64,000 bases of DNA, taken from contig NZ_JACJPL010000031.1 in the NCBI RefSeq assembly GCF_014696065.1, positions 186,001 to 250,000 of the forward strand, given 5' to 3'. The notes beneath the pieces were generated by a model. That model did not search any database. It was given only the letters and a program-made list of their open reading frames with translations, and was not told where the DNA came from. Shown here piece by piece: positions 1 through 64,000 of the stretch. The position numbers and the translations under genes were made by a program. Numbering within the stretch: the stretch's first letter is position 1; each line of letters starts with the position of its first letter. The stretch is from Leptolyngbya sp. FACHB-261. Its GTDB lineage: Bacteria; Cyanobacteriota; Cyanobacteriia; FACHB-261.

Positions 1-122
1 GCCATGCGCGACGCAAAAGGCTCTGGATAGACGGAAGGTTTAGTTCGCACTGGCATCTCAGACGCGACGACAGCAATCGGCTTTGACTCATGCAACATGC
101 GAACCTCGCGAAGGATGATGAG

Positions 123-227
123 GGCTAACGGTTGAGCTGATTGGATGCAGACAACCTCTGCAACTTAACAGACAAGCGAAACGATAGAGCACCTCGTCTA
201 TGCAGGAATCGCTGCTACCCCGATTAC
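123..227 (-). other. Possible degenerate attC site
   Basis: The left edge reads GGCTAAC and the right edge GATTACG, which resemble decayed RYYYAAC and GTTRRRY core sites. The flanks can pair discontinuously: AGC, GATT, TGCA and GAC on the left match GTC, TGCA, AATC and GCT on the right. It lies 25 bases beyond the stop of the minus-strand gene that ends at 252, which is where a cassette recombination site is expected. The core sites are imperfect, so this is a weak call that rests mainly on position. Confidence 0.3.
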
Positions 228-251
228 GCGTCCGAGCCCGGAGAGGGCACG

Positions 252-648
252 TTACTGAAGCGCCTGTTGGACCAGCAACGTGTCCGTGTACTGGACGTAG
301 CGGATAGCTCTCCCGTCGCGAACCTTCCAAACATGGGCAAACGGCGCCCGGAAGCTTTTACCGGTTGCCTTGTAGGTGCCGCTATAGTGGCCGAGGACGA
401 CGATTGTCTCACCGCCATCGACGGAACTCGTCTGGGGTCGTCTGAAAACCTTCCCAATCCGTGGCAAGCCTCATTAGCACCCCCTTGAGAGCCGCCTCCG
501 GTCCATGGTACGTGCCAGAGAGGGGGAATCCCTCTGCTTCCGTCCATTCGATTTGAGGATCAAGTAGGGGTCGGACTGTGGTGACGTCGCCCTTGGTTAA
601 GGCCTCGTAAAGCGACTTGATGATTTGGAGAGATGTTGTGGCAGCCAT
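252..648 (-). pseudogene. SnoaL/NTF2-like protein, frameshifted
   Basis: Two overlapping minus-strand frames together make one SnoaL-like (NTF2 fold) protein. The N-terminal part (409-648) contains IKSLYEALTKGD and the family's LxPxIEWTE-like stretch. The C-terminal part (252-467) contains VVLGHYSGTYKATGK and ends FAHVWKVRDGRAIRYVQY, typical of the last beta strands of this fold. The frame changes near 415-440, around the codons for DEF/VDGGE, so a one-base indel has broken the gene unless it is a sequencing error. Family members are small cone-shaped enzymes or binding proteins of varied activity, so no substrate can be named. The gene looks more GC-rich than its surroundings, and its stop lies 25 bases from an attC-like site, consistent with a captured cassette. 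Confidence 0.7.
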
Positions 649-825
649 GTTTTCTCCTCGGAGAAGATCCCCTTCCCCTCCTCGCAGCCGACGTCCAGAG
701 CGGCCCTAGCGTGCAGCGTGACAGCACGGGCGACGAGGTTGAGTATTAATTGCCTCTCATACTTTTATCATTACATACCGAAACACGTGGAGCAACAGCA
801 CAACTATTGTTAGGCTTGCTGGGCT

Positions 826-955
826 ATTGGGCCGCAAGTTTCCACATAACATACCCATAGTGGTGATTAGGCGGATGATTTCCACATAGCACCTCAAATC
901 AGGTAGATAAGCAGAATCTTTCCGCATATTTTCAGCTCGGCACACCTGAATTAAC
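826..955. repeat. Dispersed repeat, copy A (head segment only)
   Basis: This stretch carries the head of a repeat found at five or more other places in the first 21 kb: 'tagtggtgattaggcggatg', then 'aggcagaatctttccgcat'-like words and 'ttttcag'. A GTTAGGC core word sits just before it at 809-815, with a poor partner near 701-707, so it may follow a decayed attC. The IS5-like and 21-bp parts seen in other copies are absent. From 956 to 1292 I see no gene and nothing else recognisable. Confidence 0.55.
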
Positions 956-1292
956 AAGCATTTTAATTACTCAGGGCCTTTTAGATGGAGTTCCTCTGGC
1001 TCAGCTGGTTTCCCAGCTAGCCACGGCAACACAGTCCATTGCTAAGAATAATCTAGTACTAAGTAGATAAGTCTATAAGAAGTAGGAACAGAGATAGGGA
1101 ATTGACCTGCGATTCGTGGAAGCCAGGTTTGCTCATTTCTGATTAGTGTAGCTGCTGTTTTTCAGGGTAGGAGTCTTGCAGAAAGATAGCCGCCTAGCCG
1201 AAACATTACCTTGCAGCAATAGTTCTTCCGGGTGATTCAGAAACTATAAATTTAGTCCAATCTATTCTAGTAAAGTGAACCTGTATGTTTGT

Positions 1293-2087
1293 ATGACAAC
1301 AGCCTTGATTACCGGAGCCTCTGCCGGCATTGGTGCAGCATTTGCACAGCAATTAGCAGCGCGGCAAACTGATCTTGTGCTGGTTGCTCGTTCCCAGGAC
1401 AAGTTACACGAACTTGCCAATTCGCTCCATCATCAATATCACATCCAAGTAGATATCATCGTCCAGGATTTGACAGCAGCAGACGCTACAGAAACAATCT
1501 TTCAAACTGTGCAGCACCTTGGACGATCGATCGACTTATTGGTGAACAATGCTGGAATTGGAGATTACGGTGATTTTGCCGAAAGCGACCGAGATCTTCA
1601 GCTTAAGATGGTGCAGCTTAATATTGCGACGATTGTAGATTTGACCCATCGCTTCTTGCCTGGGATGCGGCAGCGTCGGACTGGAGGGGTAATCAATCTG
1701 TCTTCGGTGGCAGCGTTTCAGTCTATGCCCTATTTCTCGATCTACGCGGCAACAAAAGCATTTATTCTCAGCTTTAGCGAAGCTTTGTGGGCAGAGAATC
1801 GCAGCTATGGAGTGCATGTACTAGCCGTTTGTCCAGGACCAGCTGGCATTAAATTTTTCAAAGAAGCGGGATTTCCGCCGTTCCTAGTTAATGTAGCTGA
1901 AAAGTTTGATACGCCAGCTGAGACTGTTGTACGAGATGCCATAAAAGCATTTGAAAAACGAGAATCGATCGTTATTCCCGGCAGCCTGATTAATCCCATT
2001 CTGGCTACGCTGCCTCGGTTTTTGCCCCGAGAGGGAGTTTCTAGCTTCTGGAAGCTGGTGTTAGGAAGTGATGCTGGCAAACAATAA
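1293..2087 (+). CDS. Short-chain dehydrogenase/reductase (SDR)
   Basis: A 264-residue classical SDR. The NAD(P)-binding motif TGASAGIG is at residues 7-14, the structural NNAG near 85-90, the catalytic Ser in NLSSVAA near 138, and the YAATK catalytic Tyr/Lys pair near 153. The hydrophobic, unhomogeneous C-terminus resembles the DltE/YqjQ-like subgroup, usually annotated as oxidoreductases of unknown substrate. The ATG at 1293 is chosen over an upstream in-frame codon because the protein then begins directly at the first beta strand; no strong ribosome binding site is visible. The gene runs against the cassette-type minus-strand genes around it. An IS1-family element begins two bases after its stop codon, so any downstream partner or terminator has probably been displaced. 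Confidence 0.85.
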   Translation: MTTALITGASAGIGAAFAQQLAARQTDLVLVARSQDKLHELANSLHHQYHIQVDIIVQDLTAADATETIFQTVQHLGRSIDLLVNNAGIGDYGDFAESDRDLQLKMVQLNIATIVDLTHRFLPGMRQRRTGGVINLSSVAAFQSMPYFSIYAATKAFILSFSEALWAENRSYGVHVLAVCPGPAGIKFFKEAGFPPFLVNVAEKFDTPAETVVRDAIKAFEKRESIVIPGSLINPILATLPRFLPREGVSSFWKLVLGSDAGKQ

Positions 2088-2089
2088 CG

Positions 2090-2867
2090 GGTAGTGCTAA
2101 AGATGTAAGGATGCGTTGTAGTGGTGAACAAAGTACCAAATTGCGCCAACATGGTTCTCCAACTTTTTGGAAACGAAACGTCTTCCTCACGAGGCGCGAT
2201 GCTCGTTGGCGTAAGGTGCAGTTAAATCACTCCATATAACTGGTTTCGCCACTCTCCTTACCAACCCTCTGATGTCACTTGCTGGGGAAGACCTCGTCGT
2301 AAGCCGACCAGAAATCGGTGTCAGCAATAGCACACTGGCGATACGCTCCTGGCAAAGCATCCCATAATCCTTGAACTCCATCTCGACCTTGGTCTCCAAC
2401 GTACACCCCCACAATTTCTCGTGTTTCGACATCCAACGCCAACCAAATCCACTGCTTGTTGCCTTTATTACCTACAAACGACCACAGCTCATCACACTGG
2501 ATAATTAAGCGTCCCTTTTTCTAGCCCTTACGTTGGTCTGACGCGGCACACTCTCACATTTTTCATTGACATAGCTTTGGAGCCAAGATTTTGAAACAGC
2601 CGCGACTCTGGCAATTCCAGCTAGCGGAATCTTCTCAAGTAGTAGTTTATCGATTAGGGTTTTGGTTGCCTGAACAATGATTTTGTTTTGGGGGTCTTGC
2701 ACAAATTGCTTGCCACAATCACGGCACTTAAAGTTCTGTTTACCGTTGTGGACTTTGCCCTTTTTGACGACATGAGTTGAGTAACAGACAGGGCAGATAG
2801 GTTGGGAATCAGACATGGAGCATCTGAGGTAACCTTATTCCTCCATCCTTACATCTTGAGGGCTACC
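2090..2867 (-). mobile_element. IS1-family insertion sequence, degenerate
   Basis: The element is 778 bases long, close to the usual IS1 length, and is bounded by imperfect inverted repeats. The left end begins GGTAGTGCTAAAGATGTAAG; the right end, read on the minus strand, begins GGTAGCCCTCAAGATGTAAG. No target duplication is evident (flanks acaataacg and cacgtctct), so one end may have been rearranged or the element is old. It inserted immediately downstream of the SDR gene ending at 2087. A short minus-strand frame just beyond it (about 2868-2992, containing RYDKWLSHVFALS) looks like a fragment of another interrupted gene that I cannot name. Confidence 0.8.
2170..2816 (-). pseudogene. IS1-family transposase (InsA/InsB-like), inactivated
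   Basis: The first part (2505-2816) is intact. It has an InsA-like zinc-binding N-terminus with two CxxC pairs (CPVC at residues 9-12, CRDC at 31-34), followed by a helix-turn-helix region (LAGIARVAAVSKSWLQSYV). The catalytic part continues in another frame beginning near 2520: IIQCDELWSFVGNKGNKQWIW, then ADTDFWSAYDEVFP, matching the DDE region of IS1 transposases. It is interrupted by at least two in-frame stops, after FPSK and after SYME. IS1 normally joins its two frames by programmed -1 frameshifting, but the added stops mean this copy cannot make a full transposase. Confidence 0.8.
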
Positions 2868-3006
2868 CACGTCTCTATTGTGGGAGCAATGATTTCGAGA
2901 GGATGCGCCTTGAATGACTTGTAGTCGAGGTCAAAGGACCAGAGCCTCAATGTGACAGAGAGAGCAAAGACATGGCTTAACCATTTATCGTAGCGAGGTC
3001 ACATGT

Positions 3007-3135
3007 GCCTAGCGCTGCAATTGAGCGGCTGCAAACAACTTCTGCATCACCACCAAGATCTCGCTTCAGCACCTACCTCACGCCTTATTTTGACCATCCT
3101 CTCGACCTCATTGGCCCTAGGGCATATTGTTAGCA
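3007..3135 (-). other. attC-like recombination site (degenerate)
   Basis: The left edge GCCTAGCGCTGCAATTGAGC and following GGCTGCAA closely resemble the left half of the site at 18396 (GTCTAAC ... TGAGCGGCTGCAAG). The right edge ends in TTGTTAGCA, as that site does. CTCATTGGC and CCTAGGGC near the right edge can pair with the left arm. The minus-strand membrane-protein gene stops at 3161, 26 bases away, as expected for a cassette whose gene reads on the minus strand. The left core has G in place of the second A, so it may no longer recombine. Confidence 0.45.
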
Positions 3136-3160
3136 CATCGATACAAAGCTAGAAGTTAAA

Positions 3161-3709
3161 CTACTTCTCTACAAACTCTGGTACGCTTCTTCTGCGCCAG
3201 AATTTGAGTTTGTTAACGAGTCTTCCTGTAGTCTGCCCAATCTTCCATCTGCTCCTATTGAGATAAATCAAGCCCCAAACTGCTCCTATGGTAGCCAGTA
3301 GACACCAAGCACTGGATGCCCAAACAAACTGACCCACTTTGAGTGATAAAAGCAAAGGTCCAAAAGGAACCGTAGCTAATATCAGAACTTGAAGGGCAGT
3401 TCGTCCCAGCCGCAGCAGGTAGTTTGCCGAATCAAATAACCAGTCAAGAACTTTCTTGGGTAGTGTCCAAAACAACCAGACAAGGGCTTGTTTGAGAAAG
3501 TACGTTACTCCCCGGACTAGCCTCCAAAGAAAATCAAAAGTATACGTAACTACTGACGTCAGAGTATTTCCTACCCATGTAGGTAGCTTTTGGAAAATAA
3601 ATATGAATATTCCTCGAATCGCCCTATCTAAGTAATCAGAAAGCCAATCAAGTTCATCAATGTGCCGTTCTTCATTACTAAGTTGCGATACATCATCCTG
3701 GCTGTCCAT
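3161..3709 (-). CDS. Hypothetical membrane protein
   Basis: A 182-residue protein I do not recognise. After an acidic N-terminus (about 25 residues) it has amphipathic or hydrophobic segments around residues 32-47 and 60-80, and clearer membrane spans near 105-125 and 130-148, then a very basic tail (KLKFWRRR). Aromatic-rich repeats such as FLWRLVRG, FLKQALVWLFW and VLDWLFDSANYLL give it the look of a membrane-surface helical protein. The ATG at 3709 is the first plausible start; the ribosome binding site is weak. It lies just upstream of an attC-like site, so it fits a cassette gene. Cassette genes of unknown function are the rule in such clusters, and nothing in the sequence names a role. 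Confidence 0.6.
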   Translation of the reverse strand: MDSQDDVSQLSNEERHIDELDWLSDYLDRAIRGIFIFIFQKLPTWVGNTLTSVVTYTFDFLWRLVRGVTYFLKQALVWLFWTLPKKVLDWLFDSANYLLRLGRTALQVLILATVPFGPLLLSLKVGQFVWASSAWCLLATIGAVWGLIYLNRSRWKIGQTTGRLVNKLKFWRRRSVPEFVEK

Positions 3710-3733
3710 AATTGTTACCCGATTTGGAAGACA

Positions 3734-4018
3734 CTAATAGCTTGGCAAGCAGCAAAGACAGTTGAATTTGTTTGTGACCGCTTTTCCAACTGTCACCTCA
3801 CTGCTATAGAGTTCCCAGGACTCGAATTTAGTAACGACGACAGCAATCTCTCCACCCACAATTTCCCAGCTATGCCTCAACCAAAGATTTCCGTTCACTT
3901 GAGCATCGCATCCCATAGATACCCTTTCAACTGCGTCCCAATTAAAATCTAGCGAGCTAAAAACCCGCTTGCCCTCGACCGCCGGAGAGCTATTTGTTAA
4001 GCATTCGCGATTGCCCAC
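3734..4018 (-). CDS. Doubtful hypothetical protein
   Basis: A 94-residue frame starting at GTG, ending 25 bases before the start of the membrane-protein gene at 3709. The stretch from about residue 20 to 80 (LDFNWDAVERVSMGCDAQVNGN and on to FESWELYSSEVTVG) has a protein-like alternation of polar and hydrophobic residues. The ends do not look natural, and it may be a decayed or truncated gene. A half-site resembling attC (GGTGGGTGAAGTGGAACGTT, about 4020-4039) abuts its start. I recognise no family. It could also be a chance frame. Confidence 0.3.
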   Translation of the reverse strand: MGNRECLTNSSPAVEGKRVFSSLDFNWDAVERVSMGCDAQVNGNLWLRHSWEIVGGEIAVVVTKFESWELYSSEVTVGKAVTNKFNCLCCLPSY

Positions 4019-4296
4019 GGTGGGTGAAGTGGAACGTTGACCCGTTTATTGCTCACAATTACTAACCATCCTAAAATTCGTTTAAAAACATAGCTTCTCA
4101 GCATGTTGCTAATCTACTTGCTGCTCCCATTGAGACCGAAGGTTTAAGTAGGTGCAACCACGATTAGTAATTTTGTCATCCTTTAACTCAGCTACATCAG
4201 GCATTACTCTAAAACCTTTTTTTATCTATTAAAGATAGCTGGTTTTGATTTTCATAATTATTGCCCGTCACATTTGCTACGGGTTAAAGGATTCAA

Positions 4297-4418
4297 GGTT
4301 AACTGCTAAGCTCAGACGCGTGCCATGCGACCAGTAATAGGCATGGCACATGGGATTCGTAGTGGGAGCACGAAAAACCGCTCCGTAGCATCGCGTCATT
4401 TGCAGCGCCTTGTTAGCC
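4297..4418 (-). other. attC-like recombination site with internal hairpin
   Basis: The 122-base site is bounded by GGTTAAC and GTTAGCC. The arms pair: GCTCAGACGCG on the left aligns with CGCGTCATTTGCAGC on the right, with bulges. Inside is a perfect 9-bp hairpin (GTGCCATGC ... GCATGGCAC, about 4320-4349), comparable to the variable terminal structure of long attC sites. The minus-strand gene beginning at 5215 stops 63 bases to the right. Core sites are not perfect matches to RYYYAAC/GTTRRRY, so activity is uncertain. Confidence 0.5.
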
Positions 4419-4480
4419 CGTACCTGTTCGAAACAAACGTCTGCTCCTACGAGGGAGAAACCATTGATGATTGTGCACCA

Positions 4481-5215
4481 TCATGTGTAGCTTTGCGATG
4501 GTGGCGGGTTTAGGGTGTCGCTTGCCCACGTGACTCCGTCCGTCGGCTCCACTTTATCAACTTCCAACTCGGTGCATGCTATTAGCGCAGCGATCGCTGC
4601 ATCTGTACCAGCGACGTAAGTTGTCATGAAGTCTATTTCTGTCGCGACACACCATGCACAGTCACTCGGCCACCACAGATTAGCTGACTGATGAAACGAT
4701 GAATCGCTAAAAGACGCTTCAATCGCCTCAATAGAAGCGTGGAATAGATGAAACCGACGGTGTGGAATCGCAAACGATGGACTCGATGGCACCAGTGCGT
4801 TTAAGCAGCCGTGCCCTTCCCACACGGCAAACCAGCAGTATTCTGGTGTTGTTGTGTGTGGTGCAAGCGCTTGCCAGAGCGGTCGCGAAACCTTAGGTGG
4901 TAAACTCCCCGTACTTGGCTCTTCAAACGAACCGTTAAGTGCGGGAGGATGTGTCGGGTTGTAACCATCAACAATGTTCGGCCATTGCATCTGTCGATGG
5001 ATAACAGAATTTGTGGCTGTGGCAACGTCTGACCAGCGTATAACCGTCCGCTGACCGTTGATTGTTTGCCAGGCTGGATGGTAGACACGGGCATAGGCCG
5101 AAAACTTCGCAGGCACGATAGACAGAACGCTTTCTGCAAAACTTTGAAGGCGGTCCTCTATCCAGACCGCAGCAGCAGTATTAGTAGCAGGCACAAATGG
5201 AAACACCATATTCAT
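4481..5215 (-). CDS. Conserved hypothetical protein, likely cassette cargo
   Basis: A 244-residue soluble protein without an obvious catalytic motif. The central stretch GCLNALVPSSPSF and the C-terminal NLWWPSDCAWCVATEIDF followed by TYVAGTDAAI resemble a family of hypothetical proteins I associate with actinobacteria and other soil bacteria; this recollection is not verified. The start at 5215 (MNMVFPFVP) is preferred over an upstream frame start because AAGGAAAGG lies seven bases before it. The gene stops 63 bases from the attC-like site at 4297-4418, so it fits a minus-strand gene cassette acquired by transfer. The function is unknown. Confidence 0.65.
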   Translation of the reverse strand: MNMVFPFVPATNTAAAVWIEDRLQSFAESVLSIVPAKFSAYARVYHPAWQTINGQRTVIRWSDVATATNSVIHRQMQWPNIVDGYNPTHPPALNGSFEEPSTGSLPPKVSRPLWQALAPHTTTPEYCWFAVWEGHGCLNALVPSSPSFAIPHRRFHLFHASIEAIEASFSDSSFHQSANLWWPSDCAWCVATEIDFMTTYVAGTDAAIAALIACTELEVDKVEPTDGVTWASDTLNPPPSQSYT

Positions 5216-5341
5216 ACTATCCTTTCCTTCTGTTTTGGCATGAATGTAACACTTAGTTCTAGATATGGCATATGGCATGAGGTGAAACCAATGCTTCTCA
5301 GTTCAGCCTTAAGTAGAGCCGGGAATGGTTAAGGTAAGTTG

Positions 5342-5547
5342 CTGTCTTTGGATAAGAGCCGAGTAATCGGAAATAACATCTGCGGTCGTCGAAATAGATT
5401 TTGAGTAATGCGAAGTAAGAAATACCTACAGCGATGCTGAGGGTGCGAACGAGCAGCTAAACGAGACCTACGTCACTAGACCTGCAACACCGTCTCAAAT
5501 TCCAGGAGCCAAACTCTGAGTTATGTCCTTAACTAATAACTCAAGCA
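5342..5547. repeat. Dispersed repeat, copy G (21-bp units plus tail)
   Basis: It contains about three diverged 21-bp units (gagtaatcggaaataacatc, then gcggtcgtcgaaatag, then gagtaatgcgaagtaagaaa) followed by the conserved tail 'aatacctacagcgatgctga', 'cgagcagctaaacgagacct' and 'gcaacacc'. The tail ends exactly at the GTCTAAC core of the attC at 5548. The same tail-to-attC junction occurs at 13069 and 16223. Read on the minus strand, the repeat therefore begins at the recombination point of an attC, which suggests it was a non-coding cassette. The head and IS5-like segments of other copies are missing. Confidence 0.75.
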
Positions 5548-5634
5548 GTCTAACGGGGCTGTTGAGGGGCTGTCAGCAAACTTTGCGGCTAGACAAGAGC
5601 TTTCGTCAGTCCGCTCGAACAGAAGTGTTGTGCT
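5548..5634 (-). other. attC site (87 bases)
   Basis: The left core GTCTAAC reads GTTAGAC on the minus strand, a perfect GTTRRRY. The right edge is GTTGTGC. The arms pair well: CTGTTGAGGGGCTGTCAG on the left against a right arm whose complement reads CTGTTCGAGCGGACTG, leaving small bulges as in functional attC sites. The HxlR gene stops at 5606, inside the site, so the last codons of that gene are written in attC sequence. Size and sequence match the sites at 11504, 14279, 16223 and 18396. Confidence 0.7.
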
Positions 5635-5962
5635 GCTGACTAACCGCTTCTATCTCTTGCTGCAAATCTGCAACTGCATCCAAAATGGCAACAAAGCGTT
5701 GCCCTAAATCGGTCAGCTTGTATTCAACTCTCGGCGGAATCTCTCCGTAAGCAATTCTCTCCAGAATTCCGAAGCTCACCATCTTGTTTAGGCAATCGCT
5801 TTGCACTTTGGTCGTAAGCCCATCAATGGAGCGCGTGATCGCTCCAGGACGATCCACTCCCTGACGAATCAAGGTCAAAATTCGGATCGACCACTTACAG
5901 CCAATGATGTACTCCAGCATTGCTGCTGCTGAAGTTGTTTTATCTGGTCTTGCTCTACCCAT
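5606..5962 (-). CDS. HxlR-family transcriptional regulator
   Basis: A 118-residue winged-helix protein of the HxlR type. The family signature GCKWSIRILTLI is at residues 27-38, GAITRSIDGLTTKV forms the recognition region near 40-54, and the wing follows at PPRVEYKLTDLGQRF near 76-90. HxlR proteins bind operators next to oxidoreductase genes and respond to electrophiles or quinones. Here the gene is divergent from the SDR at 6118 with a 155-base gap, the classical arrangement for repression of the neighbouring dehydrogenase and of itself; this is inference. The last residues (about NTSVRAD) are encoded inside the attC at 5548-5634, so the C-terminus seems to have been set by cassette capture. 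Confidence 0.88.
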   Translation of the reverse strand: MGRARPDKTTSAAAMLEYIIGCKWSIRILTLIRQGVDRPGAITRSIDGLTTKVQSDCLNKMVSFGILERIAYGEIPPRVEYKLTDLGQRFVAILDAVADLQQEIEAVSQQHNTSVRAD

Positions 5963-6117
5963 TTTGCCTAAATCAAAAAACTTTCTTCGCGCCCTGTCTC
6001 AATTTCTACCAAAAAGTGCGTACCCCACCCGAAGGTGCTTACTTCTCTACTCCAGCTCAGTTGCTTAAGATGCTGCTGTGTTTGTAATCAATCCATAACC
6101 TTGGAAAGGAACCAATC

Positions 6118-6894
6118 ATGTACTCAGAGTTTAAGCACAAACAAGCACTCATTATCGGCGGAAGCAGTGGTATCGGACGAGCAGTTGCAGAAATTCTTCT
6201 CACTCAAGGGGCAGTCGTCACGATTTTAGGGCGCAATCTCGAAAAGCTTCAGGCAACGGCATCTGATCTAGAGCAATTAGGCAATATCCAGGTTTGGCAA
6301 GCAGACATCAGCAATCGTCAAGATACATTCCGGCTGGTTGAACAGATTGCTACCGAATTGAGGAATGTTCAGTACCTTATTAATTCGGCAGGTGTCTTTT
6401 TGCCACAGTCATTTCTCAACCACTCAGAGGCGGATTACGATCGCTACCTTAATATCAATCGCGGTACCTTCTTCGCAACACAGCAAGTTGTTCGTAATAT
6501 AGTGGAGCATGAACAAGGGGGAGCAATTGTCAATGTTGGCTCAATGTGGGCACATCAAGCTGTACTTGCCACGCCATCCTCTGCATACTCAATGGCAAAG
6601 GCAGGGTTGCACGCTCTTACGCAGCACTTAGCAATGGAACTTGCTCAGTACCGAATTCGAGTCAATGCTGTCGCACCCGCAGTTGTAGAAACGCCAATTT
6701 ATGGAGCTTTCATCAAACCCGAAGAGATTCATACAACGCTACAGGGCTTCAACAACTTTCATCCAATTGGTCGTGTTGGGCAACCGATGGATGTTGCAGA
6801 GATCATTGCTTTCTTAATGTCTAATCACTCTTCTTGGGTTACGGGTGCTACTTGGGATGTGGATGGTGGAGTAATGGCAGGGCGTAATTCCTAA
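6118..6894 (+). CDS. Short-chain dehydrogenase/reductase, FabG-like
   Basis: A 258-residue classical SDR with [11 protein letters not shown] as the cofactor glycine motif near residues 12-22, INSAG (variant of NNAG) near 88-92, Ser in NVGSMWAHQ near 142, and YSMAK as the catalytic Tyr/Lys near 156-160. It ends in the usual [12 protein letters not shown] motif of tetrameric FabG-like enzymes. Such enzymes reduce or oxidise carbonyl/alcohol groups with NAD(P)(H); the substrate is not inferable. The ribosome binding site GGAAAGGA lies 8 bases before the ATG. It is divergent from the HxlR regulator ending at 5606, which probably controls it. No attC follows it, so it would sit backwards inside the cassette region and rely on its own promoter. 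Confidence 0.9.
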
Positions 6895-6955
6895 TCTTGA
6901 ACTGCGCAGCCTGACTAAAAAGCTTGCCCCTAGCTGCCAACTACTGCATTGTTCT

Positions 6956-7870
6956 CTATTCGATGATGTTTTGCTGTTTCAGTTTTGCTACGAGCTCTTC
7001 CATACACTCAATAAACGCTTTCAACTTAGCAGAGACATAGCGCTTCTGCGGATACAGAATGGAGATTGGCGAACCTGTTGGTGCGAACGCTGATAGAACA
7101 GGCTTAAGGTCTCCTCGTGCGATCGCGGGTTGAACCAGAAAGTTATACAGTTGAATCAATCCTCCCCCTGCAATCGCAGTTTCTACTAGCGCCTCTGGAT
7201 GATTGAATGAGAAGCGACCGGATACAGGAATCTCCACTCTCCGTCCATTCTGTTGAAAGAGCCAATCACGCACTCGCCCTGTTTGGGGCATAACAAAATT
7301 TAGGCATTGGTGAGATTGCAATTCACTAAGTGTTTGAGGTTCTCCATAAAGACTTAGGTAAGCTGGGGCCGCACACACGATTAATCGAGCCATTGCTAGA
7401 GGATGCATGATGAGCTGACTATCTGGACTACTGCCCAAGCGCACGGCAGCATCTAAGCCTGCTTCAATCAAATCTGTATGACGATCATTGAACGTAATCT
7501 CAAACTTGAGGTCGGGGTATCGCTCAGCCAATTGCGGCAAGACGGGCGCGATATAGAGCCGCCCAAATGCAACGGTTAAGTCTAGGCGCAAAGTTCCAGA
7601 CGGAGCAGAACGTGCCTGGCTCAAAGCAAGCTCGGCCTCCTCCAACTGACTCAGAATTTGTTGGCAATACTCATAAAATACTTTTCCATCCTCAGTTAAG
7701 GAAAGGCTGCGGGTTGTGCGGTTTAGCAAGCGAGATCCCAAGCGTGCCTCTAGTTGCTGCACTGCTCGACTGACGGATGCTGGAGAGGAACCTAATTGAC
7801 GGGCAGCCTCAGAAAAGCTGCCGTGTTGCGTCACTCGCGCAAAGAAAACTAGGCTCGTGAGTTGATCCAT
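6956..7870 (-). CDS. LysR-family transcriptional regulator
   Basis: A 304-residue LysR-type regulator. The N-terminal winged helix (residues 1-60) carries the typical VTQHGSFSEAARQLGSSPAS and VSRAVQQLEARLGSRLLNRT stretches. The effector-binding domain follows from about residue 90, with the DAAVRLGSSPDS and CLNFVMPQ regions common in the AaeR/CrgA-like subgroup. ATG 7870 is used; an upstream TTG would add two residues. It is divergent from the SDR starting at 8015 with a gap of about 145 bases, so it is the likely local activator or repressor of that gene. The co-inducer is unknown. Confidence 0.92.
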   Translation of the reverse strand: MDQLTSLVFFARVTQHGSFSEAARQLGSSPASVSRAVQQLEARLGSRLLNRTTRSLSLTEDGKVFYEYCQQILSQLEEAELALSQARSAPSGTLRLDLTVAFGRLYIAPVLPQLAERYPDLKFEITFNDRHTDLIEAGLDAAVRLGSSPDSQLIMHPLAMARLIVCAAPAYLSLYGEPQTLSELQSHQCLNFVMPQTGRVRDWLFQQNGRRVEIPVSGRFSFNHPEALVETAIAGGGLIQLYNFLVQPAIARGDLKPVLSAFAPTGSPISILYPQKRYVSAKLKAFIECMEELVAKLKQQNIIE

Positions 7871-8014
7871 GAACAAAAAGGAGATGGGTTATTGCAGATT
7901 CTGAAAAGGTTATTTGCATAATAGCCGCTTTTTTTCAGCTTTTGAAAGAACTACTATCAAAGCGTGCAGGAGATTCACAAGCTAAGCGCAGGCTTACAAG
8001 TTAGGAGCAAAAAG

Positions 8015-8758
8015 ATGAAACTCGAAAATTCAGTTGCGCTGGTTACAGGTGCTAATGGTGGTTTGGGCAAAGCCTATGTTGAAGCATTACTGGCAGTGGG
8101 AGCCGAGCGAATCTATGCTGCTGCTCGGAAGCCAGAATCACTGAGTAGAATTGTCGCGCTTGATCCAGAGCGGGTGGTTCCCATACAGCTTGACATTACC
8201 GATGCTCGATCGATTCAGAATGTCGTTGCAAGCTATCAGGATGTCACGTTATTGATCAATAACGCGGGTGTTGCCCTCAATTATGGTGGCTTCATCACCC
8301 ATCCTGATCTTGAAAGTGCCAGAGCTGAGATGGAAGTTAATTACTTTGGCACGCTGATGATGGTTCAAGCGTTTGCGCCAGTTCTCAAGCAAAACGGGGG
8401 TGGAGCGATTGCCAATGTTTTATCCATCTTGGCTCAAGCAACGGCTCCGGTCATTGGTACTTACTCTGCCTCAAAAGCGGCAGCTTTGGCGTTGACTAAA
8501 GGAATTCGAGCAGAGCTTGCGGCACAAGGCACATTTGTTGTGGCTGTTATGCCTGGAACCATTGATACGGAGATGAGCAAAGACTACGCTGGCCATAAAG
8601 TTTCTCCCATGGAAGTAGCGCAAGCTACCTTACAGGCAATTGTGAATGAAATTGAGGACGTATATCCAGGGGAGCAGGCAACCGCTACAGCCGCCCAGCT
8701 ACTCAGTGATCCAAAAGCGGTTGAGAGGCAAATGGCTGTTCTACTGCCCAATCCATAA
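8015..8758 (+). CDS. Short-chain dehydrogenase/reductase
   Basis: A 247-residue SDR with TGANGGLGKA near residues 10-19, NNAGVAL near 81-87, Ser in LSILAQ near 135 and YSASK (Tyr/Lys pair) near 150. The start at 8015 is supported by TTAGGAG seven bases upstream; an earlier in-frame codon is less likely. The C-terminus (VYPGEQATATAAQLLSDPKAVE) resembles cyanobacterial and proteobacterial SDRs found beside LysR regulators. It is divergent from the LysR gene at 6956-7870, which suggests that protein controls it. The reaction is not inferable beyond NAD(P)-linked redox chemistry. Confidence 0.9.
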   Translation: MKLENSVALVTGANGGLGKAYVEALLAVGAERIYAAARKPESLSRIVALDPERVVPIQLDITDARSIQNVVASYQDVTLLINNAGVALNYGGFITHPDLESARAEMEVNYFGTLMMVQAFAPVLKQNGGGAIANVLSILAQATAPVIGTYSASKAAALALTKGIRAELAAQGTFVVAVMPGTIDTEMSKDYAGHKVSPMEVAQATLQAIVNEIEDVYPGEQATATAAQLLSDPKAVERQMAVLLPNP

Positions 8759-8815
8759 GCTCAGACGCATTAAAGCCTTCTGGGCTCTTAATTATTTAAG
8801 CTTACTGGGATCAGG

Positions 8816-8880
8816 GCCGAACAACTTATTGAGCGGAAACTTTCCGTATATCATCCCGAGCCAGACGAATAGGCAGACGG
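8816..8880. repeat. Dispersed repeat, copy B (degenerate head)
   Basis: The words 'aacttattgagcggaaactt', 'tccgtatatcat' and 'agacgaataggcagac' match the head of copies C, D and F (AACTATTATTGAACTGAAAA, TCCGTATAACACC, agataggcagaatctt) with many substitutions. It lies between the convergent ends of the SDR at 8758 and the small membrane-protein gene ending at 8890. Confidence 0.45.
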
Positions 8881-8889
8881 TTTCTGCTC

Positions 8890-9183
8890 TTATTTTTGCT
8901 TAGCATCATGTAGCACAAAAAGGATTGAGCCAAGTGTGAACAGTAAGCTAGACGACAAGTGAAAAGCGACGTGTAATGAGAGACCTTCAGTGAGTTCAAG
9001 AATCGCATCGAGCTGAAAAATTAACGAGCCAATTAGGAAAAGCCAACTAACCAGTGACATGAGATCAATCCTTTGTTCGGCCCTTTGCTCAGCATTCTCG
9101 GATGCCGTCTGTTGTATCGTATTCTTTTCGAGTGCTGGTAAATGGGTCATGCGTAGAGAACTTCCTGTTGTCTTAAGATTCAT
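8890..9183 (-). CDS. Small two-span membrane protein, YrhK-like
   Basis: A 97-residue protein with a hydrophilic N-terminus (Glu/Gln rich, residues 15-38) and two membrane spans at about 43-61 and 72-90 joined by a short amphipathic turn (LELTEGLSLHVAF). The pattern WLFLIGSLIFQLDA followed by LLFTLGSILFVLH is like the YrhK domain, a widespread small membrane domain without a known biochemical role. The ATG at 9183 follows AAGAG. It is divergent from the AraC-type gene at 9290. The assignment to YrhK is from memory of the pattern and is moderate. Confidence 0.6.
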   Translation of the reverse strand: MNLKTTGSSLRMTHLPALEKNTIQQTASENAEQRAEQRIDLMSLVSWLFLIGSLIFQLDAILELTEGLSLHVAFHLSSSLLFTLGSILFVLHDAKQK

Positions 9184-9289
9184 AACTCTTTGGCTACAAT
9201 CATAGAATAGGGAAGCTCAAAGCTTGAAACTATCAAGATCTTGCAGAACTGTCAAAATCCTACGACAAGTTTTTGAGGCAAACGCAGCG

Positions 9290-10165
9290 ATGGCAAAAGC
9301 ATCCCAGACTTCGATAGACCACAAGCCCAAATTGCCGATCGTTTCAAGCCAAACTTTGGGCTGGGAACCCATCCTTGTGGAAGAATTTCAGGAACCCCCT
9401 GGAGGTGTGGAACTTCAGTCTGAGGCAGACCCTACGATTGTGTTGAGTTTAACTGCAAAACCCAATCGCCTCCATCAGGTCTTGGGCGATCGCCGTTACA
9501 CTGGGCTCTATCGCAAAGGGGATATTGCTATCACACCTGCTGGGCTTCCCAGTGCCTATAAATCTGAGGGTGATGACCACTACTTGTTCATTCAGATTCC
9601 TTCGTCGTTTCTCCAGCAGGTTGCTAGAGAGGCAATCAACATTCAGCAAAATCAGCTTGAACTGGTTCCAGAATTTCGTGTTCGCCACCCTCAGATTGAG
9701 CAGATTTTGATGCTGTTGCGATTAGAACTCCATCAGGGCGGCAGAATCGGGCGGCTGTATATTGAGTCATTGGCAAATGCGCTGGTGGTGCAGTTACTTC
9801 GCAATTACTCAACTGCTCAACCCCGTGTAGCCGCGTATGAGGGCGGATTGGGCGATCGCAAACTGCTTCAAGTGACGGATTACATCAATGACTCTCTAGA
9901 TCAAGACATCAGCCTTGCAGATCTCGCTCAACTGTCGGGAATGAGTCAGTCGCATTTTAGTCAGCTATTCAGGCAATCGATGGGGATTTCTCCCCACCAA
10001 TACCTGCTTCAACAACGCATCGAACGAGCAAAGCAATTACTGAAACAAACAGACCAATCGGTAGCAGATATTGCCTTAGCCTGTGGTTTCAACAGTCATA
10101 GCCATCTAAGCAAGCAATTTCGACAGTTTACAGGTATAACGCCTAAAGCTTACCGAACGAATTAA
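9290..10165 (+). CDS. AraC-family transcriptional regulator
   Basis: A 291-residue regulator with an N-terminal cupin-like sensing region (about 1-180) and a C-terminal AraC/XylS DNA-binding domain (about 190-290). The two helix-turn-helix units are clear: DISLADLAQLSGMSQSHFSQ for the first, and SVADIALACGFNSHSHLSKQ for the second, followed by the family signature FRQFTGITPKAYR. A possible TTG start lies 66 bases upstream, but ATG 9290 gives the more usual length. The gene ends 31 bases before the canonical attC at 10197, but on the opposite strand to cassette genes, so it is either reversed in its cassette or pre-existing chromosomal DNA. The effector is unknown. Confidence 0.9.
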   Translation: MAKASQTSIDHKPKLPIVSSQTLGWEPILVEEFQEPPGGVELQSEADPTIVLSLTAKPNRLHQVLGDRRYTGLYRKGDIAITPAGLPSAYKSEGDDHYLFIQIPSSFLQQVAREAINIQQNQLELVPEFRVRHPQIEQILMLLRLELHQGGRIGRLYIESLANALVVQLLRNYSTAQPRVAAYEGGLGDRKLLQVTDYINDSLDQDISLADLAQLSGMSQSHFSQLFRQSMGISPHQYLLQQRIERAKQLLKQTDQSVADIALACGFNSHSHLSKQFRQFTGITPKAYRTN

Positions 10166-10196
10166 GCAAGCAATGCCCAAAAGCATAGCTTTAGCC

Positions 10197-10256
10197 GTCT
10201 AACGATTGAGTTAAGCCGCATCACAAAGCGGCGTCGGTTTGAATGAATTGTTAGGC
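10197..10256 (-). other. Canonical 60-base attC (59-base-element type)
   Basis: On the minus strand the site begins GCCTAAC and ends GTTAGAC, perfect RYYYAAC and GTTRRRY cores. Between them are the arms (TTCATTCAAACCGACGCCGC and GCGGCTTAACTCAATC) and a short loop, TTTGTGAT. The arms pair except for the bulges expected of attC. From memory it is very close to the attC sites of aadA-type cassettes in mobile integrons. The membrane-protein gene on the minus strand ends with a TAA at 10251-10253 that overlaps the first core. This is the strongest evidence in the window that integron cassettes have been inserted here. Confidence 0.9.
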
Positions 10257-10643
10257 GCCGCCCCGTTCGGGTCGCCCACCGGCAGAACGACGAAACAGCC
10301 AGCCCGATCCGGCAAACAAGGCGATGAAGAACCCATTTAGCAACAGAATCTCTGCTGGCCCGCTCCACGGGAGACCCAACCCTGCGATCAACGCGATTGC
10401 GGCGACCAATGCTTGAGCGAGCGCTGTCGCAAACAAGGCACGTGACATCCCCTGAGGTTGGAGACGCGCAATGATGGCACCGATGATGCCGACAGCAAGC
10501 ACCCCGAAATACATCAGGTTGGCGGGATCACCGTCTTTCCCGATGATGCCAACGCCAAGACTTAGCCAGACGAGGAGGAATGCTGCCACGAGGGCAAGGC
10601 CACTGCCGGCTCGGTACGCGGTACTGTTTATACGTGTTCGCAT
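10251..10643 (-). CDS. Small membrane protein in an integron cassette
   Basis: A 130-residue hydrophobic protein with about four membrane spans: roughly residues 13-33, 43-60, 70-88 and 95-115, then a basic Gly/Arg tail (RRSAGGRPERGG). I do not recognise the family; four-span proteins of this size are common in cassettes and include DUF-type and small efflux-like proteins, but the transporter signatures of the SMR family are not evident. GGAG lies nine bases upstream of the ATG. The gene looks much richer in G+C than its surroundings, and its stop codon lies in the attC core at 10250-10256, so it is almost certainly captured DNA from a high-GC donor. Confidence 0.75.
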   Translation of the reverse strand: MRTRINSTAYRAGSGLALVAAFLLVWLSLGVGIIGKDGDPANLMYFGVLAVGIIGAIIARLQPQGMSRALFATALAQALVAAIALIAGLGLPWSGPAEILLLNGFFIALFAGSGWLFRRSAGGRPERGGA

Positions 10644-10693
10644 GAGTGTGTCTCCAATGTAATGCTAGGTTCCAGCTTGCATCGGCACCTAAC

Positions 10694-11090
10694 TATTATT
10701 GGACTGAAAATTTCCGTATAACACCCCAATAGTGGTGATTAGGCGGATGCTTTTCGTATGACAACCTAAATCAAGCAAATAGTCAGAATCTCTCTGCATA
10801 TTTCCAGATTCAGTACACCCGATTCTGACGCATTGGTGGGCAAGGTTTTAAGAGATGTATAGATGCTCTTTGGCTGATTTGTTCTCAGGATGGTGGAGTG
10901 CTCTTTTGCCTGGGTTAAGTGGTTTTGTGGATTGAATCAGCGGTTGGACTGAGTAATTGGAGATCTGTCTATGTTTTTACTGGTGAGTTTGTTTCGGTTT
11001 ATTGCTCTGGCGTAACTGGAATCAACAACGGCAACAGCCGAAATAACATCCAAGTGCTCGGAAATAACTGCCACGACTAACTAACAAAGC
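10694..11090. repeat. Dispersed repeat, copy C
   Basis: It starts right after an ACCTAAC core word (10687-10693) with TATTATTGGACTGAAAATTT, continues with TCCGTATAACACC and GTGGTGATTAGGCGG, then the IS5-like transposase tail (atggtggagtgctcttttgc onward, with stops) and ends with two or three diverged 21-bp units (acagccgaaataacatccaa, gtgctcggaaataactgcca). The conserved tail of copies D, E and G is missing. The stretch from 11091 to 11248 shows nothing recognisable. Confidence 0.75.
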
Positions 11091-11248
11091 TATGGAACAT
11101 TACTCATTACCCGCAACAGACCACCTCAAACTACAGACTATCTCTCGGCAGTCAGGTGCCTGGGTGTTGTTGGGTAGCTATCGTCAAGCTAGTACAAAGA
11201 TAGGCAATCCAATAGCTAAAGCACTCCTTGAAACATTGGAGCTTCATC

Positions 11249-11488
11249 ATGACAGAAGTAGAAAGTGAATCCAAAGCACAACTCAGTCAAAACCCGTTAT
11301 CACAATTGAGTGTCAAGCATCGCACAATCAAAGTTGATGGTACGGAGATCTTTTACCGAGAAGCTGGGTCATCGGACGCACCCGTGCTGCTGCCACATGG
11401 CTACCCTTGCTCGTCGTTTCAGTTTCGCAACCTCATGCCTGCGCTGGCAGACCGCTGGCGTTTGATCGCACCTGATTATCCAGGCTAA
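11249..11488 (+). pseudogene. Alpha/beta hydrolase, N-terminal fragment
   Basis: An 80-codon frame corresponding to the first third of a haloalkane-dehalogenase-like alpha/beta hydrolase: VKHRTIKVDGTEIFYREAG, then the oxyanion region LLPHGYPCSSFQFRNLMPAL and LIAPDYPG. The normal protein is about 280-300 residues. The catalytic nucleophile, acid and His would all lie downstream and are absent. GGAG precedes the ATG at 11249, so translation could still start. The frame stops right after PDYPG, 16 bases before the core of the attC-like site at 11504. The truncation point thus nearly coincides with a recombination site, which suggests that cassette insertion or deletion removed the remainder. Confidence 0.8.
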
Positions 11489-11503
11489 GGATAGAAAGCT
11501 GCT

Positions 11504-11590
11504 GCCCAACGTTGCTGTTCAACGGTTGCAAGCAACCTTTGCTTCTAAACCATCTAATCTAGATAATCCGCTGCAACGGTGTTGTTGTAC
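11504..11590 (-). other. attC-like recombination site (87 bases)
   Basis: It is bounded by GCCCAAC (a perfect RYYYAAC) and GTTGTAC. The arms pair over CAACGGTTGCAAGC on the left and GCTGCAACGGTG on the right. Its length equals the other sites at 5548, 14279 and 16223. The next minus-strand gene ends at 11744, about 150 bases away, leaving room for a trailing stretch without coding capacity. Confidence 0.5.
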
Positions 11591-11743
11591 CGCTAGCTAT
11601 AACCTTCAATACACAAATGAGATCAGCTTCCCCTGGTTTGAGGCTGAGTGCCTGCTGACCTTTTCTCAGCGATCGCTCCATGACAAAATACCAAGCAATC
11701 AAAAGATATGCCGGGACAGTCATGTTGAGTGTTAGCGCTTTCC

Positions 11744-12496
11744 TCATGCACCATAGCCGCCTTCGACATTGAGCACCGTGCCGGTGATATAAGATGCCGT
11801 GGGACTGGCGAGGAACACCACGCCGGCTGCGACCTCTTCCAGGCGCGCGAATCGCTGAATTGCGAGCGTGGCAAACAGCATCTCCGCAACGCCAGCCTCG
11901 GCGGCCATTTCGGTCTCCATCAAACCGGCGGCGACCACATTTACAGTGATTTTGCGGGGCGCGAGATCTCGTGCTGCTCCCTTTGAATAGCCGACCACTG
12001 CGGCCTTGGTGCCCGCGTAATCGGCTGCTCCGGCAAAACCGACTCGCGTTGCTACACCTGAACTGATGCTGATAATCCGTCCATCCTCGGGCAACACCTT
12101 GGCGGCGGCTCGGATATTTGCGATCACTCCAGCGACATTGATCGCCCACATCTGGTCCATCAGGGCATCGTCAATGTCGGGATGGTCAATGGTTTTGCCT
12201 TGATAAGCGACGGCGGCGTTATTGACCAGGATATCAAGTCTCCCAAAACGTTCCATGACAGCCTGAATGAGCGGCGCGGCCTGGGTGGGATCGCCTTGAT
12301 CGGATTTGAAGGCTGCGGCGCGGATGCCTTTGAGTTCTAGGGCACGCGCGACCGCTTCCGCTTTCTCCGCCGACGCCATGTAAGTGATGGCGACATCCGC
12401 GCCCTCGTCGGCCAAGGCGTGAGCGATGGCAACGCCCAACCCGCGCGAAGCGCCGGTAACCAAGGCAACTTTGCCCGTAAGTGTTCTTGTGTTCAT
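11744..12496 (-). CDS. Short-chain dehydrogenase/reductase, high-GC
   Basis: A 250-residue FabG-like SDR with TGASRGLGVA near residues 14-23, NNAAVAYQG near 90, Ser in SISSGVATR near 143 and YAGTK near 156, ending with YITGTVLNVEGGYGA. ATG 12496 is preferred to an upstream extension because the protein then begins just ahead of the first strand (NTRTLTGKVALVTG). The open reading frame is visibly richer in G+C than the flanks, and minus-strand orientation and the attC-like site to its left match cassette cargo from a high-GC donor. Such enzymes reduce 3-oxoacyl or other carbonyl substrates; the natural substrate is not known. Confidence 0.9.
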   Translation of the reverse strand: MNTRTLTGKVALVTGASRGLGVAIAHALADEGADVAITYMASAEKAEAVARALELKGIRAAAFKSDQGDPTQAAPLIQAVMERFGRLDILVNNAAVAYQGKTIDHPDIDDALMDQMWAINVAGVIANIRAAAKVLPEDGRIISISSGVATRVGFAGAADYAGTKAAVVGYSKGAARDLAPRKITVNVVAAGLMETEMAAEAGVAEMLFATLAIQRFARLEEVAAGVVFLASPTASYITGTVLNVEGGYGA

Positions 12497-12540
12497 AGCT
12501 CTTTTAGCTCGATAGCAAGTGGGAGGATGCGGAAACCGTC

Positions 12541-13068
12541 GAACTATTATTGAACTGAAAATTTCCGTATAACACCACAATAGTGGTGATCAGGCACATG
12601 ATTTCGTATGACACCCTAAACCCAGTAAATAGGCAGAGTCTTTTCGCATATTCTCAGATTCAGTACACGCTTCTTGACGCATTGGTTGGCTAGGTTTTAA
12701 AAGATGTATAAAGGCTCCTTGGCTGATTTGTTCTCAGAATGGTAGAGTGCTCTTTTGCCTGGGTTAAGTGGTTTTGGGGATTGAATCAGCGGCTGGACTG
12801 AATAATTGGGAATTTGTCTAGGTTTCTACTGGTAAGCTTGTTTCGGTTTATTGCTTTGGCGGAGCTGGAATCAACAATGGCGACCGCCGAAATAACATCC
12901 GAGTAATCGGAAATAACATCTGCGGTCGCCGAACTCATAAATACCTAGGGTGATGCTTAGGGTGTGGACGAGCAGCTAAACGAGACCTGCACCGTTGGGC
13001 CTGCAACACCTTCTCACATTCCAGTAGGCAAGCTCTAACTTGTGTCCTTAACAATAAATACCCAAGCA
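12541..13068. repeat. Dispersed repeat, copy D (nearly complete)
   Basis: All segments are present in order: head (TATTATTGAACTGAAAATTT, TCCGTATAACACC, gtggtgatcaggc), a region with aggcagagtcttttcgcat, the IS5-like tail (about 12739-12880, one internal stop), three 21-bp units (12878-12940, alternating gcgaccgc and gagtaatc cores), and the tail 'ataaatacctagggtgatgc' through 'aagcagcctaac'. The tail runs directly into a GCCTAAC core at 13069-13075, followed by the attC left-arm sequence GGTGTCCATCACCTGCGGCAG. A matching right arm is not clear, so that site may be a half-site. Confidence 0.8.
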
Positions 13069-13250
13069 GCCTAACGGTGTCCATCACCTGCGGCAGATAC
13101 CCCTCTTGAACCGTTGATCTGTTCAGAGTATTGAGTCAGGTATCGCTTAGAACAACTGAAATCCTGTTTGAACTAGAACTTTCTTCAAAAACCAATTTCT
13201 TTAAAGAGTTGTTCAAGCTATTCTTTCGCAGATGCTTATTCACTGGATTA

Positions 13251-13421
13251 TTACCGTTGACGAGCCGATGCAGCATAAAGACCACCGGATAGGATGCCAA
13301 GCACAACTGCAATAATGCCTGCAACAATTGACCACTCACCCGTTAAAACCGTCATCGACAGTGTGACTAACAACATGCAACCGATAAGGCATGTGAATCC
13401 CCAGCCTTTGAGACTACTCAT
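13251..13421 (-). CDS. Small two-span membrane peptide
   Basis: A 56-residue protein starting at ATG 13421 behind GGAGG spaced six bases, an excellent ribosome binding site. It has two hydrophobic segments (about residues 8-26 and 31-50) separated by TGEW and a short basic end (SARQR). The spacing and composition resemble small membrane proteins often found in cassettes. I know no family. It reads on the minus strand like the other cassette genes, and the attC half-site at 13069 lies about 175 bases beyond its stop. Confidence 0.55.
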   Translation of the reverse strand: MSSLKGWGFTCLIGCMLLVTLSMTVLTGEWSIVAGIIAVVLGILSGGLYAASARQR

Positions 13422-13513
13422 TAAGACCTCCGTTGTCAGCAAATCATTATAGCACTCAGATTTATCCTAGTGTGCAATTTTATTTATTATTGGTGCGTTA
13501 TTCATTATTAGCT

Positions 13514-13604
13514 GCGTAACGACCAATCTCACCCGCCGTAGACAACCTCTCAAACTCAACACAGAGACTTGTAACGGCCGGTGTGCAACTGAATTGCTAT
13601 GCCG
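13514..13604 (-). other. attC site (about 91 bases)
   Basis: The left arm GCGTAACGACCAATCTCACC followed by CGCCG pairs with the right arm CGGCCGGTGTGCAACTGAAT plus TGCTATGCC. An internal CTCT ... AGAG pairing lies in the loop. The pattern TAACG-N8-CACCCGCCG ... CGG(C)CGGTGTGCAA ... TTG is shared with sites 14279 and 16223. The DUF2867 gene stops at 13597, inside the right core, as with the HxlR and 10251 cassettes. The cores have one or two mismatches. Confidence 0.65.
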
Positions 13605-14145
13605 TTTTACCTAATGCATTACCTGTTGAACGCTCCAATCCATATCTCATCATGGCTGGAACAATGATCTTATGCACTGGTTTGACCGGAACAAAATAAG
13701 CTCGGCCCAACCAGTTGTTGAACTTGACCACAGTTGAAACAACGACCCAGCATTTCTCCTTCTCACGCTCCAATTGAATTGAAACCCGATAATCTAGATG
13801 CTTATCATCCTCGCCGAGCACAATCTCCTCATTCAACCTACGATCGAGCACCTCGAATACACCAACTGCTGTTCCTGGTTGAAGTTCGTCTTGATTACTG
13901 GATGGAGCTGCACCAATCGATGTCTTTAGACCAAACGGACGAACAATGGCATTGCGTAGCTCTAGCAATTGCGCTATCCACTGCGGCATTGTCAAAAAGA
14001 TTGCACATGTTACTGAATCTATATTTTGAGGTTCATTTGCTGGAAGCTGACATTTAAACGCATCAGCAAAATCAATGTGCGGTAACGAGCTCACTGCTAA
14101 ACTTGTACTCGGAATATTGGTTTCCTGGACAAAAATTTTGTTCAT
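13597..14145 (-). CDS. DUF2867 family protein
   Basis: A 182-residue protein of the DUF2867 family, recognisable from the order of motifs: LPHIDFADAFKCQLP near the N-terminus, MPQWIAQLLELRNAIVRPFG near 53-72, and EEIVLGEDDKHLDYRVSI near 108-126, then a C-terminal region with two basic-aromatic strands (GRAYFVPVKPVHKIIVP). The family is widespread and of unknown biochemical role. GAGGCGAG precedes the ATG at 14145. The final codons GKTA-stop lie inside the attC at 13514-13604. It is a typical minus-strand cassette gene. Confidence 0.85.
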   Translation of the reverse strand: MNKIFVQETNIPSTSLAVSSLPHIDFADAFKCQLPANEPQNIDSVTCAIFLTMPQWIAQLLELRNAIVRPFGLKTSIGAAPSSNQDELQPGTAVGVFEVLDRRLNEEIVLGEDDKHLDYRVSIQLEREKEKCWVVVSTVVKFNNWLGRAYFVPVKPVHKIIVPAMMRYGLERSTGNALGKTA

Positions 14146-14278
14146 TTACTCGCCTCTTCAACCTCAAGAAATGCCTCAACGATACTCTTTAGGTTATCAC
14201 CCATCAATAAATCCGAAACAACTTAACTCTGGACACTAACTAGCAACTGCTCAACCGCTCTCTCACCCAAAACTTTCG

Positions 14279-14366
14279 GCATAACGTTGCCCATCACCTG
14301 CCGCAGATGCCTTCTGCATCAAACTGATAATTTTTTGGCGGTCGGTGTGCATGGGCGTTGTTAACC
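14279..14366 (-). other. attC site (88 bases)
   Basis: The left arm GCATAACGTTGCCCATCACC plus TGCCGC pairs with GGCGGTCGGTGTGCATGGGC plus GTTGTTAACC on the right. The GCCCAT, CAC and GCCG blocks are complementary, with bulges between them. It is the clearest member of the 85-91-base family. No gene stops right beside it; the nearest minus-strand gene to the right ends at 14618, so about 250 bases of non-coding sequence lie between, possibly the remnant of a deleted gene. Confidence 0.7.
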
Positions 14367-14617
14367 TGTGATCGCTTCATAGCTTTCTACCAACAGCGTC
14401 AGGATCACCTCGTTGTAACAAGAACCATCTACCCAAGAACCGTGAACTGCTAGGTTACTTTTGATTGTACCCATAAGTATTTCCACAAATACAGAGTTGG
14501 TCGCAAAGCATTTTCAATAGAGTCAGCCATAGCGATCGAACGTTGCTTATTACCCATCCCAGTTATGCTCCCGTTTCCAGTAGATCTCCTTTCAGCGATC
14601 GAAGTGTATGGGTTTTG

Positions 14618-15196
14618 TCACGTAGCATTTTGAGCCAACTGCTTCAATATTTTTTCAACTTCTCGTGGATTACGAACTCCTAGAAATCCTATCTCTTCAG
14701 TTCTTTGATCTCCATCACTGTCTCTCCAGTGCCGAATCATAATAACTACATCACCCGTTCCATCTGCTCTTTCCTTCCGATATACATCTGTTAATTGCTT
14801 AGGCAGATAGCTTCTAATAGTAGTAGACCAACCACCCTGAATAGAAATAGCCCGTTGATCTGTAACCAAGTAAACTGTTTTTCGTACTGCTTGCCATGTC
14901 CATAGGGGAGTAGACAGTATTCCAAAACCAATCAGAACGAAAGGTACACCAAAAAGAGCAAACAGATACTCAGGTTGTAAACCTGCTCGTAAATCGGGGA
15001 ATTTAAACCCCAATGCCCCCCACATCCAAAATATGGCAAAGCTAGTCCAGGGAATACCGAAAAAAGCACTTACGATGAAAGATGCTGTGATCAATTGAGG
15101 CACAGGCTGCTCAACCCATCTTATAAATTCTCCGGGCTGAAGCTCGTTATCTATTGTTCTGCGGACTTCTTTTGGTATACGTAAGTCGCTTAGCAT
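14618..15196 (-). CDS. PH-like membrane protein, hypothetical
   Basis: A 192-residue protein with a short N-terminal segment (IPKEVRRTIDNELQPGEFIRW), two membrane spans (about residues 35-58 and 75-98), then a C-terminal domain (100-185) with the pattern YLVTDQRAISIQGG ... RSYLPKQLTDVYRKE ... DVVIMIR. That pattern resembles bacterial PH (YdbS/YdbT-like) domains. Such proteins are membrane-associated and poorly characterised. The ATG at 15196 is preferred over an upstream TTG. It is probably a cassette gene; attC-like sites lie on both sides (14279 and 15253). Confidence 0.7.
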   Translation of the reverse strand: MLSDLRIPKEVRRTIDNELQPGEFIRWVEQPVPQLITASFIVSAFFGIPWTSFAIFWMWGALGFKFPDLRAGLQPEYLFALFGVPFVLIGFGILSTPLWTWQAVRKTVYLVTDQRAISIQGGWSTTIRSYLPKQLTDVYRKERADGTGDVVIMIRHWRDSDGDQRTEEIGFLGVRNPREVEKILKQLAQNAT

Positions 15197-15252
15197 AACG
15201 GGTTCTTTGCTGGCTAGAAACCTTTGCAAGAAAGGAAAGAACTAATTTTTCA

Positions 15253-15337
15253 ACTAATGTTCCCGTTTATCCGCTGCTAGTAACCTCTGGAACTCAACTA
15301 CTATCTCTATACAATTCGTGTGTAACAGAATTGTGAT
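15253..15337 (-). other. attC-like recombination site, decayed
   Basis: The 85-base stretch has the same layout as 13514 and 16223: ACTAATGTTCCCGTTTATCC then GCTGC on the left, a CCTCTGGAACTCAAC loop, and TTCGTGTGTAACAGAATTGT on the right. Core words are mutated. It lies just upstream of the minus-strand gene that starts at 15196 and would close the next cassette. Confidence 0.4.
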
Positions 15338-15454
15338 GGAGCGACCTCGTACCGATGCTGCTCCATCTATAGACCTCAAGGTCACCTAACCTTGAACACC
15401 AACGGGCAGATCTGACATATTGCCTCAATCAATAACCTAAGCAGGCTAACGATT

Positions 15455-16222
15455 AATGGGCAGAACGTTTTCTTCTAAGACTCCGTAGCGGGTGAATAGG
15501 CCGAATGATCAGCATAGTCCTCTAAATTTGGTGATTAGGCCAAATCTTTCCGCACAATACACGACTCAGGGTGATCAGGCCGAATCTTTCCGCATATTTT
15601 CAGATTCAGTATGCCCGCCTCTTGGCGCATTGGTTGGCTAGGGTTTAAGAGATGTATCGATGCTCGTTGACTGATTTGTTCTCAGGATGGTGGAGTGCTC
15701 TTTTGCCTGGGTTAAGTGGTTTTGGGGATTGAATCAGCGGCTGGACCGAGTAATTGGGAATTTGTCTGGGTTTCTACTGGTAAGTTTGTTTCGGTTTATT
15801 GCTTTGGCGGAACTGGAATCAACAATGGCGACCGCCGAAATAACTTCCGAGTACTCGGAAATAACATCCGCGACCGCCGAAATAGCTTTTGAGTACTCCG
15901 AAACAGCTTTTGCGAGCGCGGAAATAACATCCGCGACTGTCGAAATAGCTTTTGAGTACTCGGAAATAACATCGGCGGTCGCCGAAATAGCTTTTGAGTA
16001 CTCGGAAATAACATTGGAGTACTCGGAAGTAGCTTTTGAGTACTCGGAAATAACATCGGCGACTGCCGAAATAGCTTTTGAGTACTCCGAAGTAATAAAT
16101 ACCTAGGCCGATGCTTGGGGTGTGGACGAGCAGATCAACGAAACTTACACAGTTGCACCAGCAACACCTGCTTGAATTTAGCAGACAAGCTCTAGATTAC
16201 GTCCTCACCCATAACCTGAGTA
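15455..16222. repeat. Dispersed repeat, copy E (largest)
   Basis: The head differs from other copies and holds two or three short repeats of the type gtgattaggccgaatctttc (about 15495-15600). Next comes the IS5-like transposase tail (about 15687-15825), then thirteen 21-bp units, then the conserved tail 'aatacctaggccgatgcttg' to 'acctgagta', which abuts the GCCTAAC of attC 16223. The IS5-like part reads MVECSFAWVKWFWGLNQRLD and on to FRFIALAEL; VExSFAW-K-F--L is the C-terminal pattern of IS5-family transposases. No complete transposase exists in the window. A second GGCTAAC core word is just left of the copy at about 15447. Confidence 0.8.
15828..16100 (+). repeat. 21-bp tandem array, 13 units, no indels
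   Basis: Exactly thirteen 21-base units occupy 273 bases. Each unit is an 8-base near-palindrome (GAGTACTC, GCGACCGC, GCGGTCGC or variants) followed by a 13-base part that is either (c/g)gaaataacatcc or (c/g)gaaatagctttt. Because 21 is a multiple of three, both strands stay open: the plus strand would encode heptapeptides such as EYSEITS and ATAEIAF, the minus strand FPSTQKL-like peptides. I consider translation unlikely to be the point. Shorter versions of the same array occur in copies C, D, F and G. Confidence 0.92.
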
Positions 16223-16311
16223 GCCTAACGTTCCGCTTCACCCGCCGCTAAAACCCTCTTGGAATCAACGAAGAGGCCCAAAACCGTCCGTGTGCAACGG
16301 GATTGTTCTGC
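16223..16311 (-). other. attC site (89 bases)
   Basis: The left core is a perfect GCCTAAC (GTTAGGC on the minus strand). The arm CGTTCCGCTTCACCCGCCGC pairs with CCGTCCGTGTGCAACGGGAT and TGTT on the right. An inner CCTCTTGG ... GAAGAGG hairpin forms in the loop. The acetyltransferase relic on the minus strand stops at 16336, 25 bases away. It belongs to the 85-91-base family. Confidence 0.7.
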
Positions 16312-16335
16312 TGCTGTAAACTACCGTCAACCTAA

Positions 16336-16466
16336 TCACGCGCACCATTCATACAGAACATCAGGACATTTTTCTTCATTTTCAGAACCGTCACCGCACT
16401 GAATCGCTTTGAATCCGTGCCGTTCGTAAAATCGAGCGCACCTTGATTCTCCATTATCCCAATATA
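16336..16466 (-). pseudogene. GNAT acetyltransferase, C-terminal relic
   Basis: A minus-strand frame that ends with TGA at 16336 encodes the last ~43 residues of a GNAT-type acetyltransferase: RFYERHGFKAIQ (the beta6-alpha4 region with the acetyl-CoA-adjacent Tyr), then DVLYEWCA at the end. The N-terminal two thirds, with the acetyl-CoA-binding motif A, are missing. The break coincides with the IS1 relic at 16465-16661, so insertion and later deletion probably removed them. The stop is 25 bases from the attC at 16223-16311, so this was a cassette gene. Confidence 0.65.
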
Positions 16467-16661
16467 GTTCTCCAACTGCTTAGAAAGCGATAGCGTCTTC
16501 CTCACTAGACGCAACACTCGCTAGCGCAAGGTGCAGTTAAACCGTTCAATTCTTGACGACATGAGTTGAGTTACAACCGGGACAGGCAGGCGGAGAAATT
16601 GACATGAATCAACTGAGTGAGGTAACTTCGTCTTCCCTATCCTGACATCTTTAGGACTACC
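16465..16661 (-). mobile_element. IS1-family relic with internal deletion
   Basis: The left part (ttctccaactgcttagaaag through aaggtgcagttaaa) matches the internal left portion of the IS1 element at 2090-2867. It then jumps to sequence from the transposase start (tgacgacatgagttgagtta) and ends with the right inverted repeat, read on the minus strand as GGTAGTCCTAAAGATGTCAG. About 500 bases of the transposase and the left terminal repeat are gone. It separates the acetyltransferase relic from the nucleoside hydrolase gene. Confidence 0.75.
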
Positions 16662-16787
16662 AAATTTCGTGCCGTATCAGGGAGAACCGAGAGTTTTCCT
16701 TGATAAGCGTATAAAAGCGTAAGCGTCCTCATCGAGTAGTGGCGTGTTTTGCAGTTTGTTCAAACCATTTACCCTTGAGTAGAACTC

Positions 16788-17954
16788 ATGAAGACTGGTT
16801 TAACTCGAATGGCAACGGTTGCGTCTTTATCAACAGCGATCGCGAGCTTCGGTATTGCCATCCAGCCAGTGCTGGCTGCTTCCCTCACGTCCAGAACTCC
16901 TCTAATCGTGGATGACGATGGTAGCCAGGATGGATTGGCTGCGTTGGCTTATATGCTGGCAAACCCCAAGTTTGATGTTGAGGCAATCACCATGTCCCAC
17001 GGGGTTGCCCGTCCTGAGAGTCAAAGCTTTCAAAGTGGACTCAGGCGGATGTTGGGTTTCTTGGATGCAACGGATATTCCCGTTGGCATTGGCAGCGCCA
17101 CACCTCTAGAAGGAAATAACGCATTTCCAGCATTCATCCGAAACGATGCCGACAAGTTTTATGCCCCCTTTGTGACATTGCCCGATGATGTACCCGCGAT
17201 CGACTTCCAGCCAGCGGCAGAACTGATTGTTCAAACAATCAAAAACTCGCCTGAGCCTGTGGCAATTTTGGCAACAGGCTCGATGACCAACATTGCTCAA
17301 GCACTGCGAATTGACTCGTCCATCATCAACAATATTGCAGTTTTGCAAATCATGGGTGGAGCCGTTTTTGTTCCGGGAAATTTGGGTGTCCTGCCAGAGC
17401 CGCCCTTTTCGACCAACCGCGTTGCAGAATTCAATATCTGGCTTGACCCAGTTGCCTCTAAAGAAGTGTTTGAAGCAGGAGAAAGGGGTTTGAACATTCA
17501 ATTGACTCCCCTTGATGCAACTAACCAGGTTGCCTTTACTCGCGACGATTATCGCGCATGGTTAGCAACCGGAACTCCAGAAAGTGAGCTAGCCGCGGAG
17601 CTTCTGGATTTCTCCCTTGTTGTTGTTGGTGGCGATGTCAACCCCAATCCTCTCTGGGACATGGTTGCTGCGATCAACCTCAGCGAACCTGATTTTGCTC
17701 CTGAGGTTCCCTTACATATCAAGATTGATGCTGAATCGGCTCCGGGGGCAAGCCAGGGACAGACAGTTCCCTTTGCCGGTTTGCCGCCTAATGTGCTGGC
17801 ATCGTTAAACCCCAGTTTTGACAATCTTGGGTTCAGCGCTAGTGAAGTTTTCTCGGCTCAACAAGCACAGGCAGTTCCTGAGCCTACGTCTATTTTGGGG
17901 TTGCTGGTTGCAGGTGCAGTAGGCGGCGTAATTAAGAAAAGGCGCACCACTTGA
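16788..17954 (+). CDS. Secreted nucleoside hydrolase-like protein with PEP-CTERM
   Basis: A 388-residue exported protein. An N-terminal signal peptide (cleavage near PVLA-AS, about residue 30) precedes an inosine/uridine-preferring nucleoside hydrolase domain (about 35-345). The first motif reads IVDDDGSQDGLAALAYML, a variant of the DTDxGxDDA calcium/ribose-binding motif; GSMTNIAQAL and the FNIWLDPVA region (equivalent to the family's EFNxxxDP) are also present. The C-terminus has VPEPTSILGLL, a hydrophobic span and KKRRTT: a PEP-CTERM sorting signal cleaved by an exosortase in bacteria that make exopolysaccharide. The usual second Asp of the first motif is Gln-Asp here, so catalysis may differ. 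It is likely outside the cassette system, on the plus strand. Confidence 0.85.
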   Translation: MKTGLTRMATVASLSTAIASFGIAIQPVLAASLTSRTPLIVDDDGSQDGLAALAYMLANPKFDVEAITMSHGVARPESQSFQSGLRRMLGFLDATDIPVGIGSATPLEGNNAFPAFIRNDADKFYAPFVTLPDDVPAIDFQPAAELIVQTIKNSPEPVAILATGSMTNIAQALRIDSSIINNIAVLQIMGGAVFVPGNLGVLPEPPFSTNRVAEFNIWLDPVASKEVFEAGERGLNIQLTPLDATNQVAFTRDDYRAWLATGTPESELAAELLDFSLVVVGGDVNPNPLWDMVAAINLSEPDFAPEVPLHIKIDAESAPGASQGQTVPFAGLPPNVLASLNPSFDNLGFSASEVFSAQQAQAVPEPTSILGLLVAGAVGGVIKKRRTT

Positions 17955-18395
17955 CGAGGCAGGATAACTAGGGACGATCGCGCTGTTAGCGCATCCCACT
18001 CAGAACAGCTTCTAAACCGGCGTGAGTTCGACGAGGGGACCATCGAATGAACTCACGTTCTCTCAGTATTTGAAGGACAAACAATTTCTCGTCCAAGTGA
18101 TCACTACAATTCAAAGCTCAATCGATGCCTTGGATGGACTGTCCCTACACTGAGATTGAGGTTACAAGCCCCTTAACTTTCTCTGATTATGGTTTTTCCA
18201 ATAAAACTACAACCCAACAACATCCAAGTCCAATAATTCCTCCAGCACCAAATCCACCACCGCTAGCAACCCCACCACCCCTCCAGCAGTGATTAATTTG
18301 ACTTGCTAGCCAGCAGCAATAAAATCTCCTAAATGCTCTTGTACAACACCGTGGCTTTCACTAGGTCCTCACCGTCCACTTCGGTAACTTTCTCG
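17955..18395. other. Intergenic, no gene seen
   Basis: No frame here has coding character on either strand. The only local features are short CA-rich stretches around 18220-18290 (caccaaatccaccaccgcta). No repeat copy, IS end or terminator was recognised. It would be the distal part of whatever cassette precedes the attC at 18396. Confidence 0.6.
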
Positions 18396-18481
18396 GTCTA
18401 ACGTTCCTGCTGAGCGGCTGCAAGCGTTGGTTTCTCACAATCAGGATTCTCTGCCAGTCCGCTCCAGAAGACTTGTTAGCA
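18396..18481 (-). other. attC site (86 bases)
   Basis: GTCTAAC on the left is GTTAGAC on the minus strand, a perfect core. The right edge is GTTAGCA. The arms CTGCTGAGCGGCTG and CAGTCCGCTCCAGAAG are complementary over CTG/CAG and GAGCGG/CCGCTC. The carbon-nitrogen hydrolase gene on the minus strand stops at 18491, ten bases away. Its left half is nearly the same as that of 3007 and similar to 5548. Confidence 0.75.
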
Positions 18482-18490
18482 AGTCCGTCT

Positions 18491-19228
18491 TCATATGCCT
18501 ACCAGTGTATAGATACTCGCTTGGTTGCTAATCGTATTCATCATTAAGATCCCCTCCGATTCGCTATCCATCTGCACGAGCAATTCTCCCTGCTTGTTCC
18601 AGACAGCCGACTGTCCAGCGCTGATGAAGTTATCGCACGGACCGATGCAGTTCGCCATGAGCACATACATCCTGTGCTGTCGAGCGATCGAAGGATAATG
18701 CAGCATAGCTTTGGGCAATCCGTCCGCAGATTTGGCTACACTCGCCAGATAAACATCTGCACTCAGATTTGCAGCGTGATCGGCGTGGCTTTGCTGGAGT
18801 GATTCGTAGCAGATGGCTGGAGCAACTGTGTGGGTAGGCGTTCTGAGCACAAGTTGCTTATCACCCTGGCCAAAGAAGGGAATCTCGTCGATGTGCAACT
18901 GCTGCTTTGCATAGGTCTGACGAGGTGCGTTTGGTGTAAACCAAATCATGCCGATCTGCACCTGAGATCCTGTCAACCTGGGTAAGCCAACTCCGATCGT
19001 AATATTGTGTACATCGCTGCACTGCTGAAATACATCAAGACGCAGATCTGTTGTATCAGTGGCGAGTGATTGCGCGAGTTGCGGCTCGTAACCCGTGAGC
19101 GATAACTCTGGAAAGAAAACGAGGTCAGCGCCTTGAGCGACAGCAACCCTGGTGAATTCTAAATGTTTAGCTATGTTTGACGCGATGTCGCCTGCAAAGG
19201 ATTGGAGTTGGACGGCGCTAATTTTCAT
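18491..19228 (-). CDS. Carbon-nitrogen hydrolase (nitrilase superfamily)
   Basis: A 245-residue nitrilase-superfamily enzyme. The catalytic triad is visible: Glu in VFFPELSLTGYEP (about residue 41), Lys in YAKQQLH (about 108), and Cys in PAICYESLQQ (about 137). These enzymes hydrolyse non-peptide C-N bonds of nitriles, amides or carbamoyl compounds; this length fits the omega-amidase/carbamoylputrescine-amidase-like branches, but the substrate is unknown. ATG 19228 begins with the expected MKISAVQLQS. The stop is ten bases from the attC at 18396-18481, so it is a clean minus-strand cassette. The start is followed upstream, at 19271, by repeat copy F. Confidence 0.9.
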   Translation of the reverse strand: MKISAVQLQSFAGDIASNIAKHLEFTRVAVAQGADLVFFPELSLTGYEPQLAQSLATDTTDLRLDVFQQCSDVHNITIGVGLPRLTGSQVQIGMIWFTPNAPRQTYAKQQLHIDEIPFFGQGDKQLVLRTPTHTVAPAICYESLQQSHADHAANLSADVYLASVAKSADGLPKAMLHYPSIARQHRMYVLMANCIGPCDNFISAGQSAVWNKQGELLVQMDSESEGILMMNTISNQASIYTLVGI

Positions 19229-19270
19229 GCTGGGTTTCTTATTATCATGCGCTGAAGGTACGGGCTGAAT

Positions 19271-19734
19271 TAGCTAACTATTATTGAACCGAAAGTTTCC
19301 GTATAACACCCTCATAGTGGTGATTAGGTGGATTATTTCCGTATAACACCTCAAGCCAGATAGATAGGCAGAATCTTTCCGCGCAATACTCTGATTCAAC
19401 CAAATAGGCAGAATCTCTCCGCATATTTTCAGACTCAGTACACGCTTCTTGATGCATTGGTTAGCAGGGTTTTAAGAGATGTATCGATGCTCCTTGGCTG
19501 ATTTGTTCTCAGGCTAGTGGAGTGCTCTTTTGCCTGGATTAAGTGGTTTTGGAGATTGAATTGAGGGTTGGACTGAGCAATTGGGAACTTGTTTGTGTTT
19601 CTACTGGTGAGTTTGTTTCGGTTTATTGCTTTGGCGGAACTGGAATCAACAACAGCGACCGCCGAAATAACATCCGATTACTCGGAAATAATATCGGCGC
19701 TCGCCGAAACAGCTTTTGAGTAATCCGAAGATTT
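19271..19734. repeat. Dispersed repeat, copy F
   Basis: The head (AACTATTATTGAACCGAAAG then TCCGTATAACACC) is repeated in diverged form within the copy, with several 'aggcagaatctttccgc' words. Then come the IS5-like tail (about 19515-19640, with stops) and four diverged 21-bp units (gcgaccgccgaaataacatc to gagtaatccgaagattt). It ends abruptly inside the coding region of the minus-strand gene that starts at 20375, which it truncates. The conserved tail of copies D, E and G is absent. Confidence 0.8.
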
Positions 19735-20375
19735 AAAGGTAAGTAAAAACCTTGATCATCCCACTCGTTGCGTTCAAAGTCGAAATTATGATTTTTAACG
19801 GGCCGCCATACAAGATCTTCATCGTTTATGGAAAACCTCCTACAAATATTTCTCGTATAATGCACTAGTTCCTCTTTGATCAAATTACCTGTTGCGTCAC
19901 TAATTTTATCTTTGCCAATACCTGGAGTGAAAATTTCAATTTGTTCAAAATGTTTAGGAGGTAAACTAGATTTCTTTGAAAGATTAATTAGGGCATCAGA
20001 TAGTTTTATCGCGAAGTCCTTACCCGTGCCTGCTCCACCAGTAGTCCGTTTAGAGAAACCCAAACACACTTCTTCTACCTCTGGGAAGCGAAGTGTATCA
20101 TATATCAATCTTTTATATTTTGACGGTAAATTTTCTGATTCCTGATCTTCCTTGGAAGGAACTTCACCGATTTCAGAAGCTACAGCAAAAGCAGATCTAA
20201 AGAATTGCATGAACTTCTGGTGGCAGTTACTAAAAAGTGGATCTTTAGACTTAAAAACCTGAAATGGATCTATACATAGATGCGTATCTCTATCAAGGCG
20301 AGGATCAAACCAGTCATCTTGTTCTGATGTTGTAATTCCATACACTTCAGAGAAAAGGATAGCTTCTTTCGTCAT
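19735..20375 (-). pseudogene. Unknown conserved protein, C-terminus replaced by a repeat
   Basis: About 214 native residues remain: an N-terminal ILFSEVYGITTSEQDDWFDP and THLCIDPFQVFKSKDPLF, then LGFSKRTTGGAGTGKDFA, ISDATGNLIKEELVHYTRN and GFYLPLN. I recall similar proteins with DxPxxxYVDPFLIF, GSGSGKG and DRISDxTxNI motifs in uncharacterised, often defence-associated loci; this is memory, not a search. After PLN the frame runs into repeat copy F to a stop at 19623, adding about 36 residues of repeat-encoded sequence (KLFRRAPILFPS). Family members appear longer, so the gene is truncated. It follows the 20380-20853 gene by four bases, so the two form an operon. Confidence 0.6.
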
Positions 20376-20379
20376 AAAA

Positions 20380-20853
20380 TTACTCAGGTAGTTCTAAGAT
20401 TTCTTCGAGGTACTTTTTCGCCTTTGCAGCTTCAGGCAAAGCTTCTTTATATGCTGAAAGCGCTACAGCATAATCTTTGATGAGTTTCAGGCTTTTCTTT
20501 ATCTCATTGAAATTGTCTTCAACCAATAGTCTTTCCTCGAATAATAAGCCTATACTTTTGTGTGCTTCCAAAGATTGCTTATACAGGTTTTGAGTTTTTT
20601 GTTTTGAATCAGAGAGCTTTACAAGAGTTTCCACCGCAGTAAAAATTTCTTCTTTGTTCTTTGGCATCAAATTTTCTTCCTTAATTTCAACCAACTGTTT
20701 AGTGCTGAAACCATTAGGCATTCTCAATCCTAATGATTTGTCATTGACCAAACAAGCTAGTTCTTGGGCTGCTATGTATCTTGCAACTCTTTCATTTTTG
20801 CTCTTTCTCAGAAACAAATTTTCTGCTTGTTGCGGAGCAACATAATAAGACAT
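20380..20853 (-). CDS. Unknown helical protein, first gene of a two-gene operon
   Basis: A 157-residue, charged, mostly helical protein. The N-terminal third (YVAPQQAENLFLRKSKNERV, ARYIAAQELACLV) is followed by long Lys/Glu-rich helices likely to form coiled coils (about residues 65-150). I do not recognise a family. The tight spacing (four bases) to the downstream gene suggests that the two products act together. A CTAACG word just upstream (20859-20865 reads GTTAGGC on the plus strand) may be a cassette boundary. The pair is AT-rich compared with the neighbouring cassette genes, suggesting a different origin. Confidence 0.6.
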   Translation of the reverse strand: MSYYVAPQQAENLFLRKSKNERVARYIAAQELACLVNDKSLGLRMPNGFSTKQLVEIKEENLMPKNKEEIFTAVETLVKLSDSKQKTQNLYKQSLEAHKSIGLLFEERLLVEDNFNEIKKSLKLIKDYAVALSAYKEALPEAAKAKKYLEEILELPE

Positions 20854-21512
20854 ACGGCGTTAGGCTTTGCTTTTTTAGCTAAAATTCGAATAAAAGCCGT
20901 GAACAAAAACTGCATTCTATCGATTACCTTACTAACAAACAGTTGTATACATTTAGAAAGGGTTTTTCTTGCAGCCATATCAATAACTTAGGCTGCCTAA
21001 TTTGTCGTTAGGCAGAATTTTTCAATATATCCATCCCAAACAGGTGGATAGGAAGACAGCTTCAGAGGCTTTCCGTAACAAGTGGTGTTTCAATGAAACG
21101 TGACACTTCAAGATTGAGGCATTTCTCACTCGTCTACTGGTGGAATTTCACAAACTTGCGTGATGTTAAATCAATCTCCAGTTGATGAGCGGAATGTAGT
21201 GACTATCAGGTACAGGAATTCCCTGCTGTTCTTCCAGGTGAAAGGCTCCGGGAACGGTGCTCTTAATCACCTGATACACAAATCTCGTTTCAGGTTTTAT
21301 CCTGAGCGGAGATGTCCATTCAGCATAGCCGTCGTTTTACTAACTGGGTAGGAAGAAAATCAGCGAGTTGAAACAGGTCTACTGATTGTGTTTTAGTGCT
21401 CACATTGCTCAGTTAGCTGCAACACACAGATCTTTTTTGCGCTACCTACTTGACTCCACCAGGGAGACCCTGCTAATTTCCACACAGGCAACTGGACCCC
21501 TAGGCGTCCCCC
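20854..21512. other. Intergenic with GTTAGGC words, no gene
   Basis: Two GTTAGGC core words occur, at 20859-20865 and about 21003-21009, the latter within GCCTAATTTGTCGTTAGGC. Neither has a convincing attC partner. After the second, 'aggtggataggaagacagc' and 'ctttccgtaac' look like a very degenerate repeat head. No open frame here is credible. This is the right-hand limit of the attC-bearing region, where an integrase gene would be expected for a minus-strand array; none is present. Confidence 0.5.
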
Positions 21513-21572
21513 AGGGTCTTAACCAAACTCTGGGGAACTAACCGCCGGGTTGTCTTCTGTACAACCTGGCGG
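21513..21572. other. Hairpin cluster upstream of the 21658 gene
   Basis: Two stem-loops lie in tandem. The first is CCCCAGGGT ... ACTCTGGGG (about 21513-21537). The second is CCGCCGGGTTGT (21542-21553) and ACAACCTGGCGG (21561-21572) with a seven-base loop. Both are flanked by CTAAC or CTAGG words. A comparable cluster occurs at 53351-53456, also upstream of a winged-helix gene. They could be part of a structured leader or a small RNA. Confidence 0.6.
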
Positions 21573-21657
21573 CTAGGGGGCAGTTTATCACCTACCTTTC
21601 TCGACCCTGAATAGGGGTCAAAGGCTCTATTGCCCTCAAATTTTTGGAGTTCTTCCT

Positions 21658-22038
21658 ATGCACCTCACCCAGGTGTTGCAGCCGCAGCTTTGCATTCCTT
21701 TGTCTCAAGTTGCCCGTTTTTTAGGCATTCCCGAATCGCTCATTTGCCGCATGGAGCATTGGCTGCATGTGCTGTTCGTCCATCGCGCTGACCGAGGTGG
21801 ACAATTCCTCAGCTATCGCAAGTTCAACCAATGGCTTTCCGCCTGTGCCCTCACCATCCAAGCCTGCAACGACCTGCATCTGCTCGACTGGATTGGCGGA
21901 GTGATCAAAACCGAAATCCAGCGCTACTCCTACCCCGACGATGTGCTGAGCTATTGGCGGCACCTATGGCGACAGCGGCATACCCAACTGCGCAACTGTC
22001 AAAGCACTACTCTTCAAGCCCTGCCGAGACAAGCCTAA
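21658..22038 (+). CDS. Small protein with a putative helix-turn-helix
   Basis: A 126-residue protein starting at ATG 21658 behind TTTGGAG. Residues 14-35 (PLSQVARFLGIPESLICRME) have the shape of a helix-turn-helix. The middle is rich in His and Trp (HWLHVLFVHRADRGG, RKFNQWL) and the C-terminal half is helical (YWRHLWRQRHTQLRNC). I recognise no family. It stands between a hairpin cluster (21513-21572) and a 21-bp tandem array (22056-22331), and reads toward the winged-helix gene at 22354. It may be a DNA-binding partner of that module; this is inference. Confidence 0.6.
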   Translation: MHLTQVLQPQLCIPLSQVARFLGIPESLICRMEHWLHVLFVHRADRGGQFLSYRKFNQWLSACALTIQACNDLHLLDWIGGVIKTEIQRYSYPDDVLSYWRHLWRQRHTQLRNCQSTTLQALPRQA

Positions 22039-22055
22039 TTACATTACCCCCAAAG

Positions 22056-22331
22056 CACCGGTGTCGCAGCTCCGAACACCGACGTTGCAACTCAAAGCAT
22101 CGATGCCGCAGCTCAAAGCATCAATGCCGGAGGTATAGGGCACCGACGCCAGAGTTCAAAGCATCGACGTCGCAGTTCAGAACACCGATGCCGCAGGTAT
22201 AGAGCAGCAAACTCGCAGTTCAGAGCACCGACGCCGGAGGTGTACAGCACCGAGGTTGCAGTTCAGAACACCGATGTCGGAGTTCAAAGCACCGAGCTTG
22301 CAGTTCAGAACACCAAACTTGCAGTTCCAAG
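22056..22331 (+). repeat. 21-bp tandem array, 13 units
   Basis: Thirteen units can be aligned. Ten are exactly 21 bases, of the type caccgatgtcggagttcaaa and caccgagcttgcagttcaga. Three (starting 22119, 22183 and 22226) are 22 bases and carry a different end (ggtatagg, ggtataga, ggtgtaca). The total is 276 bases, so the reading frame is restored by the end. The last units are in frame with the winged-helix gene (STEVAVQ, NTDVGVQ, STELAVQ), so an N-terminally extended product is conceivable. Sequence is unrelated to the array at 15828 although the period is the same. Confidence 0.9.
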
Positions 22332-22353
22332 GACCAATCCCAAGACCCTAACT

Positions 22354-22665
22354 ATGAGCACCAACCTTCGCCTCGCCTTGTGGGACCACATCACCCGCTG
22401 CCTCAACCTGGCCGCCCCACTCAAACTGATCCTGCTGACCATCGCCAACTACCTCGAACCCAACAGCCCCCACTCCCGTGTCACCCTCGCCCTACTCAGC
22501 CGCGACAGCAACCTCCAACCCCAAGACCTCCAGACCTTACTGCCAGGACTCGAAGCCCGCGACCTGATCCGCAAAGTCACCGTCCACCCCGAAGGCGGCG
22601 GCCCCACCATCGCCCTCTACAGCCTCTCCCCCAACCTGCTACGAACCGTACAGAATCGCAATTGA
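22354..22665 (+). CDS. Small winged-helix protein beside 21-bp array
   Basis: A 103-residue protein, predicted to be a single winged-helix domain: helix 1 NLRLALWDHITRCL, helix 2 APLKLILLTIANYLE, a helix-turn-helix at RVTLALLSRDSNLQPQDLQT, helix LLPGLEARDLIRK and a wing VTVHPEGGGPTIALYSLSP. It is paralogous to the protein at 53551-53892; both share LxLWxxIxR, the IxxxIAN motif, LLxxLEA and the LYxLS near the end. Start ATG 22354 has no strong ribosome binding site, and the open frame continues upstream through the last repeats, so the true start may be earlier. Its position right after the array suggests that it binds the repeats; this is inference. Confidence 0.7.
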   Translation: MSTNLRLALWDHITRCLNLAAPLKLILLTIANYLEPNSPHSRVTLALLSRDSNLQPQDLQTLLPGLEARDLIRKVTVHPEGGGPTIALYSLSPNLLRTVQNRN

Positions 22666-22917
22666 GGGCTTGGCAATGACAAGCCCCTACCCAAGATTTC
22701 CTCACCCCCTGCAAAACTTGTCCTACGCCTCCCCCTTCCCTCGCAGGGAAGGGGGCTGGGGGGTTAGGTCTCCCCCAACCTGCTACGAACCGTACAAAAC
22801 GGCAATTGAGGGCTTGGCAATGCCAAGCCCCTACTCAAGATTTCCTCACCCCCTGCAAAGAACCTGTCCCTTGCCTCCCCCTTCCCTGCGAGGGAAGGGG
22901 GCCGGGGGGGTTAGGTC
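22625..22917. repeat. 144-bp direct duplication including the wHTH gene end
   Basis: Unit 1 (22625-22768) and unit 2 (22769-22917) share the order ctcccccaacctgctacgaa, ccgtac, gcaattgagggcttggcaat, aagcccctac, caagatttcctcaccccctg and cctcccccttccct ... gggaagggggc. Unit 1 begins inside the winged-helix coding sequence, so the last 13 codons of the gene are duplicated behind it. Each unit holds a C/G-rich inverted repeat of the kind commonly dispersed in cyanobacterial genomes. Confidence 0.85.
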
Positions 22918-25900
22918 TTAGCCCAGACCCTGCATGCTGGTAAACGTCGAACCAGCGGCCGCGACCAGAGCATTAGCATTGACCCCTCGCAGGGTTGTGA
23001 ACGTCTCATCGCCAGAGCTGATCACCGTGCTACCACCACGCTGAGTGAAGGTGAGATCTTCAAACGTCGTGCTGCCAGTCATCACCACAAAGTCCTCGCC
23101 AAGGCGGAAGTCATTGATGGTGTCGCTACCCGAGTCAGAGACAAGCGCAAACCCGTCTCGACCTGCACCGCCAGTCAACCGATCTGCACCCAGACCGCCT
23201 ACCAGCAGGTCATTGCCAGCATCACCAAACAGTTGATCATCGCCCTGACCGCCGTAGAGCTGGTCATTACCACCCTGCCCGAACACGCGATCATTCCCTA
23301 AACCACCGTAGAGGAGGTCATCGCCACCCGCCTCACTGCCAGCCTGAGTCGTGTTGAGATCTCCACGCAGCAGGTCATCACCCACCTCACCGTAGAGAAA
23401 ATCAGCATTCACTGAACCAGCCAAAGTGTCATTGCCCTCATTACCCCGCAGCAGGTCGCGGTCGGTTCCACCCAGCAGGGTTTCAGCCCCCGCCGTGCCT
23501 TCAACTAGGTTGGGCAGCGAGTTTTGACCGAACAGGGTTCGGTACATGATCTCGTAGATATAGGTGTTCTCATGCGAACTGGGCAGATCGCCAGCATTGA
23601 GACCGTAGGTCTTGGTAAGAACACTATCGGGCACGTCATCAACCGTGGCGTAGGCAATGCCAAAGGGAAACTCATTGCCATTGGCATCCGGTTCAGAGAC
23701 AAACGGTTGGGTATTGCGCCCCTCCTGTCCGTCCAGCGGGACCTGAATCGCGTCCGAGTCGTCTGCGAGCGTCGGGTTAACCCCAACCGTGCCCACTGGC
23801 TCATCGGCACTGTCAACGTCATAGACCTGAGGGCCACCGGCGTTGCTATCGGCTGAAGTGATCAGCAGCGTATTGGGGTCTTCGTTGTTGATGAAGTCCA
23901 TCGCCACGCCGATCGCAGCGTCAGCCCGTTGCGCAGCCTCAATCAGACCCCGGCCATTGTTGTTGTTGCCGAAGTTGTCAGTGCCCTCTTCTTCCATCAC
24001 GACCATAAAACCGTCTGGATCCCGATTCAGAATCGGCAGAGCCGCTTCCAGCATCTCAGCAACCGTGGGGGGATCTTCATTGCCGGGTTGGCCGTAGTTC
24101 TCCAGCCCTGCTGCTGCGTTGGCTTCTTCGGTCGTGTCGTTGTAAGTGTCTTCAGCCGCAAAGATGCCAAGCACTTTGGTGGCGTCGTCGGGCAGATCCT
24201 GCAATTGCTCTAGCGTGTAGACCACCTCGTAGCCCAGGTCTTCAGCTTCTTCGATCAGGTTGCGCCCATCAGTGCGGGTTCCCTCTTCGCCAAAGAAACC
24301 GGTTTCGCCCTCGGGCAAATAGTCGGTTTCGCCACCGCCGAGAATCACGTCAACGCCAGATTCCAGCACTTCCGCCGTGATCGCTTCCGTCTCGCTGCGG
24401 CTTTCAACATCAGCTAAGAAAACACCCGTCCCCGGTTCGGCAATAAAGCCGGAGTTGATCACCGCCGTGGCTTTACCAGCAGCAATCGCCTCTTCCATAA
24501 TCGTTACGCCCTGCTTGCCCGAGCGAGAAATCACCGGCTCCCCATACTCATCCAAGCCATAGGATTCGGTGACCGGCTTGGTTCCCATTGAGTGAACCAC
24601 AGCTCCGGCATTAGAAGAAGGGGCCAGATTGTCTTTGATGCTGTTGATGTATACGCCAGCATCGGACATCATGTCCCAATTCAGACGACCATCAGGACCT
24701 TCTTGGGTCAGCCGCGCCAGGGTGAAGTAAGCAGGCGTGGTGCCATCCGGGTGGATAAAGATGACATTACCCGTATCCGCGGTAGTTGCGGGTGCGGGTT
24801 TTGGTGCGGGCACAAAAGACGGCAGTTCTTGATTGAACAGCGTCTGATACATCAACCGATAAATCTCGGTGTTGTCGTGGGTACTGGGCAGTGCGTCAGC
24901 GTTGAGACCGTAGGCTTTGCTAACAATATCCGAGCCAAAATCGGGCAAACCAGCGTAGGCAATGCCAAAGTCAAAGCGGGTGCCATTTTCGTCAGGACCA
25001 GCAACAAAGGGCTCGGTGTCGCGGCCTTCTTGCCCATCCAGGGGCACCTGAACGGCATCGGAGCGATCGGGCAGAGTCGGGTTGACGCCAATGCTGCCAA
25101 CGGTTTGACCCCCTTCATCCAGGTCAACGGCTTGAATTCCACCCGCATTGCTGTCTGCGCTGGTAATCAAGAGGGTGTTCGGACGCTCAGTGTCAATGAA
25201 GTTCTGGGCAACGCCAATCGCTTCATCTGCCCGAATCGCGGCTTCGACTACACCGCGGCCATTATTGTTGTTGCCAAAGTTGTCTGTGCCTTCCTCTTCC
25301 AGCACCACAAAGAAACCATCTTCGTCCTTAGCCAGAATCGGCAGCGCCGCTTCTAGCATCTCAGCAACCGTTGGTGGGTTGAGGTTGCCGGGTTGCCCGT
25401 AGTTTTCTAGCCGCTCAGCAGCGTTTGCTTCCTCGGTGGTGTCGTTGTAGGTGTCGCTAGCCGCAAAGATCCCCAACACTTTCTCAGTATTTTCGGGCAG
25501 GCTTTGCAGTTGCTCCCGCGTGAAGACAACGGTATAGCCATCCGCTTCCGCTTCTTCGATTAAGTTACGCCCATCGGTGCGGGTGCCCTCTTCGCCAAAG
25601 AAACCAACCGTGCCCACTGGTAAATAATCGGTTTCGCCGCCGCCGAGGATCACATCAACGCCAGACTCAACAATTTCAGCGGTAATGGCTTCAGTGTCGC
25701 TCCGACTTTCAACATCCGCGAGAAAAACGCCCGTACCCGGTTCGGCAATGAAACCGGAGTTAATCACCGCAGTGGCTTTGCCAGCTGCGATTGCTTCTTC
25801 CATGATCGTGGTGCCGGTTTCGGTTAAGCCTTCTTGAGCCGAAAGAGACTCAATAGGATTACCTTCTTCATCCAAACCGTAGGAACCGGCTTGCGGTTTA

Positions 25901-26154
25901 ACCCCATAAGCATGGACCACTGCACCTGCGTTAGAGGTTGCAGTCAATTGGTCTTTGATGTGAGATAAATAAGACCCCGCACTCTCCATTCTGTCCCAGT
26001 TCAAGCGGCCATCAGGACCTTCTGTAACGTAGCGGGCGAGCGCATAGTGAGAAGGCGTGGTGCCATCTGGATGAATGAAGATAACGCTGTTGTTGTCAGG
26101 TTGGTTGTCGGACGTATTGTCACGCGTATTGTTGGCGGTGTTGTGGTCTGACAT
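22918..26154 (-). CDS. Tandem alkaline phosphatase with RTX calcium-binding repeats
   Basis: A 1078-residue protein with two consecutive alkaline-phosphatase-like domains (about 22-450 and 475-880) and a C-terminal RTX region (about 885-1010) of GGxGxDxLxG nonapeptides (GNEGNDTLAG, YGGLGNDRVFG, GGQGDDQLFG). Each phosphatase copy has IFIHPDGTTP (metal Asp), TSNAGAVVH (the nucleophile Ser region), GVDVILGGGETDYL, EEEGTDNFGNNNNG and LITSADSNAGG. The latter replaces the usual TADH, so a metal-ligand His is not in its normal place. There is no N-terminal signal peptide; the RTX tail suggests type I secretion. It belongs to a PhoA-like group known in cyanobacteria, probably induced by phosphate starvation. 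The two domains are so similar that internal duplication is recent or gene conversion is active. Confidence 0.88.
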   Translation of the reverse strand: MSDHNTANNTRDNTSDNQPDNNSVIFIHPDGTTPSHYALARYVTEGPDGRLNWDRMESAGSYLSHIKDQLTATSNAGAVVHAYGVKPQAGSYGLDEEGNPIESLSAQEGLTETGTTIMEEAIAAGKATAVINSGFIAEPGTGVFLADVESRSDTEAITAEIVESGVDVILGGGETDYLPVGTVGFFGEEGTRTDGRNLIEEAEADGYTVVFTREQLQSLPENTEKVLGIFAASDTYNDTTEEANAAERLENYGQPGNLNPPTVAEMLEAALPILAKDEDGFFVVLEEEGTDNFGNNNNGRGVVEAAIRADEAIGVAQNFIDTERPNTLLITSADSNAGGIQAVDLDEGGQTVGSIGVNPTLPDRSDAVQVPLDGQEGRDTEPFVAGPDENGTRFDFGIAYAGLPDFGSDIVSKAYGLNADALPSTHDNTEIYRLMYQTLFNQELPSFVPAPKPAPATTADTGNVIFIHPDGTTPAYFTLARLTQEGPDGRLNWDMMSDAGVYINSIKDNLAPSSNAGAVVHSMGTKPVTESYGLDEYGEPVISRSGKQGVTIMEEAIAAGKATAVINSGFIAEPGTGVFLADVESRSETEAITAEVLESGVDVILGGGETDYLPEGETGFFGEEGTRTDGRNLIEEAEDLGYEVVYTLEQLQDLPDDATKVLGIFAAEDTYNDTTEEANAAAGLENYGQPGNEDPPTVAEMLEAALPILNRDPDGFMVVMEEEGTDNFGNNNNGRGLIEAAQRADAAIGVAMDFINNEDPNTLLITSADSNAGGPQVYDVDSADEPVGTVGVNPTLADDSDAIQVPLDGQEGRNTQPFVSEPDANGNEFPFGIAYATVDDVPDSVLTKTYGLNAGDLPSSHENTYIYEIMYRTLFGQNSLPNLVEGTAGAETLLGGTDRDLLRGNEGNDTLAGSVNADFLYGEVGDDLLRGDLNTTQAGSEAGGDDLLYGGLGNDRVFGQGGNDQLYGGQGDDQLFGDAGNDLLVGGLGADRLTGGAGRDGFALVSDSGSDTINDFRLGEDFVVMTGSTTFEDLTFTQRGGSTVISSGDETFTTLRGVNANALVAAAGSTFTSMQGLG

Positions 26155-26171
26155 AGCAGTTGAGGAGCCTT

Positions 26172-26200
26172 TGGTTATGGTTCAGTAAGCTCTGGTTCAA
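26172..26200 (-). promoter_or_regulatory. Possible Pho box
   Basis: Read on the minus strand, TTGAACCA-GAG-CTTACTGA-ACC-ATAACCA shows three 8-base blocks at 11-base steps, with partial matches to the cyanobacterial PhoB-binding repeat CTTAACCT. It sits 18-46 bases upstream of the phosphatase start, closer than usual. The middle block is poor, so this is tentative. Confidence 0.25.
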
Positions 26201-26716
26201 CACGGTTGCGCCCCAATTTTTTCCACAGCAATAGGTCTGTGAAAGCCCGATGAGCAATTCACAGTTTGATCTGCTCGCAGGCGAATCTACGAGCCGTCAG
26301 TTATGGCATCAGTTAATAGGTCAATGAGTGCGCCAGTTATGGCATCAGTCAGTGCATCAGTCAATAGGAGCTGTTCAGAATTTTGGGGGACTAACCGTGT
26401 TGAAGCTGTTCAATCTATCTAGGTGAGGCTACTGACACATCTAGGCTTTCATTAGTAAGTTAAGAAACACCCCGGGCGGAACGTTAAGGGTGGGTGAAGG
26501 CCAAGCAATATCTACCCAACGGCATAAAAACCGGGGCCAAAAGCAACAAATTTCTACCCCAAGGGATAGAAGTTTGTGCTTCGAGAGCTAGTTATGCCGA
26601 TCCACTTTTTAAGCGCTACCCCTTTGCCCCCTCCCCGGCTCCCCTTGGCTAGGGGAGGTACCGTAGGCGCTGGGGTTTTGATAGCTAGCTCTCACTTAGA
26701 GCACTGGTATTAGAAG
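26201..26716. other. Intergenic, no gene seen
   Basis: There is no credible open frame. Local direct repeats of 'cagttatggcatcagt' occur twice at about 26297-26350, with further 'gcatcagtcaatagg' pieces. A C/G-rich inverted repeat (cctccccggctccccttggc taggggagg, about 26628-26660) lies 60 bases beyond the bcsA stop and may end that operon's transcript. Confidence 0.5.
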
Positions 26717-29188
26717 CTAGACCAGAACAGGCAGGTTATCCAACAGGTTTTGCACCTTGGAGCGTTGCTGGCGTTCGAGTTGGCTCGGAAAGACCAATTG
26801 AACGCGATTGGGACGACCATTTGCCAAATCAGCCCCTCGAATTTGTGCCACCAACCGTTGATTTTGCAATTCCAAACCAATCAAAGGATTAGTTTTCCAG
26901 TGCTGATGCAACTGCTTAACGATCTGCGGTTCCAGAGCCAAATCCAGACCATCCAGACCCAAACTGGTGACCTCTGCCGTATGCAATTGCCCTTCCCAAT
27001 AGAGCATTGCCTTAGCTTGAACCGAGCGGCGCAACGGTGCCCCTTTCGCTGCTTTGGGTTGGCGTAGAGAGCGCAGCAAACTATTGGTAATAAACCAGAA
27101 AGAGTTCACTGGATCGTCAGCCTGTTCGCGGTTTTGCGAATACCAGAGCTGAGTGTCGGAGTAAATGACCAGGCCCAGATTGTCCTGCTGCGACTGAGTC
27201 AAATCCAGAAACTGCAAGGCAAAGGTGCAGGTGTCATCGGCTCCCGGTGTACTGCGCAGCACCACAGCCGGAATCCGGGCCTGAGAAATTGAGTCGCCTT
27301 GCAGCTCGACTTCGATGCGCTTGGGCAACACCGGCCAACCCGATACAACCACCTTGGCACCGCTCTCGCTGATATCAACCGTTTCACCCGACCAATGACG
27401 TCCGCCGCTAAATATTCTGGCGCTAATCTGGCGTCGTAGGCGATGACTATTGCGGAGCTGAGGTTGCTCCAAACTGGCAAGCAGCGCACAGACCAGCAGA
27501 ATCAAGTTATAGGCACACCAGACAGCATTGATCGTCACTGCTTCCCAATATTCCGGCGCTAGAAAGAGCCACACCGGAAAGACCAGCAGCGAAATAAACA
27601 CCAGCCCCGTCACTGCTAGCAAAGGTCGAGCCGAACCCCAGTCAAAATTACGTTCGGTGACGCTGATACCCTTGGCTGTAACGTTAAAAGCGCCAGCTCT
27701 GGGATTAATCAGAGCCGCTGTGGTAACAGCTGCTGTATAAAACGACATCGCAAACTCATACACTTCGCTCCAGAACGAGTAGCGAACATGTTTATAGAGC
27801 GCGTAGTTAGCATAGCTGCCTAACAGAATGTGGGGCAACGCATAGACCACCGTTTCAAAGCTAATGCCTCGAATCGGCTCGATTCTAAATAGCAAAAATA
27901 ATACTGGTGCAATCGCAAAGGCGAGCCGGGGAATGCCATAGAAAAAATGCAGCATGGCGCTGAAATAGCACAAGCGCTGCGGAATCGTCAGACCTGTTTT
28001 GAACAGGGGATTTTCTAAGCGCAAAATCTGGGCCATGCCTCTAGCCCAACGCATCTGCTGCGACACATAAGAAGCAAAGGTTTCTGGAGCCAGACCCGCC
28101 ACCATAATCTGGTCGTAGTAAATCGTTTTGTAGCCAATGGCGTGCAAACGAAACGAGGTGTGGCAATCCTCGGTCACCGTCTCAATGGCAATACCGCCAA
28201 TCAGCAGCAAATGGGCGCGGCGCACCACTGCCGCCGAACCGCAAAAGAAGGCAGCATTCCAAAAATCATTGCCCCGTTGCACCACTTTGTAAAACAATTC
28301 CTGTACTGAAGGCACCCGCCCAGCCGACAGTAAATTGCGCTCAAAAGGGTCAGGGTTATAAAACCAGTGGGGCGTTTGTACCAGCGAGACCAATGGGTCC
28401 TGAAAGAAGCCCACAGTATTGAGCAAAATATTGCGGGTGGGAATGTGATCGCAATCGAGAATCAAGACCAAATCGCCATCGGTGCGGCGCAAGGCCGCAT
28501 TGATATTGCCCGCTTTGGCGTGGTCGTTGTTATCGCGGGTGAGCACACCACAACCAATTTCCTCCGCCATCGCCAGCAGTTGCTTGCGCCGCTCCGGAAA
28601 CTTGCGACCATCGTCGAGGATGTAAACCGCTTTGTTGGGATAGTCAACCGACAAGGCTCCCAACGCCGTTTTGCGCACAATTTCCACCGCTTCGTTGTAA
28701 GTGGGAATGTAGACATCCACCTTGGGCCAATCCTCAACCTCCAGGGGCAAAGCCGGTGGTCGCCGTGCGGTCAGGCGAATTGTTTGGAAGTAGCCCAGGA
28801 GCAACACCAGCACGGCGTATAGTTCCGCGCCAAACAGCATCAAACTAGCTGCGGTGTTGAGCGGATTGTCGAGGTTGAGGGTGTTGGTGGCGCGGTAGTA
28901 CAGATAGCGCAGGGTGCAGGTCGTGCTCAAACCCACCAGAAATTCCCGCAGTGTACTGATACGACTGGCCCAATAGCCGACCGCAGCCAGCCCAATGCCG
29001 GCAACCGCCTGTTGCCACACCGTGAGGGGGGCAACAATCAGCGGCACATTGAGCACGGCCATGACCACCAGCAGCGCGATCTGCTGGGAGGACATGCGGT
29101 GCAGGCCTGGATCCGAAGGCCGCTGGCTCGCAATCGACTTGAGGCCGATATTGAGCTTAGGCAGATTACTTTTGCCCCTTGCCTTCAT
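26717..29188 (-). CDS. bcsA: Cellulose synthase catalytic subunit
   Basis: An 823-residue BcsA-type processive glycosyltransferase. After two to four N-terminal membrane spans, the GT2 domain (about 155-420) carries YILDDGR, LILDCDH, VTEDCHTS and QQMRW, the full D, DxD, TED, QxxRW set. Four or more spans follow, then a PilZ domain (about 575-680) with RLRRQISAR and DISESGAKV, the arginine motif and D/NxSxxG that bind cyclic di-GMP. The enzyme polymerises and extrudes beta-1,4-glucan across the inner membrane. The start at 29188 is supported by AGGAGG six bases upstream; an ATG eleven codons earlier lacks this. The gene begins inside the end of bcsB (23-base overlap), implying translational coupling. 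Activity is probably cyclic di-GMP dependent. Confidence 0.95.
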   Translation of the reverse strand: MKARGKSNLPKLNIGLKSIASQRPSDPGLHRMSSQQIALLVVMAVLNVPLIVAPLTVWQQAVAGIGLAAVGYWASRISTLREFLVGLSTTCTLRYLYYRATNTLNLDNPLNTAASLMLFGAELYAVLVLLLGYFQTIRLTARRPPALPLEVEDWPKVDVYIPTYNEAVEIVRKTALGALSVDYPNKAVYILDDGRKFPERRKQLLAMAEEIGCGVLTRDNNDHAKAGNINAALRRTDGDLVLILDCDHIPTRNILLNTVGFFQDPLVSLVQTPHWFYNPDPFERNLLSAGRVPSVQELFYKVVQRGNDFWNAAFFCGSAAVVRRAHLLLIGGIAIETVTEDCHTSFRLHAIGYKTIYYDQIMVAGLAPETFASYVSQQMRWARGMAQILRLENPLFKTGLTIPQRLCYFSAMLHFFYGIPRLAFAIAPVLFLLFRIEPIRGISFETVVYALPHILLGSYANYALYKHVRYSFWSEVYEFAMSFYTAAVTTAALINPRAGAFNVTAKGISVTERNFDWGSARPLLAVTGLVFISLLVFPVWLFLAPEYWEAVTINAVWCAYNLILLVCALLASLEQPQLRNSHRLRRQISARIFSGGRHWSGETVDISESGAKVVVSGWPVLPKRIEVELQGDSISQARIPAVVLRSTPGADDTCTFALQFLDLTQSQQDNLGLVIYSDTQLWYSQNREQADDPVNSFWFITNSLLRSLRQPKAAKGAPLRRSVQAKAMLYWEGQLHTAEVTSLGLDGLDLALEPQIVKQLHQHWKTNPLIGLELQNQRLVAQIRGADLANGRPNRVQLVFPSQLERQQRSKVQNLLDNLPVLV

Positions 29189-31589
29189 TTTTGCCCTCCT
29201 GCTTTGGCTGCCCTGAGGCATCTTGTTCGAGTCGGTCGATATAGCGTTGCAGCAGGTAGTAGACCAGCAACGAGGTCAAGATCAGACCAAAGGGCAGAAT
29301 CAGCCAGTTGTTCTGGAAGAAGTTGGTGAACTTGCGCCGGGGTGTTGTCGCACCAATCAGACGTTGCGGGCGCTCGGACAAGAACTTCAGGTCCTCACGC
29401 GAGGCGATCAGCGCGGTATCTCCTTCCAACTGGAAGAACAGGGAGTCGCGCTCTAGCAGATCCACCACCTTCTGCAACTCGGCGTCGGTTTGGCCAGTCA
29501 GGCCCAGCACCACGCGTGCGCTGTTCCAGGGTGAGATCACCTGCGTGAGCACGCCCTGCTGGTCGGGCACAGCCTGAATTTCAGTGTCGCGGCGGAAGCG
29601 CAGGAAGTCAGGTAGGAAGCCCATGCCAGTCCTGAGCTTCATCACTTCAGGTAGGGGGAAGCGCTTGGGTGAGCCAATGGCAATCAGATTGGCGTTGTTG
29701 CGCACACTGCCCGGTAGCGAGGAGGCCGTATAGACGCCCAGGTTGACTGCATCGGCCTGAGACAAGCGCCCTAGCCGGTCCACCATCGCCAGCATCGTAC
29801 GCACCTCCATCGGCGAAGGCCGATCCGGCACCACGACAGCGGCTTCTGAGAGATCTTGAGGTCCACCAAAGGGATAGCCGTAGCGCAGCAGTTGCAGATC
29901 GGGCAGACGAGCTGAACTCTCGCGTGGCAAATCGAATCGCGTACCCGGATGCAGCGTCGCCCATAGCTGATCCTGCGCCGTGCGACGGCAGGCATCGAGC
30001 TGTTTGGGGAACAGACGGAACACCACCTGCATCCGCGAGTCGGGTCGGATCGTGCTAGTGGCGGGGAACTTGAACGTGCGGCTGAGATTGGTCTCGCCCT
30101 GGGACTTCTCCAAGGGGAAGCTGCCCACCGCAATGTTGTCGATCAGAACTTCAACCGTGGACAGGTTGGAGTCAACCTGAGCGCCATAGCTGTAGTTCAG
30201 CGTGATCGTCGATTCATTGGGCAAAAAGACGTCATCGGGCAGCGACCGGAAATCGAACTCGATGAACCCGGCGAAAGCCCCACGCACCGTGGTGTCTTTA
30301 ACGTTCAGATCCTTGAGGTCGAACTGCTGCGCTGGTGGCAGGTAGCGCGGCCAGTCGCGGGGGTTGGGCTTGGGAACCTCGGTGAGGCGATTGATCAGGA
30401 TGCCGCGTCCGGTGCCGATGTCAGCATCCTTGCCCTGGACTAGGAACTGGGCAGCCTTCTCGACCCCAGCGGCGCCATTGCCACTGATCACCAACACGGG
30501 TAAGCGCACTGGGCCGGTGGTCGCGGTCAGGGCCAGCACACCAACGTCATCCGGGACCACTTTGCCCTTGCCATCCAGGAACTTGCCTTCTTGCAGCTTG
30601 AAGGGGAGCTCCAAATTGGCCAGTTCTGGCTGGTTTTGCGGCGTGCCCACAATCACGATCGGCCCCTTAGCATCCCGGAGCGACTCGACCACCGTGGTTT
30701 TCAGCGGGCGGTACTCGGCGGTCCGACCCAAGGCGGTTTGGAATCGAGCCAGAGCGCTGAGCCAGCCTTTGGTTTGCTTCTGGTCTTCACTACTAGCGTC
30801 GGGGGGCAGTAGATAGGTGAGGTTAGCCGGCAGCAGGCTCAAGTCATCCAGGAAGGGGCGCGGAAAGCGGTTGAAGTCAAGCTGGATCGGCTTAGGGTCG
30901 TAGTTGAAGGACACCTGGGAGGTGGGCAGGATCTCAGTCCACAAAGACTCATCAAAGGGGTCTTCGCAGTCCAGGGTGTAGTGCTGCTGCACTACCAGGG
31001 TCAGGTTGTTGTTGTCCTGCAACAGAGCTATCGGGATCGGCACCTCTAGCTCTCCGGCCTTGGCGCTTTTGGCATCTAGCTTCACCGTGTCCAGATTCGA
31101 GCCGTTTAAGCGAATGGTCAGGGTTGAGTGATCGGGCAGCAGGGCAGGCGAATGCTGGAAGCGGATCAGCGCCTTGGCCTGAGTAATCGACCAGTCGCGC
31201 GGACGCGGAAAGAACAGGTTCGACTCAGCATAAGTGCCCTTCAGTCGAATGCCTTTGGTGAGCTGGTTACCAATCGGCTTGTCTTCGGCTTTGGGGTCAA
31301 ACTTCAGTACGTAGCTGCCAGACTGCAAGGTAGTCACTGCCGCACCACCGGGCTGGATGTTGGTGGTGACCGATTCGCTATTGGACGCGACGCGAGCGAT
31401 GGGGATGGGCGGAATCTCCAGTGGCGCTGCCGACACACTGCTGGTGGCAGGTGTACCCGGGGCAGACGAGGCCGGTGAGGCTGTCTCTGGTGCTGCAGGT
31501 GGTTTGCTCGGCGAGCAACTCACCAACAAACCGCTAAGCATGAGGCTGCTGACTAGCAGAGTGCGACCGGTAGATGGGCGAGTATTCAT
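29166..31589 (-). CDS. bcsB: Cellulose synthase periplasmic subunit BcsB, lipoprotein-like
   Basis: An 807-residue BcsB-family protein. The N-terminus has a signal ending in GLLVSCS, a lipobox, followed by a Pro/Ala/Ser linker to about residue 60. The periplasmic region (about 90-740) contains the alternating carbohydrate-binding-like and flavodoxin-like segments of the family, for example LFFPRPRDWSITQAKALIRF and HYTLDCEDPFDESLWTEI. A single C-terminal membrane span (about 770-790, NNWLILPFGLILTSLLVYYL) anchors it and would complete the BcsA channel. A lipobox is unusual if the C-terminal anchor is kept, so one of the two signals may not be used. It starts five bases after the TPR gene stop and overlaps bcsA. 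Confidence 0.93.
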   Translation of the reverse strand: MNTRPSTGRTLLVSSLMLSGLLVSCSPSKPPAAPETASPASSAPGTPATSSVSAAPLEIPPIPIARVASNSESVTTNIQPGGAAVTTLQSGSYVLKFDPKAEDKPIGNQLTKGIRLKGTYAESNLFFPRPRDWSITQAKALIRFQHSPALLPDHSTLTIRLNGSNLDTVKLDAKSAKAGELEVPIPIALLQDNNNLTLVVQQHYTLDCEDPFDESLWTEILPTSQVSFNYDPKPIQLDFNRFPRPFLDDLSLLPANLTYLLPPDASSEDQKQTKGWLSALARFQTALGRTAEYRPLKTTVVESLRDAKGPIVIVGTPQNQPELANLELPFKLQEGKFLDGKGKVVPDDVGVLALTATTGPVRLPVLVISGNGAAGVEKAAQFLVQGKDADIGTGRGILINRLTEVPKPNPRDWPRYLPPAQQFDLKDLNVKDTTVRGAFAGFIEFDFRSLPDDVFLPNESTITLNYSYGAQVDSNLSTVEVLIDNIAVGSFPLEKSQGETNLSRTFKFPATSTIRPDSRMQVVFRLFPKQLDACRRTAQDQLWATLHPGTRFDLPRESSARLPDLQLLRYGYPFGGPQDLSEAAVVVPDRPSPMEVRTMLAMVDRLGRLSQADAVNLGVYTASSLPGSVRNNANLIAIGSPKRFPLPEVMKLRTGMGFLPDFLRFRRDTEIQAVPDQQGVLTQVISPWNSARVVLGLTGQTDAELQKVVDLLERDSLFFQLEGDTALIASREDLKFLSERPQRLIGATTPRRKFTNFFQNNWLILPFGLILTSLLVYYLLQRYIDRLEQDASGQPKQEGKNEGKGQK

Positions 31590-31594
31590 GGGTG

Positions 31595-33691
31595 TTAGTA
31601 CCGTTCCCAGTAGGGGGCAAAGCCACGTTGCAGCAGCAGGTCTTCCCGGACCTGACGCCTGCGTTGCGAAAGTTCAGCCGACTCTGCATTAGGGTCAGCT
31701 GGGGAAGCTTGTTGCACTTGATCCAGGCGATTCAGGGCTTCGAGGCGTCGCCCTGCAATTGCGGCGAGATCGGCCAGGGCCAACTGCGCTGCCCGGTCTT
31801 TGGGCTGCACGCTCAGCACGCGCTGATAGAGGGAGGTGGCAGCGACGTAGCGCTGCTGCTGAAATTCCACCCCAGCCCATGATCGGAGTGCATCAATATT
31901 GTTGGGCGAGAAGCTGAGGATCTGGTGGTAGACCTGAATCGCCTGCTCCGGTCGTCGTTGGGCCTGAGCGATTTCAGCCCGCACGAAGTAGGCTCCTACA
32001 TTCTGCGGTTGCTGCTCCAGCACACGCGCCACCTCAGTTTCCGCTTCAGTGAGGTTGCCACTGGCCAAATACACCTGGGCCAAACGCAGCCGTAAGCCAG
32101 CCTGGTCTGGGTCGAGGCGCAGCAGACGCTGATACAGATCCAGGCGCTCGGGCTTAGGTGGCAGGGCAGCGACCAGGTTAATCAGGGCCGGCGGCACGAC
32201 CTCAGTATTGGGATAAGCCGCAAACCATTGATTCAGCACCGCCAGGGCCTCGGCCTCGCTAATCGCGTTTTGGCCGTAGGCCAACTGCGCCCAGCGGGCT
32301 TTGAGGTTCAGGTCATCAGGTCGCAGACGGATGAGCTGCTGGTAGAGCTTTAGAGCTTCTGGCTCATTGCCCTCATCTGAAGCAACGGCAGCCAAACCCA
32401 CTAGCGCATCGACGGCTTCAGGTTGCTGGTTGAGGGCTTGCTCATAGATCTGCCGGGCCAGCGCCAAGTTACCGGCCCGCCGCTCAATTTCTGCTCGCAC
32501 CAACTGAGCGCCATCGTCGCCTGGACGAACCGCCAAATAGGCACTGAGAGCACTACGAGCTGCCTCAAAGTTGTTCTGATCGAGGTAAGCCTGAGCCAGT
32601 CGAAACTGCAAAAATGGCTGGTCAACTCCGGCTTGCAAAAATTGCTGATAGACCGGAATCAGGCTGGCCGTAGCGGGGAAACGCAGCAGGGACACAGCCA
32701 GCGCCTCGCGTTGAGCCGTTTCAGCTGGGAGCGGTTGCACCAGCGCCAGCAGTTGGGACTGAGCCTGAGCAGCAGACAGCTGGCCCAGTTGAGTCTGTAA
32801 GCGCAGGATGTTCAGCGCCAACGGGCGGTCATTAGGACGGCTGCGGGCTACCTGCTGATAAAACTGCAACGCCGTTGCCCGTTCGCTGTCGATATCCCCC
32901 AGGATGTCAGCAACCCTCAACACCAAGTTGGCATTGAGATTAGAATCGCGTGGGGCTTGGCGCAGCACAGTGCGCGTCAGGGCGACCGCCTGGTCGGTGT
33001 CGCCGCTTTGTGCCAGAGCGCGGGCATAGTCCAGAGACTCTGCTTCGGCTAAAGTAGCTCCGGCCTGTTGCGCCTGTCGAAACAGACTGACCGCCTGCGT
33101 GTACTGGCCCGCCCAGGTGTAAGCCTGCGCCGCGGCGACGCAGGCCGCAGGGCTAACTCGGCCACTGCGCAACAAAACCTGGTAGTCGGCTAGCGCTTCG
33201 GTGAGTTGCCCCGACCAGCTCAGCAGTTGCGCCCGCCGCAAACGAGCGGCGCTGTCCTGGGGCTTCAGTTCCAGCAGCGTACCTAAGGCATTGATACCGG
33301 TGCGTCGCCAATTGGGGTTGCTCTCGTAGCCGCCCAGCTCACCCAGCGCTCGTAAGGCAGTTTCGTTTCGGGAGTCCAGTTGCAGTACGCGCTCGTAGGC
33401 GGCGATTGCCTGAGCCCAGCGAGTCAGCTTACTGTAAGCCTGAGCCAGGCCCAACTGCGCCTGCACCTGATTGGGTGAGTTGCGCAAGACAGCCTGAAAC
33501 TCGCGAATCGCCTCGTTGGCCTGGCCCCGTTGCAGATATACATTGCCCTGCTGCAGCCGTGATTGCGCCTCTGCTGGCATTGCTGTCAGCAGAGGGTTAA
33601 TGAGCGCCAGGAGCAGCAACCCAGCTAAAGCCAGGCGCAGGCGGCTGGAAGACTTAGAAGGTTCTGACGCAGCATGTGAAGTGTGTTTCAT
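31595..33691 (-). CDS. Periplasmic TPR protein, BcsC N-terminal-like
   Basis: A 698-residue protein with a signal peptide (hydrophobic stretch LALAGLLLLALINPLL, cleavage near AEA-QS at about 44) and roughly fifteen tetratricopeptide repeats (45-670), such as VYLQRGQANEAIREFQAVLR and YERVLQLDSRNETALRALGE. There is no C-terminal beta-barrel. In proteobacterial BcsC the TPR scaffold is fused to an outer-membrane porin; here the porin is the separate upstream gene, overlapping by four codons at most. The TPR protein would bridge BcsB and the pore and may bind the glucan. ATG 33691 is chosen over an upstream in-frame codon. Confidence 0.85.
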   Translation of the reverse strand: MKHTSHAASEPSKSSSRLRLALAGLLLLALINPLLTAMPAEAQSRLQQGNVYLQRGQANEAIREFQAVLRNSPNQVQAQLGLAQAYSKLTRWAQAIAAYERVLQLDSRNETALRALGELGGYESNPNWRRTGINALGTLLELKPQDSAARLRRAQLLSWSGQLTEALADYQVLLRSGRVSPAACVAAAQAYTWAGQYTQAVSLFRQAQQAGATLAEAESLDYARALAQSGDTDQAVALTRTVLRQAPRDSNLNANLVLRVADILGDIDSERATALQFYQQVARSRPNDRPLALNILRLQTQLGQLSAAQAQSQLLALVQPLPAETAQREALAVSLLRFPATASLIPVYQQFLQAGVDQPFLQFRLAQAYLDQNNFEAARSALSAYLAVRPGDDGAQLVRAEIERRAGNLALARQIYEQALNQQPEAVDALVGLAAVASDEGNEPEALKLYQQLIRLRPDDLNLKARWAQLAYGQNAISEAEALAVLNQWFAAYPNTEVVPPALINLVAALPPKPERLDLYQRLLRLDPDQAGLRLRLAQVYLASGNLTEAETEVARVLEQQPQNVGAYFVRAEIAQAQRRPEQAIQVYHQILSFSPNNIDALRSWAGVEFQQQRYVAATSLYQRVLSVQPKDRAAQLALADLAAIAGRRLEALNRLDQVQQASPADPNAESAELSQRRRQVREDLLLQRGFAPYWERY

Positions 33692-33696
33692 GGTCC

Positions 33697-35133
33697 TCAC
33701 CGCAAGAGGTCCAAATCGGTACGTAGTCGGAGCCCAAAGACGACATCGGAGAAGCCGTTAACGCCCTGGACGCTAGCGCCGATGCGCAAGTAGCGATTGA
33801 GAGGACGGTCGTAAAACAACTCCAAGGCGTCGGGAAAGTCACGGTCCAGGTCATCGCGCAGGTCACTATTGCTGAGCAGCGTGCCGTAACCCAACCCCAT
33901 CCGGTCCTGGGGCACCCAGACATCCAGCGCTGTCACGCCGACACTGTAGGCATTGGCACTGCCCTGGTCCCGGTCTAGGTTGTCGTAGTGACCGTAGCGA
34001 GCAAAAAAGCCCAGCTTGGGGTCTGGCAGGAAGGCTTCAAAATTGAGACCGAAAGCCTGCTCCCGGTCGCCTGGTCGAACTGCGATGATGTTGCTCTGGC
34101 GAGGCTGACCGGAACTACCCTGGTCTCGCTCAACGCTGGTGACATAAGTCGCCCGCAGAATCCCCCAATCGCTCAGGCGCAATCCTAGTTCGCCTGCAAA
34201 GCTATCCAGCGACAAATCGCCTAAGTCGCGCTGGGATGAAAAACCCGATAGCTTGACTTCGAAGTTATCGCTGGCCGTCCAGTTAAACAGCAATGCCGGT
34301 TGGGAACTGAGGCCGGCAGCTCCCAGGGCTGGATTGGTTTGGAATGCTGGATTGAAAAAGTGAGTGGCAATATCTTTGGCGAAGCTGTTGCGATCGAAGT
34401 AGGAAGTCAAGTCCAGCTTGCCAACTGTAAAGCGCACAGTCGCCGGATCATTGACGGCATGGGTGATGAAAAGCTCGTTCAAATCGATCACTTGATCGGA
34501 GCCAAAAACCGAACCGAATCGGCTTTCTAAAGTGGCTCCCAAGACAGTGCGCTGGTTGAGCGGGAGTAAACCATTCAGCCGTAATCGCAACGAGACATCT
34601 TCGTTCGATTCAGCCAGTCCCAAACCTTGAAATTGTAGACGAGGCCGAATGCTGCGATCGGAACCAGTGGTTGCAGGTAGCAAGTCAGAAGCAGATTGAC
34701 TTAGCATCTGAGTTGAGCCTACAGGCAGTGGTGTTACAGCAGGAACAGAACCCACCGCTGGCGGCGCAATTTTCGACTGCAGCCGCTGCTCACCGGGGGC
34801 AAAAACCGCAGGTCGCTCAATGGCCTCTGGTGGTGCTACCGGTTGAGGAGTAGATTGGCTAGCAGTTGTGCTTTCGTTAACCTCTTGTTTTAGCTCTTGT
34901 TCCGGCGATTGCTCCTGTCTCAGGCCTGGTATGACTGGTGGTTCCTGAGTTTCTGATAGTGCGGGTAAAACTCCAACTCCACCCCCTACAAAGCAGCCCA
35001 AACTAAGTGAAGCCAGCCAGAACCGACGCGGTTGTAAACGAGCTGCCGCTACGAGCCGAGGAACAGTTGCTATACCAGCACCACATGAACCTGAATTGGA
35101 CGCAAAAAGACCTCGAAGTTCCCTGAGAAGCAT
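33697..35133 (-). CDS. Outer-membrane porin-like protein of the cellulose operon
   Basis: A 478-residue protein. An N-terminal signal (WLASLSLGCFVGGGVGVLPAL) precedes a Pro/Gln/Glu-rich linker (about 55-155), then a beta-rich region (160-478) with repeated alternating strands ending in aromatic or Leu residues, e.g. RLQFQGLGLAESNEDVSLRL, FTVGKLDLTSYFDRNSFA, RIGASVQGVNGFSDVVFG, and a C-terminal strand ending LRTDLDLLR. GKLD(L)TSYFDRN and the FGLNFEAFLP pattern resemble cyanobacterial OprB-type porins. As the first gene of the TPR-bcsB-bcsA operon it is the obvious candidate for the outer-membrane export pore, standing in for the barrel of BcsC. The start at 35133 is a judgement; the frame extends further upstream. 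Confidence 0.8.
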   Translation of the reverse strand: MLLRELRGLFASNSGSCGAGIATVPRLVAAARLQPRRFWLASLSLGCFVGGGVGVLPALSETQEPPVIPGLRQEQSPEQELKQEVNESTTASQSTPQPVAPPEAIERPAVFAPGEQRLQSKIAPPAVGSVPAVTPLPVGSTQMLSQSASDLLPATTGSDRSIRPRLQFQGLGLAESNEDVSLRLRLNGLLPLNQRTVLGATLESRFGSVFGSDQVIDLNELFITHAVNDPATVRFTVGKLDLTSYFDRNSFAKDIATHFFNPAFQTNPALGAAGLSSQPALLFNWTASDNFEVKLSGFSSQRDLGDLSLDSFAGELGLRLSDWGILRATYVTSVERDQGSSGQPRQSNIIAVRPGDREQAFGLNFEAFLPDPKLGFFARYGHYDNLDRDQGSANAYSVGVTALDVWVPQDRMGLGYGTLLSNSDLRDDLDRDFPDALELFYDRPLNRYLRIGASVQGVNGFSDVVFGLRLRTDLDLLR

Positions 35134-35444
35134 AAAAATTATCCCTTGCGCACCACCCGCTCCAAAAAGAGCTGGAAAAAGTGATTGGGTGTTCCCAACC
35201 GATTGCCCGTCCGAACAAATTGGGCAGCAGTAACTCAGGCTCAATACAGAAATCTGGAGAACTCTTCGGACTTTATTCGCGTTGACCCGGAAAAACCAAA
35301 ATAAAGTTTTAGAGTGGGTTCGTGCGCAATAAAGCTCAGTGCTTAAGCTACAGACAATTAGAAAAATCTAGAGAGTCCAGAACGAACGCAGCTTTAACAG
35401 GAACATTAACAAAATCACAAATCACAGAGGTCGAATCATAAAGA

Positions 35445-35467
35445 TAAATAAGGGCTGTGGACAGCCC
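35445..35467 (-). terminator. Likely Rho-independent terminator
   Basis: Read on the minus strand, GGGCTG-TCCA-CAGCCC is followed by TTATTTATCTTTAT. It lies about 100 bases beyond the stop of the gene at 35568-36035. From 35134 to 35444 I see no gene; this is the upstream region of the cellulose operon and presumably carries its promoter. Confidence 0.5.
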
Positions 35468-35567
35468 ATAAATCCCCCGTGGCTCTCTTGCACTTGACTA
35501 TTGAATTGTCCAGTCAAACGACCAGTAAAGTAGCTCGAAACTAGGATCTCCAGACCCCATCAAGCAC

Positions 35568-36035
35568 TCAAGCTTTGCTTGCTTTACTGCTTGAATCAAC
35601 TGAATAAAACCGGTTGGTGGGTCGGCCTGCAGTGGCTTTAACATCTTGCAGGAATGATTTAAGCTCATGAGTACTGGGTTGCTCGTAGATGGATTGAAGC
35701 CGGAGTTGAACCAGTTGATCTTCCTGAACCTTAACGACCTCACGCAGCGCCGATAACTGTTGCTGCAAGCGAGAAGACCGTCGCCGTCCCCGTCGCCATT
35801 CAGCAACCACAGAACTAGTGATGCCGAGACCTAGGCTGAAGGTGGCTGCAACACCCAGGTAGGGTGGAATTAGAATCTCTGGTTCACCGGAAAAAACTAC
35901 CTGATCTTGTCGCTCCAGCACAATTGTCTGGTTGGGGAACATCCAAACGGGTAAGCTCAAGGCCGCGAAAGTCAAACCAGAGACTAGACCAGCAGGCAAT
36001 AGAGTTCTGACAAATCGATGAGACAGAATATTCAT
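35568..36035 (-). CDS. Hypothetical membrane protein with coiled coil
   Basis: A 155-residue protein with two membrane spans (about residues 10-32 and 58-78), a basic patch RRGRRRSSR, and a coiled coil (about 88-115: LQQQLSALREVVKVQEDQLV) followed by a Ser-rich tail. I recognise no named family. It is transcribed in the same direction as the exopolysaccharide operon and separated from it by more than 400 bases with a probable terminator. The coiled coil could serve partner binding or oligomerisation. From 36036 to 36565 no gene is visible. Confidence 0.65.
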   Translation of the reverse strand: MNILSHRFVRTLLPAGLVSGLTFAALSLPVWMFPNQTIVLERQDQVVFSGEPEILIPPYLGVAATFSLGLGITSSVVAEWRRGRRRSSRLQQQLSALREVVKVQEDQLVQLRLQSIYEQPSTHELKSFLQDVKATAGRPTNRFYSVDSSSKASKA

Positions 36036-36565
36036 GGGGTTTGGGCTGATGAGAAGGATAGCTAAATCATTGACCTCACCGTCTGAGTATCCGTGAAGCT
36101 AAGTTTCGTCAGGCCAATGACAAATTCGGTCGAGATGCTTTTAAAACCCCTGCTGAAACTTGTTGCTGTTGCGCCTTAAAACCCCTTGCAGGGTTCATCA
36201 GGTGCCGACATTAGAAACGAGAGCAAGACTGAGGATTGAAATCGGAATTTGGATGGAGATAGACCCAGCCAAGCTATGATTACCGTAATTATTCGGAGAG
36301 CCAGGACATTTCTTTAAGTAATCTACCAACAAAAGCATAGGAAACCCGTAAAGCTCTAAATGTCCAGGTTGAAAATACGGTAAATACTGAGATAAATTTG
36401 TTTTTTAACTAGGCTAGCTCTTTCAAGATCCCAAATACACTGCTGCTTTCTCAACTTAGCCAAGGCAAGCCATAAGAACAATAGAGGCATTGCAATCACG
36501 CCTCTATCGAACACATTTACGCACCAAACTCACGCTTCTAAGAAATAGTCGTAATCAAACTTTGA

Positions 36566-37834
36566 TCACGCTGATGTCTTAGCCACTTCCTCAAAAATAG
36601 CGCCTCGTTCTGCAAGGTCTATAATCTGCTCCTCGTCGAGCCCCATACAGTTGAGAAAACGGGTGCCATTGACGATAGTGCCATCGAGGTTACTGCGCTC
36701 TAGGTTGGCCCGTTCAAAGATAGCCTCGCTCAGGTTAGCCTCGCTTAAATTGACTAGGCTCAGGTTCACCTCACTCAGTACAGCCCGTGTGAGATTGCTC
36801 TTGCTCAAATTCGCCACACTGAGGTCAGAACCACTGAGATTGGCCGCTGTGAGATTGGCTTGAATCAAACTAGCTTTAATCAGGCTGACTTCAATCAAAC
36901 TCGTTTCAGTTAAGTTGGCATAGTTGAGGTCGGCGCGACTAAGGTTCGAGCCACTCAAATCCGCATAGCTCAAGTTAGCTTCACTGACGTTGGCCCGTGT
37001 GAGATTGGCCTGACTCAGGCTAGCCGAACTCAGATCACAACGAATCAGGGTAGCCTCGCGCAGATCACTCCAATGCAAGCTGGCACCACTGAGGTCTGAG
37101 CGGCTAAGAATAGCCTTAAATAAACTGGCTCGGTCCAGCATCGCCCGTGACAAAACCACCTCAAACAAACTGGCACCGCTGAGGTTTGCCCCCATCAGGT
37201 TAGCCATACTCAAGTCAGCCGTATTGAGATAGGCATTAGTCAGCACGGCCCGAATTAAACAAGCCCGGCTGAGGTTAGTGCCTACCAGATTGGCCGCACT
37301 CAAATTGGCACGACTAAGATTGCTTTGGTCCAACTCAGCGCCACTGAGATCAGCTTCCTTGAGATTGGCCTCGTTTAAGTTCGCCCCGCGAAGGTTAGCC
37401 TGGCTCAACTTCGCCCCTGGCTGAATCGTGTAGCCCCGAATCGTCCGGACTTCTGCCTCAGCGATATCTATCTGTCTCTGCGTCGGAACTTCAAGATCAC
37501 TATCACTGAAGGCGGCAGCTAGCCCATCTGCCAGTGAGGATGCAGCTGGTAGTGGTGGACGAACCCGAATTTGAGCAGCTTTAGGCTTTTCTTGCTCAGG
37601 GTCAGGGGTAGCAACTCGCGTCTGCGAAATGCGCCGTTTGCCCCGAGCCGCAGCTCGGTGCCGAGACCGTAGGGTTGTAAGCAATGAGCTATATTGCTGC
37701 ACAATTGGTGGCAGCGCCAGAGCACAAAGCAGCAGTGCAGACAGTGGACCTGAACCCGTTACCAGGTTTAACACCAGCGCCAGACCCAGGCCGACGAAGG
37801 TATACAGGAACCAGACCCGGAAGGTGAGCGTCAT
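36566..37834 (-). CDS. Membrane-anchored pentapeptide-repeat protein
   Basis: A 422-residue protein. Two membrane spans (about residues 5-25 and 28-45) are followed by a charged linker (50-145) and a right-handed quadrilateral helix made of about 50 pentapeptides of the A(D/N)LSx type (145-405): SQANLRGANLNEANLKEADL at the start and similar to the end. Repeats near the middle vary (ASLFEVVLSRAMLD), which would alter one face. Such helices mimic DNA or provide interaction surfaces; cyanobacteria have many, mostly unassigned. It is paralogous to the protein at 38738-39979 with the same layout (spans, linker, repeats, conserved end with Q-IxxLxERGAxF). Confidence 0.92.
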   Translation of the reverse strand: MTLTFRVWFLYTFVGLGLALVLNLVTGSGPLSALLLCALALPPIVQQYSSLLTTLRSRHRAAARGKRRISQTRVATPDPEQEKPKAAQIRVRPPLPAASSLADGLAAAFSDSDLEVPTQRQIDIAEAEVRTIRGYTIQPGAKLSQANLRGANLNEANLKEADLSGAELDQSNLSRANLSAANLVGTNLSRACLIRAVLTNAYLNTADLSMANLMGANLSGASLFEVVLSRAMLDRASLFKAILSRSDLSGASLHWSDLREATLIRCDLSSASLSQANLTRANVSEANLSYADLSGSNLSRADLNYANLTETSLIEVSLIKASLIQANLTAANLSGSDLSVANLSKSNLTRAVLSEVNLSLVNLSEANLSEAIFERANLERSNLDGTIVNGTRFLNCMGLDEEQIIDLAERGAIFEEVAKTSA

Positions 37835-38260
37835 GGCCCAAAGATCCTATGCGTAAGATTCTCCGTACGTGACTGCTGACCGAGGCTTCAGCTTTAGTGA
37901 ATGTGCCGGGTATTACCAGCCATACGATCCAAGGCGGGTAGAAGCACTCATGCAGCTCACAGTTGTTACTTACGAAGGAACCCGGAGATAACCGGAAATA
38001 AGCATTGGCGATCCCAATGCTTAACATAAATCAGGTTTACTACACCTAATCTTAAAGGCGGAGTTACAGCTGAATTTGGATTGGGCGTTCTCAAGCTCCA
38101 AATACAAGCTCCAGACATCCGTGGCCAAAGTTGGTTAAACCCTGAGAAATTAGTCAGCACCAGGACTTGGCTACCAAACTGGAAACAAGTCAAACTGTGA
38201 ACAGCCCCCATTAACCCCCATAAAACCTCGGGGCATTTGGTCACCCGGAGAGCCACACAG
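37835..38260. other. Intergenic between divergent genes, no gene seen
   Basis: The minus-strand pentapeptide gene and the plus-strand gene at 38261 diverge here. Any open frames lack coding character and start signals. GGAG at 38245-38255 is the ribosome binding site for 38261. No repeats were recognised. Confidence 0.55.
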
Positions 38261-38698
38261 ATGCCGGAACGCAACTTTGAAGTCTATAACGCGGGAGAGG
38301 CCATTGCTCCCAGTCGCACACCCTTGGTCTTGCTGCGCGACACAGAACGAAGCCTGCGGCTCAAGACGCTTGCCACGACCTCTGCCCTAGTGCCCACCCG
38401 TCTCTCACCCTATCTGCAAGATGCATCTGCCCTAGCCGATCGCTCCCTGGCTGACCTGGCAGAAGTAGATTGGACCTCCATTGATGACCAAAGTTTGCGC
38501 CCCGTACGGCTTAAGGTTGCTCTGGGCTGCATGGGGTTAGGAGCGATGCTGCTGTGGTTGTTGCTTGCTTACACAACATTGTTCCATCCCGAATTAGACG
38601 CGCAGGAGCGTCTGCGGGCCTACTGGCATCTGTACATTACCTTCGTCAGCTTGGGTACTGCCGGTCTACTAATGCTCTGGCGTGATGTAGCTAGCTAG
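38261..38698 (+). CDS. Small membrane protein, hypothetical
   Basis: A 145-residue protein with a soluble N-terminal two thirds (DRSLADLAEVDWTSIDDQSL) and two membrane spans near residues 90-110 and 122-141 (YITFVSLGTAGLLMLW). ATG 38261 follows CCGGAG. It ends 40 bases from the convergent end of the second pentapeptide-repeat gene. I recognise no family. The location between two paralogous pentapeptide-repeat genes suggests a possible link, but nothing in the sequence proves it. Confidence 0.65.
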   Translation: MPERNFEVYNAGEAIAPSRTPLVLLRDTERSLRLKTLATTSALVPTRLSPYLQDASALADRSLADLAEVDWTSIDDQSLRPVRLKVALGCMGLGAMLLWLLLAYTTLFHPELDAQERLRAYWHLYITFVSLGTAGLLMLWRDVAS

Positions 38699-38737
38699 CA
38701 GGAAGTTGTGTGACCCGCTTAAGGTCCGGTGACGGGG

Positions 38738-39979
38738 TCAACCACTAAACAAAGCCCCACGTTCCGTTAGGGATTGGGTGTCCTGGTCCGAGAGCCCCTG
38801 GCACTGGGCAAAAGAAGCATCGCGTACAGTCGCGCCCTCCAGATTAACCCGTTCCAGATTAGCCCCGCGTAGGTCTGCCTTTTGCAAATCGGTGTTGTTG
38901 AAATTTGCCAGGCTGAGGTTGGCCTCAATTAAGCTTGCAAAACGCAAATCGGCGTGCGTACAGTTGGCAAGACCCAAATCAGCGTTGTTCAAGTTGGCTT
39001 CGCTCAGATTGGCTTCGCTCAGATAGGCCTTAAGCAGATTCGCCAAGTTGAGGTTGGCATTTTGCAACCTGGCACCGCTGAGGTTGGCCTTGCTGAGGTC
39101 AGCGCCCTGCAAATTGGCCCCGGTTAAATCAGCGCCGTTGAGGTTCGCCCCACTCAAGTTGGCACCGCTCAAGTTGGCGCTGCTGAGGTCGGCTCGGATC
39201 AAGTTCGTGCCGGTGAGGTCAGCCCCACTCAAATCCGCTTCTTGCAAATAGGCCCCGCTGAGAAAAGACTCGACTAGCTTGGCTCTGCTGAGGTTGGCCT
39301 TGCGTAAGGAAGCACGGCTCAGGTCAGCTCCGTAGAGATTGGCATCGCTGAGATTGGCCCCACTTAGATTGCTGCCGCCGAGATTGGCATGGCTGAGATC
39401 CGCCTGTCCTAGATAGGTGTTGCTGAGATCGGCACCACTGAGGTTAGACCGAACTAGGCTGGCCTCACTAAGATAGGCCAATGACAGATTGGCCCGCAGT
39501 AGATTCATGCCATCAAGGTTAGCGCCGCCCAAGCTCACGCCACTCAGCTGAGCGTGGGGATAAATGGCATGGCCCTTCACAACTGGCGAACCCTCTGGTA
39601 CCTCATGCTCCTCAGAGCTGGGCATATCAGCATTGAGGGTAGTGACCTTAACTTCAGAAGACCCAAGGGGTTCTACTACAGGCAGTGACGAGCCGACTGC
39701 AGCAGGCTGCGGGGTTGCAACGACAGCAGACGCCGCCCGATATTTTTTACGACGGGGCTTGTTGTAGCGCAATTCAGCCCGAACAATCTGCCAGAAGAAC
39801 AGCAGAAACAGAAGCAGACTAGCGAGAAAAACCGGCGTCAGTGGCCCAGCTCCAATGAAGGCACCGTTTGCTTCAGCAGGCGGTCCACTGGTTGGCTTGG
39901 CAGTGGGGGTTTGTAGTAAAACGAGCGGCGGGCGAGCGAGCAGAGCGGATGGAGAAGCGAGAGTAGACACAGAGCTCAT
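38738..39979 (-). CDS. Membrane-anchored pentapeptide-repeat protein, paralogue
   Basis: A 413-residue protein: Ser/Pro-rich N-terminus, one membrane span (about residues 48-66), a basic and Ala/Pro-rich linker, and about 48 A(D/N)LSx pentapeptides (130-390), regular over long stretches (SLRKANLSRAKLVESFLSGA). It ends LSDQDTQSLTERGALF, comparable to LDEEQIIDLAERGAIF in the paralogue at 36566. ATG 39979 lies directly behind AGGAGG with no spacing; a GTG at 40006 is the alternative start and would add nine residues. The product should be anchored in the membrane with the repeat helix in the cytoplasm. The role is unknown. From 40007 to 40246 there is no gene. Confidence 0.9.
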   Translation of the reverse strand: MSSVSTLASPSALLARPPLVLLQTPTAKPTSGPPAEANGAFIGAGPLTPVFLASLLLFLLFFWQIVRAELRYNKPRRKKYRAASAVVATPQPAAVGSSLPVVEPLGSSEVKVTTLNADMPSSEEHEVPEGSPVVKGHAIYPHAQLSGVSLGGANLDGMNLLRANLSLAYLSEASLVRSNLSGADLSNTYLGQADLSHANLGGSNLSGANLSDANLYGADLSRASLRKANLSRAKLVESFLSGAYLQEADLSGADLTGTNLIRADLSSANLSGANLSGANLNGADLTGANLQGADLSKANLSGARLQNANLNLANLLKAYLSEANLSEANLNNADLGLANCTHADLRFASLIEANLSLANFNNTDLQKADLRGANLERVNLEGATVRDASFAQCQGLSDQDTQSLTERGALFSG

Positions 39980-40246
39980 CCTCCTGAGCGGCGTTGTGGA
40001 AACCACAGATCATCAAAGGGCGCTCGACTAAGAGCCTGTCCCCCAAGCAGCGAACCCATGAGCAAATCCCCCTCTCCCCCGGTAGTCCGTGGATCAGCAA
40101 AAAAATACAGTTTCGTCCGATCCGCTATACGGTCCCTTGCAGCCGAACCCGAACGCTTTACCAATTTCTCTTAATTTCTCTGGGGCGGTTCAGCAAATCT
40201 TGAGCCTGTTCTAGGATCAGAACAACCGTTTTGCTTGAGCTTTAAT

Positions 40247-40873
40247 ATGCAGACCCGTGCTCTTCCTGAGCTTGCTTCTTTTGTTGATCGCACCGCTGAG
40301 ATCTGTCGCACGACGGGCGAGACGGATGTACGAGTGGCGCTGAATCTGGATGGCCAGGGCAAATGTAGGGCAAATACAGGTGTTCCATTTCTGGACCATA
40401 TGCTGGCTCAGATTAGCTCACATGGTCTTATTGACTTAGAGGTGCAGGCGACCGGCGATTTGCATATTGATGATCACCACACCAACGAAGATGTAGGTAT
40501 TACCTTGGGGCAAGCTCTGCACAAGGCGTTGGGTGACCGGAAGGGTATTGTGCGCTTCGGCCATTTTTTTGCGCCTTTGGATGAAGCATTGGTGCAGGTA
40601 GTTTTGGATTTTTCAGGACGCCCACACCTCAGTTATGGATTAGAGATCCCCACGCAACGCGTTGGCACTTACGATACGCAGTTGGTACGAGAGTTCTTTG
40701 TAGCGGTGGTCAATCACTCGCAATTAACGCTGCACATTCGGCAATTGGATGGCATTAATTCCCACCACATTATCGAGGCGACTTTTAAAGCCTTCGCCCG
40801 AGCATTGCGTATGGCGGTTGCCTTTGATCAGCGTCGCATAGGAGAAATTCCGAGTTCCAAAGGGGTGCTCTAA
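40247..40873 (+). CDS. hisB: Imidazoleglycerol-phosphate dehydratase
   Basis: A 208-residue enzyme of histidine biosynthesis that converts imidazole-glycerol phosphate to imidazole-acetol phosphate. The two manganese-binding histidine clusters are present: [16 protein letters not shown] (about residues 74-89) and the second, [18 protein letters not shown] (about 170-187). [13 protein letters not shown] near 50-62 is also a family signature. Length matches monofunctional HisB of cyanobacteria and plants. ATG 40247 is chosen; a frame start four codons earlier has no ribosome binding site. It is transcribed alone, as is usual in cyanobacteria, where his genes are scattered. Confidence 0.97.
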
Positions 40874-40922
40874 GGCTGTGTTCTAGGGGCTTACTGTAGC
40901 TTGCCTTCTTGAATTGAATTTC

Positions 40923-41573
40923 TCAGTTTCTTGGCTCTTGCAATTTAGTCAGGAGCCAAGTTCCTACTTGTGATTGGTCTGTCTCACGACTGCGGCGAAG
41001 TGCCTCTTCGATCAGCGAGATGGAGAGGCCGGGGAGAGTTTTAGATTGAGTCATGCGCTTGCTGCCAAGCTCATAGATTTCAAAGGCAATGACCTGAGCA
41101 TTGTTCACATCAATCACCCAATACTCAGAAACGCCCAGATCTTCATATAACAGCCGTTTGCGTCCGAGGTCATCGCCAAGCGAAGAGTTAGCGATTTCAA
41201 TAACTAGATTAGGAGGCGGATAGCGGTCTAAGTCCACAACTGAAGTTTCGTCCGGAGCCGACTGAGCGCGTTCCCCAATGTAATAGGAGACGTCTGGCTG
41301 GCATTCTTGAACGCCAGTTTTCCGGTAGCTGCAGTTGGTGAGCCCGTTCAAAGGGATGCCTTTGAGAGTGCAAAACAAATTGATAGCAAAGATGACAACG
41401 GTATTACGGCGAGAGTGACCGGAACCGACTGGAGACATTTCAATTCGCAGATGCCCATCGTAGTAGTATCCCCTGGATTGCTGATAGTCTGGCTCGTCCA
41501 GAACCGCCAGGTACTCTTCCCAGGTTGCTGGAACCCATTGGTCAGTTAGCAACTGAGTCTTCAACTGGCTCAT
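40923..41573 (-). CDS. Uma2-family endonuclease-like protein
   Basis: A 216-residue protein of the Uma2 (DUF820) family, a PD-(D/E)XK-like fold abundant in cyanobacteria. Motifs: HLRIEMSPVGSGHSRRNTVV near residues 41-60, VQECQPDVSYYIG near 92-104 (the D-containing motif), and PPNLVIEIANSSLGDD then KRLLYEDLGVSEYWVIDVNN near 121-160 (E..K-like and YxxxGVxEYWVID). Whether these proteins cut DNA is mostly unproven. Two further relatives are at 50292 and 50899. It could be part of the mobile or selfish gene pool. Conserved residues appear intact. Confidence 0.88.
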   Translation of the reverse strand: MSQLKTQLLTDQWVPATWEEYLAVLDEPDYQQSRGYYYDGHLRIEMSPVGSGHSRRNTVVIFAINLFCTLKGIPLNGLTNCSYRKTGVQECQPDVSYYIGERAQSAPDETSVVDLDRYPPPNLVIEIANSSLGDDLGRKRLLYEDLGVSEYWVIDVNNAQVIAFEIYELGSKRMTQSKTLPGLSISLIEEALRRSRETDQSQVGTWLLTKLQEPRN

Positions 41574-41622
41574 AGTTCACCTCGCTTCAGCAAATTCCTG
41601 AGATGTCTCTAGCCTAGCGTCT

Positions 41623-42048
41623 TTAGCAATTCTGCTCGTTGGCTAGTTCTTCAATTAGAGTAGCAGGTGTCAAAATCCGAAGCGTGGAGCTGACGAAATC
41701 CTGCTGATTTCTAGTAACAATTGCATCTAGCTGATTCAGTACAGCACAGCTGTACTGAATAGCATCTTCAAAATCTCTAAAATCAATATTGAGTGCCATA
41801 GCGATGATGGCCTGATCAACAGTTGCAATTGAGCAGATAGAGGTCAATCTTTTCAAGAACTTGAGGGTCCAGCCGTGGCCTTGTTGTTTGCGAATAATGT
41901 AGTAAAGATCGCTGAGGGTTGATGCCGAAACGTATCCTTCAATAAGGCCTTGTTCAATAAGGGAGAAGATTTGATCACTCTCCTCTACATACGGCTGTCG
42001 TTGAAGAGCAAGATCTATAACAATGTTGGTATCGAGTAAGATTCTCAC
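41623..42048 (-). CDS. PIN-domain toxin (VapC-like)
   Basis: A 141-residue PIN-domain ribonuclease. Acidic active-site residues are visible: LLDTNIVIDL at the N-terminus, the central TLSDLYYIIRK, and DFRDFEDAIQYSCAV near 98-112, followed by IVTRNQQDF. VapC toxins cut tRNA or rRNA when freed from the antitoxin. The GTG start at 42048 overlaps the antitoxin stop (GTGA), which couples translation. The ORF can be extended upstream inside the antitoxin gene, but that is not expected. The pair is likely autoregulated. Confidence 0.85.
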   Translation of the reverse strand: MRILLDTNIVIDLALQRQPYVEESDQIFSLIEQGLIEGYVSASTLSDLYYIIRKQQGHGWTLKFLKRLTSICSIATVDQAIIAMALNIDFRDFEDAIQYSCAVLNQLDAIVTRNQQDFVSSTLRILTPATLIEELANEQNC

Positions 42049-42335
42049 AAGTTGTACTTTTCCTGCAAGGCATCCCACCTAGCCTGCTCTGGATCAAAGT
42101 CAGGGGGAGAAGGTTGGACATTCTCTAATAAATCTTTGAAAGCATTGGTACGGTATTGAACCGGTTTTTTAATGTCCTCGGATTCAAAGCTAGAGACGGA
42201 GTTAAGAGGTACTTCATCATGCCTGGTCACTTGTAGAATGATTACCTCAACATCTCCAGGTACCAAGTCAATGGCCTCTGTGATGATCAGATTGCCCTCT
42301 GAATTGATTTTCCCTTTGAATTTATAAGCCTTCAT
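42045..42335 (-). CDS. Antitoxin of PIN toxin, DUF-type
   Basis: A 96-residue protein with an N-terminal SpoVT/AbrB-like or DUF104-like strand region (KAYKFKGKINSEGNLIITEA), then an acidic linker and a C-terminal region rich in Asp/Glu/Pro (PSPPDFDPEQARWDALQEKY), as expected for neutralising a PIN toxin. GGAGG lies eight bases upstream of ATG 42335. It overlaps the toxin gene by four bases. The exact antitoxin family is uncertain; the arrangement is the main evidence. Confidence 0.75.
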   Translation of the reverse strand: MKAYKFKGKINSEGNLIITEAIDLVPGDVEVIILQVTRHDEVPLNSVSSFESEDIKKPVQYRTNAFKDLLENVQPSPPDFDPEQARWDALQEKYNL

Positions 42336-42575
42336 GGTGTTGTCCTCCACCAGTTCCTCAATTCTCTTCCAATTTAGGGCTGAAAATGCCCTTTATGCTG
42401 AGGTATCTGAGGAAACAACCCCTGTGCAGACAGCCTGACCAACTAGCTTGCAACATGCGAAGCAGACCAACTACCTGCTTGAGCAACAACAGCCATTTGT
42501 TTCTGCAACTCCCAGCAGGCTTCTAGCAAGTTATTAGGAAACTTGCTGGGGTTACAGAAGGCTACTGCTAGGGGG

Positions 42576-43286
42576 CTAGCCTGCTTGTACAGGTTGTGGT
42601 TGGGTTGATGATGAGGTTGCGACCTTAGGATCTGGGGTGACAGGGGTACGGCTGGTGAGGCCGCGAAATAGATCGCGGTCCTGAGGACGGTCGCGGTAGG
42701 CAGCACGAGCGGCGGCGTTGAGATGGGTTAGGCTCTCGTAGACCTTTTGGATAGCGTCGTGGCGTCGAGAGGTTGCTACACGGCGGTTGAGTTTGGCTTG
42801 CTCTTGCTTGCGGTTTAGCTCATCAAGGCGGTTGCGCAAAGTTTGTCCCTGGTCGGCATAGTCTTTGGGCTGACCGATATTGCTCAAGGTAGTCGCGTAA
42901 GTTTGGGCAAGATCAATCAGGCTGGGCAGGACAAACAGCATCTTGGACTCGTTGCTGTGGGAAGTACGGAAGGAGTTGTGGGGAAAAGGGTTGTGGGCAG
43001 TGTTGCCGAAGGCGAGTTTGCAGCGGTCGCGTAGCATGCTGCCCCAAGCAACAGCGTCCTTCAGGACGCTATCTTTGCTGGCCGTGAGTTGTTTCTGGAT
43101 GCTCAGCAGAGTTGCATCTACGGGCAGGGCTGAATAGGCTGCAATCTGGCTCTGGAATTGGTCAAGCTTGTCTGCGGTAACGCCCATAACGCTGAGATCA
43201 TCCAAACGTTTGCGGGCGAGATCGAGCTTGTTTTTAGCATCTTCAAGGATGACTTCTTCGGGCGCACTGGGTGGTCTGCGTTTCAT
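42576..43286 (-). CDS. Helical protein beside 21-bp array, unknown
   Basis: A 236-residue, mostly helical, charged protein. Coiled-coil-like segments lie at about residues 12-60 (LEDAKNKLDLARKRLDDLSV) and 145-185 (LRNRLDELNRKQEQAKLNRR). The middle holds SKDSVLKDAVAWGSMLRDRC. The C-terminus is Pro/Thr/Ser-rich. I recognise no family. Its start is about 60 bases from the 21-bp array at 43346-43545, the same arrangement as the gene at 52496 with its array. Both may be parts of one type of locus. Confidence 0.65.
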   Translation of the reverse strand: MKRRPPSAPEEVILEDAKNKLDLARKRLDDLSVMGVTADKLDQFQSQIAAYSALPVDATLLSIQKQLTASKDSVLKDAVAWGSMLRDRCKLAFGNTAHNPFPHNSFRTSHSNESKMLFVLPSLIDLAQTYATTLSNIGQPKDYADQGQTLRNRLDELNRKQEQAKLNRRVATSRRHDAIQKVYESLTHLNAAARAAYRDRPQDRDLFRGLTSRTPVTPDPKVATSSSTQPQPVQAG

Positions 43287-43345
43287 GGTGATGCTCTTAG
43301 TATTGGTTAGGTGAGTGTTGGTTTACGGGGTTTGAATAGTTGTTC

Positions 43346-43545
43346 CCAAGTTGGGAGAAAGATTCTAAACTTGGGGCGCTTAAACCAAAGCCTGGGGAGA
43401 AGTTACCTAGGTCTGGAGAGCTTTAGTCAAACTTTGACGAGAACCCTTCCAAGCTTGAGGAGCTTTGTCTAAAGTCTGGGGAGATTGATCCAAAGTCTGG
43501 AGAGCTTTAGCCGAAACTTGGGGAGATCAATTCCAAGCTTGGTTA
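43346..43545. repeat. 21-bp tandem array, about 10 units
   Basis: Units share the core (a/c)(c/t)tTGG(G/A)GAG. The last T of this core falls at 43372, 43393, 43414, 43435, 43456, 43477, 43498, 43519 and 43540, exactly 21 bases apart; a further unit is at 43352. Typical units are aagtctggggagattgatcc and aagtctggagagctttagcc. Alternate units end in 'gctttag' or 'gatcaatt'. The array lies upstream of the minus-strand gene at 42576. No long frame stays open here, so coding is not the reason for the period. Confidence 0.88.
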
Positions 43546-43675
43546 ACAACTGCCACAAGAATTTGAGAACAAGAGCAAGTTGCTGTTGCTCTAAAATGCA
43601 AAGTTCCCCCATGTCCCTAGGTTGGAAACAAGCAGGACAGGGTTAATCAGTCTTTAGATATTTGGGGGCAGGGAC

Positions 43676-43736
43676 GGGCGGGGAGACCCCGCCCCTACCG
43701 CAACCTAAAAATGGTAGGGGCGGGGTCTCCCCACCC
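43676..43736. repeat. Long perfect GC-rich inverted repeat
   Basis: GGGGAGACCCCGCCCCTACC (43680-43699) is followed after 13 bases by its exact complement, GGTAGGGGCGGGGTCTCCCC (43713-43732). GGG and CCC further out pair too. This is a palindromic element of the type dispersed in many filamentous cyanobacterial genomes. It lies between the 21-bp array and the acetyltransferase gene, and may act as a transcription terminator or be a small mobile repeat. Confidence 0.9.
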
Positions 43737-43786
43737 AACCCCTATGGCTCTCCCAATTTGCAGATAGCAGGTTTCCTATAGCAATC

Positions 43787-44329
43787 ATGTTTGAAACTAA
43801 GCGTTTGCTCGTGCGCGAGTGGCTGCCTAAACAAGATGCGGAGCAAGCCTTTGAGATTTACAGCGATCCTGAAGTCATGCGCTTTATTGGCAATGGCAGC
43901 ACTGTAGAGAGTGTTGAAGTCCAACAGGCTAATCTCCAAGGTTTGATTGAGGTCTATGCCAAACGCAAGAACGGCACTGGCTCTTGGGCCATCGTCACCC
44001 GGTCAAGCAGTGAAATTGTTGGGGCAGTCATCCTCAAACAACTGCCCGATAACCAAGGCCAGCCCACTCAGGATTACGAAGTAGGCTGGCACTTAAAACA
44101 GTCAGCTTGGGGCAAAGGCTATGCCACCGAAGCCGGACGCGCAGCAATCGAGTACGGCTTTAAGCTCCTGAAGTTGCCGGTCATCTATGCCGTAGTCAGA
44201 CCCGAGAACACAGCCTCACGACGAGTGACCGAGCGCTTAGGCATGGTGCCGATGGGACGCAGCCGCAAATACTACGGCGTCGAACTCGATCTGTTCAAGC
44301 TGGATGCAGAGAACTGGGCTGAGCGCTAA
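43787..44329 (+). CDS. GNAT-family N-acetyltransferase (RimJ-like)
   Basis: A 180-residue acetyltransferase of the RimJ/RimL type. The start MFETKRLLVREWLPKQDAEQ and the acetyl-CoA motif GWHLKQSAWGKGYATEAGRA (about 98-117) are diagnostic, followed by VRPENTASRRVTERLGM and a C-terminal YYGVELDLFKL. It probably acetylates N-terminal or small-molecule amines; the substrate is unknown. It follows the GC-rich inverted repeat at 43676 and stops seven bases before the convergent EamA gene. Confidence 0.92.
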   Translation: MFETKRLLVREWLPKQDAEQAFEIYSDPEVMRFIGNGSTVESVEVQQANLQGLIEVYAKRKNGTGSWAIVTRSSSEIVGAVILKQLPDNQGQPTQDYEVGWHLKQSAWGKGYATEAGRAAIEYGFKLLKLPVIYAVVRPENTASRRVTERLGMVPMGRSRKYYGVELDLFKLDAENWAER

Positions 44330-44335
44330 AGCCAG

Positions 44336-45265
44336 CTACTCACTGTAGAGCACCGAAACCCCAGCCATCGCCAGCAGTACGCAGGCTGCGCCTATCCATT
44401 GGATCGAAGAGAGCTGCTCTCCCAAAAACAGATAAGCCCCACCAATCGTGAAGATAGGGATCAGCGTCAGAAACAGCGAAGCAAGGCTAGCGGAGAGCCG
44501 TTGGAGGACAATTGTATGCAGCCAAAACGGGATGGCATGGAGCATAACCCCAGAAATTGCCGCTAGCCCCCAAATTCCCAAGCCGAGCTGGCTCAGGGGA
44601 GCAAACTCCGTCGCAGGCGACCAGACTAGCCAGACGACCAACACCCCCAGCAGACCAATCGCCTGATTCAGCGCCACCAGCAGCAGAGGTGCCAGATCAA
44701 CTACCCGCTGTCGAATCAGCACCGTATACAGAGCAGCGCAGAAAGTACCGCCAAAGATTAGCAGATTGCCCAGTAGTGAGTTGCTGCCGCTCGTCATGTC
44801 ATCGCCCGTCGCCGTCACCAGCGCCACACCAACGACGCCGAAAACCGCCAGAGCAATCAGGGGCGGTTGCAGCCGTTCCCCCAGCAGCAACCAAGCCAGA
44901 CCAATAATCATTAAGGTTTCAGTTGACCAGATCAGAGCCTCAATGCTGGCAGCCGTCAGGGACAGACCAATCAAACCCAAGATGAAAGCAAGTCCTGGCT
45001 GGAGTAGGCCCGGCAAAGCAAACCGCAGAATTTGCTGAACGGGTGGCAGTGGCAGACGTTGCGCAACCACCACAGCCCACAACAGTAGGTTGCTACACAG
45101 CAGCTGCACTACCAGGAGGGTGAGCGGCGGCATATGCGTCAATGCACCCTTGGTCATCACCGTCGCCATGCCCCAAGACGCCGCAGCCCCAATGCCAGCC
45201 GCTAAACTTTTCCACTCAAACAGACCGGAGGCAGGTGGGGAGGTAGATTCTTTCGGCAATTTCAA
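44336..45265 (-). CDS. EamA/DMT-family transporter
   Basis: A 309-residue membrane protein with ten predicted spans in two EamA halves (about 22-150 and 170-305). Each half ends in the family's typical sequence: LLLGERLQPPLIALAVFGVV in the first, FLGEQLSSIQWIGAACVLLAM in the second. Members export metabolites such as amino acids, purines or polyamines; the substrate is not inferable. It stands alone on the minus strand, convergent with the acetyltransferase. Confidence 0.92.
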   Translation of the reverse strand: MKLPKESTSPPASGLFEWKSLAAGIGAAASWGMATVMTKGALTHMPPLTLLVVQLLCSNLLLWAVVVAQRLPLPPVQQILRFALPGLLQPGLAFILGLIGLSLTAASIEALIWSTETLMIIGLAWLLLGERLQPPLIALAVFGVVGVALVTATGDDMTSGSNSLLGNLLIFGGTFCAALYTVLIRQRVVDLAPLLLVALNQAIGLLGVLVVWLVWSPATEFAPLSQLGLGIWGLAAISGVMLHAIPFWLHTIVLQRLSASLASLFLTLIPIFTIGGAYLFLGEQLSSIQWIGAACVLLAMAGVSVLYSE

Positions 45266-45362
45266 ATCACCCTAGACTTCCCCTGGATGCTACTGCGCCA
45301 TTACTGCGCCATTGAGATTCTCCAGCAGAAACCAAGCCTCAAAGCTCCCTCCTCAAAAGACC

Positions 45363-46286
45363 CTAAGCAGCAGGTCTCTGAGGACGACGACGCTGCCACC
45401 AACGCAAGGCAAAGGTCAGCGCTGCACCAGAGACTAACAAATAAGGACTAAAGGCGATCAGCCATAAACCCAGTGCCAACAGATCCAACGAGAAGGCTTG
45501 CATCGAGCGCGTCGATGACTTCCAAGACTCACCCAACCGCACACCAACCGCACGCTCAGCCACAGGACCAGAAGTCGCTGCCTCAAAGCTCACCGTGATG
45601 TTAGAGTAGGCCACCCGATTCTGCACCGACTTGAGTTGGGCATCAATCTGTTCGATCTGGCCGCGCACGTTGCCCAACTCCTGGGTCACGCGCAACACCT
45701 GCTCGATATTGCCAGAGCGGTCCATGATCTTGAGGATGTTGTCCTCAGTGCGTCGCAGATTGCGCAGACGAACTTGATAATCAACAATCTGGTCAGCAAC
45801 GTCTTCAGCTCTAATCGTGCGCGTTTGCACCTGACCCAGCTGGTTCAGCGCCGCCAAAGTCTGCTCAAAGCGAGACTGAGGCACCCGGAGTTGCGCTTGT
45901 GCTCTATGCGCAGTGTCTGAACGGATGGGAGATTGATCCTGCAGGTTCAGCACCTCTCCCTGCTGCTCCCGTACTAGCTCATTTAATGCCCGCACCGCTT
46001 TGTCTACATCCGGGACGACTAGGTTCACACTGGCTGTACGAACCAGTTGCGGGGCTGGCTTGGGAACGGCCTGAGCACTGGCTTGAGCCTTGGCCTGGTT
46101 ATCAGTCGAACCGGGAGCAAAAGCCTGGGCAACAGACCTAGGGGCGGGAGCTTCCGTCTTGGCTGTAAGCTCACCTGCACTGGGTCCTGAAGCGGCACTG
46201 GGCACGTTTGAGCTGGCACAACCAGTGATCACGGTGCCGCACAGTAGTAATCCAACCCACATACTGTTTCGAATTTCGGCTTGCAT
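45363..46286 (-). CDS. DUF4349 lipoprotein
   Basis: A 307-residue protein with a lipobox signal (LLLCGTVITGCASS), a low-complexity linker, then a DUF4349 domain (about 85-300): LVRTASVNLVVPDVDKAVRA, then LRVPQSRFEQTLAALNQLGQ, and QIVDYQVRLRNLRRTEDNIL. A coiled coil (about 165-215) precedes the final strand and a C-terminal membrane span (about 268-288). ATG 46286 follows GGAG by seven bases. The DUF4349 family is of unknown function; the same layout is common in cyanobacterial envelopes. Confidence 0.88.
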   Translation of the reverse strand: MQAEIRNSMWVGLLLCGTVITGCASSNVPSAASGPSAGELTAKTEAPAPRSVAQAFAPGSTDNQAKAQASAQAVPKPAPQLVRTASVNLVVPDVDKAVRALNELVREQQGEVLNLQDQSPIRSDTAHRAQAQLRVPQSRFEQTLAALNQLGQVQTRTIRAEDVADQIVDYQVRLRNLRRTEDNILKIMDRSGNIEQVLRVTQELGNVRGQIEQIDAQLKSVQNRVAYSNITVSFEAATSGPVAERAVGVRLGESWKSSTRSMQAFSLDLLALGLWLIAFSPYLLVSGAALTFALRWWQRRRPQRPAA

Positions 46287-46428
46287 TGCTGGTCTCCGTA
46301 ACCTATTCCTCATTAAGCGCTGTTAGCAGGCGGGTTAAATGGGTGGTTACGGAAATTGAAACTGTCTGCTCCAGATACTCAGGCTGAGAGCACAAGCTAC
46401 CCTGACAAGTTCACGCCCTATCAATTGA

Positions 46429-46458
46429 GGCCTATTAATTAGAGCTTATTAATAGGCC
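46429..46458 (-). terminator. Inverted repeat, possible terminator
   Basis: GGCCTATTAAT (46429-46439) and ATTAATAGGCC (46448-46458) are perfectly complementary with an eight-base loop. It begins eight bases beyond the stop of the minus-strand gene at 46466. No strong U-run follows in that direction, so termination or RNA stabilisation are both possible. Confidence 0.5.
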
Positions 46459-46465
46459 TTTCTGA

Positions 46466-46828
46466 TTACTGGTAATCGCCCTGCGCTCCTGCAAATTCAA
46501 TGTAGGTTAGCTCACAGAGATTCTGTGCCATTGCCAAATCGTAGCTGCCATCTTCATAGATCGCTTTGACATCGTAAACACATTGATTAGAACCATTAGT
46601 GAAATTTACTGGGAATGAACCGCCGCTCTCTAAAACTTCAGAACCCAGACGATCCTGACCCCATCGTCCTGAATTAGAAGAAGAAACATATAACTGCTCT
46701 ATGGTGAGATCGGTGTTGTTTAGTACTGCGAAATCACGTCGGTCAGCTGAAGCACTTTGAGCATTCAGCATCACCATTGGCAGTGCCACCGCAACCGTTA
46801 CCATTGCATTGCGTAGCGTCTGAAACAT
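46466..46828 (-). CDS. Small secreted protein, hypothetical
   Basis: A 120-residue protein with a signal peptide (VTVAVALPMVMLNAQSASA, cleaved near residue 28) and a compact mature domain with two cysteines (QCVYDVKAIYEDGSYDLA and NLCELTYIEF), probably a disulphide. The mature N-terminus reads DRRDFAVLNNTDLTIEQLYV and then GRWGQDRLGSEVLESG. This matches a pattern I recall from small exported proteins of unknown function in several phyla. ATG 46828 follows GGAG by seven bases. From 46829 to 47235 I see no gene. Confidence 0.78.
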   Translation of the reverse strand: MFQTLRNAMVTVAVALPMVMLNAQSASADRRDFAVLNNTDLTIEQLYVSSSNSGRWGQDRLGSEVLESGGSFPVNFTNGSNQCVYDVKAIYEDGSYDLAMAQNLCELTYIEFAGAQGDYQ

Positions 46829-47235
46829 GGGAAAGGCTCCTTCTTTATAATGATTTGGAACACTTAAGTTCAACGAGTTAGCTGCTTTGCGTTCCTTAAT
46901 TCTCAGAATAAAGAAATAGTCTTAGCGATGCATTCAGGGCCACGGCAAATTGAGTTGCCGATGTTCTTAAGGCAATTGCCTATTTCGGAAACTGTGTTGC
47001 CAAAACTTTCAACCTCGTCTCTAATGGTTGGCAACAGACGCGAAAATAACGCGAAAACAGAGTGGGTCCAAGGGCTTATCCTATTTACCCACCATCCCCG
47101 GATCCCATATGCACGGTCGGAACAGAGTAACAAGATGCCGGTTAAACCGTGGTAGTATCCCAGATGCTCTACAGGCTTTCCCTGTCAAATTTGACTCTTT
47201 CCTAAGTTCCCTTTGCTGACTCAGGACCCGGCTTT

Positions 47236-48993
47236 ATGCACCTGCGAGATTCTTTCCGCCGCACCAAGATTGTTGCCACCATTGGCCCTGCGTCCAGTCC
47301 GCCGCCAGTCCTGCGTGAACTGATTCAGACCGGAGCTACCACCCTGCGTCTGAACTTCTCCCACGGCGCATATGAAGACCATCAGCGCAATATCCGCAAC
47401 ATTCGGCAGATCGCCTTTGAGTTGAACCAGCCAGTTGGCATCTTGCAAGATCTTCAAGGACCGAAGATCCGGCTAGGGCGCTTTGAGCAGGGATCGATCA
47501 TCCTCGACAAGGGCGATAAGTTCATCCTCACCAGTCGTCCGATGCAGGGCAACCAGCAAATGAGCTGGGTGACTTACAACAACCTGGCGCAAGAAGTGCA
47601 CGAGGGTGCAACCATCCTGTTAGACGATGGCAAGGTTGAGTTGCAGGTCGAAAGTATTGACCGCAAGACCCAAGAACTTCACTGCATCACTGTGATCGGT
47701 GGGCCACTGTCCAACAATAAAGGTGTCAATTTTCCAGGCGTTTACCTTTCGATCAAGGCGCTCACCGATAAAGACCGCAAAGATCTGATCTTCGGTCTCG
47801 ATCAGGGCGTGGATTGGGTGGCTCTGAGCTTCGTGCGCAATCCCCAAGACATCCTAGAGATCAAAGAGCTGATCTCAGCGCGGGGCAAGCACGTGCCCGT
47901 GATCGCCAAAATCGAGAAGCACGAAGCGATTGAGGAAATGGAAGAGATCCTCTCGCTCTGCGATGGTGTGATGGTGGCGCGGGGTGATCTCGGCGTTGAA
48001 GTGCCAGCGGAGCAAGTGCCTCTGTTGCAAAAGCGCCTGATTCGAACCGCGAATCGGATGGGCATTCCGGTGATTACCGCGACCCAGATGCTTGACAGTA
48101 TGGTCAGTAATCAGCGCCCTACCCGTGCTGAGATTTCTGACGTTGCCAACGCGATCATGGATGGCACCGATGCCGTGATGCTGTCCAACGAGACCGCTGT
48201 GGGCAAGTTCCCAGTGCAGGCGGTTGCGACGATGGCTAGCATTGCTCAGGCGGTTGAGCGCGAGCACATTTTTACATCCGCCGAGAGCGTGGGGCAGTCG
48301 GTTCCTAATGCGATCTCCCAGGCCGTCAGCCGCATTGCCGAACAGCTGGATGCTGCTGCGATCATGACCCTCACCAAGTCAGGCGCCACAGCTCGCAACG
48401 TTTCCAAGTTCCGCTCTAAGATCCCGATTCTGGCGGTTACCCCCCACGCCGATGTTGCCCGTCAGCTGCAAATGGTTTGGGGCGTCCGTCCGCTGCTGGT
48501 GCTAGATCTGCCTTCCTCGCGCCAGACTTTCCAGGCCGCAGTCAATGTGGCTCAGGAAAAGCAACTAGTCGAAGATGGCGATCTCGTCGTGATGACTGCC
48601 GGTACACTCCAGGGGGTTTCTGGCTCGACGGACCTGATCAAAGTCGAAGTAGTGACGGCAGTGTTGGGTAAAGGTACGGGGATCGGCTCTGGCTCGGTGA
48701 GCGGACGAGCACGGGTCGCCTTCAATGGCTTCGATGCCTCCCAATTCGGTACCGGCGAAATCCTAGTGGCCCCGCGCACCGATGCGAACTATGTAGATGC
48801 CATTCGCAAGGCTGCGGGGATCGTCACCGAGGAAGACGGACTTGCCTGTCATGCAGCGATCATTGGTCTGCGCTTGGGCGTGCCGGTGATTGTGGGTGTC
48901 AAGAATGCTACTGAGGTAATCCGGGACGGTGCCATCCTCACGCTGGATTTGCAACGAGGTCTGGTTTTCTCGGGGGCCGGCTCATCGGAGTAG
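47236..48993 (+). CDS. pyk: Pyruvate kinase with C-terminal PEP-utiliser domain
   Basis: A 585-residue pyruvate kinase, making ATP and pyruvate from phosphoenolpyruvate and ADP in glycolysis. The barrel has RRTKIVATIGPAS, LRLNFSHG, the catalytic IAKIEKHEAIEEMEEIL and VMVARGDLGVEV, and DAVMLSNETAVGKFP. The C domain follows (about 350-470). A third domain (about 480-580) has ILVAPRTDANYV and TEEDGLACHAAIIGLRLGVP with the conserved swivelling-His region of PEP-utilising enzymes. This extra domain is known in Bacillus-type and cyanobacterial pyruvate kinases. The ATG at 47236 follows CAGGACCCGG and the family start HLRDSFRRTKI agrees. Confidence 0.97.
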   Translation: MHLRDSFRRTKIVATIGPASSPPPVLRELIQTGATTLRLNFSHGAYEDHQRNIRNIRQIAFELNQPVGILQDLQGPKIRLGRFEQGSIILDKGDKFILTSRPMQGNQQMSWVTYNNLAQEVHEGATILLDDGKVELQVESIDRKTQELHCITVIGGPLSNNKGVNFPGVYLSIKALTDKDRKDLIFGLDQGVDWVALSFVRNPQDILEIKELISARGKHVPVIAKIEKHEAIEEMEEILSLCDGVMVARGDLGVEVPAEQVPLLQKRLIRTANRMGIPVITATQMLDSMVSNQRPTRAEISDVANAIMDGTDAVMLSNETAVGKFPVQAVATMASIAQAVEREHIFTSAESVGQSVPNAISQAVSRIAEQLDAAAIMTLTKSGATARNVSKFRSKIPILAVTPHADVARQLQMVWGVRPLLVLDLPSSRQTFQAAVNVAQEKQLVEDGDLVVMTAGTLQGVSGSTDLIKVEVVTAVLGKGTGIGSGSVSGRARVAFNGFDASQFGTGEILVAPRTDANYVDAIRKAAGIVTEEDGLACHAAIIGLRLGVPVIVGVKNATEVIRDGAILTLDLQRGLVFSGAGSSE

Positions 48994-49030
48994 CAATTGC
49001 GGCCTTTGGGGTTGTGGGCAGTTGGGCGGC

Positions 49031-49396
49031 TTATTGGGCGCAGACTCGCTCCAGCACGGACCACATGGGTTCACCAGCACTGGCTTGCCGTAGCCGCTGA
49101 TCATCGTTGCCGGTACGGCGTTGCCCCTGCCAGTGCTCGATTTGCTGCCGCCGTCGGTACTGCCGAGTGGTGCAATCGGCTGAGGTGTAGGTATCGAAGG
49201 TTAGGGGTTGCCCCTCATAAGCGGTTTGGTAGCGGAACCAAAACCAGGCAAAGCGCCCATCACGCCTGATGCTATCCGGGTTGACCGAAAAGCGCTGATT
49301 ACTCTGGCTTTTGGCAACCTGGGTCCAGTCTGCTCTGCCTGGAGCAGCGCCCACTATCAGCAACACTAGGGTCAAGCCAACTACGTTCTTCCACAT
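49031..49396 (-). CDS. Surface-adhesin E-like small secreted protein
   Basis: A 121-residue protein with a signal peptide (VVGLTLVLLIVGAAPGRA, cleaved near residue 22), then the pattern DWTQVAKSQSNQRFSVNPDS, IRRDGRFAWFWFRYQTAYEG and FDTYTSADCTTRQYR. It fits the adhesin E-like family, in which two cysteines and a central beta sheet are typical; the second cysteine is in LERVCAQ at the end. The name comes from one studied member, and a role in adhesion here is not established. The ATG at 49396 follows GGAG by nine bases. It is convergent with pyk and ends 37 bases from its stop. Confidence 0.78.
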   Translation of the reverse strand: MWKNVVGLTLVLLIVGAAPGRADWTQVAKSQSNQRFSVNPDSIRRDGRFAWFWFRYQTAYEGQPLTFDTYTSADCTTRQYRRRQQIEHWQGQRRTGNDDQRLRQASAGEPMWSVLERVCAQ

Positions 49397-49635
49397 GTTC
49401 GTAAGCTCCAAGAGCGTCTTGCTCCCAAGATTCCCTTGGGTTATCTAGCCTAACTAAAACTCAGTTTTTGAGAAGATGGGTGCTTGCCCTCACAGGGCTC
49501 TGGAGGTTGGTATGTCTGCAAAGCCAGCCAACTCTTGACTATGAACCAAGGGCAGTGACGGCTAAATTTACAAGCACAACTACATTTGAGAATACTTGAA
49601 CACATCAAAGTATTTGTAGCCAGCAGGTCTGTTAA

Positions 49636-50190
49636 TCATTCTGGCTGCGCTGCTTTGGCAAGCACGAATTGCTCTAGATCGTGGTACTGTCCTTTCCAAA
49701 ATCCATGCTGTCTCAAGATGCCTTGGCTCTGAAAGCCTAGTTTCTCTAACAAGGTTTTAGAAGCAATGTTACCTGGTATGACTTCAGCTAAAACAAATTG
49801 CAATCCTATTTCTGTAAAACCAAATTGCAGAATGGCGTCTAAGGCTTCGGTCATAATGCCTTGCCGCCAAAAAGCACTGGCTAGCTCGTAACCAACTTCG
49901 GCACTCTGCGCTTGTTTATTCCAATTAAAGCCACAGGAACCGATTACGATATTGTCCTGCTTTCGAGCAATTCCCCAGCGTACGCCGCGCCCAGTTTTAA
50001 ATCGTTGTGTCCGTCGCTCAATTACACCAAAAGCTTCCTCAATGGCGGTGAAGGTATCAAGGTCATGGAATCGAGTTACTGTCGGGTCGGTAAACACGGC
50101 GAGAACAGCTTCAGCGTCTTCTGGGGTTTCCTGACGCAGCAAGAGACGTTCTGTTTCTAATTTGGGAAAGGAGGTCAAGGAAAAGTCCAT
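49636..50190 (-). CDS. GNAT-family N-acetyltransferase (RimL-like)
   Basis: A 184-residue acetyltransferase of the acetyltransf_3 type. LETERLLLRQETPEDAEAVL opens the domain; the acetyl-CoA motif is EVGYELASAFWRQGIMTEAL (about 95-114); then IPGNIASKTLLEKLGFQSQG and a C-terminal DLEQFVL. It is likely to acetylate an N-terminus or small amine; the substrate is unknown. It lies alone between unrelated genes. The Arg/Gly of the motif are intact. Confidence 0.92.
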   Translation of the reverse strand: MDFSLTSFPKLETERLLLRQETPEDAEAVLAVFTDPTVTRFHDLDTFTAIEEAFGVIERRTQRFKTGRGVRWGIARKQDNIVIGSCGFNWNKQAQSAEVGYELASAFWRQGIMTEALDAILQFGFTEIGLQFVLAEVIPGNIASKTLLEKLGFQSQGILRQHGFWKGQYHDLEQFVLAKAAQPE

Positions 50191-50291
50191 ATTCAGTAAG
50201 AGGCTCGCTCGTCTTTGATCTCACCTTCGGATAGTAATCCTTGTAGAATGGCAGGTAAAGGCAATGTAGCTAGTCCGAACGGTCAATCCTG

Positions 50292-50855
50292 ATGGTACAA
50301 TCGCCGGCTAAAGCTCTAACGCTGGAAGAGTTTCTGAGGCTGTCGGAGACGGAACCGGCTAGTGAATATATTGACGGGCAGATTATTCAGAAGCCAATGC
50401 CTCAGGGAGAGCACAGCGCTATTCAAACTGAATTGGCAACGGCAATTAACAGTGTGCTCAAACCACAACGAATTGCCAGAGCTTTTGCGGAGCTGCGCTG
50501 TACCTTTGGCGGACGTTCAATTGTGCCGGATATTTCTGTGTTCACTTGGGCTCGGATTCCCCGCAAGGAGAATGGTGGAGTTACCAATGTTTTCTCGGCT
50601 GCGCCGGATTGGACGATTGAAATTCTCTCGCCTGATCAGAGCCAAACGAAGGTAACGAAAAACATCCTGCACTGTCTGAAGTATGAGACTCAGATGGGAT
50701 GGCTGATTGATCCGGAAGAGCAATCGGTATTTGTATACTGGCCAGACCGACCGACAACTGTTTACGATGCGCCAGAAACACAGTTGCCAGTGCCAGAATT
50801 TGCTGGGGAGTTTAGGCTAACAGTTGGAGATTTGTTCGGTTGGCTGTTGGAGTAG
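50292..50855 (+). CDS. Uma2-family endonuclease-like protein
   Basis: A 187-residue Uma2 protein. Motifs include LTLEEFLRLSETEPASEYID near residue 9, GGRSIVPDISVFTWARIPR (D motif) near 68-86, DWTIEILSPDQSQTKV near 104-120 and KNILHCLKYETQMGWLIDPE near 123-142. It is complete, unlike the neighbour at 50899. The PD-(D/E)XK-like fold is expected, but nuclease activity is unproven for most of the family. The ATG at 50292 lacks a strong Shine-Dalgarno. Confidence 0.88.
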   Translation: MVQSPAKALTLEEFLRLSETEPASEYIDGQIIQKPMPQGEHSAIQTELATAINSVLKPQRIARAFAELRCTFGGRSIVPDISVFTWARIPRKENGGVTNVFSAAPDWTIEILSPDQSQTKVTKNILHCLKYETQMGWLIDPEEQSVFVYWPDRPTTVYDAPETQLPVPEFAGEFRLTVGDLFGWLLE

Positions 50856-50898
50856 TATTCAAGTCTTGGCCTAAGAAAAAGCTTTGCCGACGACAGTT

Positions 50899-51339
50899 TT
50901 AGACTGCGCCTAGCTGTCCTGCTGCAAAGACCTGTTTTGCGGTGAGTTGCAGACTTGGAAAGGTTGAGGAGACGAGTTGATCGTTGCCTTGAAATAGTTG
51001 TTTCTGATACTCATCTTCGATTAATGTGCAGACCGTCAGGGTTGGCTGTTTGGGCTTGCCAATGTATTCTCTGCCGCCAACACCGAGATAGTCCACAATC
51101 CAATACTCAGGAATGCCTAGTAGTGCGTAGTCTTCAACTTTGCGGACGTAGTCGTTCTGCCAATTTGTGCTGACGACTTCAACCACCAGTTTGATTGAGG
51201 CTCCTGATGTAATGACAGGTTCTTGTTGCCACAAGGGTTCGTTGATTAGACGAGTTTGATCCAGCACAATGATATTGGGACGAAAAGCAGTTTCTGTGCC
51301 TAGAAGTTTGATCAGGCAGCGGTGGGGGATGAAGTAAGG
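50899..51339 (-). pseudogene. Uma2-family protein, N-terminally truncated
   Basis: The open frame covers the catalytic half of a Uma2 protein: FRPNIIVLDQ, SIKLVVEVVSTNWQNDYVRK and YALLGIPEYWIVDYLG, then a normal C-terminal region. The frame continues upstream as IPHRCLIKLLGTETAFRPN until it meets the stop of rnhA at 51343. The N-terminal about 60 residues of the family are missing, so the junction looks like a deletion or insertion that placed rnhA directly upstream. A GTG/TTG start inside the frame could still yield a fragment of about 122 residues. It is adjacent and convergent to an intact homologue at 50292. Confidence 0.7.
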
Positions 51340-51342
51340 TTA

Positions 51343-51864
51343 TTACTGTAAATCCAACCCATCTAAGATTGGGAGTTCAATATCCTGCTTATTCTCATAA
51401 ACAATATCAGGAGGTAAATCTTCTTGCTGAGCTGCCCGCACAGCTAGCTGGTCACAACGCTCATTCTCTACATTACCTGCATGACCTCTTACCCATTCAA
51501 ACGTGACCTCATGTTGCTCACACAAATCAAGTAGCTGTTCCCATAAATCAGCATTGATGGCTTTCTGTTTCTTGTTGCGTCTCCAGCCATTTGCTCGCCA
51601 TCCCTTAGCCCATCCCTTAGTGACAGAATCAACTAAGTACTGCGAGTCAGAGTAGACGACGATAGCACACTTCATTTTAAGTGTGCGTAGTCCAATAATG
51701 GCTGCCATCATCTCCATACGATTATTAGTTGTCAGACGAAAACCACCATACAGCTCTTTTCGATGTCTTCCATAAAGTAAGACAATTCCATACCCTCCAG
51801 GACCAGGATTACCTATACAAGCCCCATCCGTGTAAATAACAACTTTCTTAAGTTCTTCGCTCAT
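51343..51864 (-). CDS. rnhA: Ribonuclease HI
   Basis: A 173-residue type 1 RNase H that cuts the RNA strand of RNA-DNA hybrids. The DEDD residues are visible: D in [14 protein letters not shown] (about 12), E in [10 protein letters not shown] (about 51), D in [12 protein letters not shown] (about 73), and the final D in [14 protein letters not shown] (about 137), with the catalytic-loop His just before. The Trp/Arg/Lys-rich handle ([17 protein letters not shown]) is present. The C-terminus has about 20 additional acidic residues. It is located beside a truncated Uma2 gene. Confidence 0.95.
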
Positions 51865-52026
51865 ATATCAGCCGGTTCCTATACAATAATACTGTTATCC
51901 TCAAAGCGCTCTATTAGCGCACAAACACGCCCAATACAAGCAACAAAGTGACCGAGATCAACAAAGATTAATCCTCAGTTCAAATCAGGAACAATTTGAG
52001 AGTGCCCAACTTCGTTTCTCGTGATT

Positions 52027-52167
52027 TTACAAAGCTGAAACATTGATCCAATTACAACTTCTAAATCTTGGGATAGCATTTTCTCGGATTGTTTCTGGAA
52101 ACTCATCAATCTCAAACGGCAGTGCTTGGCCTGGTGTAGCTTCACCAGTTTCAATGGCAGCTTTCAT
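52027..52167 (-). CDS. Small ORF or C-terminal remnant
   Basis: A 46-residue frame (start MKAAIETGEATPGQALPFEI, continuing DEFPETIREN) that remains open for about 16 further codons upstream (SSGDKDSPLTRLLDQ) without a start codon. The composition looks like a genuine protein segment rather than chance. It may be a truncated gene whose N-terminus was lost at the inverted repeat 52176-52218, or a short protein starting at the ATG. I recognise no family. Confidence 0.35.
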   Translation of the reverse strand: MKAAIETGEATPGQALPFEIDEFPETIRENAIPRFRSCNWINVSAL

Positions 52168-52175
52168 TTGATCTA

Positions 52176-52218
52176 GCAGTCTCGTCAGGGGACTATCCTT
52201 GTCTCCTGACGAGACTGC
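52176..52218. repeat. Perfect 14-bp inverted repeat
   Basis: GCAGTCTCGTCAGG (52176-52189) and CCTGACGAGACTGC (52205-52218) are exactly complementary with a 15-base loop. It overlaps the upstream open part of the small frame at 52027. It could be a terminator for transcription from the right or a fold-back made by inversion of a short segment. Confidence 0.8.
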
Positions 52219-52454
52219 TCAAGTTAAAAACACTAACGTAGGCCAATTGAACACATCGCTTTTGGCTCATTACAACATTCTTCCACATATAAGACAGGGA
52301 TAAAAAATTTCATTAACCTTAAGGCGCTTTCATACTTCGAAAAAGAAGGTAGACGGAGTTTTTCTCAGGAGTTTCTCGGGTCCAGTTTCCAGACTAAAAA
52401 TTGTTGTACATTCACTCCTGCTGATTGTTAAATTGATGCTTAACTAATATGCTC

Positions 52455-52478
52455 CCCTGCCTTTATTTTAAGGCAGGG
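52455..52478. terminator. Hairpin downstream of the 52496 gene
   Basis: CCCTGCCTT and AAGGCAGGG form a perfect nine-bp stem with a six-base loop, 18 bases beyond the stop of the minus-strand gene. There is no U-run in either direction, so this is a possible rather than certain terminator. Confidence 0.45.
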
Positions 52479-52495
52479 AAACGCCTTTACTCACC

Positions 52496-52858
52496 TCAAG
52501 CTGTGACTGCTGCCTTTGCCTTACGGACTGGGCGTCTACGTTCGCCTTTGCGGACGCCGCCTGCCATTTCGTATTCCTCGCTGCTTTTGCCGTATTTGCT
52601 GGCAACACCGAGCAGCATGTGTTCGGATAGATCGCTCAGATCTTTCTCAGCTTGACTCAGTTTGCTGCGGGCAGCGTCAACAGCAGAGAGCATGGTATTG
52701 TAGGCTTCCAGGTAGTCGGAAACTTGATTCATAGAAGACCGATAAGCTTCCATTGTCAGCGAGTTGCCCAGGTCAAGGTTAGGGCTAATGGACTTTAGTG
52801 CTGCAATGCGGCGTTGGGCATGGTCGAGGGATTTGGAGCTACGTCTACGGCTGGTCAT
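52496..52858 (-). CDS. Cyanobacterial helical protein beside 21-bp array
   Basis: A 120-residue basic, helical protein: SKSLDHAQRRIAALKSISPN, LDLGNSLTMEAYRSSMNQV, then a coiled-coil-like helix (AARSKLSQAEKDLSDLSEHM) and YGKSSEEYEMAGGVRKGERR. I recall similar short proteins in many cyanobacteria with the LDLGNGL and EYEMAGG words; no function is known to me. The Arg/Lys-rich tail suggests nucleic-acid contact. The ATG at 52858 follows AGGGTGA. Its 5' side faces the 21-bp array at 53000-53188, like the gene at 42576. A hairpin lies beyond its stop at 52455. Confidence 0.75.
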   Translation of the reverse strand: MTSRRRSSKSLDHAQRRIAALKSISPNLDLGNSLTMEAYRSSMNQVSDYLEAYNTMLSAVDAARSKLSQAEKDLSDLSEHMLLGVASKYGKSSEEYEMAGGVRKGERRRPVRKAKAAVTA

Positions 52859-52999
52859 AGAAATCACCCTAGAAATAAAGGATAGGTCTAGAGTAAATAG
52901 TTGGCTGAGCACAAGCCTCGGGGTTATCTAGGAAAAAAGCGGACGAGAGAGTGGGAAGCTAGCAAATTGCTAGTAGATTTGCGGGTATTGTTGGGGCAA

Positions 53000-53188
53000 A
53001 ATGCTCAAGCGGAAAGCTTTAACGCTTCTCTGAAATCAAGAAACGCTTATGCGGAAAGCTGCAACACTCCTGTGAAATCGAGAAACACTTATGCAGAAAG
53101 CTGCAACACTCCTGTGAAATCGAGAAACACTTATGCGGAAAGCTGCAATGCTTCTGTGAAATCAACTAACACTTCAGCAAAGTCGGTC
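53000..53188 (+). repeat. 21-bp tandem array, 9 units, no indels
   Basis: Nine consecutive 21-base units in two alternating types: aacacttatgcggaaagctgc-like (without its last base in some) and aacactcctgtgaaatcgag. Units 4 and 6 are identical. In the plus frame they would encode alternating heptapeptides NTYAESC and NTPVKSR within a 108-codon frame that begins inside the 52496 gene's leader. I doubt that this frame is a gene. The array separates the helical-protein gene (52858) from the hairpin cluster and winged-helix gene (53551). Confidence 0.93.
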
Positions 53189-53350
53189 TGCAAACGCTCA
53201 GTATTTTTGCTAGACTCGCTTGCTTAGCGCAGATCAGTCTGCTAATCTGGGCTGCATCGCAACGACAGGAGTCTTTTGCCTATCGCCAATCACCGCTAAC
53301 CTGCTGCAAAAATTTAGCGCTACTCAGAAGCTGTAAGCGAACTTCTGGGT

Positions 53351-53456
53351 AGCTAACCCCCCAACTGTTCTATGGACAGTCAGGCGGCTAACGGGTGATT
53401 TTAACACCCTCACTAGCCACCCCGACTTGCTATGGCAAATCACCGGGGTGGCTAAC
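53351..53456. other. Hairpin cluster upstream of winged-helix gene
   Basis: Three stem-loops lie in series: CCCCCCAACTGTTC-tatg-GACAGTCAGGCGG (53357-53387), GGGTG-attttaa-CACCC (about 53393-53410), and CCACCCCGACTTGC ... GCAAATCACCGGGGTGG (53417-53451). TATGG loops and GCTAAC flanks recur. The set resembles the cluster at 21513-21572. These could be structured RNA, binding sites or a small repeat family. Confidence 0.65.
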
Positions 53457-53550
53457 ACTTTAGGCGGATCTCCGTAGGGGCAATGCATCTATTGCCTCTA
53501 CCCATGACCGCATTGTTCAAACTCATTCAGCCATTAGGAACAAACTCAAA

Positions 53551-53892
53551 ATGAATACCGCCCATCTATCACCCTCCCAAATTCGCCTCATGCTCTGGGC
53601 CTACATCAGCCGCGAAATTAAGCTACCTGCTGCCAGCAAAAGCATCTTGCAAGTTATCGCCAATCTCACCGACCCACGCAGTCTCAGAGCCCGCATTCCC
53701 ATCTCGCTAATCGTGGTTCATAGCGGCTTGAGCCAATCCGATATCAGCCGTTTATTGGTCAACCTCGAAGCCAATCAATGGGTCGAAAAGAGCCTGGTTC
53801 CTGCCGAAGCCCCCGGTCGTCCGCCAGCCACGCTCTACAACCTATCCGAAGGCTTGATTCGCCATGCCCTCTGCCTAAATCGCAAGCCGTAA
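53551..53892 (+). CDS. Small winged-helix protein, paralogue of 22354 gene
   Basis: A 113-residue winged-helix protein: SPSQIRLMLWAYISREIKL, SKSILQVIANLTD, the helix-turn-helix SLIVVHSGLSQSDISRLLVN, LEANQWVEKSLV and a wing PGRPPATLYNLSEGLIR. It shares with the 103-residue protein at 22354 the order LxLWxxIxR, IxxxIAN, LLxxLEA and LYxLS, about one-third identity by eye. It resembles MarR-like or replication-control winged helices. AGGA is 13 bases upstream of the ATG, a weak site. It lies next to a hairpin cluster and a 21-bp array, as the other does, and two bases from the end of ispD on the other strand. Confidence 0.75.
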   Translation: MNTAHLSPSQIRLMLWAYISREIKLPAASKSILQVIANLTDPRSLRARIPISLIVVHSGLSQSDISRLLVNLEANQWVEKSLVPAEAPGRPPATLYNLSEGLIRHALCLNRKP

Positions 53893-53894
53893 AC

Positions 53895-54575
53895 TTAACG
53901 AGACTTCAAAATGAACTCCGCAATTGCCAGGTCAACCGGCGTCGTCAACTTGAGATTGGTCTCCTCACCTTCGACAATGCTCACCGGCAAACCCACTCTC
54001 TCAAACAGCGCCGCATCATCAGTCACTTCCCAGCCCTGCTCAATCGCCTGTTGATGCGCCTGCTTCAGCAAACTCACTTCAAACCCCTGGGGCGTTTGCG
54101 CCGCCCAAAGCTGGTTGCGATCGGGTGTGTCTTGAATCAAACCCTCGGAGCCCACCACCTTGATCGTGTCCTTCACTGGCACAGCCGCAATTAGCCCCTG
54201 GCTGGTTTGCAAAGCAGCAGTGCAACGGTCGAACAACGCAGGCGTCGCCAAACAGCGAGCCCCATCATGAATCAACACCTGCTTGGCCTCAGCCGGCAAA
54301 GCTTGCAAGCCGCGATAGACCGACTGCTGCCGTGTATCGCCACCCCGAATCAGCTCAACCGGCAGCGACAGCTTGAGGTCGGCCAAAATTGCCTTGAAGT
54401 CCGGCCAATCCTCCGGCTGACCAATGATGCCAATCCAACCGATACTGCTAGACGCCGCCGCAGCCAATAGCGTCCAAGCCAACAGCGGACGCTGGCCCAG
54501 CTTCAGCAGTAACTTGTTGCGGTCAGCCCCCATCCGTCGGCCCGAACCAGCAGCAGGGATGAGCAGATACATCAT
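53895..54575 (-). CDS. ispD: 2-C-methyl-D-erythritol 4-phosphate cytidylyltransferase
   Basis: A 226-residue enzyme of the non-mevalonate isoprenoid pathway that joins methylerythritol phosphate with CTP. The N-terminal nucleotide motif LLIPAAGSGRRMGADRNKLL is diagnostic; further motifs are GGDTRQQSVYRGL, VLIHDGARCL, AAVPVKDTIKVV, RNQLWAAQTPQGF, and VTDDAALFE, ending with EGEETNLKLTTPVDLAIAE. The start is 54575 or one codon later (MMYLLIP). It is divergent from fraC; the 85-base gap must hold both promoters. The short C-terminal region ends two bases from the winged-helix gene. Confidence 0.96.
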   Translation of the reverse strand: MMYLLIPAAGSGRRMGADRNKLLLKLGQRPLLAWTLLAAAASSSIGWIGIIGQPEDWPDFKAILADLKLSLPVELIRGGDTRQQSVYRGLQALPAEAKQVLIHDGARCLATPALFDRCTAALQTSQGLIAAVPVKDTIKVVGSEGLIQDTPDRNQLWAAQTPQGFEVSLLKQAHQQAIEQGWEVTDDAALFERVGLPVSIVEGEETNLKLTTPVDLAIAEFILKSR

Positions 54576-54662
54576 TGGGCGAGAATATAAAGCAACGAGA
54601 ATATAAAGCAATCAGGAGCTTCTCGCTCAGAGTTTACACGTCCAGCGTCTAAACTTGATGCC

Positions 54663-55184
54663 ATGCTGGTTTTGCCCTTCCCGACCGTTCTCTATCAGCT
54701 CTTTCTCCTGTGGGTAGTCGTTGAAGTCGAGCGGCCAATGCTGCTCAATCGATTGACCCTACCGCCGCATGACGCTGGCTACTATGCAGGGATTCTCAAT
54801 CTCGTCTCAACCCTAGTGGGTTGGTTAGCGTTTTTTGCCACGCAGCCTTTGCTATCCCTAGTGGGATTAGAGCGCCCTGTTGCTGAGCTCATCCTGACCG
54901 GTCAAGGCTTGCTGTACATAGAAAACTCGCAAATTGGCGTGGGCAATCCTGATCTTCTCTCCTGGCTGATTGTCTCCGCGCTCTTGGCTTACTTCGGCAC
55001 TGTTTTCATCGAGAAATGGACCCTGCAAGGATTGGACTGGTTCTTCAACCGGCACCAGTTTAAAGGCGCCGATAACGCTCGCCTCAGAGAGCATTTTTTG
55101 GTCATCAACGGTAGAAGCTTTCTGGTCATGGTTGCGCTGCGGGTCCTCGCCTATCTACTGCTCCGACCGCTAGGGATTCTATGA
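54663..55184 (+). CDS. fraC: Septal junction protein FraC
   Basis: A 173-residue membrane protein with three to four spans (about 5-25, 40-62, 95-115 and 150-170). Identity rests on the operon: it is followed by a FraD-like protein overlapping by four bases and then a FraE-like ABC-2 permease, the order known from Anabaena (FraC about 180, FraD about 340, FraE about 270 residues). FraC is needed for intercellular junction formation and filament integrity. The start ATG 54663 has no strong Shine-Dalgarno. Presence of this operon implies a filamentous organism. The sequence was not searched; the name is by size, topology and context. Confidence 0.8.
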   Translation: MLVLPFPTVLYQLFLLWVVVEVERPMLLNRLTLPPHDAGYYAGILNLVSTLVGWLAFFATQPLLSLVGLERPVAELILTGQGLLYIENSQIGVGNPDLLSWLIVSALLAYFGTVFIEKWTLQGLDWFFNRHQFKGADNARLREHFLVINGRSFLVMVALRVLAYLLLRPLGIL

Positions 55185-56254
55185 GCATCTTTAAGGAGAT
55201 TATCGAAGTCGGGGTCATCTCCTGGTTTCTGACCATGCCAGAGCGAGTGGGCCGTTGGGCTCACAAATCGGGCACAGAGCTTTGGGGCAAGGCCATGCTG
55301 ATCAGCTTGTCAGCCTGGCTGGCTTGGTCCCTGGTCGAGAGCGACTTGGCGCGGGCGATCCTAGAATTCTTTGGCTGGACCTTCTTTGTAATTGGGGCCT
55401 TAGGCTTCTTAGGCGATTGGCAATGGCCAGAGGTGTTCTCGCTTGGAGCTATTTTGCAGGGAGCCCTAATCAGCTTCGTGATTTTTGGCCGTTGGCTGGA
55501 CGACTACGAAACCGCCTGGCTACTGTGGCCGCCCTTGGCAGCGCTCTGCGAGATCACGCCCCGGATTGCCCGCTTTTGGGTGGACCCTCCGCCTGAAGTA
55601 GAAAAGCCCGGTGTCCGCAGCAAAGCCACGATCTTAGAAGGCAGCATTCAGCGCCTGATCGCTAGTCTGTTAGTCACTTGCTGGCTCGCTTTCGGGATTA
55701 CAGTGCGGGACTGGACAGCGGTGTACCCCTATCAGGCTGACGATTTCAGCGACAGCGCTTTTGTCCGGGCAATTGAACTGTTCCCCGAACGCGATAGTGT
55801 CGTGCGGCGGCGTTGGGACCAAGTGCGAGGCTGGTTTGGCTGGCAGGGCATTCAGCCTGGAGACCGTTTAGTTCTAGAATCTCTACGCCAGACGGTTGAA
55901 GCCCAGCGTTTGCAAGACCCCAACCAGCGCGAAGCCTGGCTGCAACGGCTAGGCGATCCTCAAACCCACCTGGCTGAGCAAATTCTGCTGGATGCGGTGG
56001 TTCTGCCTCAGTCTGGCGCGGCCAACCAACAAGTGAATTTAGATGTGGAACTCCTCGGTCGGGCCAGTTCCCTCCAAGAGCCCACTCGCCTGCGCCTAGT
56101 GGTGCGGCGGCAAGACCGCTTCTCTTCTGGTGAGACTGTGATTGCCGGACAGGACTGCCAGATCCAGGCCAATAGTCAGCCGGTAACGCTAGTTTGTTCA
56201 GACCCCATGTTGCTTGAAGAGGTGATTAGCCCCGAGCAACCCAGGGCAAACTAG
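55181..56254 (+). CDS. fraD: Septal junction protein FraD
   Basis: A 357-residue protein with about five membrane spans in the N-terminal 200 residues (LISLSAWLAWSLVE, WTFFVIGALGFLGDW, LLVTCWLAFGITV among them), then a soluble C-terminal part (200-357). In Anabaena FraD is a component of the plug of septal junctions that allow cell-to-cell diffusion. Here the ATG overlaps the fraC stop (ATGA), so translation is coupled. The C-terminal part has a predicted helical segment (ESLRQTVEAQRLQDPNQREA) compatible with the family's coiled-coil region. Identity is by operon order and topology. Confidence 0.82.
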   Translation: MSIFKEIIEVGVISWFLTMPERVGRWAHKSGTELWGKAMLISLSAWLAWSLVESDLARAILEFFGWTFFVIGALGFLGDWQWPEVFSLGAILQGALISFVIFGRWLDDYETAWLLWPPLAALCEITPRIARFWVDPPPEVEKPGVRSKATILEGSIQRLIASLLVTCWLAFGITVRDWTAVYPYQADDFSDSAFVRAIELFPERDSVVRRRWDQVRGWFGWQGIQPGDRLVLESLRQTVEAQRLQDPNQREAWLQRLGDPQTHLAEQILLDAVVLPQSGAANQQVNLDVELLGRASSLQEPTRLRLVVRRQDRFSSGETVIAGQDCQIQANSQPVTLVCSDPMLLEEVISPEQPRAN

Positions 56255-56347
56255 CGACTAGATTACCCCTAGCTATTGCTCTGGTTGATAGCTATTGCTC
56301 TAGTTGATATTGCCTTAGTCGCTGCTGTACGCGTTCCCTTTCCCCCT

Positions 56348-57145
56348 ATGAATCCTGGTCGGGTTTTGACTATTGCGGCCAATGTCTTTCGCGAAACCAT
56401 CCGCGATCGCGTTTTGTATCTACCTGGCTTTTTTGCTGTCCTGCTGGTCGCCTGTGGCTTGCTCCTGCCTCATATTTCTGCCGGGGCCGAAGACAAGATT
56501 TTGCTCGATGTAGGATTAGCGGCCATTGGCGTGCTGGGGCTAGTAGTGGCCATTTTCGTTGGCACGGGCTTAGTAAACAAAGAGATCGAAAAGCGCACCG
56601 TCTTTGTGCTGATTGCCAAGCCAATGAGCCGAGCCGAGTTCATTGTCGGCAAGCATTTGGGGCTATCCGCCGTGCTAGCAGTCATCGTGGCGATGATGAC
56701 CGCTGTTTTCCTAGCAGTTGCAGGCTTGCGCCTGATGCAAGGCACCCTTTCGACCGGCATTAGCTTGCATGTCGGCCCAATCTTGGTGTCCTCAGCCTTC
56801 GTAGTGCTGGAATTAGCGCTCTTGGTGGCAGTAGCGCTGCTGTTTGGCGTGTTTACCAGTTCCTTGCTGGCCAGTCTGTTCAGCTTTGGCGTCTATATCA
56901 TGGGGCACCTCAGCACCGACTTGCTCTCCCTGGCCAAACTGAGCAAGAACGCCACGATCGAGCAAGTCGCCCACAGCCTCTACCTGGTCCTGCCCAACCT
57001 GTCGCTGCTCGATCTCAAGAACCAGGCTGTACACGGCATCCTGCCGCCTAGCGGAGAACTGCTGCTGCGAGCTTTCTACGCCCTGGCCTATACGCTACTG
57101 CTGTTGGCGGTGGCCGTTCTTGTATTCTCGGAGCGAGAGATTTGA
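56348..57145 (+). CDS. fraE: FraE-like ABC-2 permease
   Basis: A 265-residue ABC-2-type permease with six spans. The start MNPGRVLTIAANVFRETIRD, the early FVGTGLVNKEIEKRTVFVL and the AKPMSRAEFIVGKHLGLSAV loop are typical of such permeases. In Anabaena the third gene of the operon, fraE, encodes a permease of this size needed for filament integrity and diazotrophic growth. The ATG at 56348 is chosen over upstream in-frame codons because it gives the family N-terminus; the spacing to fraD is 93 bases. The ATPase partner would be elsewhere. Confidence 0.85.
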   Translation: MNPGRVLTIAANVFRETIRDRVLYLPGFFAVLLVACGLLLPHISAGAEDKILLDVGLAAIGVLGLVVAIFVGTGLVNKEIEKRTVFVLIAKPMSRAEFIVGKHLGLSAVLAVIVAMMTAVFLAVAGLRLMQGTLSTGISLHVGPILVSSAFVVLELALLVAVALLFGVFTSSLLASLFSFGVYIMGHLSTDLLSLAKLSKNATIEQVAHSLYLVLPNLSLLDLKNQAVHGILPPSGELLLRAFYALAYTLLLLAVAVLVFSEREI

Positions 57146-57196
57146 GCCGTCTCAATTGTTATTTAGGCTACTAATGCCCTAGCTGCTAGTCTTGAC

Positions 57197-57214
57197 TCTC
57201 CTCCATGGAGGAGA
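57197..57214. promoter_or_regulatory. Perfect 18-bp palindrome upstream of petE
   Basis: TCTCCTCCATGGAGGAGA is a perfect palindrome 99 bases before the plastocyanin start codon. Regulatory palindromes for copper-responsive control of petE are known in cyanobacteria (PetR, a BlaI-type repressor), but this sequence does not obviously match a motif I can recall. It may equally form a hairpin in the leader. Confidence 0.4.
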
Positions 57215-57312
57215 CTTTACGATGGCAAATGAACGCTGTGCTTTTTGAAAAAAAGTTGCCACAGCCTTTTATCCTTGCAGTTAGTGCAGAATTTTTGTGT
57301 AGAGGCTTGCTC

Positions 57313-57714
57313 ATGTTTAAAACTCTGGTCAGCAGATTCAAAGTCGTAGCCTTGATGGCCGTCCTGATTCTGGGCATCCTAGGCCTAACTCCTGGTGCTG
57401 CTAAAGCTGACACTGTTGAAGTTCTGATGGGTTCTAAGAAGGGCTCTTTGGTATTTGAACCCGCCACAGTGACGATCAAAGCTGGCGATACGATCAAGTG
57501 GGTCAACAACATTGCCTACCCCCACAACGTGGTTTTCGACAAGGTTCCCGGCAACGATAAAACGTTAGCGTCCGAGCTTTCCCACAAGGGCCTGTTGAAC
57601 GCTCCGAAGCAAACCTACGAAAAGACTTTCGACGTTCCTGCTGGTGAGTACACCTACTACTGCACCCCCCACCGTGGCGCTGGCATGGTCGGTAAGATTG
57701 TAGTTGAAGGCTAA
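57313..57714 (+). CDS. petE: Plastocyanin
   Basis: A 133-residue precursor of the lumenal blue copper protein that carries electrons from cytochrome b6f to photosystem I. A signal peptide ([20 protein letters not shown], cleaved after AKA near residue 32) precedes the mature domain. Copper ligands are present: His in [12 protein letters not shown], and Cys, His, Met in [14 protein letters not shown]. The start at ATG 57313 is 108 bases after an alternative in-frame ATG and gives the normal signal length. Its promoter region contains the palindrome at 57197. A strong terminator follows at 57748. Confidence 0.98.
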
Positions 57715-57747
57715 TCTCGCAGCCGTCTAAACTCATTCAACTGATGC

Positions 57748-57773
57748 AAAAGCCTCCCCAAGGGGAGGCTTTT
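57748..57773 (+). terminator. Rho-independent terminator of petE
   Basis: AAAAGCCTCCCC-A-AGGGGAGGCTTTT is a strong stem with A and U tracts on both sides, 34 bases after the petE stop. The symmetry would let it act on both strands. It is the clearest intrinsic terminator in the window. Confidence 0.9.
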
Positions 57774-57919
57774 GTATGGCTATTGGGTTTCGTGAAGTGG
57801 GTGTTGAAACCAGCAATCTAATGGGATTTGATGGCGCGATCTTGTTGCTCGCTCTGGCCATTCGCGTAACAATGAAGAAGTGTAATGAACAGAGTATTTT
57901 TTCGTAACCTTTATTAAAA

Positions 57920-59257
57920 ATGACCTCGCTGCTGCCAGTCTCCGAGCCATCCATTCAACCCCAAAACCAATCTCAAAACCAGCCCCAAAACCAAATAGAG
58001 CCCCAGCAAGCAAGGCCGCAGGGGTATGACTACGACTTGGTGATTGTGGGTGGGGGCTTAGTTGGCGCAACCCTGGCCTGTGCGCTCAAAGGCTCGGGGC
58101 TCCGCATCGCTTTAGTCGAAGCTCAGATGCAATCAGCTGCCGCAGCTAGGGGGCAAGCCTATTCGATCTCCTTACTTTCAAGCCGCATTTTTCAGGGCCT
58201 AGGGCTTTGGCAGCAAATCCTACCCCAAATCACCACCTATCGTCATATCCGGTTGTCAGATGCCGACCATCCAGGTGTTGTGCATTTTCGCCCTGAAGAC
58301 TTAGGGACCGACGCCCTGGGTTATGTAGCCGAGCATCGAGTGTTGCTCACTGCGCTTCAAGAGGGCTTACAGCAGTGCCCAACCGTGAGCTGGCTATGTC
58401 CGGCTGAGGTAATCAACACCTGCTATCAAGCGGATGGGGTTGAGCTGACCTTAAAGCTGGAGAACGAGCAATGCTGCCTGCGGACCCGCTTACTGGTGGC
58501 CGCAGATGGAGCCAGGTCACAGATCCGGACCGGTGCGGGCATTGGCACTCATGGCTGGAAATACTGGCAATCTTGCATTGTGACTACGGTAAAGCCAGAG
58601 AAGCCTCACCCAGAGACAGCCTATGAACGGTTCTGGCCGAGCGGCCCTTTTGCCATCCTGCCCTTGCCCGACAGTCGTTGCCAAATCGTCTGGACGGCAC
58701 CCCATGCCGAAGCGAAGGCGATGGCGGCGCTGGATGATCAGCAGTTTTTGGCAGAACTGAGCCGCCGCTATGGCTCTCAAATGGGCCAGCTAACGTTGGC
58801 CGGGGGCCGAGTGCTGTTTCCTGTGCAACTGATGCACAGCAACCGATACACACAGCCTCGCTTGGCCCTGATTGGCGATGCCGCTCACTGCTGTCATCCG
58901 GTGGGAGGCCAGGGCGTGAATATGGGGATTCGGGACGCTGCCGCATTGGCCCAAGTGCTGCAAGCAGCCCATCAACAGGGCGAAGATATTGGCGATTGGC
59001 GCGTCCTCAAACGCTACGAGCGCTGGCGCAAACTAGAAAATCTAGCGATTCTAGGCTTCACCGACCTGCTCGATCGCTGTTTTTCCAATCAATGGCTGCC
59101 TCTGGTTGGGCTACGCCGAGTTGCGCTCTGGCTCTTGCGGACGGTTCGACCGTTGAAAGTCTACGCGCTGCAATTGATGACTGGCCTGCGCGGTAGACCT
59201 CCAGAACTAGCCGCTAACGCAGGCAGGGTTCAGCAGTGGCCGGTAGCTCAACGGTGA
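57920..59257 (+). CDS. UbiH/UbiF-like FAD-dependent monooxygenase
   Basis: A 445-residue flavoprotein hydroxylase of the UbiH/COQ6 type. The Gln/Asn-rich N-terminus (about 35 residues) is followed by the FAD motif DLVIVGGGLVGATLA (about 40-54), the DG-like VAADGARSQIR (about 190-200) and GDAAHCCHPVGGQGVNMGI (about 315-333). Such enzymes hydroxylate quinone precursors; in cyanobacteria a relative is thought to act in plastoquinone or another prenylquinone pathway. The role here is inference. The 3' end overlaps the convergent histidine-kinase gene by 44 bases. Confidence 0.9.
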   Translation: MTSLLPVSEPSIQPQNQSQNQPQNQIEPQQARPQGYDYDLVIVGGGLVGATLACALKGSGLRIALVEAQMQSAAAARGQAYSISLLSSRIFQGLGLWQQILPQITTYRHIRLSDADHPGVVHFRPEDLGTDALGYVAEHRVLLTALQEGLQQCPTVSWLCPAEVINTCYQADGVELTLKLENEQCCLRTRLLVAADGARSQIRTGAGIGTHGWKYWQSCIVTTVKPEKPHPETAYERFWPSGPFAILPLPDSRCQIVWTAPHAEAKAMAALDDQQFLAELSRRYGSQMGQLTLAGGRVLFPVQLMHSNRYTQPRLALIGDAAHCCHPVGGQGVNMGIRDAAALAQVLQAAHQQGEDIGDWRVLKRYERWRKLENLAILGFTDLLDRCFSNQWLPLVGLRRVALWLLRTVRPLKVYALQLMTGLRGRPPELAANAGRVQQWPVAQR

Positions 59258-61025
59258 ATTGGGTCCAGCCGTCTCGGCTCTCGACCTGGATTTTGCCCCT
59301 TAGGTGCTCAACCAAATTCTTGACCAAAGATAGCCCCAGACCGGTTCCGCCTTGTTTCCAACGGTCAGCTTCGGGCACTCGATAGAATTTTTCAAAGATC
59401 CGGGGTAGATCGGTTGCTGGGATCTCTGCTTCGTTCGCAACGCAAAAGGCAATGGCTAAACTCGAAGTTCGATCCGTGAGTTGAGGCTGAGTAACACAGC
59501 GCACGCTCAAGGCAATTTTGCCGCCGCTAATCGTGTATTTGCAGGCATTATTGAGCAGTTCTGATAGGATTCGCGTCACACCAGCTTGGTCGGACAGCAG
59601 AGGCGGCAACTCGGGGGATAGCTCAACTTGCAGGGTTTGCTGACGAGAATTCAGGCGGGATTGAAATGCTTGCAGAATTTCTGGTAGCCATTCATCTAAA
59701 TGCAAAGTCTGCAAAGAGATCGGATAGGAATCTGCCTCCAACCGTTGCAAATCCAAGAGGTCATTAACCAGATCAACTTCCCGATTACATTCAGCTTGCA
59801 AAACGGCTAAATAGCGCGACCGTTGCTCCTGCGTCTCAGACAGCTGTAACATGCGAATTGCCATTCGGATATTGGTCAATGGCGTTCGCAGTTCGTGAGA
59901 AACCGTACTCAGGAAGTCATCTTTGAGCAGGCTCAGCTGCTGTAGTTCTTGAACTTGCTTCTGGCTTTGTTGATGGAGTTGCGCCAGCGTCTCCAACATC
60001 CGGTTGATTGCCCTAGCTAGGCTTGATAGCTCATCCTTACCCTTGACCAATACGCGTCGGTCGAGGTCGTCACTGCTGCGAATGCTTCTCACACTCGCGC
60101 TCAGCTGAGCCAAACGGGCGAGCACTAACTTCTCTAGGAGCAGTAGCGCGACACAACCAAATACTAGGCCGATGCCTAGCAGCGTCCAGAGCAAAGCCTT
60201 CTGGCTGATGCGGGCTTCCTGGTAGATTGCTCTAGGAGTGTCTACCCGCAACAATAGAGCAGGTCTGCCCTCGATATCCTCAAGCAAGGTATAGCCTGCG
60301 ATTTGGTCTTCGCTGAGTGGCTGGACGTAGGTGGAGGTGGAGGTATTGGCTAGCGAGGTCAGCGCAGCCTGGTAGTCAGGCGGTAGCGGTGATTGATCGA
60401 GCCGATGCACAGTGAGAGACAGGCGGGTGGTGTGCTCTAGCGCTTGAAGTTTAGCTTCGTTTAAGTATTGCCCTAGGATGAGAGATCCCCGAATCGGTCC
60501 CTTGCCTTCACTAGTCAGAACAGGCCGCGAGGAAACCAGCAAAATATCCTTGGGTAGCAGAATAATGCCTGAACGGTTGCTGTTTGGATCCGCATGGCGC
60601 AGGGCTGGAGGGTTGCGCTTGAGATAGGCTGGTAAATTCTGAGGCAGGGAAGTTTGTTGTTCGCGTTGCAAGTCAAAAGCCTTGCCATAAACAAGTTGTC
60701 CTGAGGAGCGGACAAACAACATCAAGTTCAACTTAAGCTTTTCAAAGGCATTGTCGTACAAATTTGACTGGATATAGTCTTCTGTGGGCTCTGCAACAAA
60801 AGCATAGGAATCATCCCACATTGACCAGTTGATATTAGAGGTGTTTAGCTCATCTAAATTATGCGAAATAGCGCTTGAGGCTCGCTCAAGGTTCATGCGC
60901 ATATTCTGCTCTTCTAATTGGTTGAAACCACTGAGCAAAATGTTGGCAGAAATGTTATACAGAACCAAGACCAGGCTAACGAGGGTAACCCCAATGATGA
61001 GCAGTGTCTTCTTGCGTAGTGTCAT
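59214..61025 (-). CDS. Membrane histidine kinase with CHASE4 domain
   Basis: A 603-residue sensor kinase: membrane span (about 7-30), periplasmic CHASE4 domain (about 40-270) with NINWSMWDDSYAFV and YIQSNLYDNAFEKLKLNLML, second span (about 278-298), HAMP linker (300-352), HisKA with the phospho-accepting His in VSHELRTPLTNIR (about 383), and HATPase (about 470-595) with LLNNACKYT, FEKFYRVPEAD and GTGLGLSLVKNL. No response regulator gene is adjacent. CHASE4 ligands are mostly unknown. The start at ATG 61025 is plausible. Confidence 0.94.
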   Translation of the reverse strand: MTLRKKTLLIIGVTLVSLVLVLYNISANILLSGFNQLEEQNMRMNLERASSAISHNLDELNTSNINWSMWDDSYAFVAEPTEDYIQSNLYDNAFEKLKLNLMLFVRSSGQLVYGKAFDLQREQQTSLPQNLPAYLKRNPPALRHADPNSNRSGIILLPKDILLVSSRPVLTSEGKGPIRGSLILGQYLNEAKLQALEHTTRLSLTVHRLDQSPLPPDYQAALTSLANTSTSTYVQPLSEDQIAGYTLLEDIEGRPALLLRVDTPRAIYQEARISQKALLWTLLGIGLVFGCVALLLLEKLVLARLAQLSASVRSIRSSDDLDRRVLVKGKDELSSLARAINRMLETLAQLHQQSQKQVQELQQLSLLKDDFLSTVSHELRTPLTNIRMAIRMLQLSETQEQRSRYLAVLQAECNREVDLVNDLLDLQRLEADSYPISLQTLHLDEWLPEILQAFQSRLNSRQQTLQVELSPELPPLLSDQAGVTRILSELLNNACKYTISGGKIALSVRCVTQPQLTDRTSSLAIAFCVANEAEIPATDLPRIFEKFYRVPEADRWKQGGTGLGLSLVKNLVEHLRGKIQVESRDGWTQFTVELPATAEPCLR

Positions 61026-61713
61026 CGAAGCTACCTACTGATCCGCTAGTCTGATTTGGGCTACTGATACCCAAGGTTCTCACTCTTCACCTTACTTCAC
61101 ATAACACTCTCTGCCAAAACTTAGAACCTCAACCCTAAAGTGTAGTTTTCTGGCAGTTTCTGACTTGCAAGTCAGGCAGAGCGAACGTTCTCGCCTAGGC
61201 ACAAGAGACTTAAGCAAAGGCAGGTTTGGCCTCGATCATAGGTTACGAGATGCTCTTGGTCCAGTGGACAAAGAGGAAGTTAAATCACGCTAAATTGCTG
61301 TTGACAAATTTTCAAGCGATCTGCTGTTTAAGTTTCGCACAGCAGATGCGGCTTAATTCAGTAGGCCCAAAACTGAGGGGCATTAAGTTTAACAGGGTTA
61401 ATCTACTTGGGAATCCGTCAAGCCCAGCAAGATTACCACGAACACTGAGTTGAGACGTCAAAGGAGCAAGCGCAGCCCTCGGCAATACTACGTAAGCAGT
61501 ATAGAAGTCAAGGTAGTTTTTACGGCAAAGCTTTTTTATCAGCTTGTTAAGCAACCGTAAATATACGGGGATATCACAAGGCTAATAAGCGTGATGACCG
61601 TATCCTCTCTGATGAGTAGCCAGAGGGCTACATGTTTACATCAGAAATAACACCGAGCCTTCATTGATAACCTTCAAGGTCCTTCAGAGCGCTGGAACAC
61701 AGCACGATACCTC
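61026..61713. other. Intergenic, no gene seen
   Basis: No frame on either strand has coding character (the best at 61312-61554 looks like chance). The only visible structure is a short inverted repeat, CTGACTTGCAAGTCAG (about 61158-61173). Promoters for the flanking divergent genes must lie here. Confidence 0.55.
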
Positions 61714-63057
61714 ATGGAAAAATTTTCTGTTCTCTATTTTGTTGAACCCATGATGGGTCTAGGTTCCCACTATTGGGCTCAAGTGCTTGCAAAGGCGCTA
61801 GTTAAGCAATACGAGAATGTTGAACTCACGGTTCTAATTGACGATTTAGTGCCTTTTAGTGTGGTGCATGACAGAATTAACTGGATAAAATTACCAGTCT
61901 GTCGGAATCAAGTTACCGAGCATGGTTCATTGAACTTCAAGCTCATTGACGAAAGCGGTCATGAGGTCGATGAGCGTTGGAAACAAGCACGGATAGATTG
62001 TGTAAGTAACGCCTTCAATACAATCAAGCCCAATGTTGTTCTCTTACATAATCATCTATCTGGTTTAGAGTGGGATAAGTTAATTGAATTTGAATATAAA
62101 ACACTCGTTGACCTGGCACATTTAGCACCGTGGGAACCACCCGTTTTGGCTTCCTCTATGGATTTTATTGATGGTTTTGAGAATCAATCTGACACTGAAG
62201 CTAAAGAATACCTTTGCAAAGTGAAAGAGGAGGTCGACTACATTCTGGTCTGCGGAGCCAGTCTCGACCTGTTCATGCAAAGTTGTCCGCTCGCTGCGCA
62301 ATTTCAGGACAAGCTAATTTTGGCTGGTTACCCTGTAGACAGCACGCCTCTACTGCCACTGGCTGAGGTTCAGGAGCCTGAGGTCATTGTTGCAGCAGGT
62401 GGTAGTGAACTGGGTAATCAGCTGTTCCGAGCCGCGATTGAAGCCTTTGGTCTAGCCCAGCGCTCCCCAAATTGCCTTTTGGGCCAGCATCCCTGGCGAC
62501 TCCTGGTCGGACCACACTTGAAGGCTGAGATGGCTGCTCTGCAAGCCATGGCCGAAGCGGTAACGACAGCGACAGGGACTCAGGGTAGGTTGATCGTGCA
62601 GCCAACTGTCAGCAGTGCTGAGTATGCCGCCCGCTTAATGCATCACTGTGTTGCCTCTGTCTCTCAGTGCGGACAAAGCACATTTGTTGATCTTGAACGA
62701 ACTGGGGTACCGGCCCTAGTTGTTCCCTACGAAGCCAACGGCATGGTGCAGGAGCAGCTTTACCGCGCCCAATTTCTTCACAATTCTGGTCGTGGCGTTC
62801 TGCTTAGAGAACAGAATTTGTCTGCCAGCAGCCTCCTAGCAGGGCTGGAACAAGCCCTGGCGATCGGCCCGAAGCGAATTGGCGTGAATCTAACTGGAGC
62901 AGAATTTGTAGCAAAATTCATTCACGACTTAGCACTCAGCAATCAGCACAGAAGTAGCTCGAGGCACTCGAGGCAAATCGACACCCATCTTCGAGCCCGC
63001 CAGCCCAGTGGGGCTAGCCAACCTCACTTCACTGACACGCCTTATCTGTACCGCTAG
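61714..63057 (+). CDS. MurG-like (GT28 C-terminal) glycosyltransferase
   Basis: A 447-residue glycosyltransferase of the GT-B fold. The start EKFSVLYFVEPMMGLGSHYW contains the glycine-rich GLGSHY acceptor/donor loop. The C-terminal half ends with VSQCGQSTFVDLERTGVPAL and VPYEANGMVQEQLYRA, the typical UDP-sugar binding region of the GT28/MurG-like family. It matches what I know as 'predicted glycosyltransferase' COG4671-like proteins, with a role in surface polysaccharide or glycolipid made likely but not proven. A polar C-terminal tail of about 45 residues is added. The gene is followed 26 bases later by the convergent phosphatase. Confidence 0.8.
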   Translation: MEKFSVLYFVEPMMGLGSHYWAQVLAKALVKQYENVELTVLIDDLVPFSVVHDRINWIKLPVCRNQVTEHGSLNFKLIDESGHEVDERWKQARIDCVSNAFNTIKPNVVLLHNHLSGLEWDKLIEFEYKTLVDLAHLAPWEPPVLASSMDFIDGFENQSDTEAKEYLCKVKEEVDYILVCGASLDLFMQSCPLAAQFQDKLILAGYPVDSTPLLPLAEVQEPEVIVAAGGSELGNQLFRAAIEAFGLAQRSPNCLLGQHPWRLLVGPHLKAEMAALQAMAEAVTTATGTQGRLIVQPTVSSAEYAARLMHHCVASVSQCGQSTFVDLERTGVPALVVPYEANGMVQEQLYRAQFLHNSGRGVLLREQNLSASSLLAGLEQALAIGPKRIGVNLTGAEFVAKFIHDLALSNQHRSSSRHSRQIDTHLRARQPSGASQPHFTDTPYLYR

Positions 63058-63082
63058 CTATAGCGTTAGCTGACTCCTCGCG

Positions 63083-63994
63083 CTACAGCTTTATGACGCC
63101 TCGGTCAAAGACACTGCCATCGGTTCCAATTGCTTCAATCTCAATCCGATCGTCATAGACTTCAAGCCCAGCAAAGCTTAAGCGTTGTGCCGAGTGAGCA
63201 GTCCAGCCTGAGCGGCCCACGGGGCGGGTACCTGCACCTGCCCCACAAATCAGGTAAGTCGTGCCATTAATGACTTGGGTCCGCTCGTAGCTGTGGTCGT
63301 GGCCATTGATATAGAGCTGAACCCGGTGCTTCTCGAACAGTGGGGTTAAGTCGCGGATAAAAGCTCGATTGACCCCGTAATGGCCCGATGAATAAACCGG
63401 ATGGTGGCCGAAGACAACTTTCCAGGGCGCAGTGCTACGGCTCAATTCTTGATCGAGCCAGGCCAGTTGCGTTCGCCAAGCGGCATTCCCATTCGTATCT
63501 AGCGCAAAAAACTGTACTGGAGCTTGAGTGAAGGTGTAGTAGCGCCCTTCCATGTTGAAGCCTGGATAGCGCAGTTGAGGTTCGCCATTCGCGGTACGGA
63601 TGTCGTGGTTGCCCAAGCAAGCCCGGAACTTGACACCTTGATTTAGCAAGGTCTCATAGGGCTGCTCAAACACAGCACTGATTTTCTCAATTTCGCCGTT
63701 GTTGTAAATATTGTCTCCAGCTAGGACCACTAAAGGGAAGGGGTTCTGAGCGTGGTAGCCAGCCATTGCTTTGGCAACAGCGTACTGCCCCTCACCACCC
63801 GTGCCTGTATCGGCGACAGCGGCAAAACGCAACTGTGGTCCTGCTGGCGTAGTTGGCACAGGCGTGGGGATAGCAGCGCTGGCAGCAGGAGGGTTTGTCT
63901 GCGAAGAACCCGCTCTAGAACGCATGCAAGCGGTGGCGGCCCCGAGTCCAGCTAGACCAGTCCAGGTGAGCAACTGACGGCGCTTTAACGGCAT
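63083..63994 (-). CDS. Purple acid (TRAP-like) metallophosphoesterase, exported
   Basis: A 303-residue phosphatase with an N-terminal twin-basic signal (MPLKRRQLLTWTG, a possible Tat or lipoprotein-like signal with a Cys at TACMRS). The calcineurin-like core has VADTGTGGEGQ (first metal Asp), LAGDNIYNNG (bridging Asp), LGNHDIR (Asn/His), FGHHPVYSSG and NGHDHSYERT. This order matches tartrate-resistant acid phosphatase (type 5). The protein should hydrolyse phosphate esters outside the cytoplasm. Start at ATG 63994 is complete, six bases from the window end. Confidence 0.9.
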   Translation of the reverse strand: MPLKRRQLLTWTGLAGLGAATACMRSRAGSSQTNPPAASAAIPTPVPTTPAGPQLRFAAVADTGTGGEGQYAVAKAMAGYHAQNPFPLVVLAGDNIYNNGEIEKISAVFEQPYETLLNQGVKFRACLGNHDIRTANGEPQLRYPGFNMEGRYYTFTQAPVQFFALDTNGNAAWRTQLAWLDQELSRSTAPWKVVFGHHPVYSSGHYGVNRAFIRDLTPLFEKHRVQLYINGHDHSYERTQVINGTTYLICGAGAGTRPVGRSGWTAHSAQRLSFAGLEVYDDRIEIEAIGTDGSVFDRGVIKL

Positions 63995-64000
63995 AACAAT

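Follow-up and report, generated by a model that had tools for sequence, protein, structure and literature searches.

The locus at 52 kb in the 64,000-nucleotide stretch of Leptolyngbya sp. FACHB-261 DNA analysed here (the window) raises the question of what a row of 21-bp tandem repeats does between two divergent genes and which protein might read it. The preliminary description saw there a single module of four parts within 1.4 kb, namely, a helical protein, a 21-bp array, a hairpin cluster, and a winged-helix gene. All four are present, as ORFs, an array detected by TRF, a stable predicted fold, and an ORF with weak winged-helix matches. Their recurrent pairing is also real, and stronger than could be known from the window. 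However, it consists of two pairs that meet at this locus: the helical gene (hel) with its array, which is found across phyla, and an RNA leader with a winged-helix gene and, usually, a further gene, HTH1, which is found in one lineage. A single array at 52 kb separates the two divergent units, hel on one side and the RNA leader with the winged-helix gene on the other.

52496–52858, minus strand: hel, helical gene, 120 aa (ATG at 52858), with a long predicted helix and a basic C-terminal tail, AGGVRKGERRRP
53009–53174, strand not applicable: 21-bp tandem array of family A, about 8 to 9 units (TRF)
53305–53420, plus strand: RNA leader with a three-way junction (model R1), the core of the hairpin cluster
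53414–53454, plus strand: long hairpin GCCACCCCG...CGGGGTGGC with the loop TATG, just 3' of the R1 core
53551–53892, plus strand: winged-helix-like gene, 113 aa; the genome has 43 counted copies and, in addition, decayed fragments

The array spans the interval approximately 150 to 316 bp before the hel ATG, and the RNA leader begins approximately 130 bp beyond it. TRF reports 4.0 copies of a 42-bp repeat (score, 234), which corresponds to about eight units of 21 bp, and the ninth unit previously counted is degenerate. This array has no 7-bp sub-period and is not palindromic, unlike the dyad-enriched arrays generally. The segment from 53300 to 53500 folds with a predicted energy of −82.3 kcal/mol (z = −5.65). 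Its hairpins are real, but there are at least five of them, and the CTATGG loop occurs in only two, not in three as initially thought.

Two more loci in the window contain parts of the same set.

21487–21604, plus strand: RNA leader, second copy in the window (22-kb locus)
21658–22038, plus strand: HTH1 gene, 126 aa, which opens the usual RNA-HTH1-winged-helix operon and is missing at 52 kb
22051–22335: 21-bp array between HTH1 and the winged-helix gene, with occasional 22-bp steps
22357–22665, plus strand: winged-helix-like gene, subfamily 2
42576–43286, minus strand: larger helical gene, 236 aa (43-kb locus)
43350–43546: 21-bp array upstream of the 43-kb helical gene

The combination of hairpins, array, and winged-helix paralogue at 22 kb had been recognized before, without the putative HTH gene that accompanies them. 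The pairing of a helical gene with an array at 43 kb likewise holds, although its product has no detectable sequence similarity to the 52-kb helical protein. A further array, at positions 15687 to 16106 of the window, lies within an open 139-aa frame (with TAEITSEYSEITSA repeats) and has ~570 bp in common with C26:180660 and C26:214154, where the frame is likewise open in the same register; this array family could be coding.

Period-21 arrays form a distinct class in this genome. A survey of 2.39 Mb, about one third of the genome, found 24 of them above the threshold, compared with 0 to 3 for any other period that is not a multiple of three. A typical array beside hel comprises ~10 copies of a 21-letter unit whose length is constant and whose sequence is different at nearly every locus. 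Within the surveyed third, about one array in two has neither hel nor a member of the winged-helix family nearby. At C31:425830-426277, a very long array of ~21 units, with the palindromic CATAGA..TCTATG, precedes an ORF of 156 aa that looks helical and belongs to a different family (LPKVGDKSRIF).

Several familiar explanations do not fit these arrays. The units are contiguous and imperfect and have no spacers, which sets them apart from CRISPR arrays. Although 21 is a multiple of three, the hel-associated arrays are probably non-coding: a gene for heptad (7-residue) repeats was rejected because these arrays contain 44 open frames, compared with 48.1 expected from column-permuted arrays, and because of the 22-bp steps in the 22-kb array. 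A single binding motif common to all arrays was also rejected, as the signal is weak (5.16 bits, versus 4.2 to 4.6 bits in column-permuted arrays) and comes partly from related loci. The argument that the array at L160 and L215 is conserved beyond neutral drift was dropped, as these two loci share exact upstream DNA.

The strongest regularity is the association with hel. An array is present in 28 of the 58 upstream kilobases of hel homologues from Cyanobacteria, Chloroflexi, and Bacteroidota, compared with 1.05% of 1-kb segments (n = 2390) drawn at random from this genome, at the same score. With the loci taken as independent and the background drawn from this genome only, the binomial P is ~1e-39, or ~1e-34 after removal of near-duplicates. 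The near end of the array usually lies ~150 to 260 bp from the hel ATG. Its period is nearly always 21, also in the Chloroflexi and Bacteroidota metagenome-assembled genomes (MAGs). Approximately half of the hel genes lack an array, most of the Nostoc copies among them. The copies L201, L218, and L204, from three related Nostocales, show a period of 31 instead of 21, with an apparent unit of ~62 bp, which is close to a multiple of the helical repeat.

The hel gene has 12 paralogues in this genome and is multicopy in 14 of 292 cyanobacterial genomes, this one included. Outside Cyanobacteria, its relatives are found in one Chloroflexi MAG and three Bacteroidota MAGs, assignments that are open to mis-binning. 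An AlphaFold2 model of the protein with 21 homologues consists of a 54-residue helix and a shorter helix (pLDDT, 85). No credible family was found for it in Pfam, NCBIfam, PHROGs, or PADLOC, a fold search against the PDB gave no match at an E value of ≤0.001, and the protein contains no recognized DNA-binding fold. One duplicated locus (C31:389985 and C31:647262; 83% identity over 769 bp) has an array common to both copies, with hel kept in one and none seen at the other.

Judging from sequence, a tentative but favored interpretation is that each array is a row of regulatory sites peculiar to its locus, which would control the neighboring promoters and would likeliest be read by the helical protein. 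The candidate sites, exactly two helical turns apart, would line up along one side of the double helix ahead of a promoter. The helical protein, the sole partner conserved across phyla, would be the putative reader and would regulate its own gene, each paralogue having its own unit sequence. Where the same array recurs ~200 bp before the structured RNA leader, the helical protein would control the winged-helix operon as well. That a protein binds the DNA, which protein this is, and the sign of the regulation are inferred, with modest confidence. The autoregulatory role, one of the options raised initially, is thus the favored one. The parts themselves and the covarying RNA are shown directly, as are the observations that support the operator interpretation: a link of gene and array across phyla, a period that holds while the units diverge, narrow limits on spacing, and array families common to several loci. 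Invariant cores, the enrichment of dyad symmetry, and the lack of an excess of open frames also speak for it.

A point against the helical protein as the reader is that its basic tail, the most conserved part, does not vary as a specificity determinant should, and the units vary freely meanwhile. Other points against this interpretation are the lack of a recognized DNA-binding fold, the hel genes that have no array, the arrays near neither gene family, the non-palindromic array at 52 kb, and the restriction of one hel unit to its own locus in another genome. Unit similarity is higher (cosine, 0.58) where the hel proteins are at least 60% identical than below that level, where it falls to a background of ~0.31; this co-divergence would be predicted equally by linked descent.

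If period alone mattered, the arrays might instead be DNA shape elements, in which a repeat every two turns (2 × 10.5 bp) sums any bend. Such a role agrees with a period of 21 in freely varying sequence and with more predicted curvature than in fully shuffled DNA (mean z, 2.16). However, the curvature is no greater than in column-permuted arrays (z, 0.21), so the units are not tuned for bending, and unit-specific curvature was rejected. Cores that are invariant across loci also favor sequence recognition, which makes the shape hypothesis quite improbable.

Many units show dyad symmetry, with a mean z of 0.88 (standard error, 0.19) for hel arrays and 1.57 (standard error, 0.20) for arrays of this genome. 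This symmetry, together with the fact that operon-internal arrays would be part of the mRNA, could be taken to indicate that the array is transcribed and acts as a repeated RNA, such as a sponge, a guide, or a hairpin array. However, the excess of paired changes within dyads is small (361 versus 339.5), there is no excess of G-U pairs, and perfect dyads such as CTGGTnACCAG leave no loop in the RNA. Owing to such slight covariation, a hairpin array was rejected, and an RNA role of any of these kinds appears very improbable.

The array families link the two units. Clustering of the repeat units yields five families that each join a hel locus to RNA-winged-helix loci.

Family A: the 52-kb locus and L016
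Family B: hel locus L047; L013 and L019
Family D: hel locus L056; L030 and L043
Family E: hel locus L053; L018 and L024
Family H: hel locus L054; L022

For families B, D, E, and H, hel and winged-helix loci are homologous in the array only, up to its edges or close to them. In family H, the units follow the same order at both loci, so this array was probably copied as a cassette. In family A, the homology extends beyond the array into the RNA leader; thus, the 52-kb array descends with the RNA-winged-helix locus and is also in the hel position. Within families, the cores are invariant across loci and the other columns drift, most clearly for TGGTnnCCA within CTGGTnACCAG, found in 17 of the 17 units of family H. 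The sampling is uneven, with winged-helix loci taken genome-wide and other arrays from one third of the genome, and no preference of hel arrays for winged-helix loci is claimed. In one other genome, one hel unit occurs at its own locus only, so copies in trans are not general.

Shared families also suit the main rival explanation, in which the arrays would be satellite cassettes, either selfish or spreading passively, moved by gene conversion or a mobile mechanism and collecting in permissive upstream regions, with their neighbors as bystanders. It accounts for array-only homology between unrelated loci and the common unit order in family H, for nearly identical HTH1-winged-helix operons of subfamily 2 that carry unrelated units or no array, and for the many arrays near other genes. 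It would not lead one to expect a preference for one gene family in three phyla, a fixed period of 21, a constrained distance to hel and to the RNA, or cores that are invariant across loci, and we consider it rather unlikely.

The winged-helix-like protein itself has only weak database matches, to HTH_IclR (E value, 3e-4; 20.9 bits versus a cutoff of 22), HTH_36, MreA, and one solved winged-helix chain. The family has 43 copies examined in this genome (~45 matches with fragments) and is absent from 385 other cyanobacterial genomes (found in 1 of 386 searched). Its gene is usually accompanied by HTH1, the second putative HTH gene. Of 291 other cyanobacterial genomes, 12 have one or two relatives of HTH1 each, in no case with a winged-helix neighbor. 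At L180 to L183, in some other cyanobacteria, the HTH1 relative stands as a single gene, with an XRE-like gene nearby and also a 161-aa ORF, presumably an allophycocyanin-type subunit.

An array is found within 1.4 kb upstream of 16 of the 43 winged-helix genes and downstream of none. At the strict score, the other 27 have no array within 1.4 kb upstream, so that one of the two grounds named for refuting the proposed module, that homologues are mostly not beside arrays, applies. Where arrays lie upstream of the leader, they end 144 to 225 bp before the RNA start in 11 of 12 copies. This one-sided placement and the five joint array families make a shared circuit likely.

That the winged-helix protein binds the array, as first proposed, is nevertheless unsupported as a general rule. 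The one-sided placement would agree with binding by this protein (or HTH1), as would the array located between HTH1 and the winged-helix gene in most operons of subfamily 2. However, most operons of subfamily 1 have no array, nearly identical operons carry unrelated units, and several of the genomes that lack the winged-helix family have hel arrays. The winged-helix protein is therefore unlikely to be the general array reader, as arrays accompany hel in genomes without it and also in Chloroflexi and Bacteroidota. Its use of arrays in this lineage may still occur, but recognition by either protein is an unlikely explanation of the arrays.

The hairpin cluster is a copy of an undescribed structured RNA leader with strong covariation. 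It consists of an outer stem, the arm P2, a linker (CTAAC or CTGAC), the arm P3, the element GGCTA..GGG, and TTTAACAC, and is located upstream of HTH1 or, where HTH1 is missing, as at 52 kb, of the winged-helix gene. A model built from 15 subfamily-2 copies matches the 52-kb leader at 29.7 bits, as well as most other loci. In 46 sense copies, 86.8% of the pair cells are canonical, compared with 73.5% after shuffling of partners and at most 55.7% after sliding, and 27 of the 34 pairs show changes on both sides; the alignment was fitted to the model, which favors the proposed structure. The structure is convincing because the helix sequences differ between the gene families. The long hairpin 3' of the R1 core is present in many subfamily-1 copies.

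The leader is present in ~50 copies here; a search of 291 other cyanobacterial genomes under stricter filters found none. Rfam 15 gave no match for the window and nothing credible for either leader at relaxed E values. The leader precedes at least four kinds of small genes, including two ORF families of 73 and 72 aa.

C31:631603, C31:928723, C26:323146: leader copies before the 73-aa ORFs (MTQSSAPTFSDSDL...)
C26:15584, C26:60231, C26:538850: leader copies before the 72-aa ORFs (MWTTFGTLAKGERFYFAGH...)

Among known systems, the closest parallels are the iterons of plasmid replicons and direct-repeat operators, where rows of direct repeats approximately two helical turns apart lie beside the gene of the presumed binder. 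By analogy, the array may work in a similar way, given the period of 21 and its position upstream of nearly half of the hel genes. In contrast to iterons, these arrays lie on the chromosome, with many of them in each genome, nearly every locus has a unit of its own, the 52-kb array has no replication gene beside it, and its partner has no recognized DNA-binding fold. A plasmid partition or replication role, suggested initially, is disfavored, because the loci are chromosomal, apart from one plasmid record (a Kovacikia megaplasmid), and gave no phage or viral match; at 52 kb, no rep or par gene is found beside the locus.

The STRR sequences of cyanobacteria are likewise short intergenic tandem repeats, but they are heptamers of a few genome-wide sequences, whereas the repeats described here are 21 bp long, without the 7-bp sub-period at the 52-kb array, and also occur outside cyanobacteria. 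The tandem repeats of archaeal Borg elements are fast-evolving and locus-specific, and the intergenic ones have been proposed to be regulatory RNAs (PMC9879509). In being fast-evolving and unlike between loci, the arrays resemble these repeats. However, Borg repeats are perfect and varied in unit length, with 14 to 38% of the intergenic unit lengths divisible by three and no tie to one gene family (PMC9879509), whereas the arrays have a fixed period of 21, imperfect units, and a recurring partner gene. As regards the leader, orphan riboswitch-type leaders, such as the candidates surveyed in PMC2864571 and PMC7266159, are similar in being covarying structured RNAs that precede small genes and are repeated in a genome; the leader at 52 kb differs in having no Rfam match, a distribution in one lineage, and small ORFs of no assigned function. 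A search of the open literature, which did not extend to subscription papers, found no description of the arrays or the leader.

Taken together, the arrays might represent a cross-phylum class in which a small helical protein is combined with an array whose period is conserved and whose sequence is re-invented at nearly every locus. Such a class would provide many independent channels per genome, and cassettes copied to new promoters would wire new targets, in this case an operon in many copies with a new three-way-junction RNA at its head. This generalization is possible, if speculative. A fixed period with a free sequence, kept by one gene family across phyla, is hard to explain by known operators, iterons, CRISPRs, or satellites. 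The RNA leader, which is multicopy, covarying, and limited to a single lineage, lends itself to study as an orphan RNA. If the helical protein does read its private array, these loci would be natural orthogonal protein-DNA pairs, and the copying of an array would amount to a new regulatory link.
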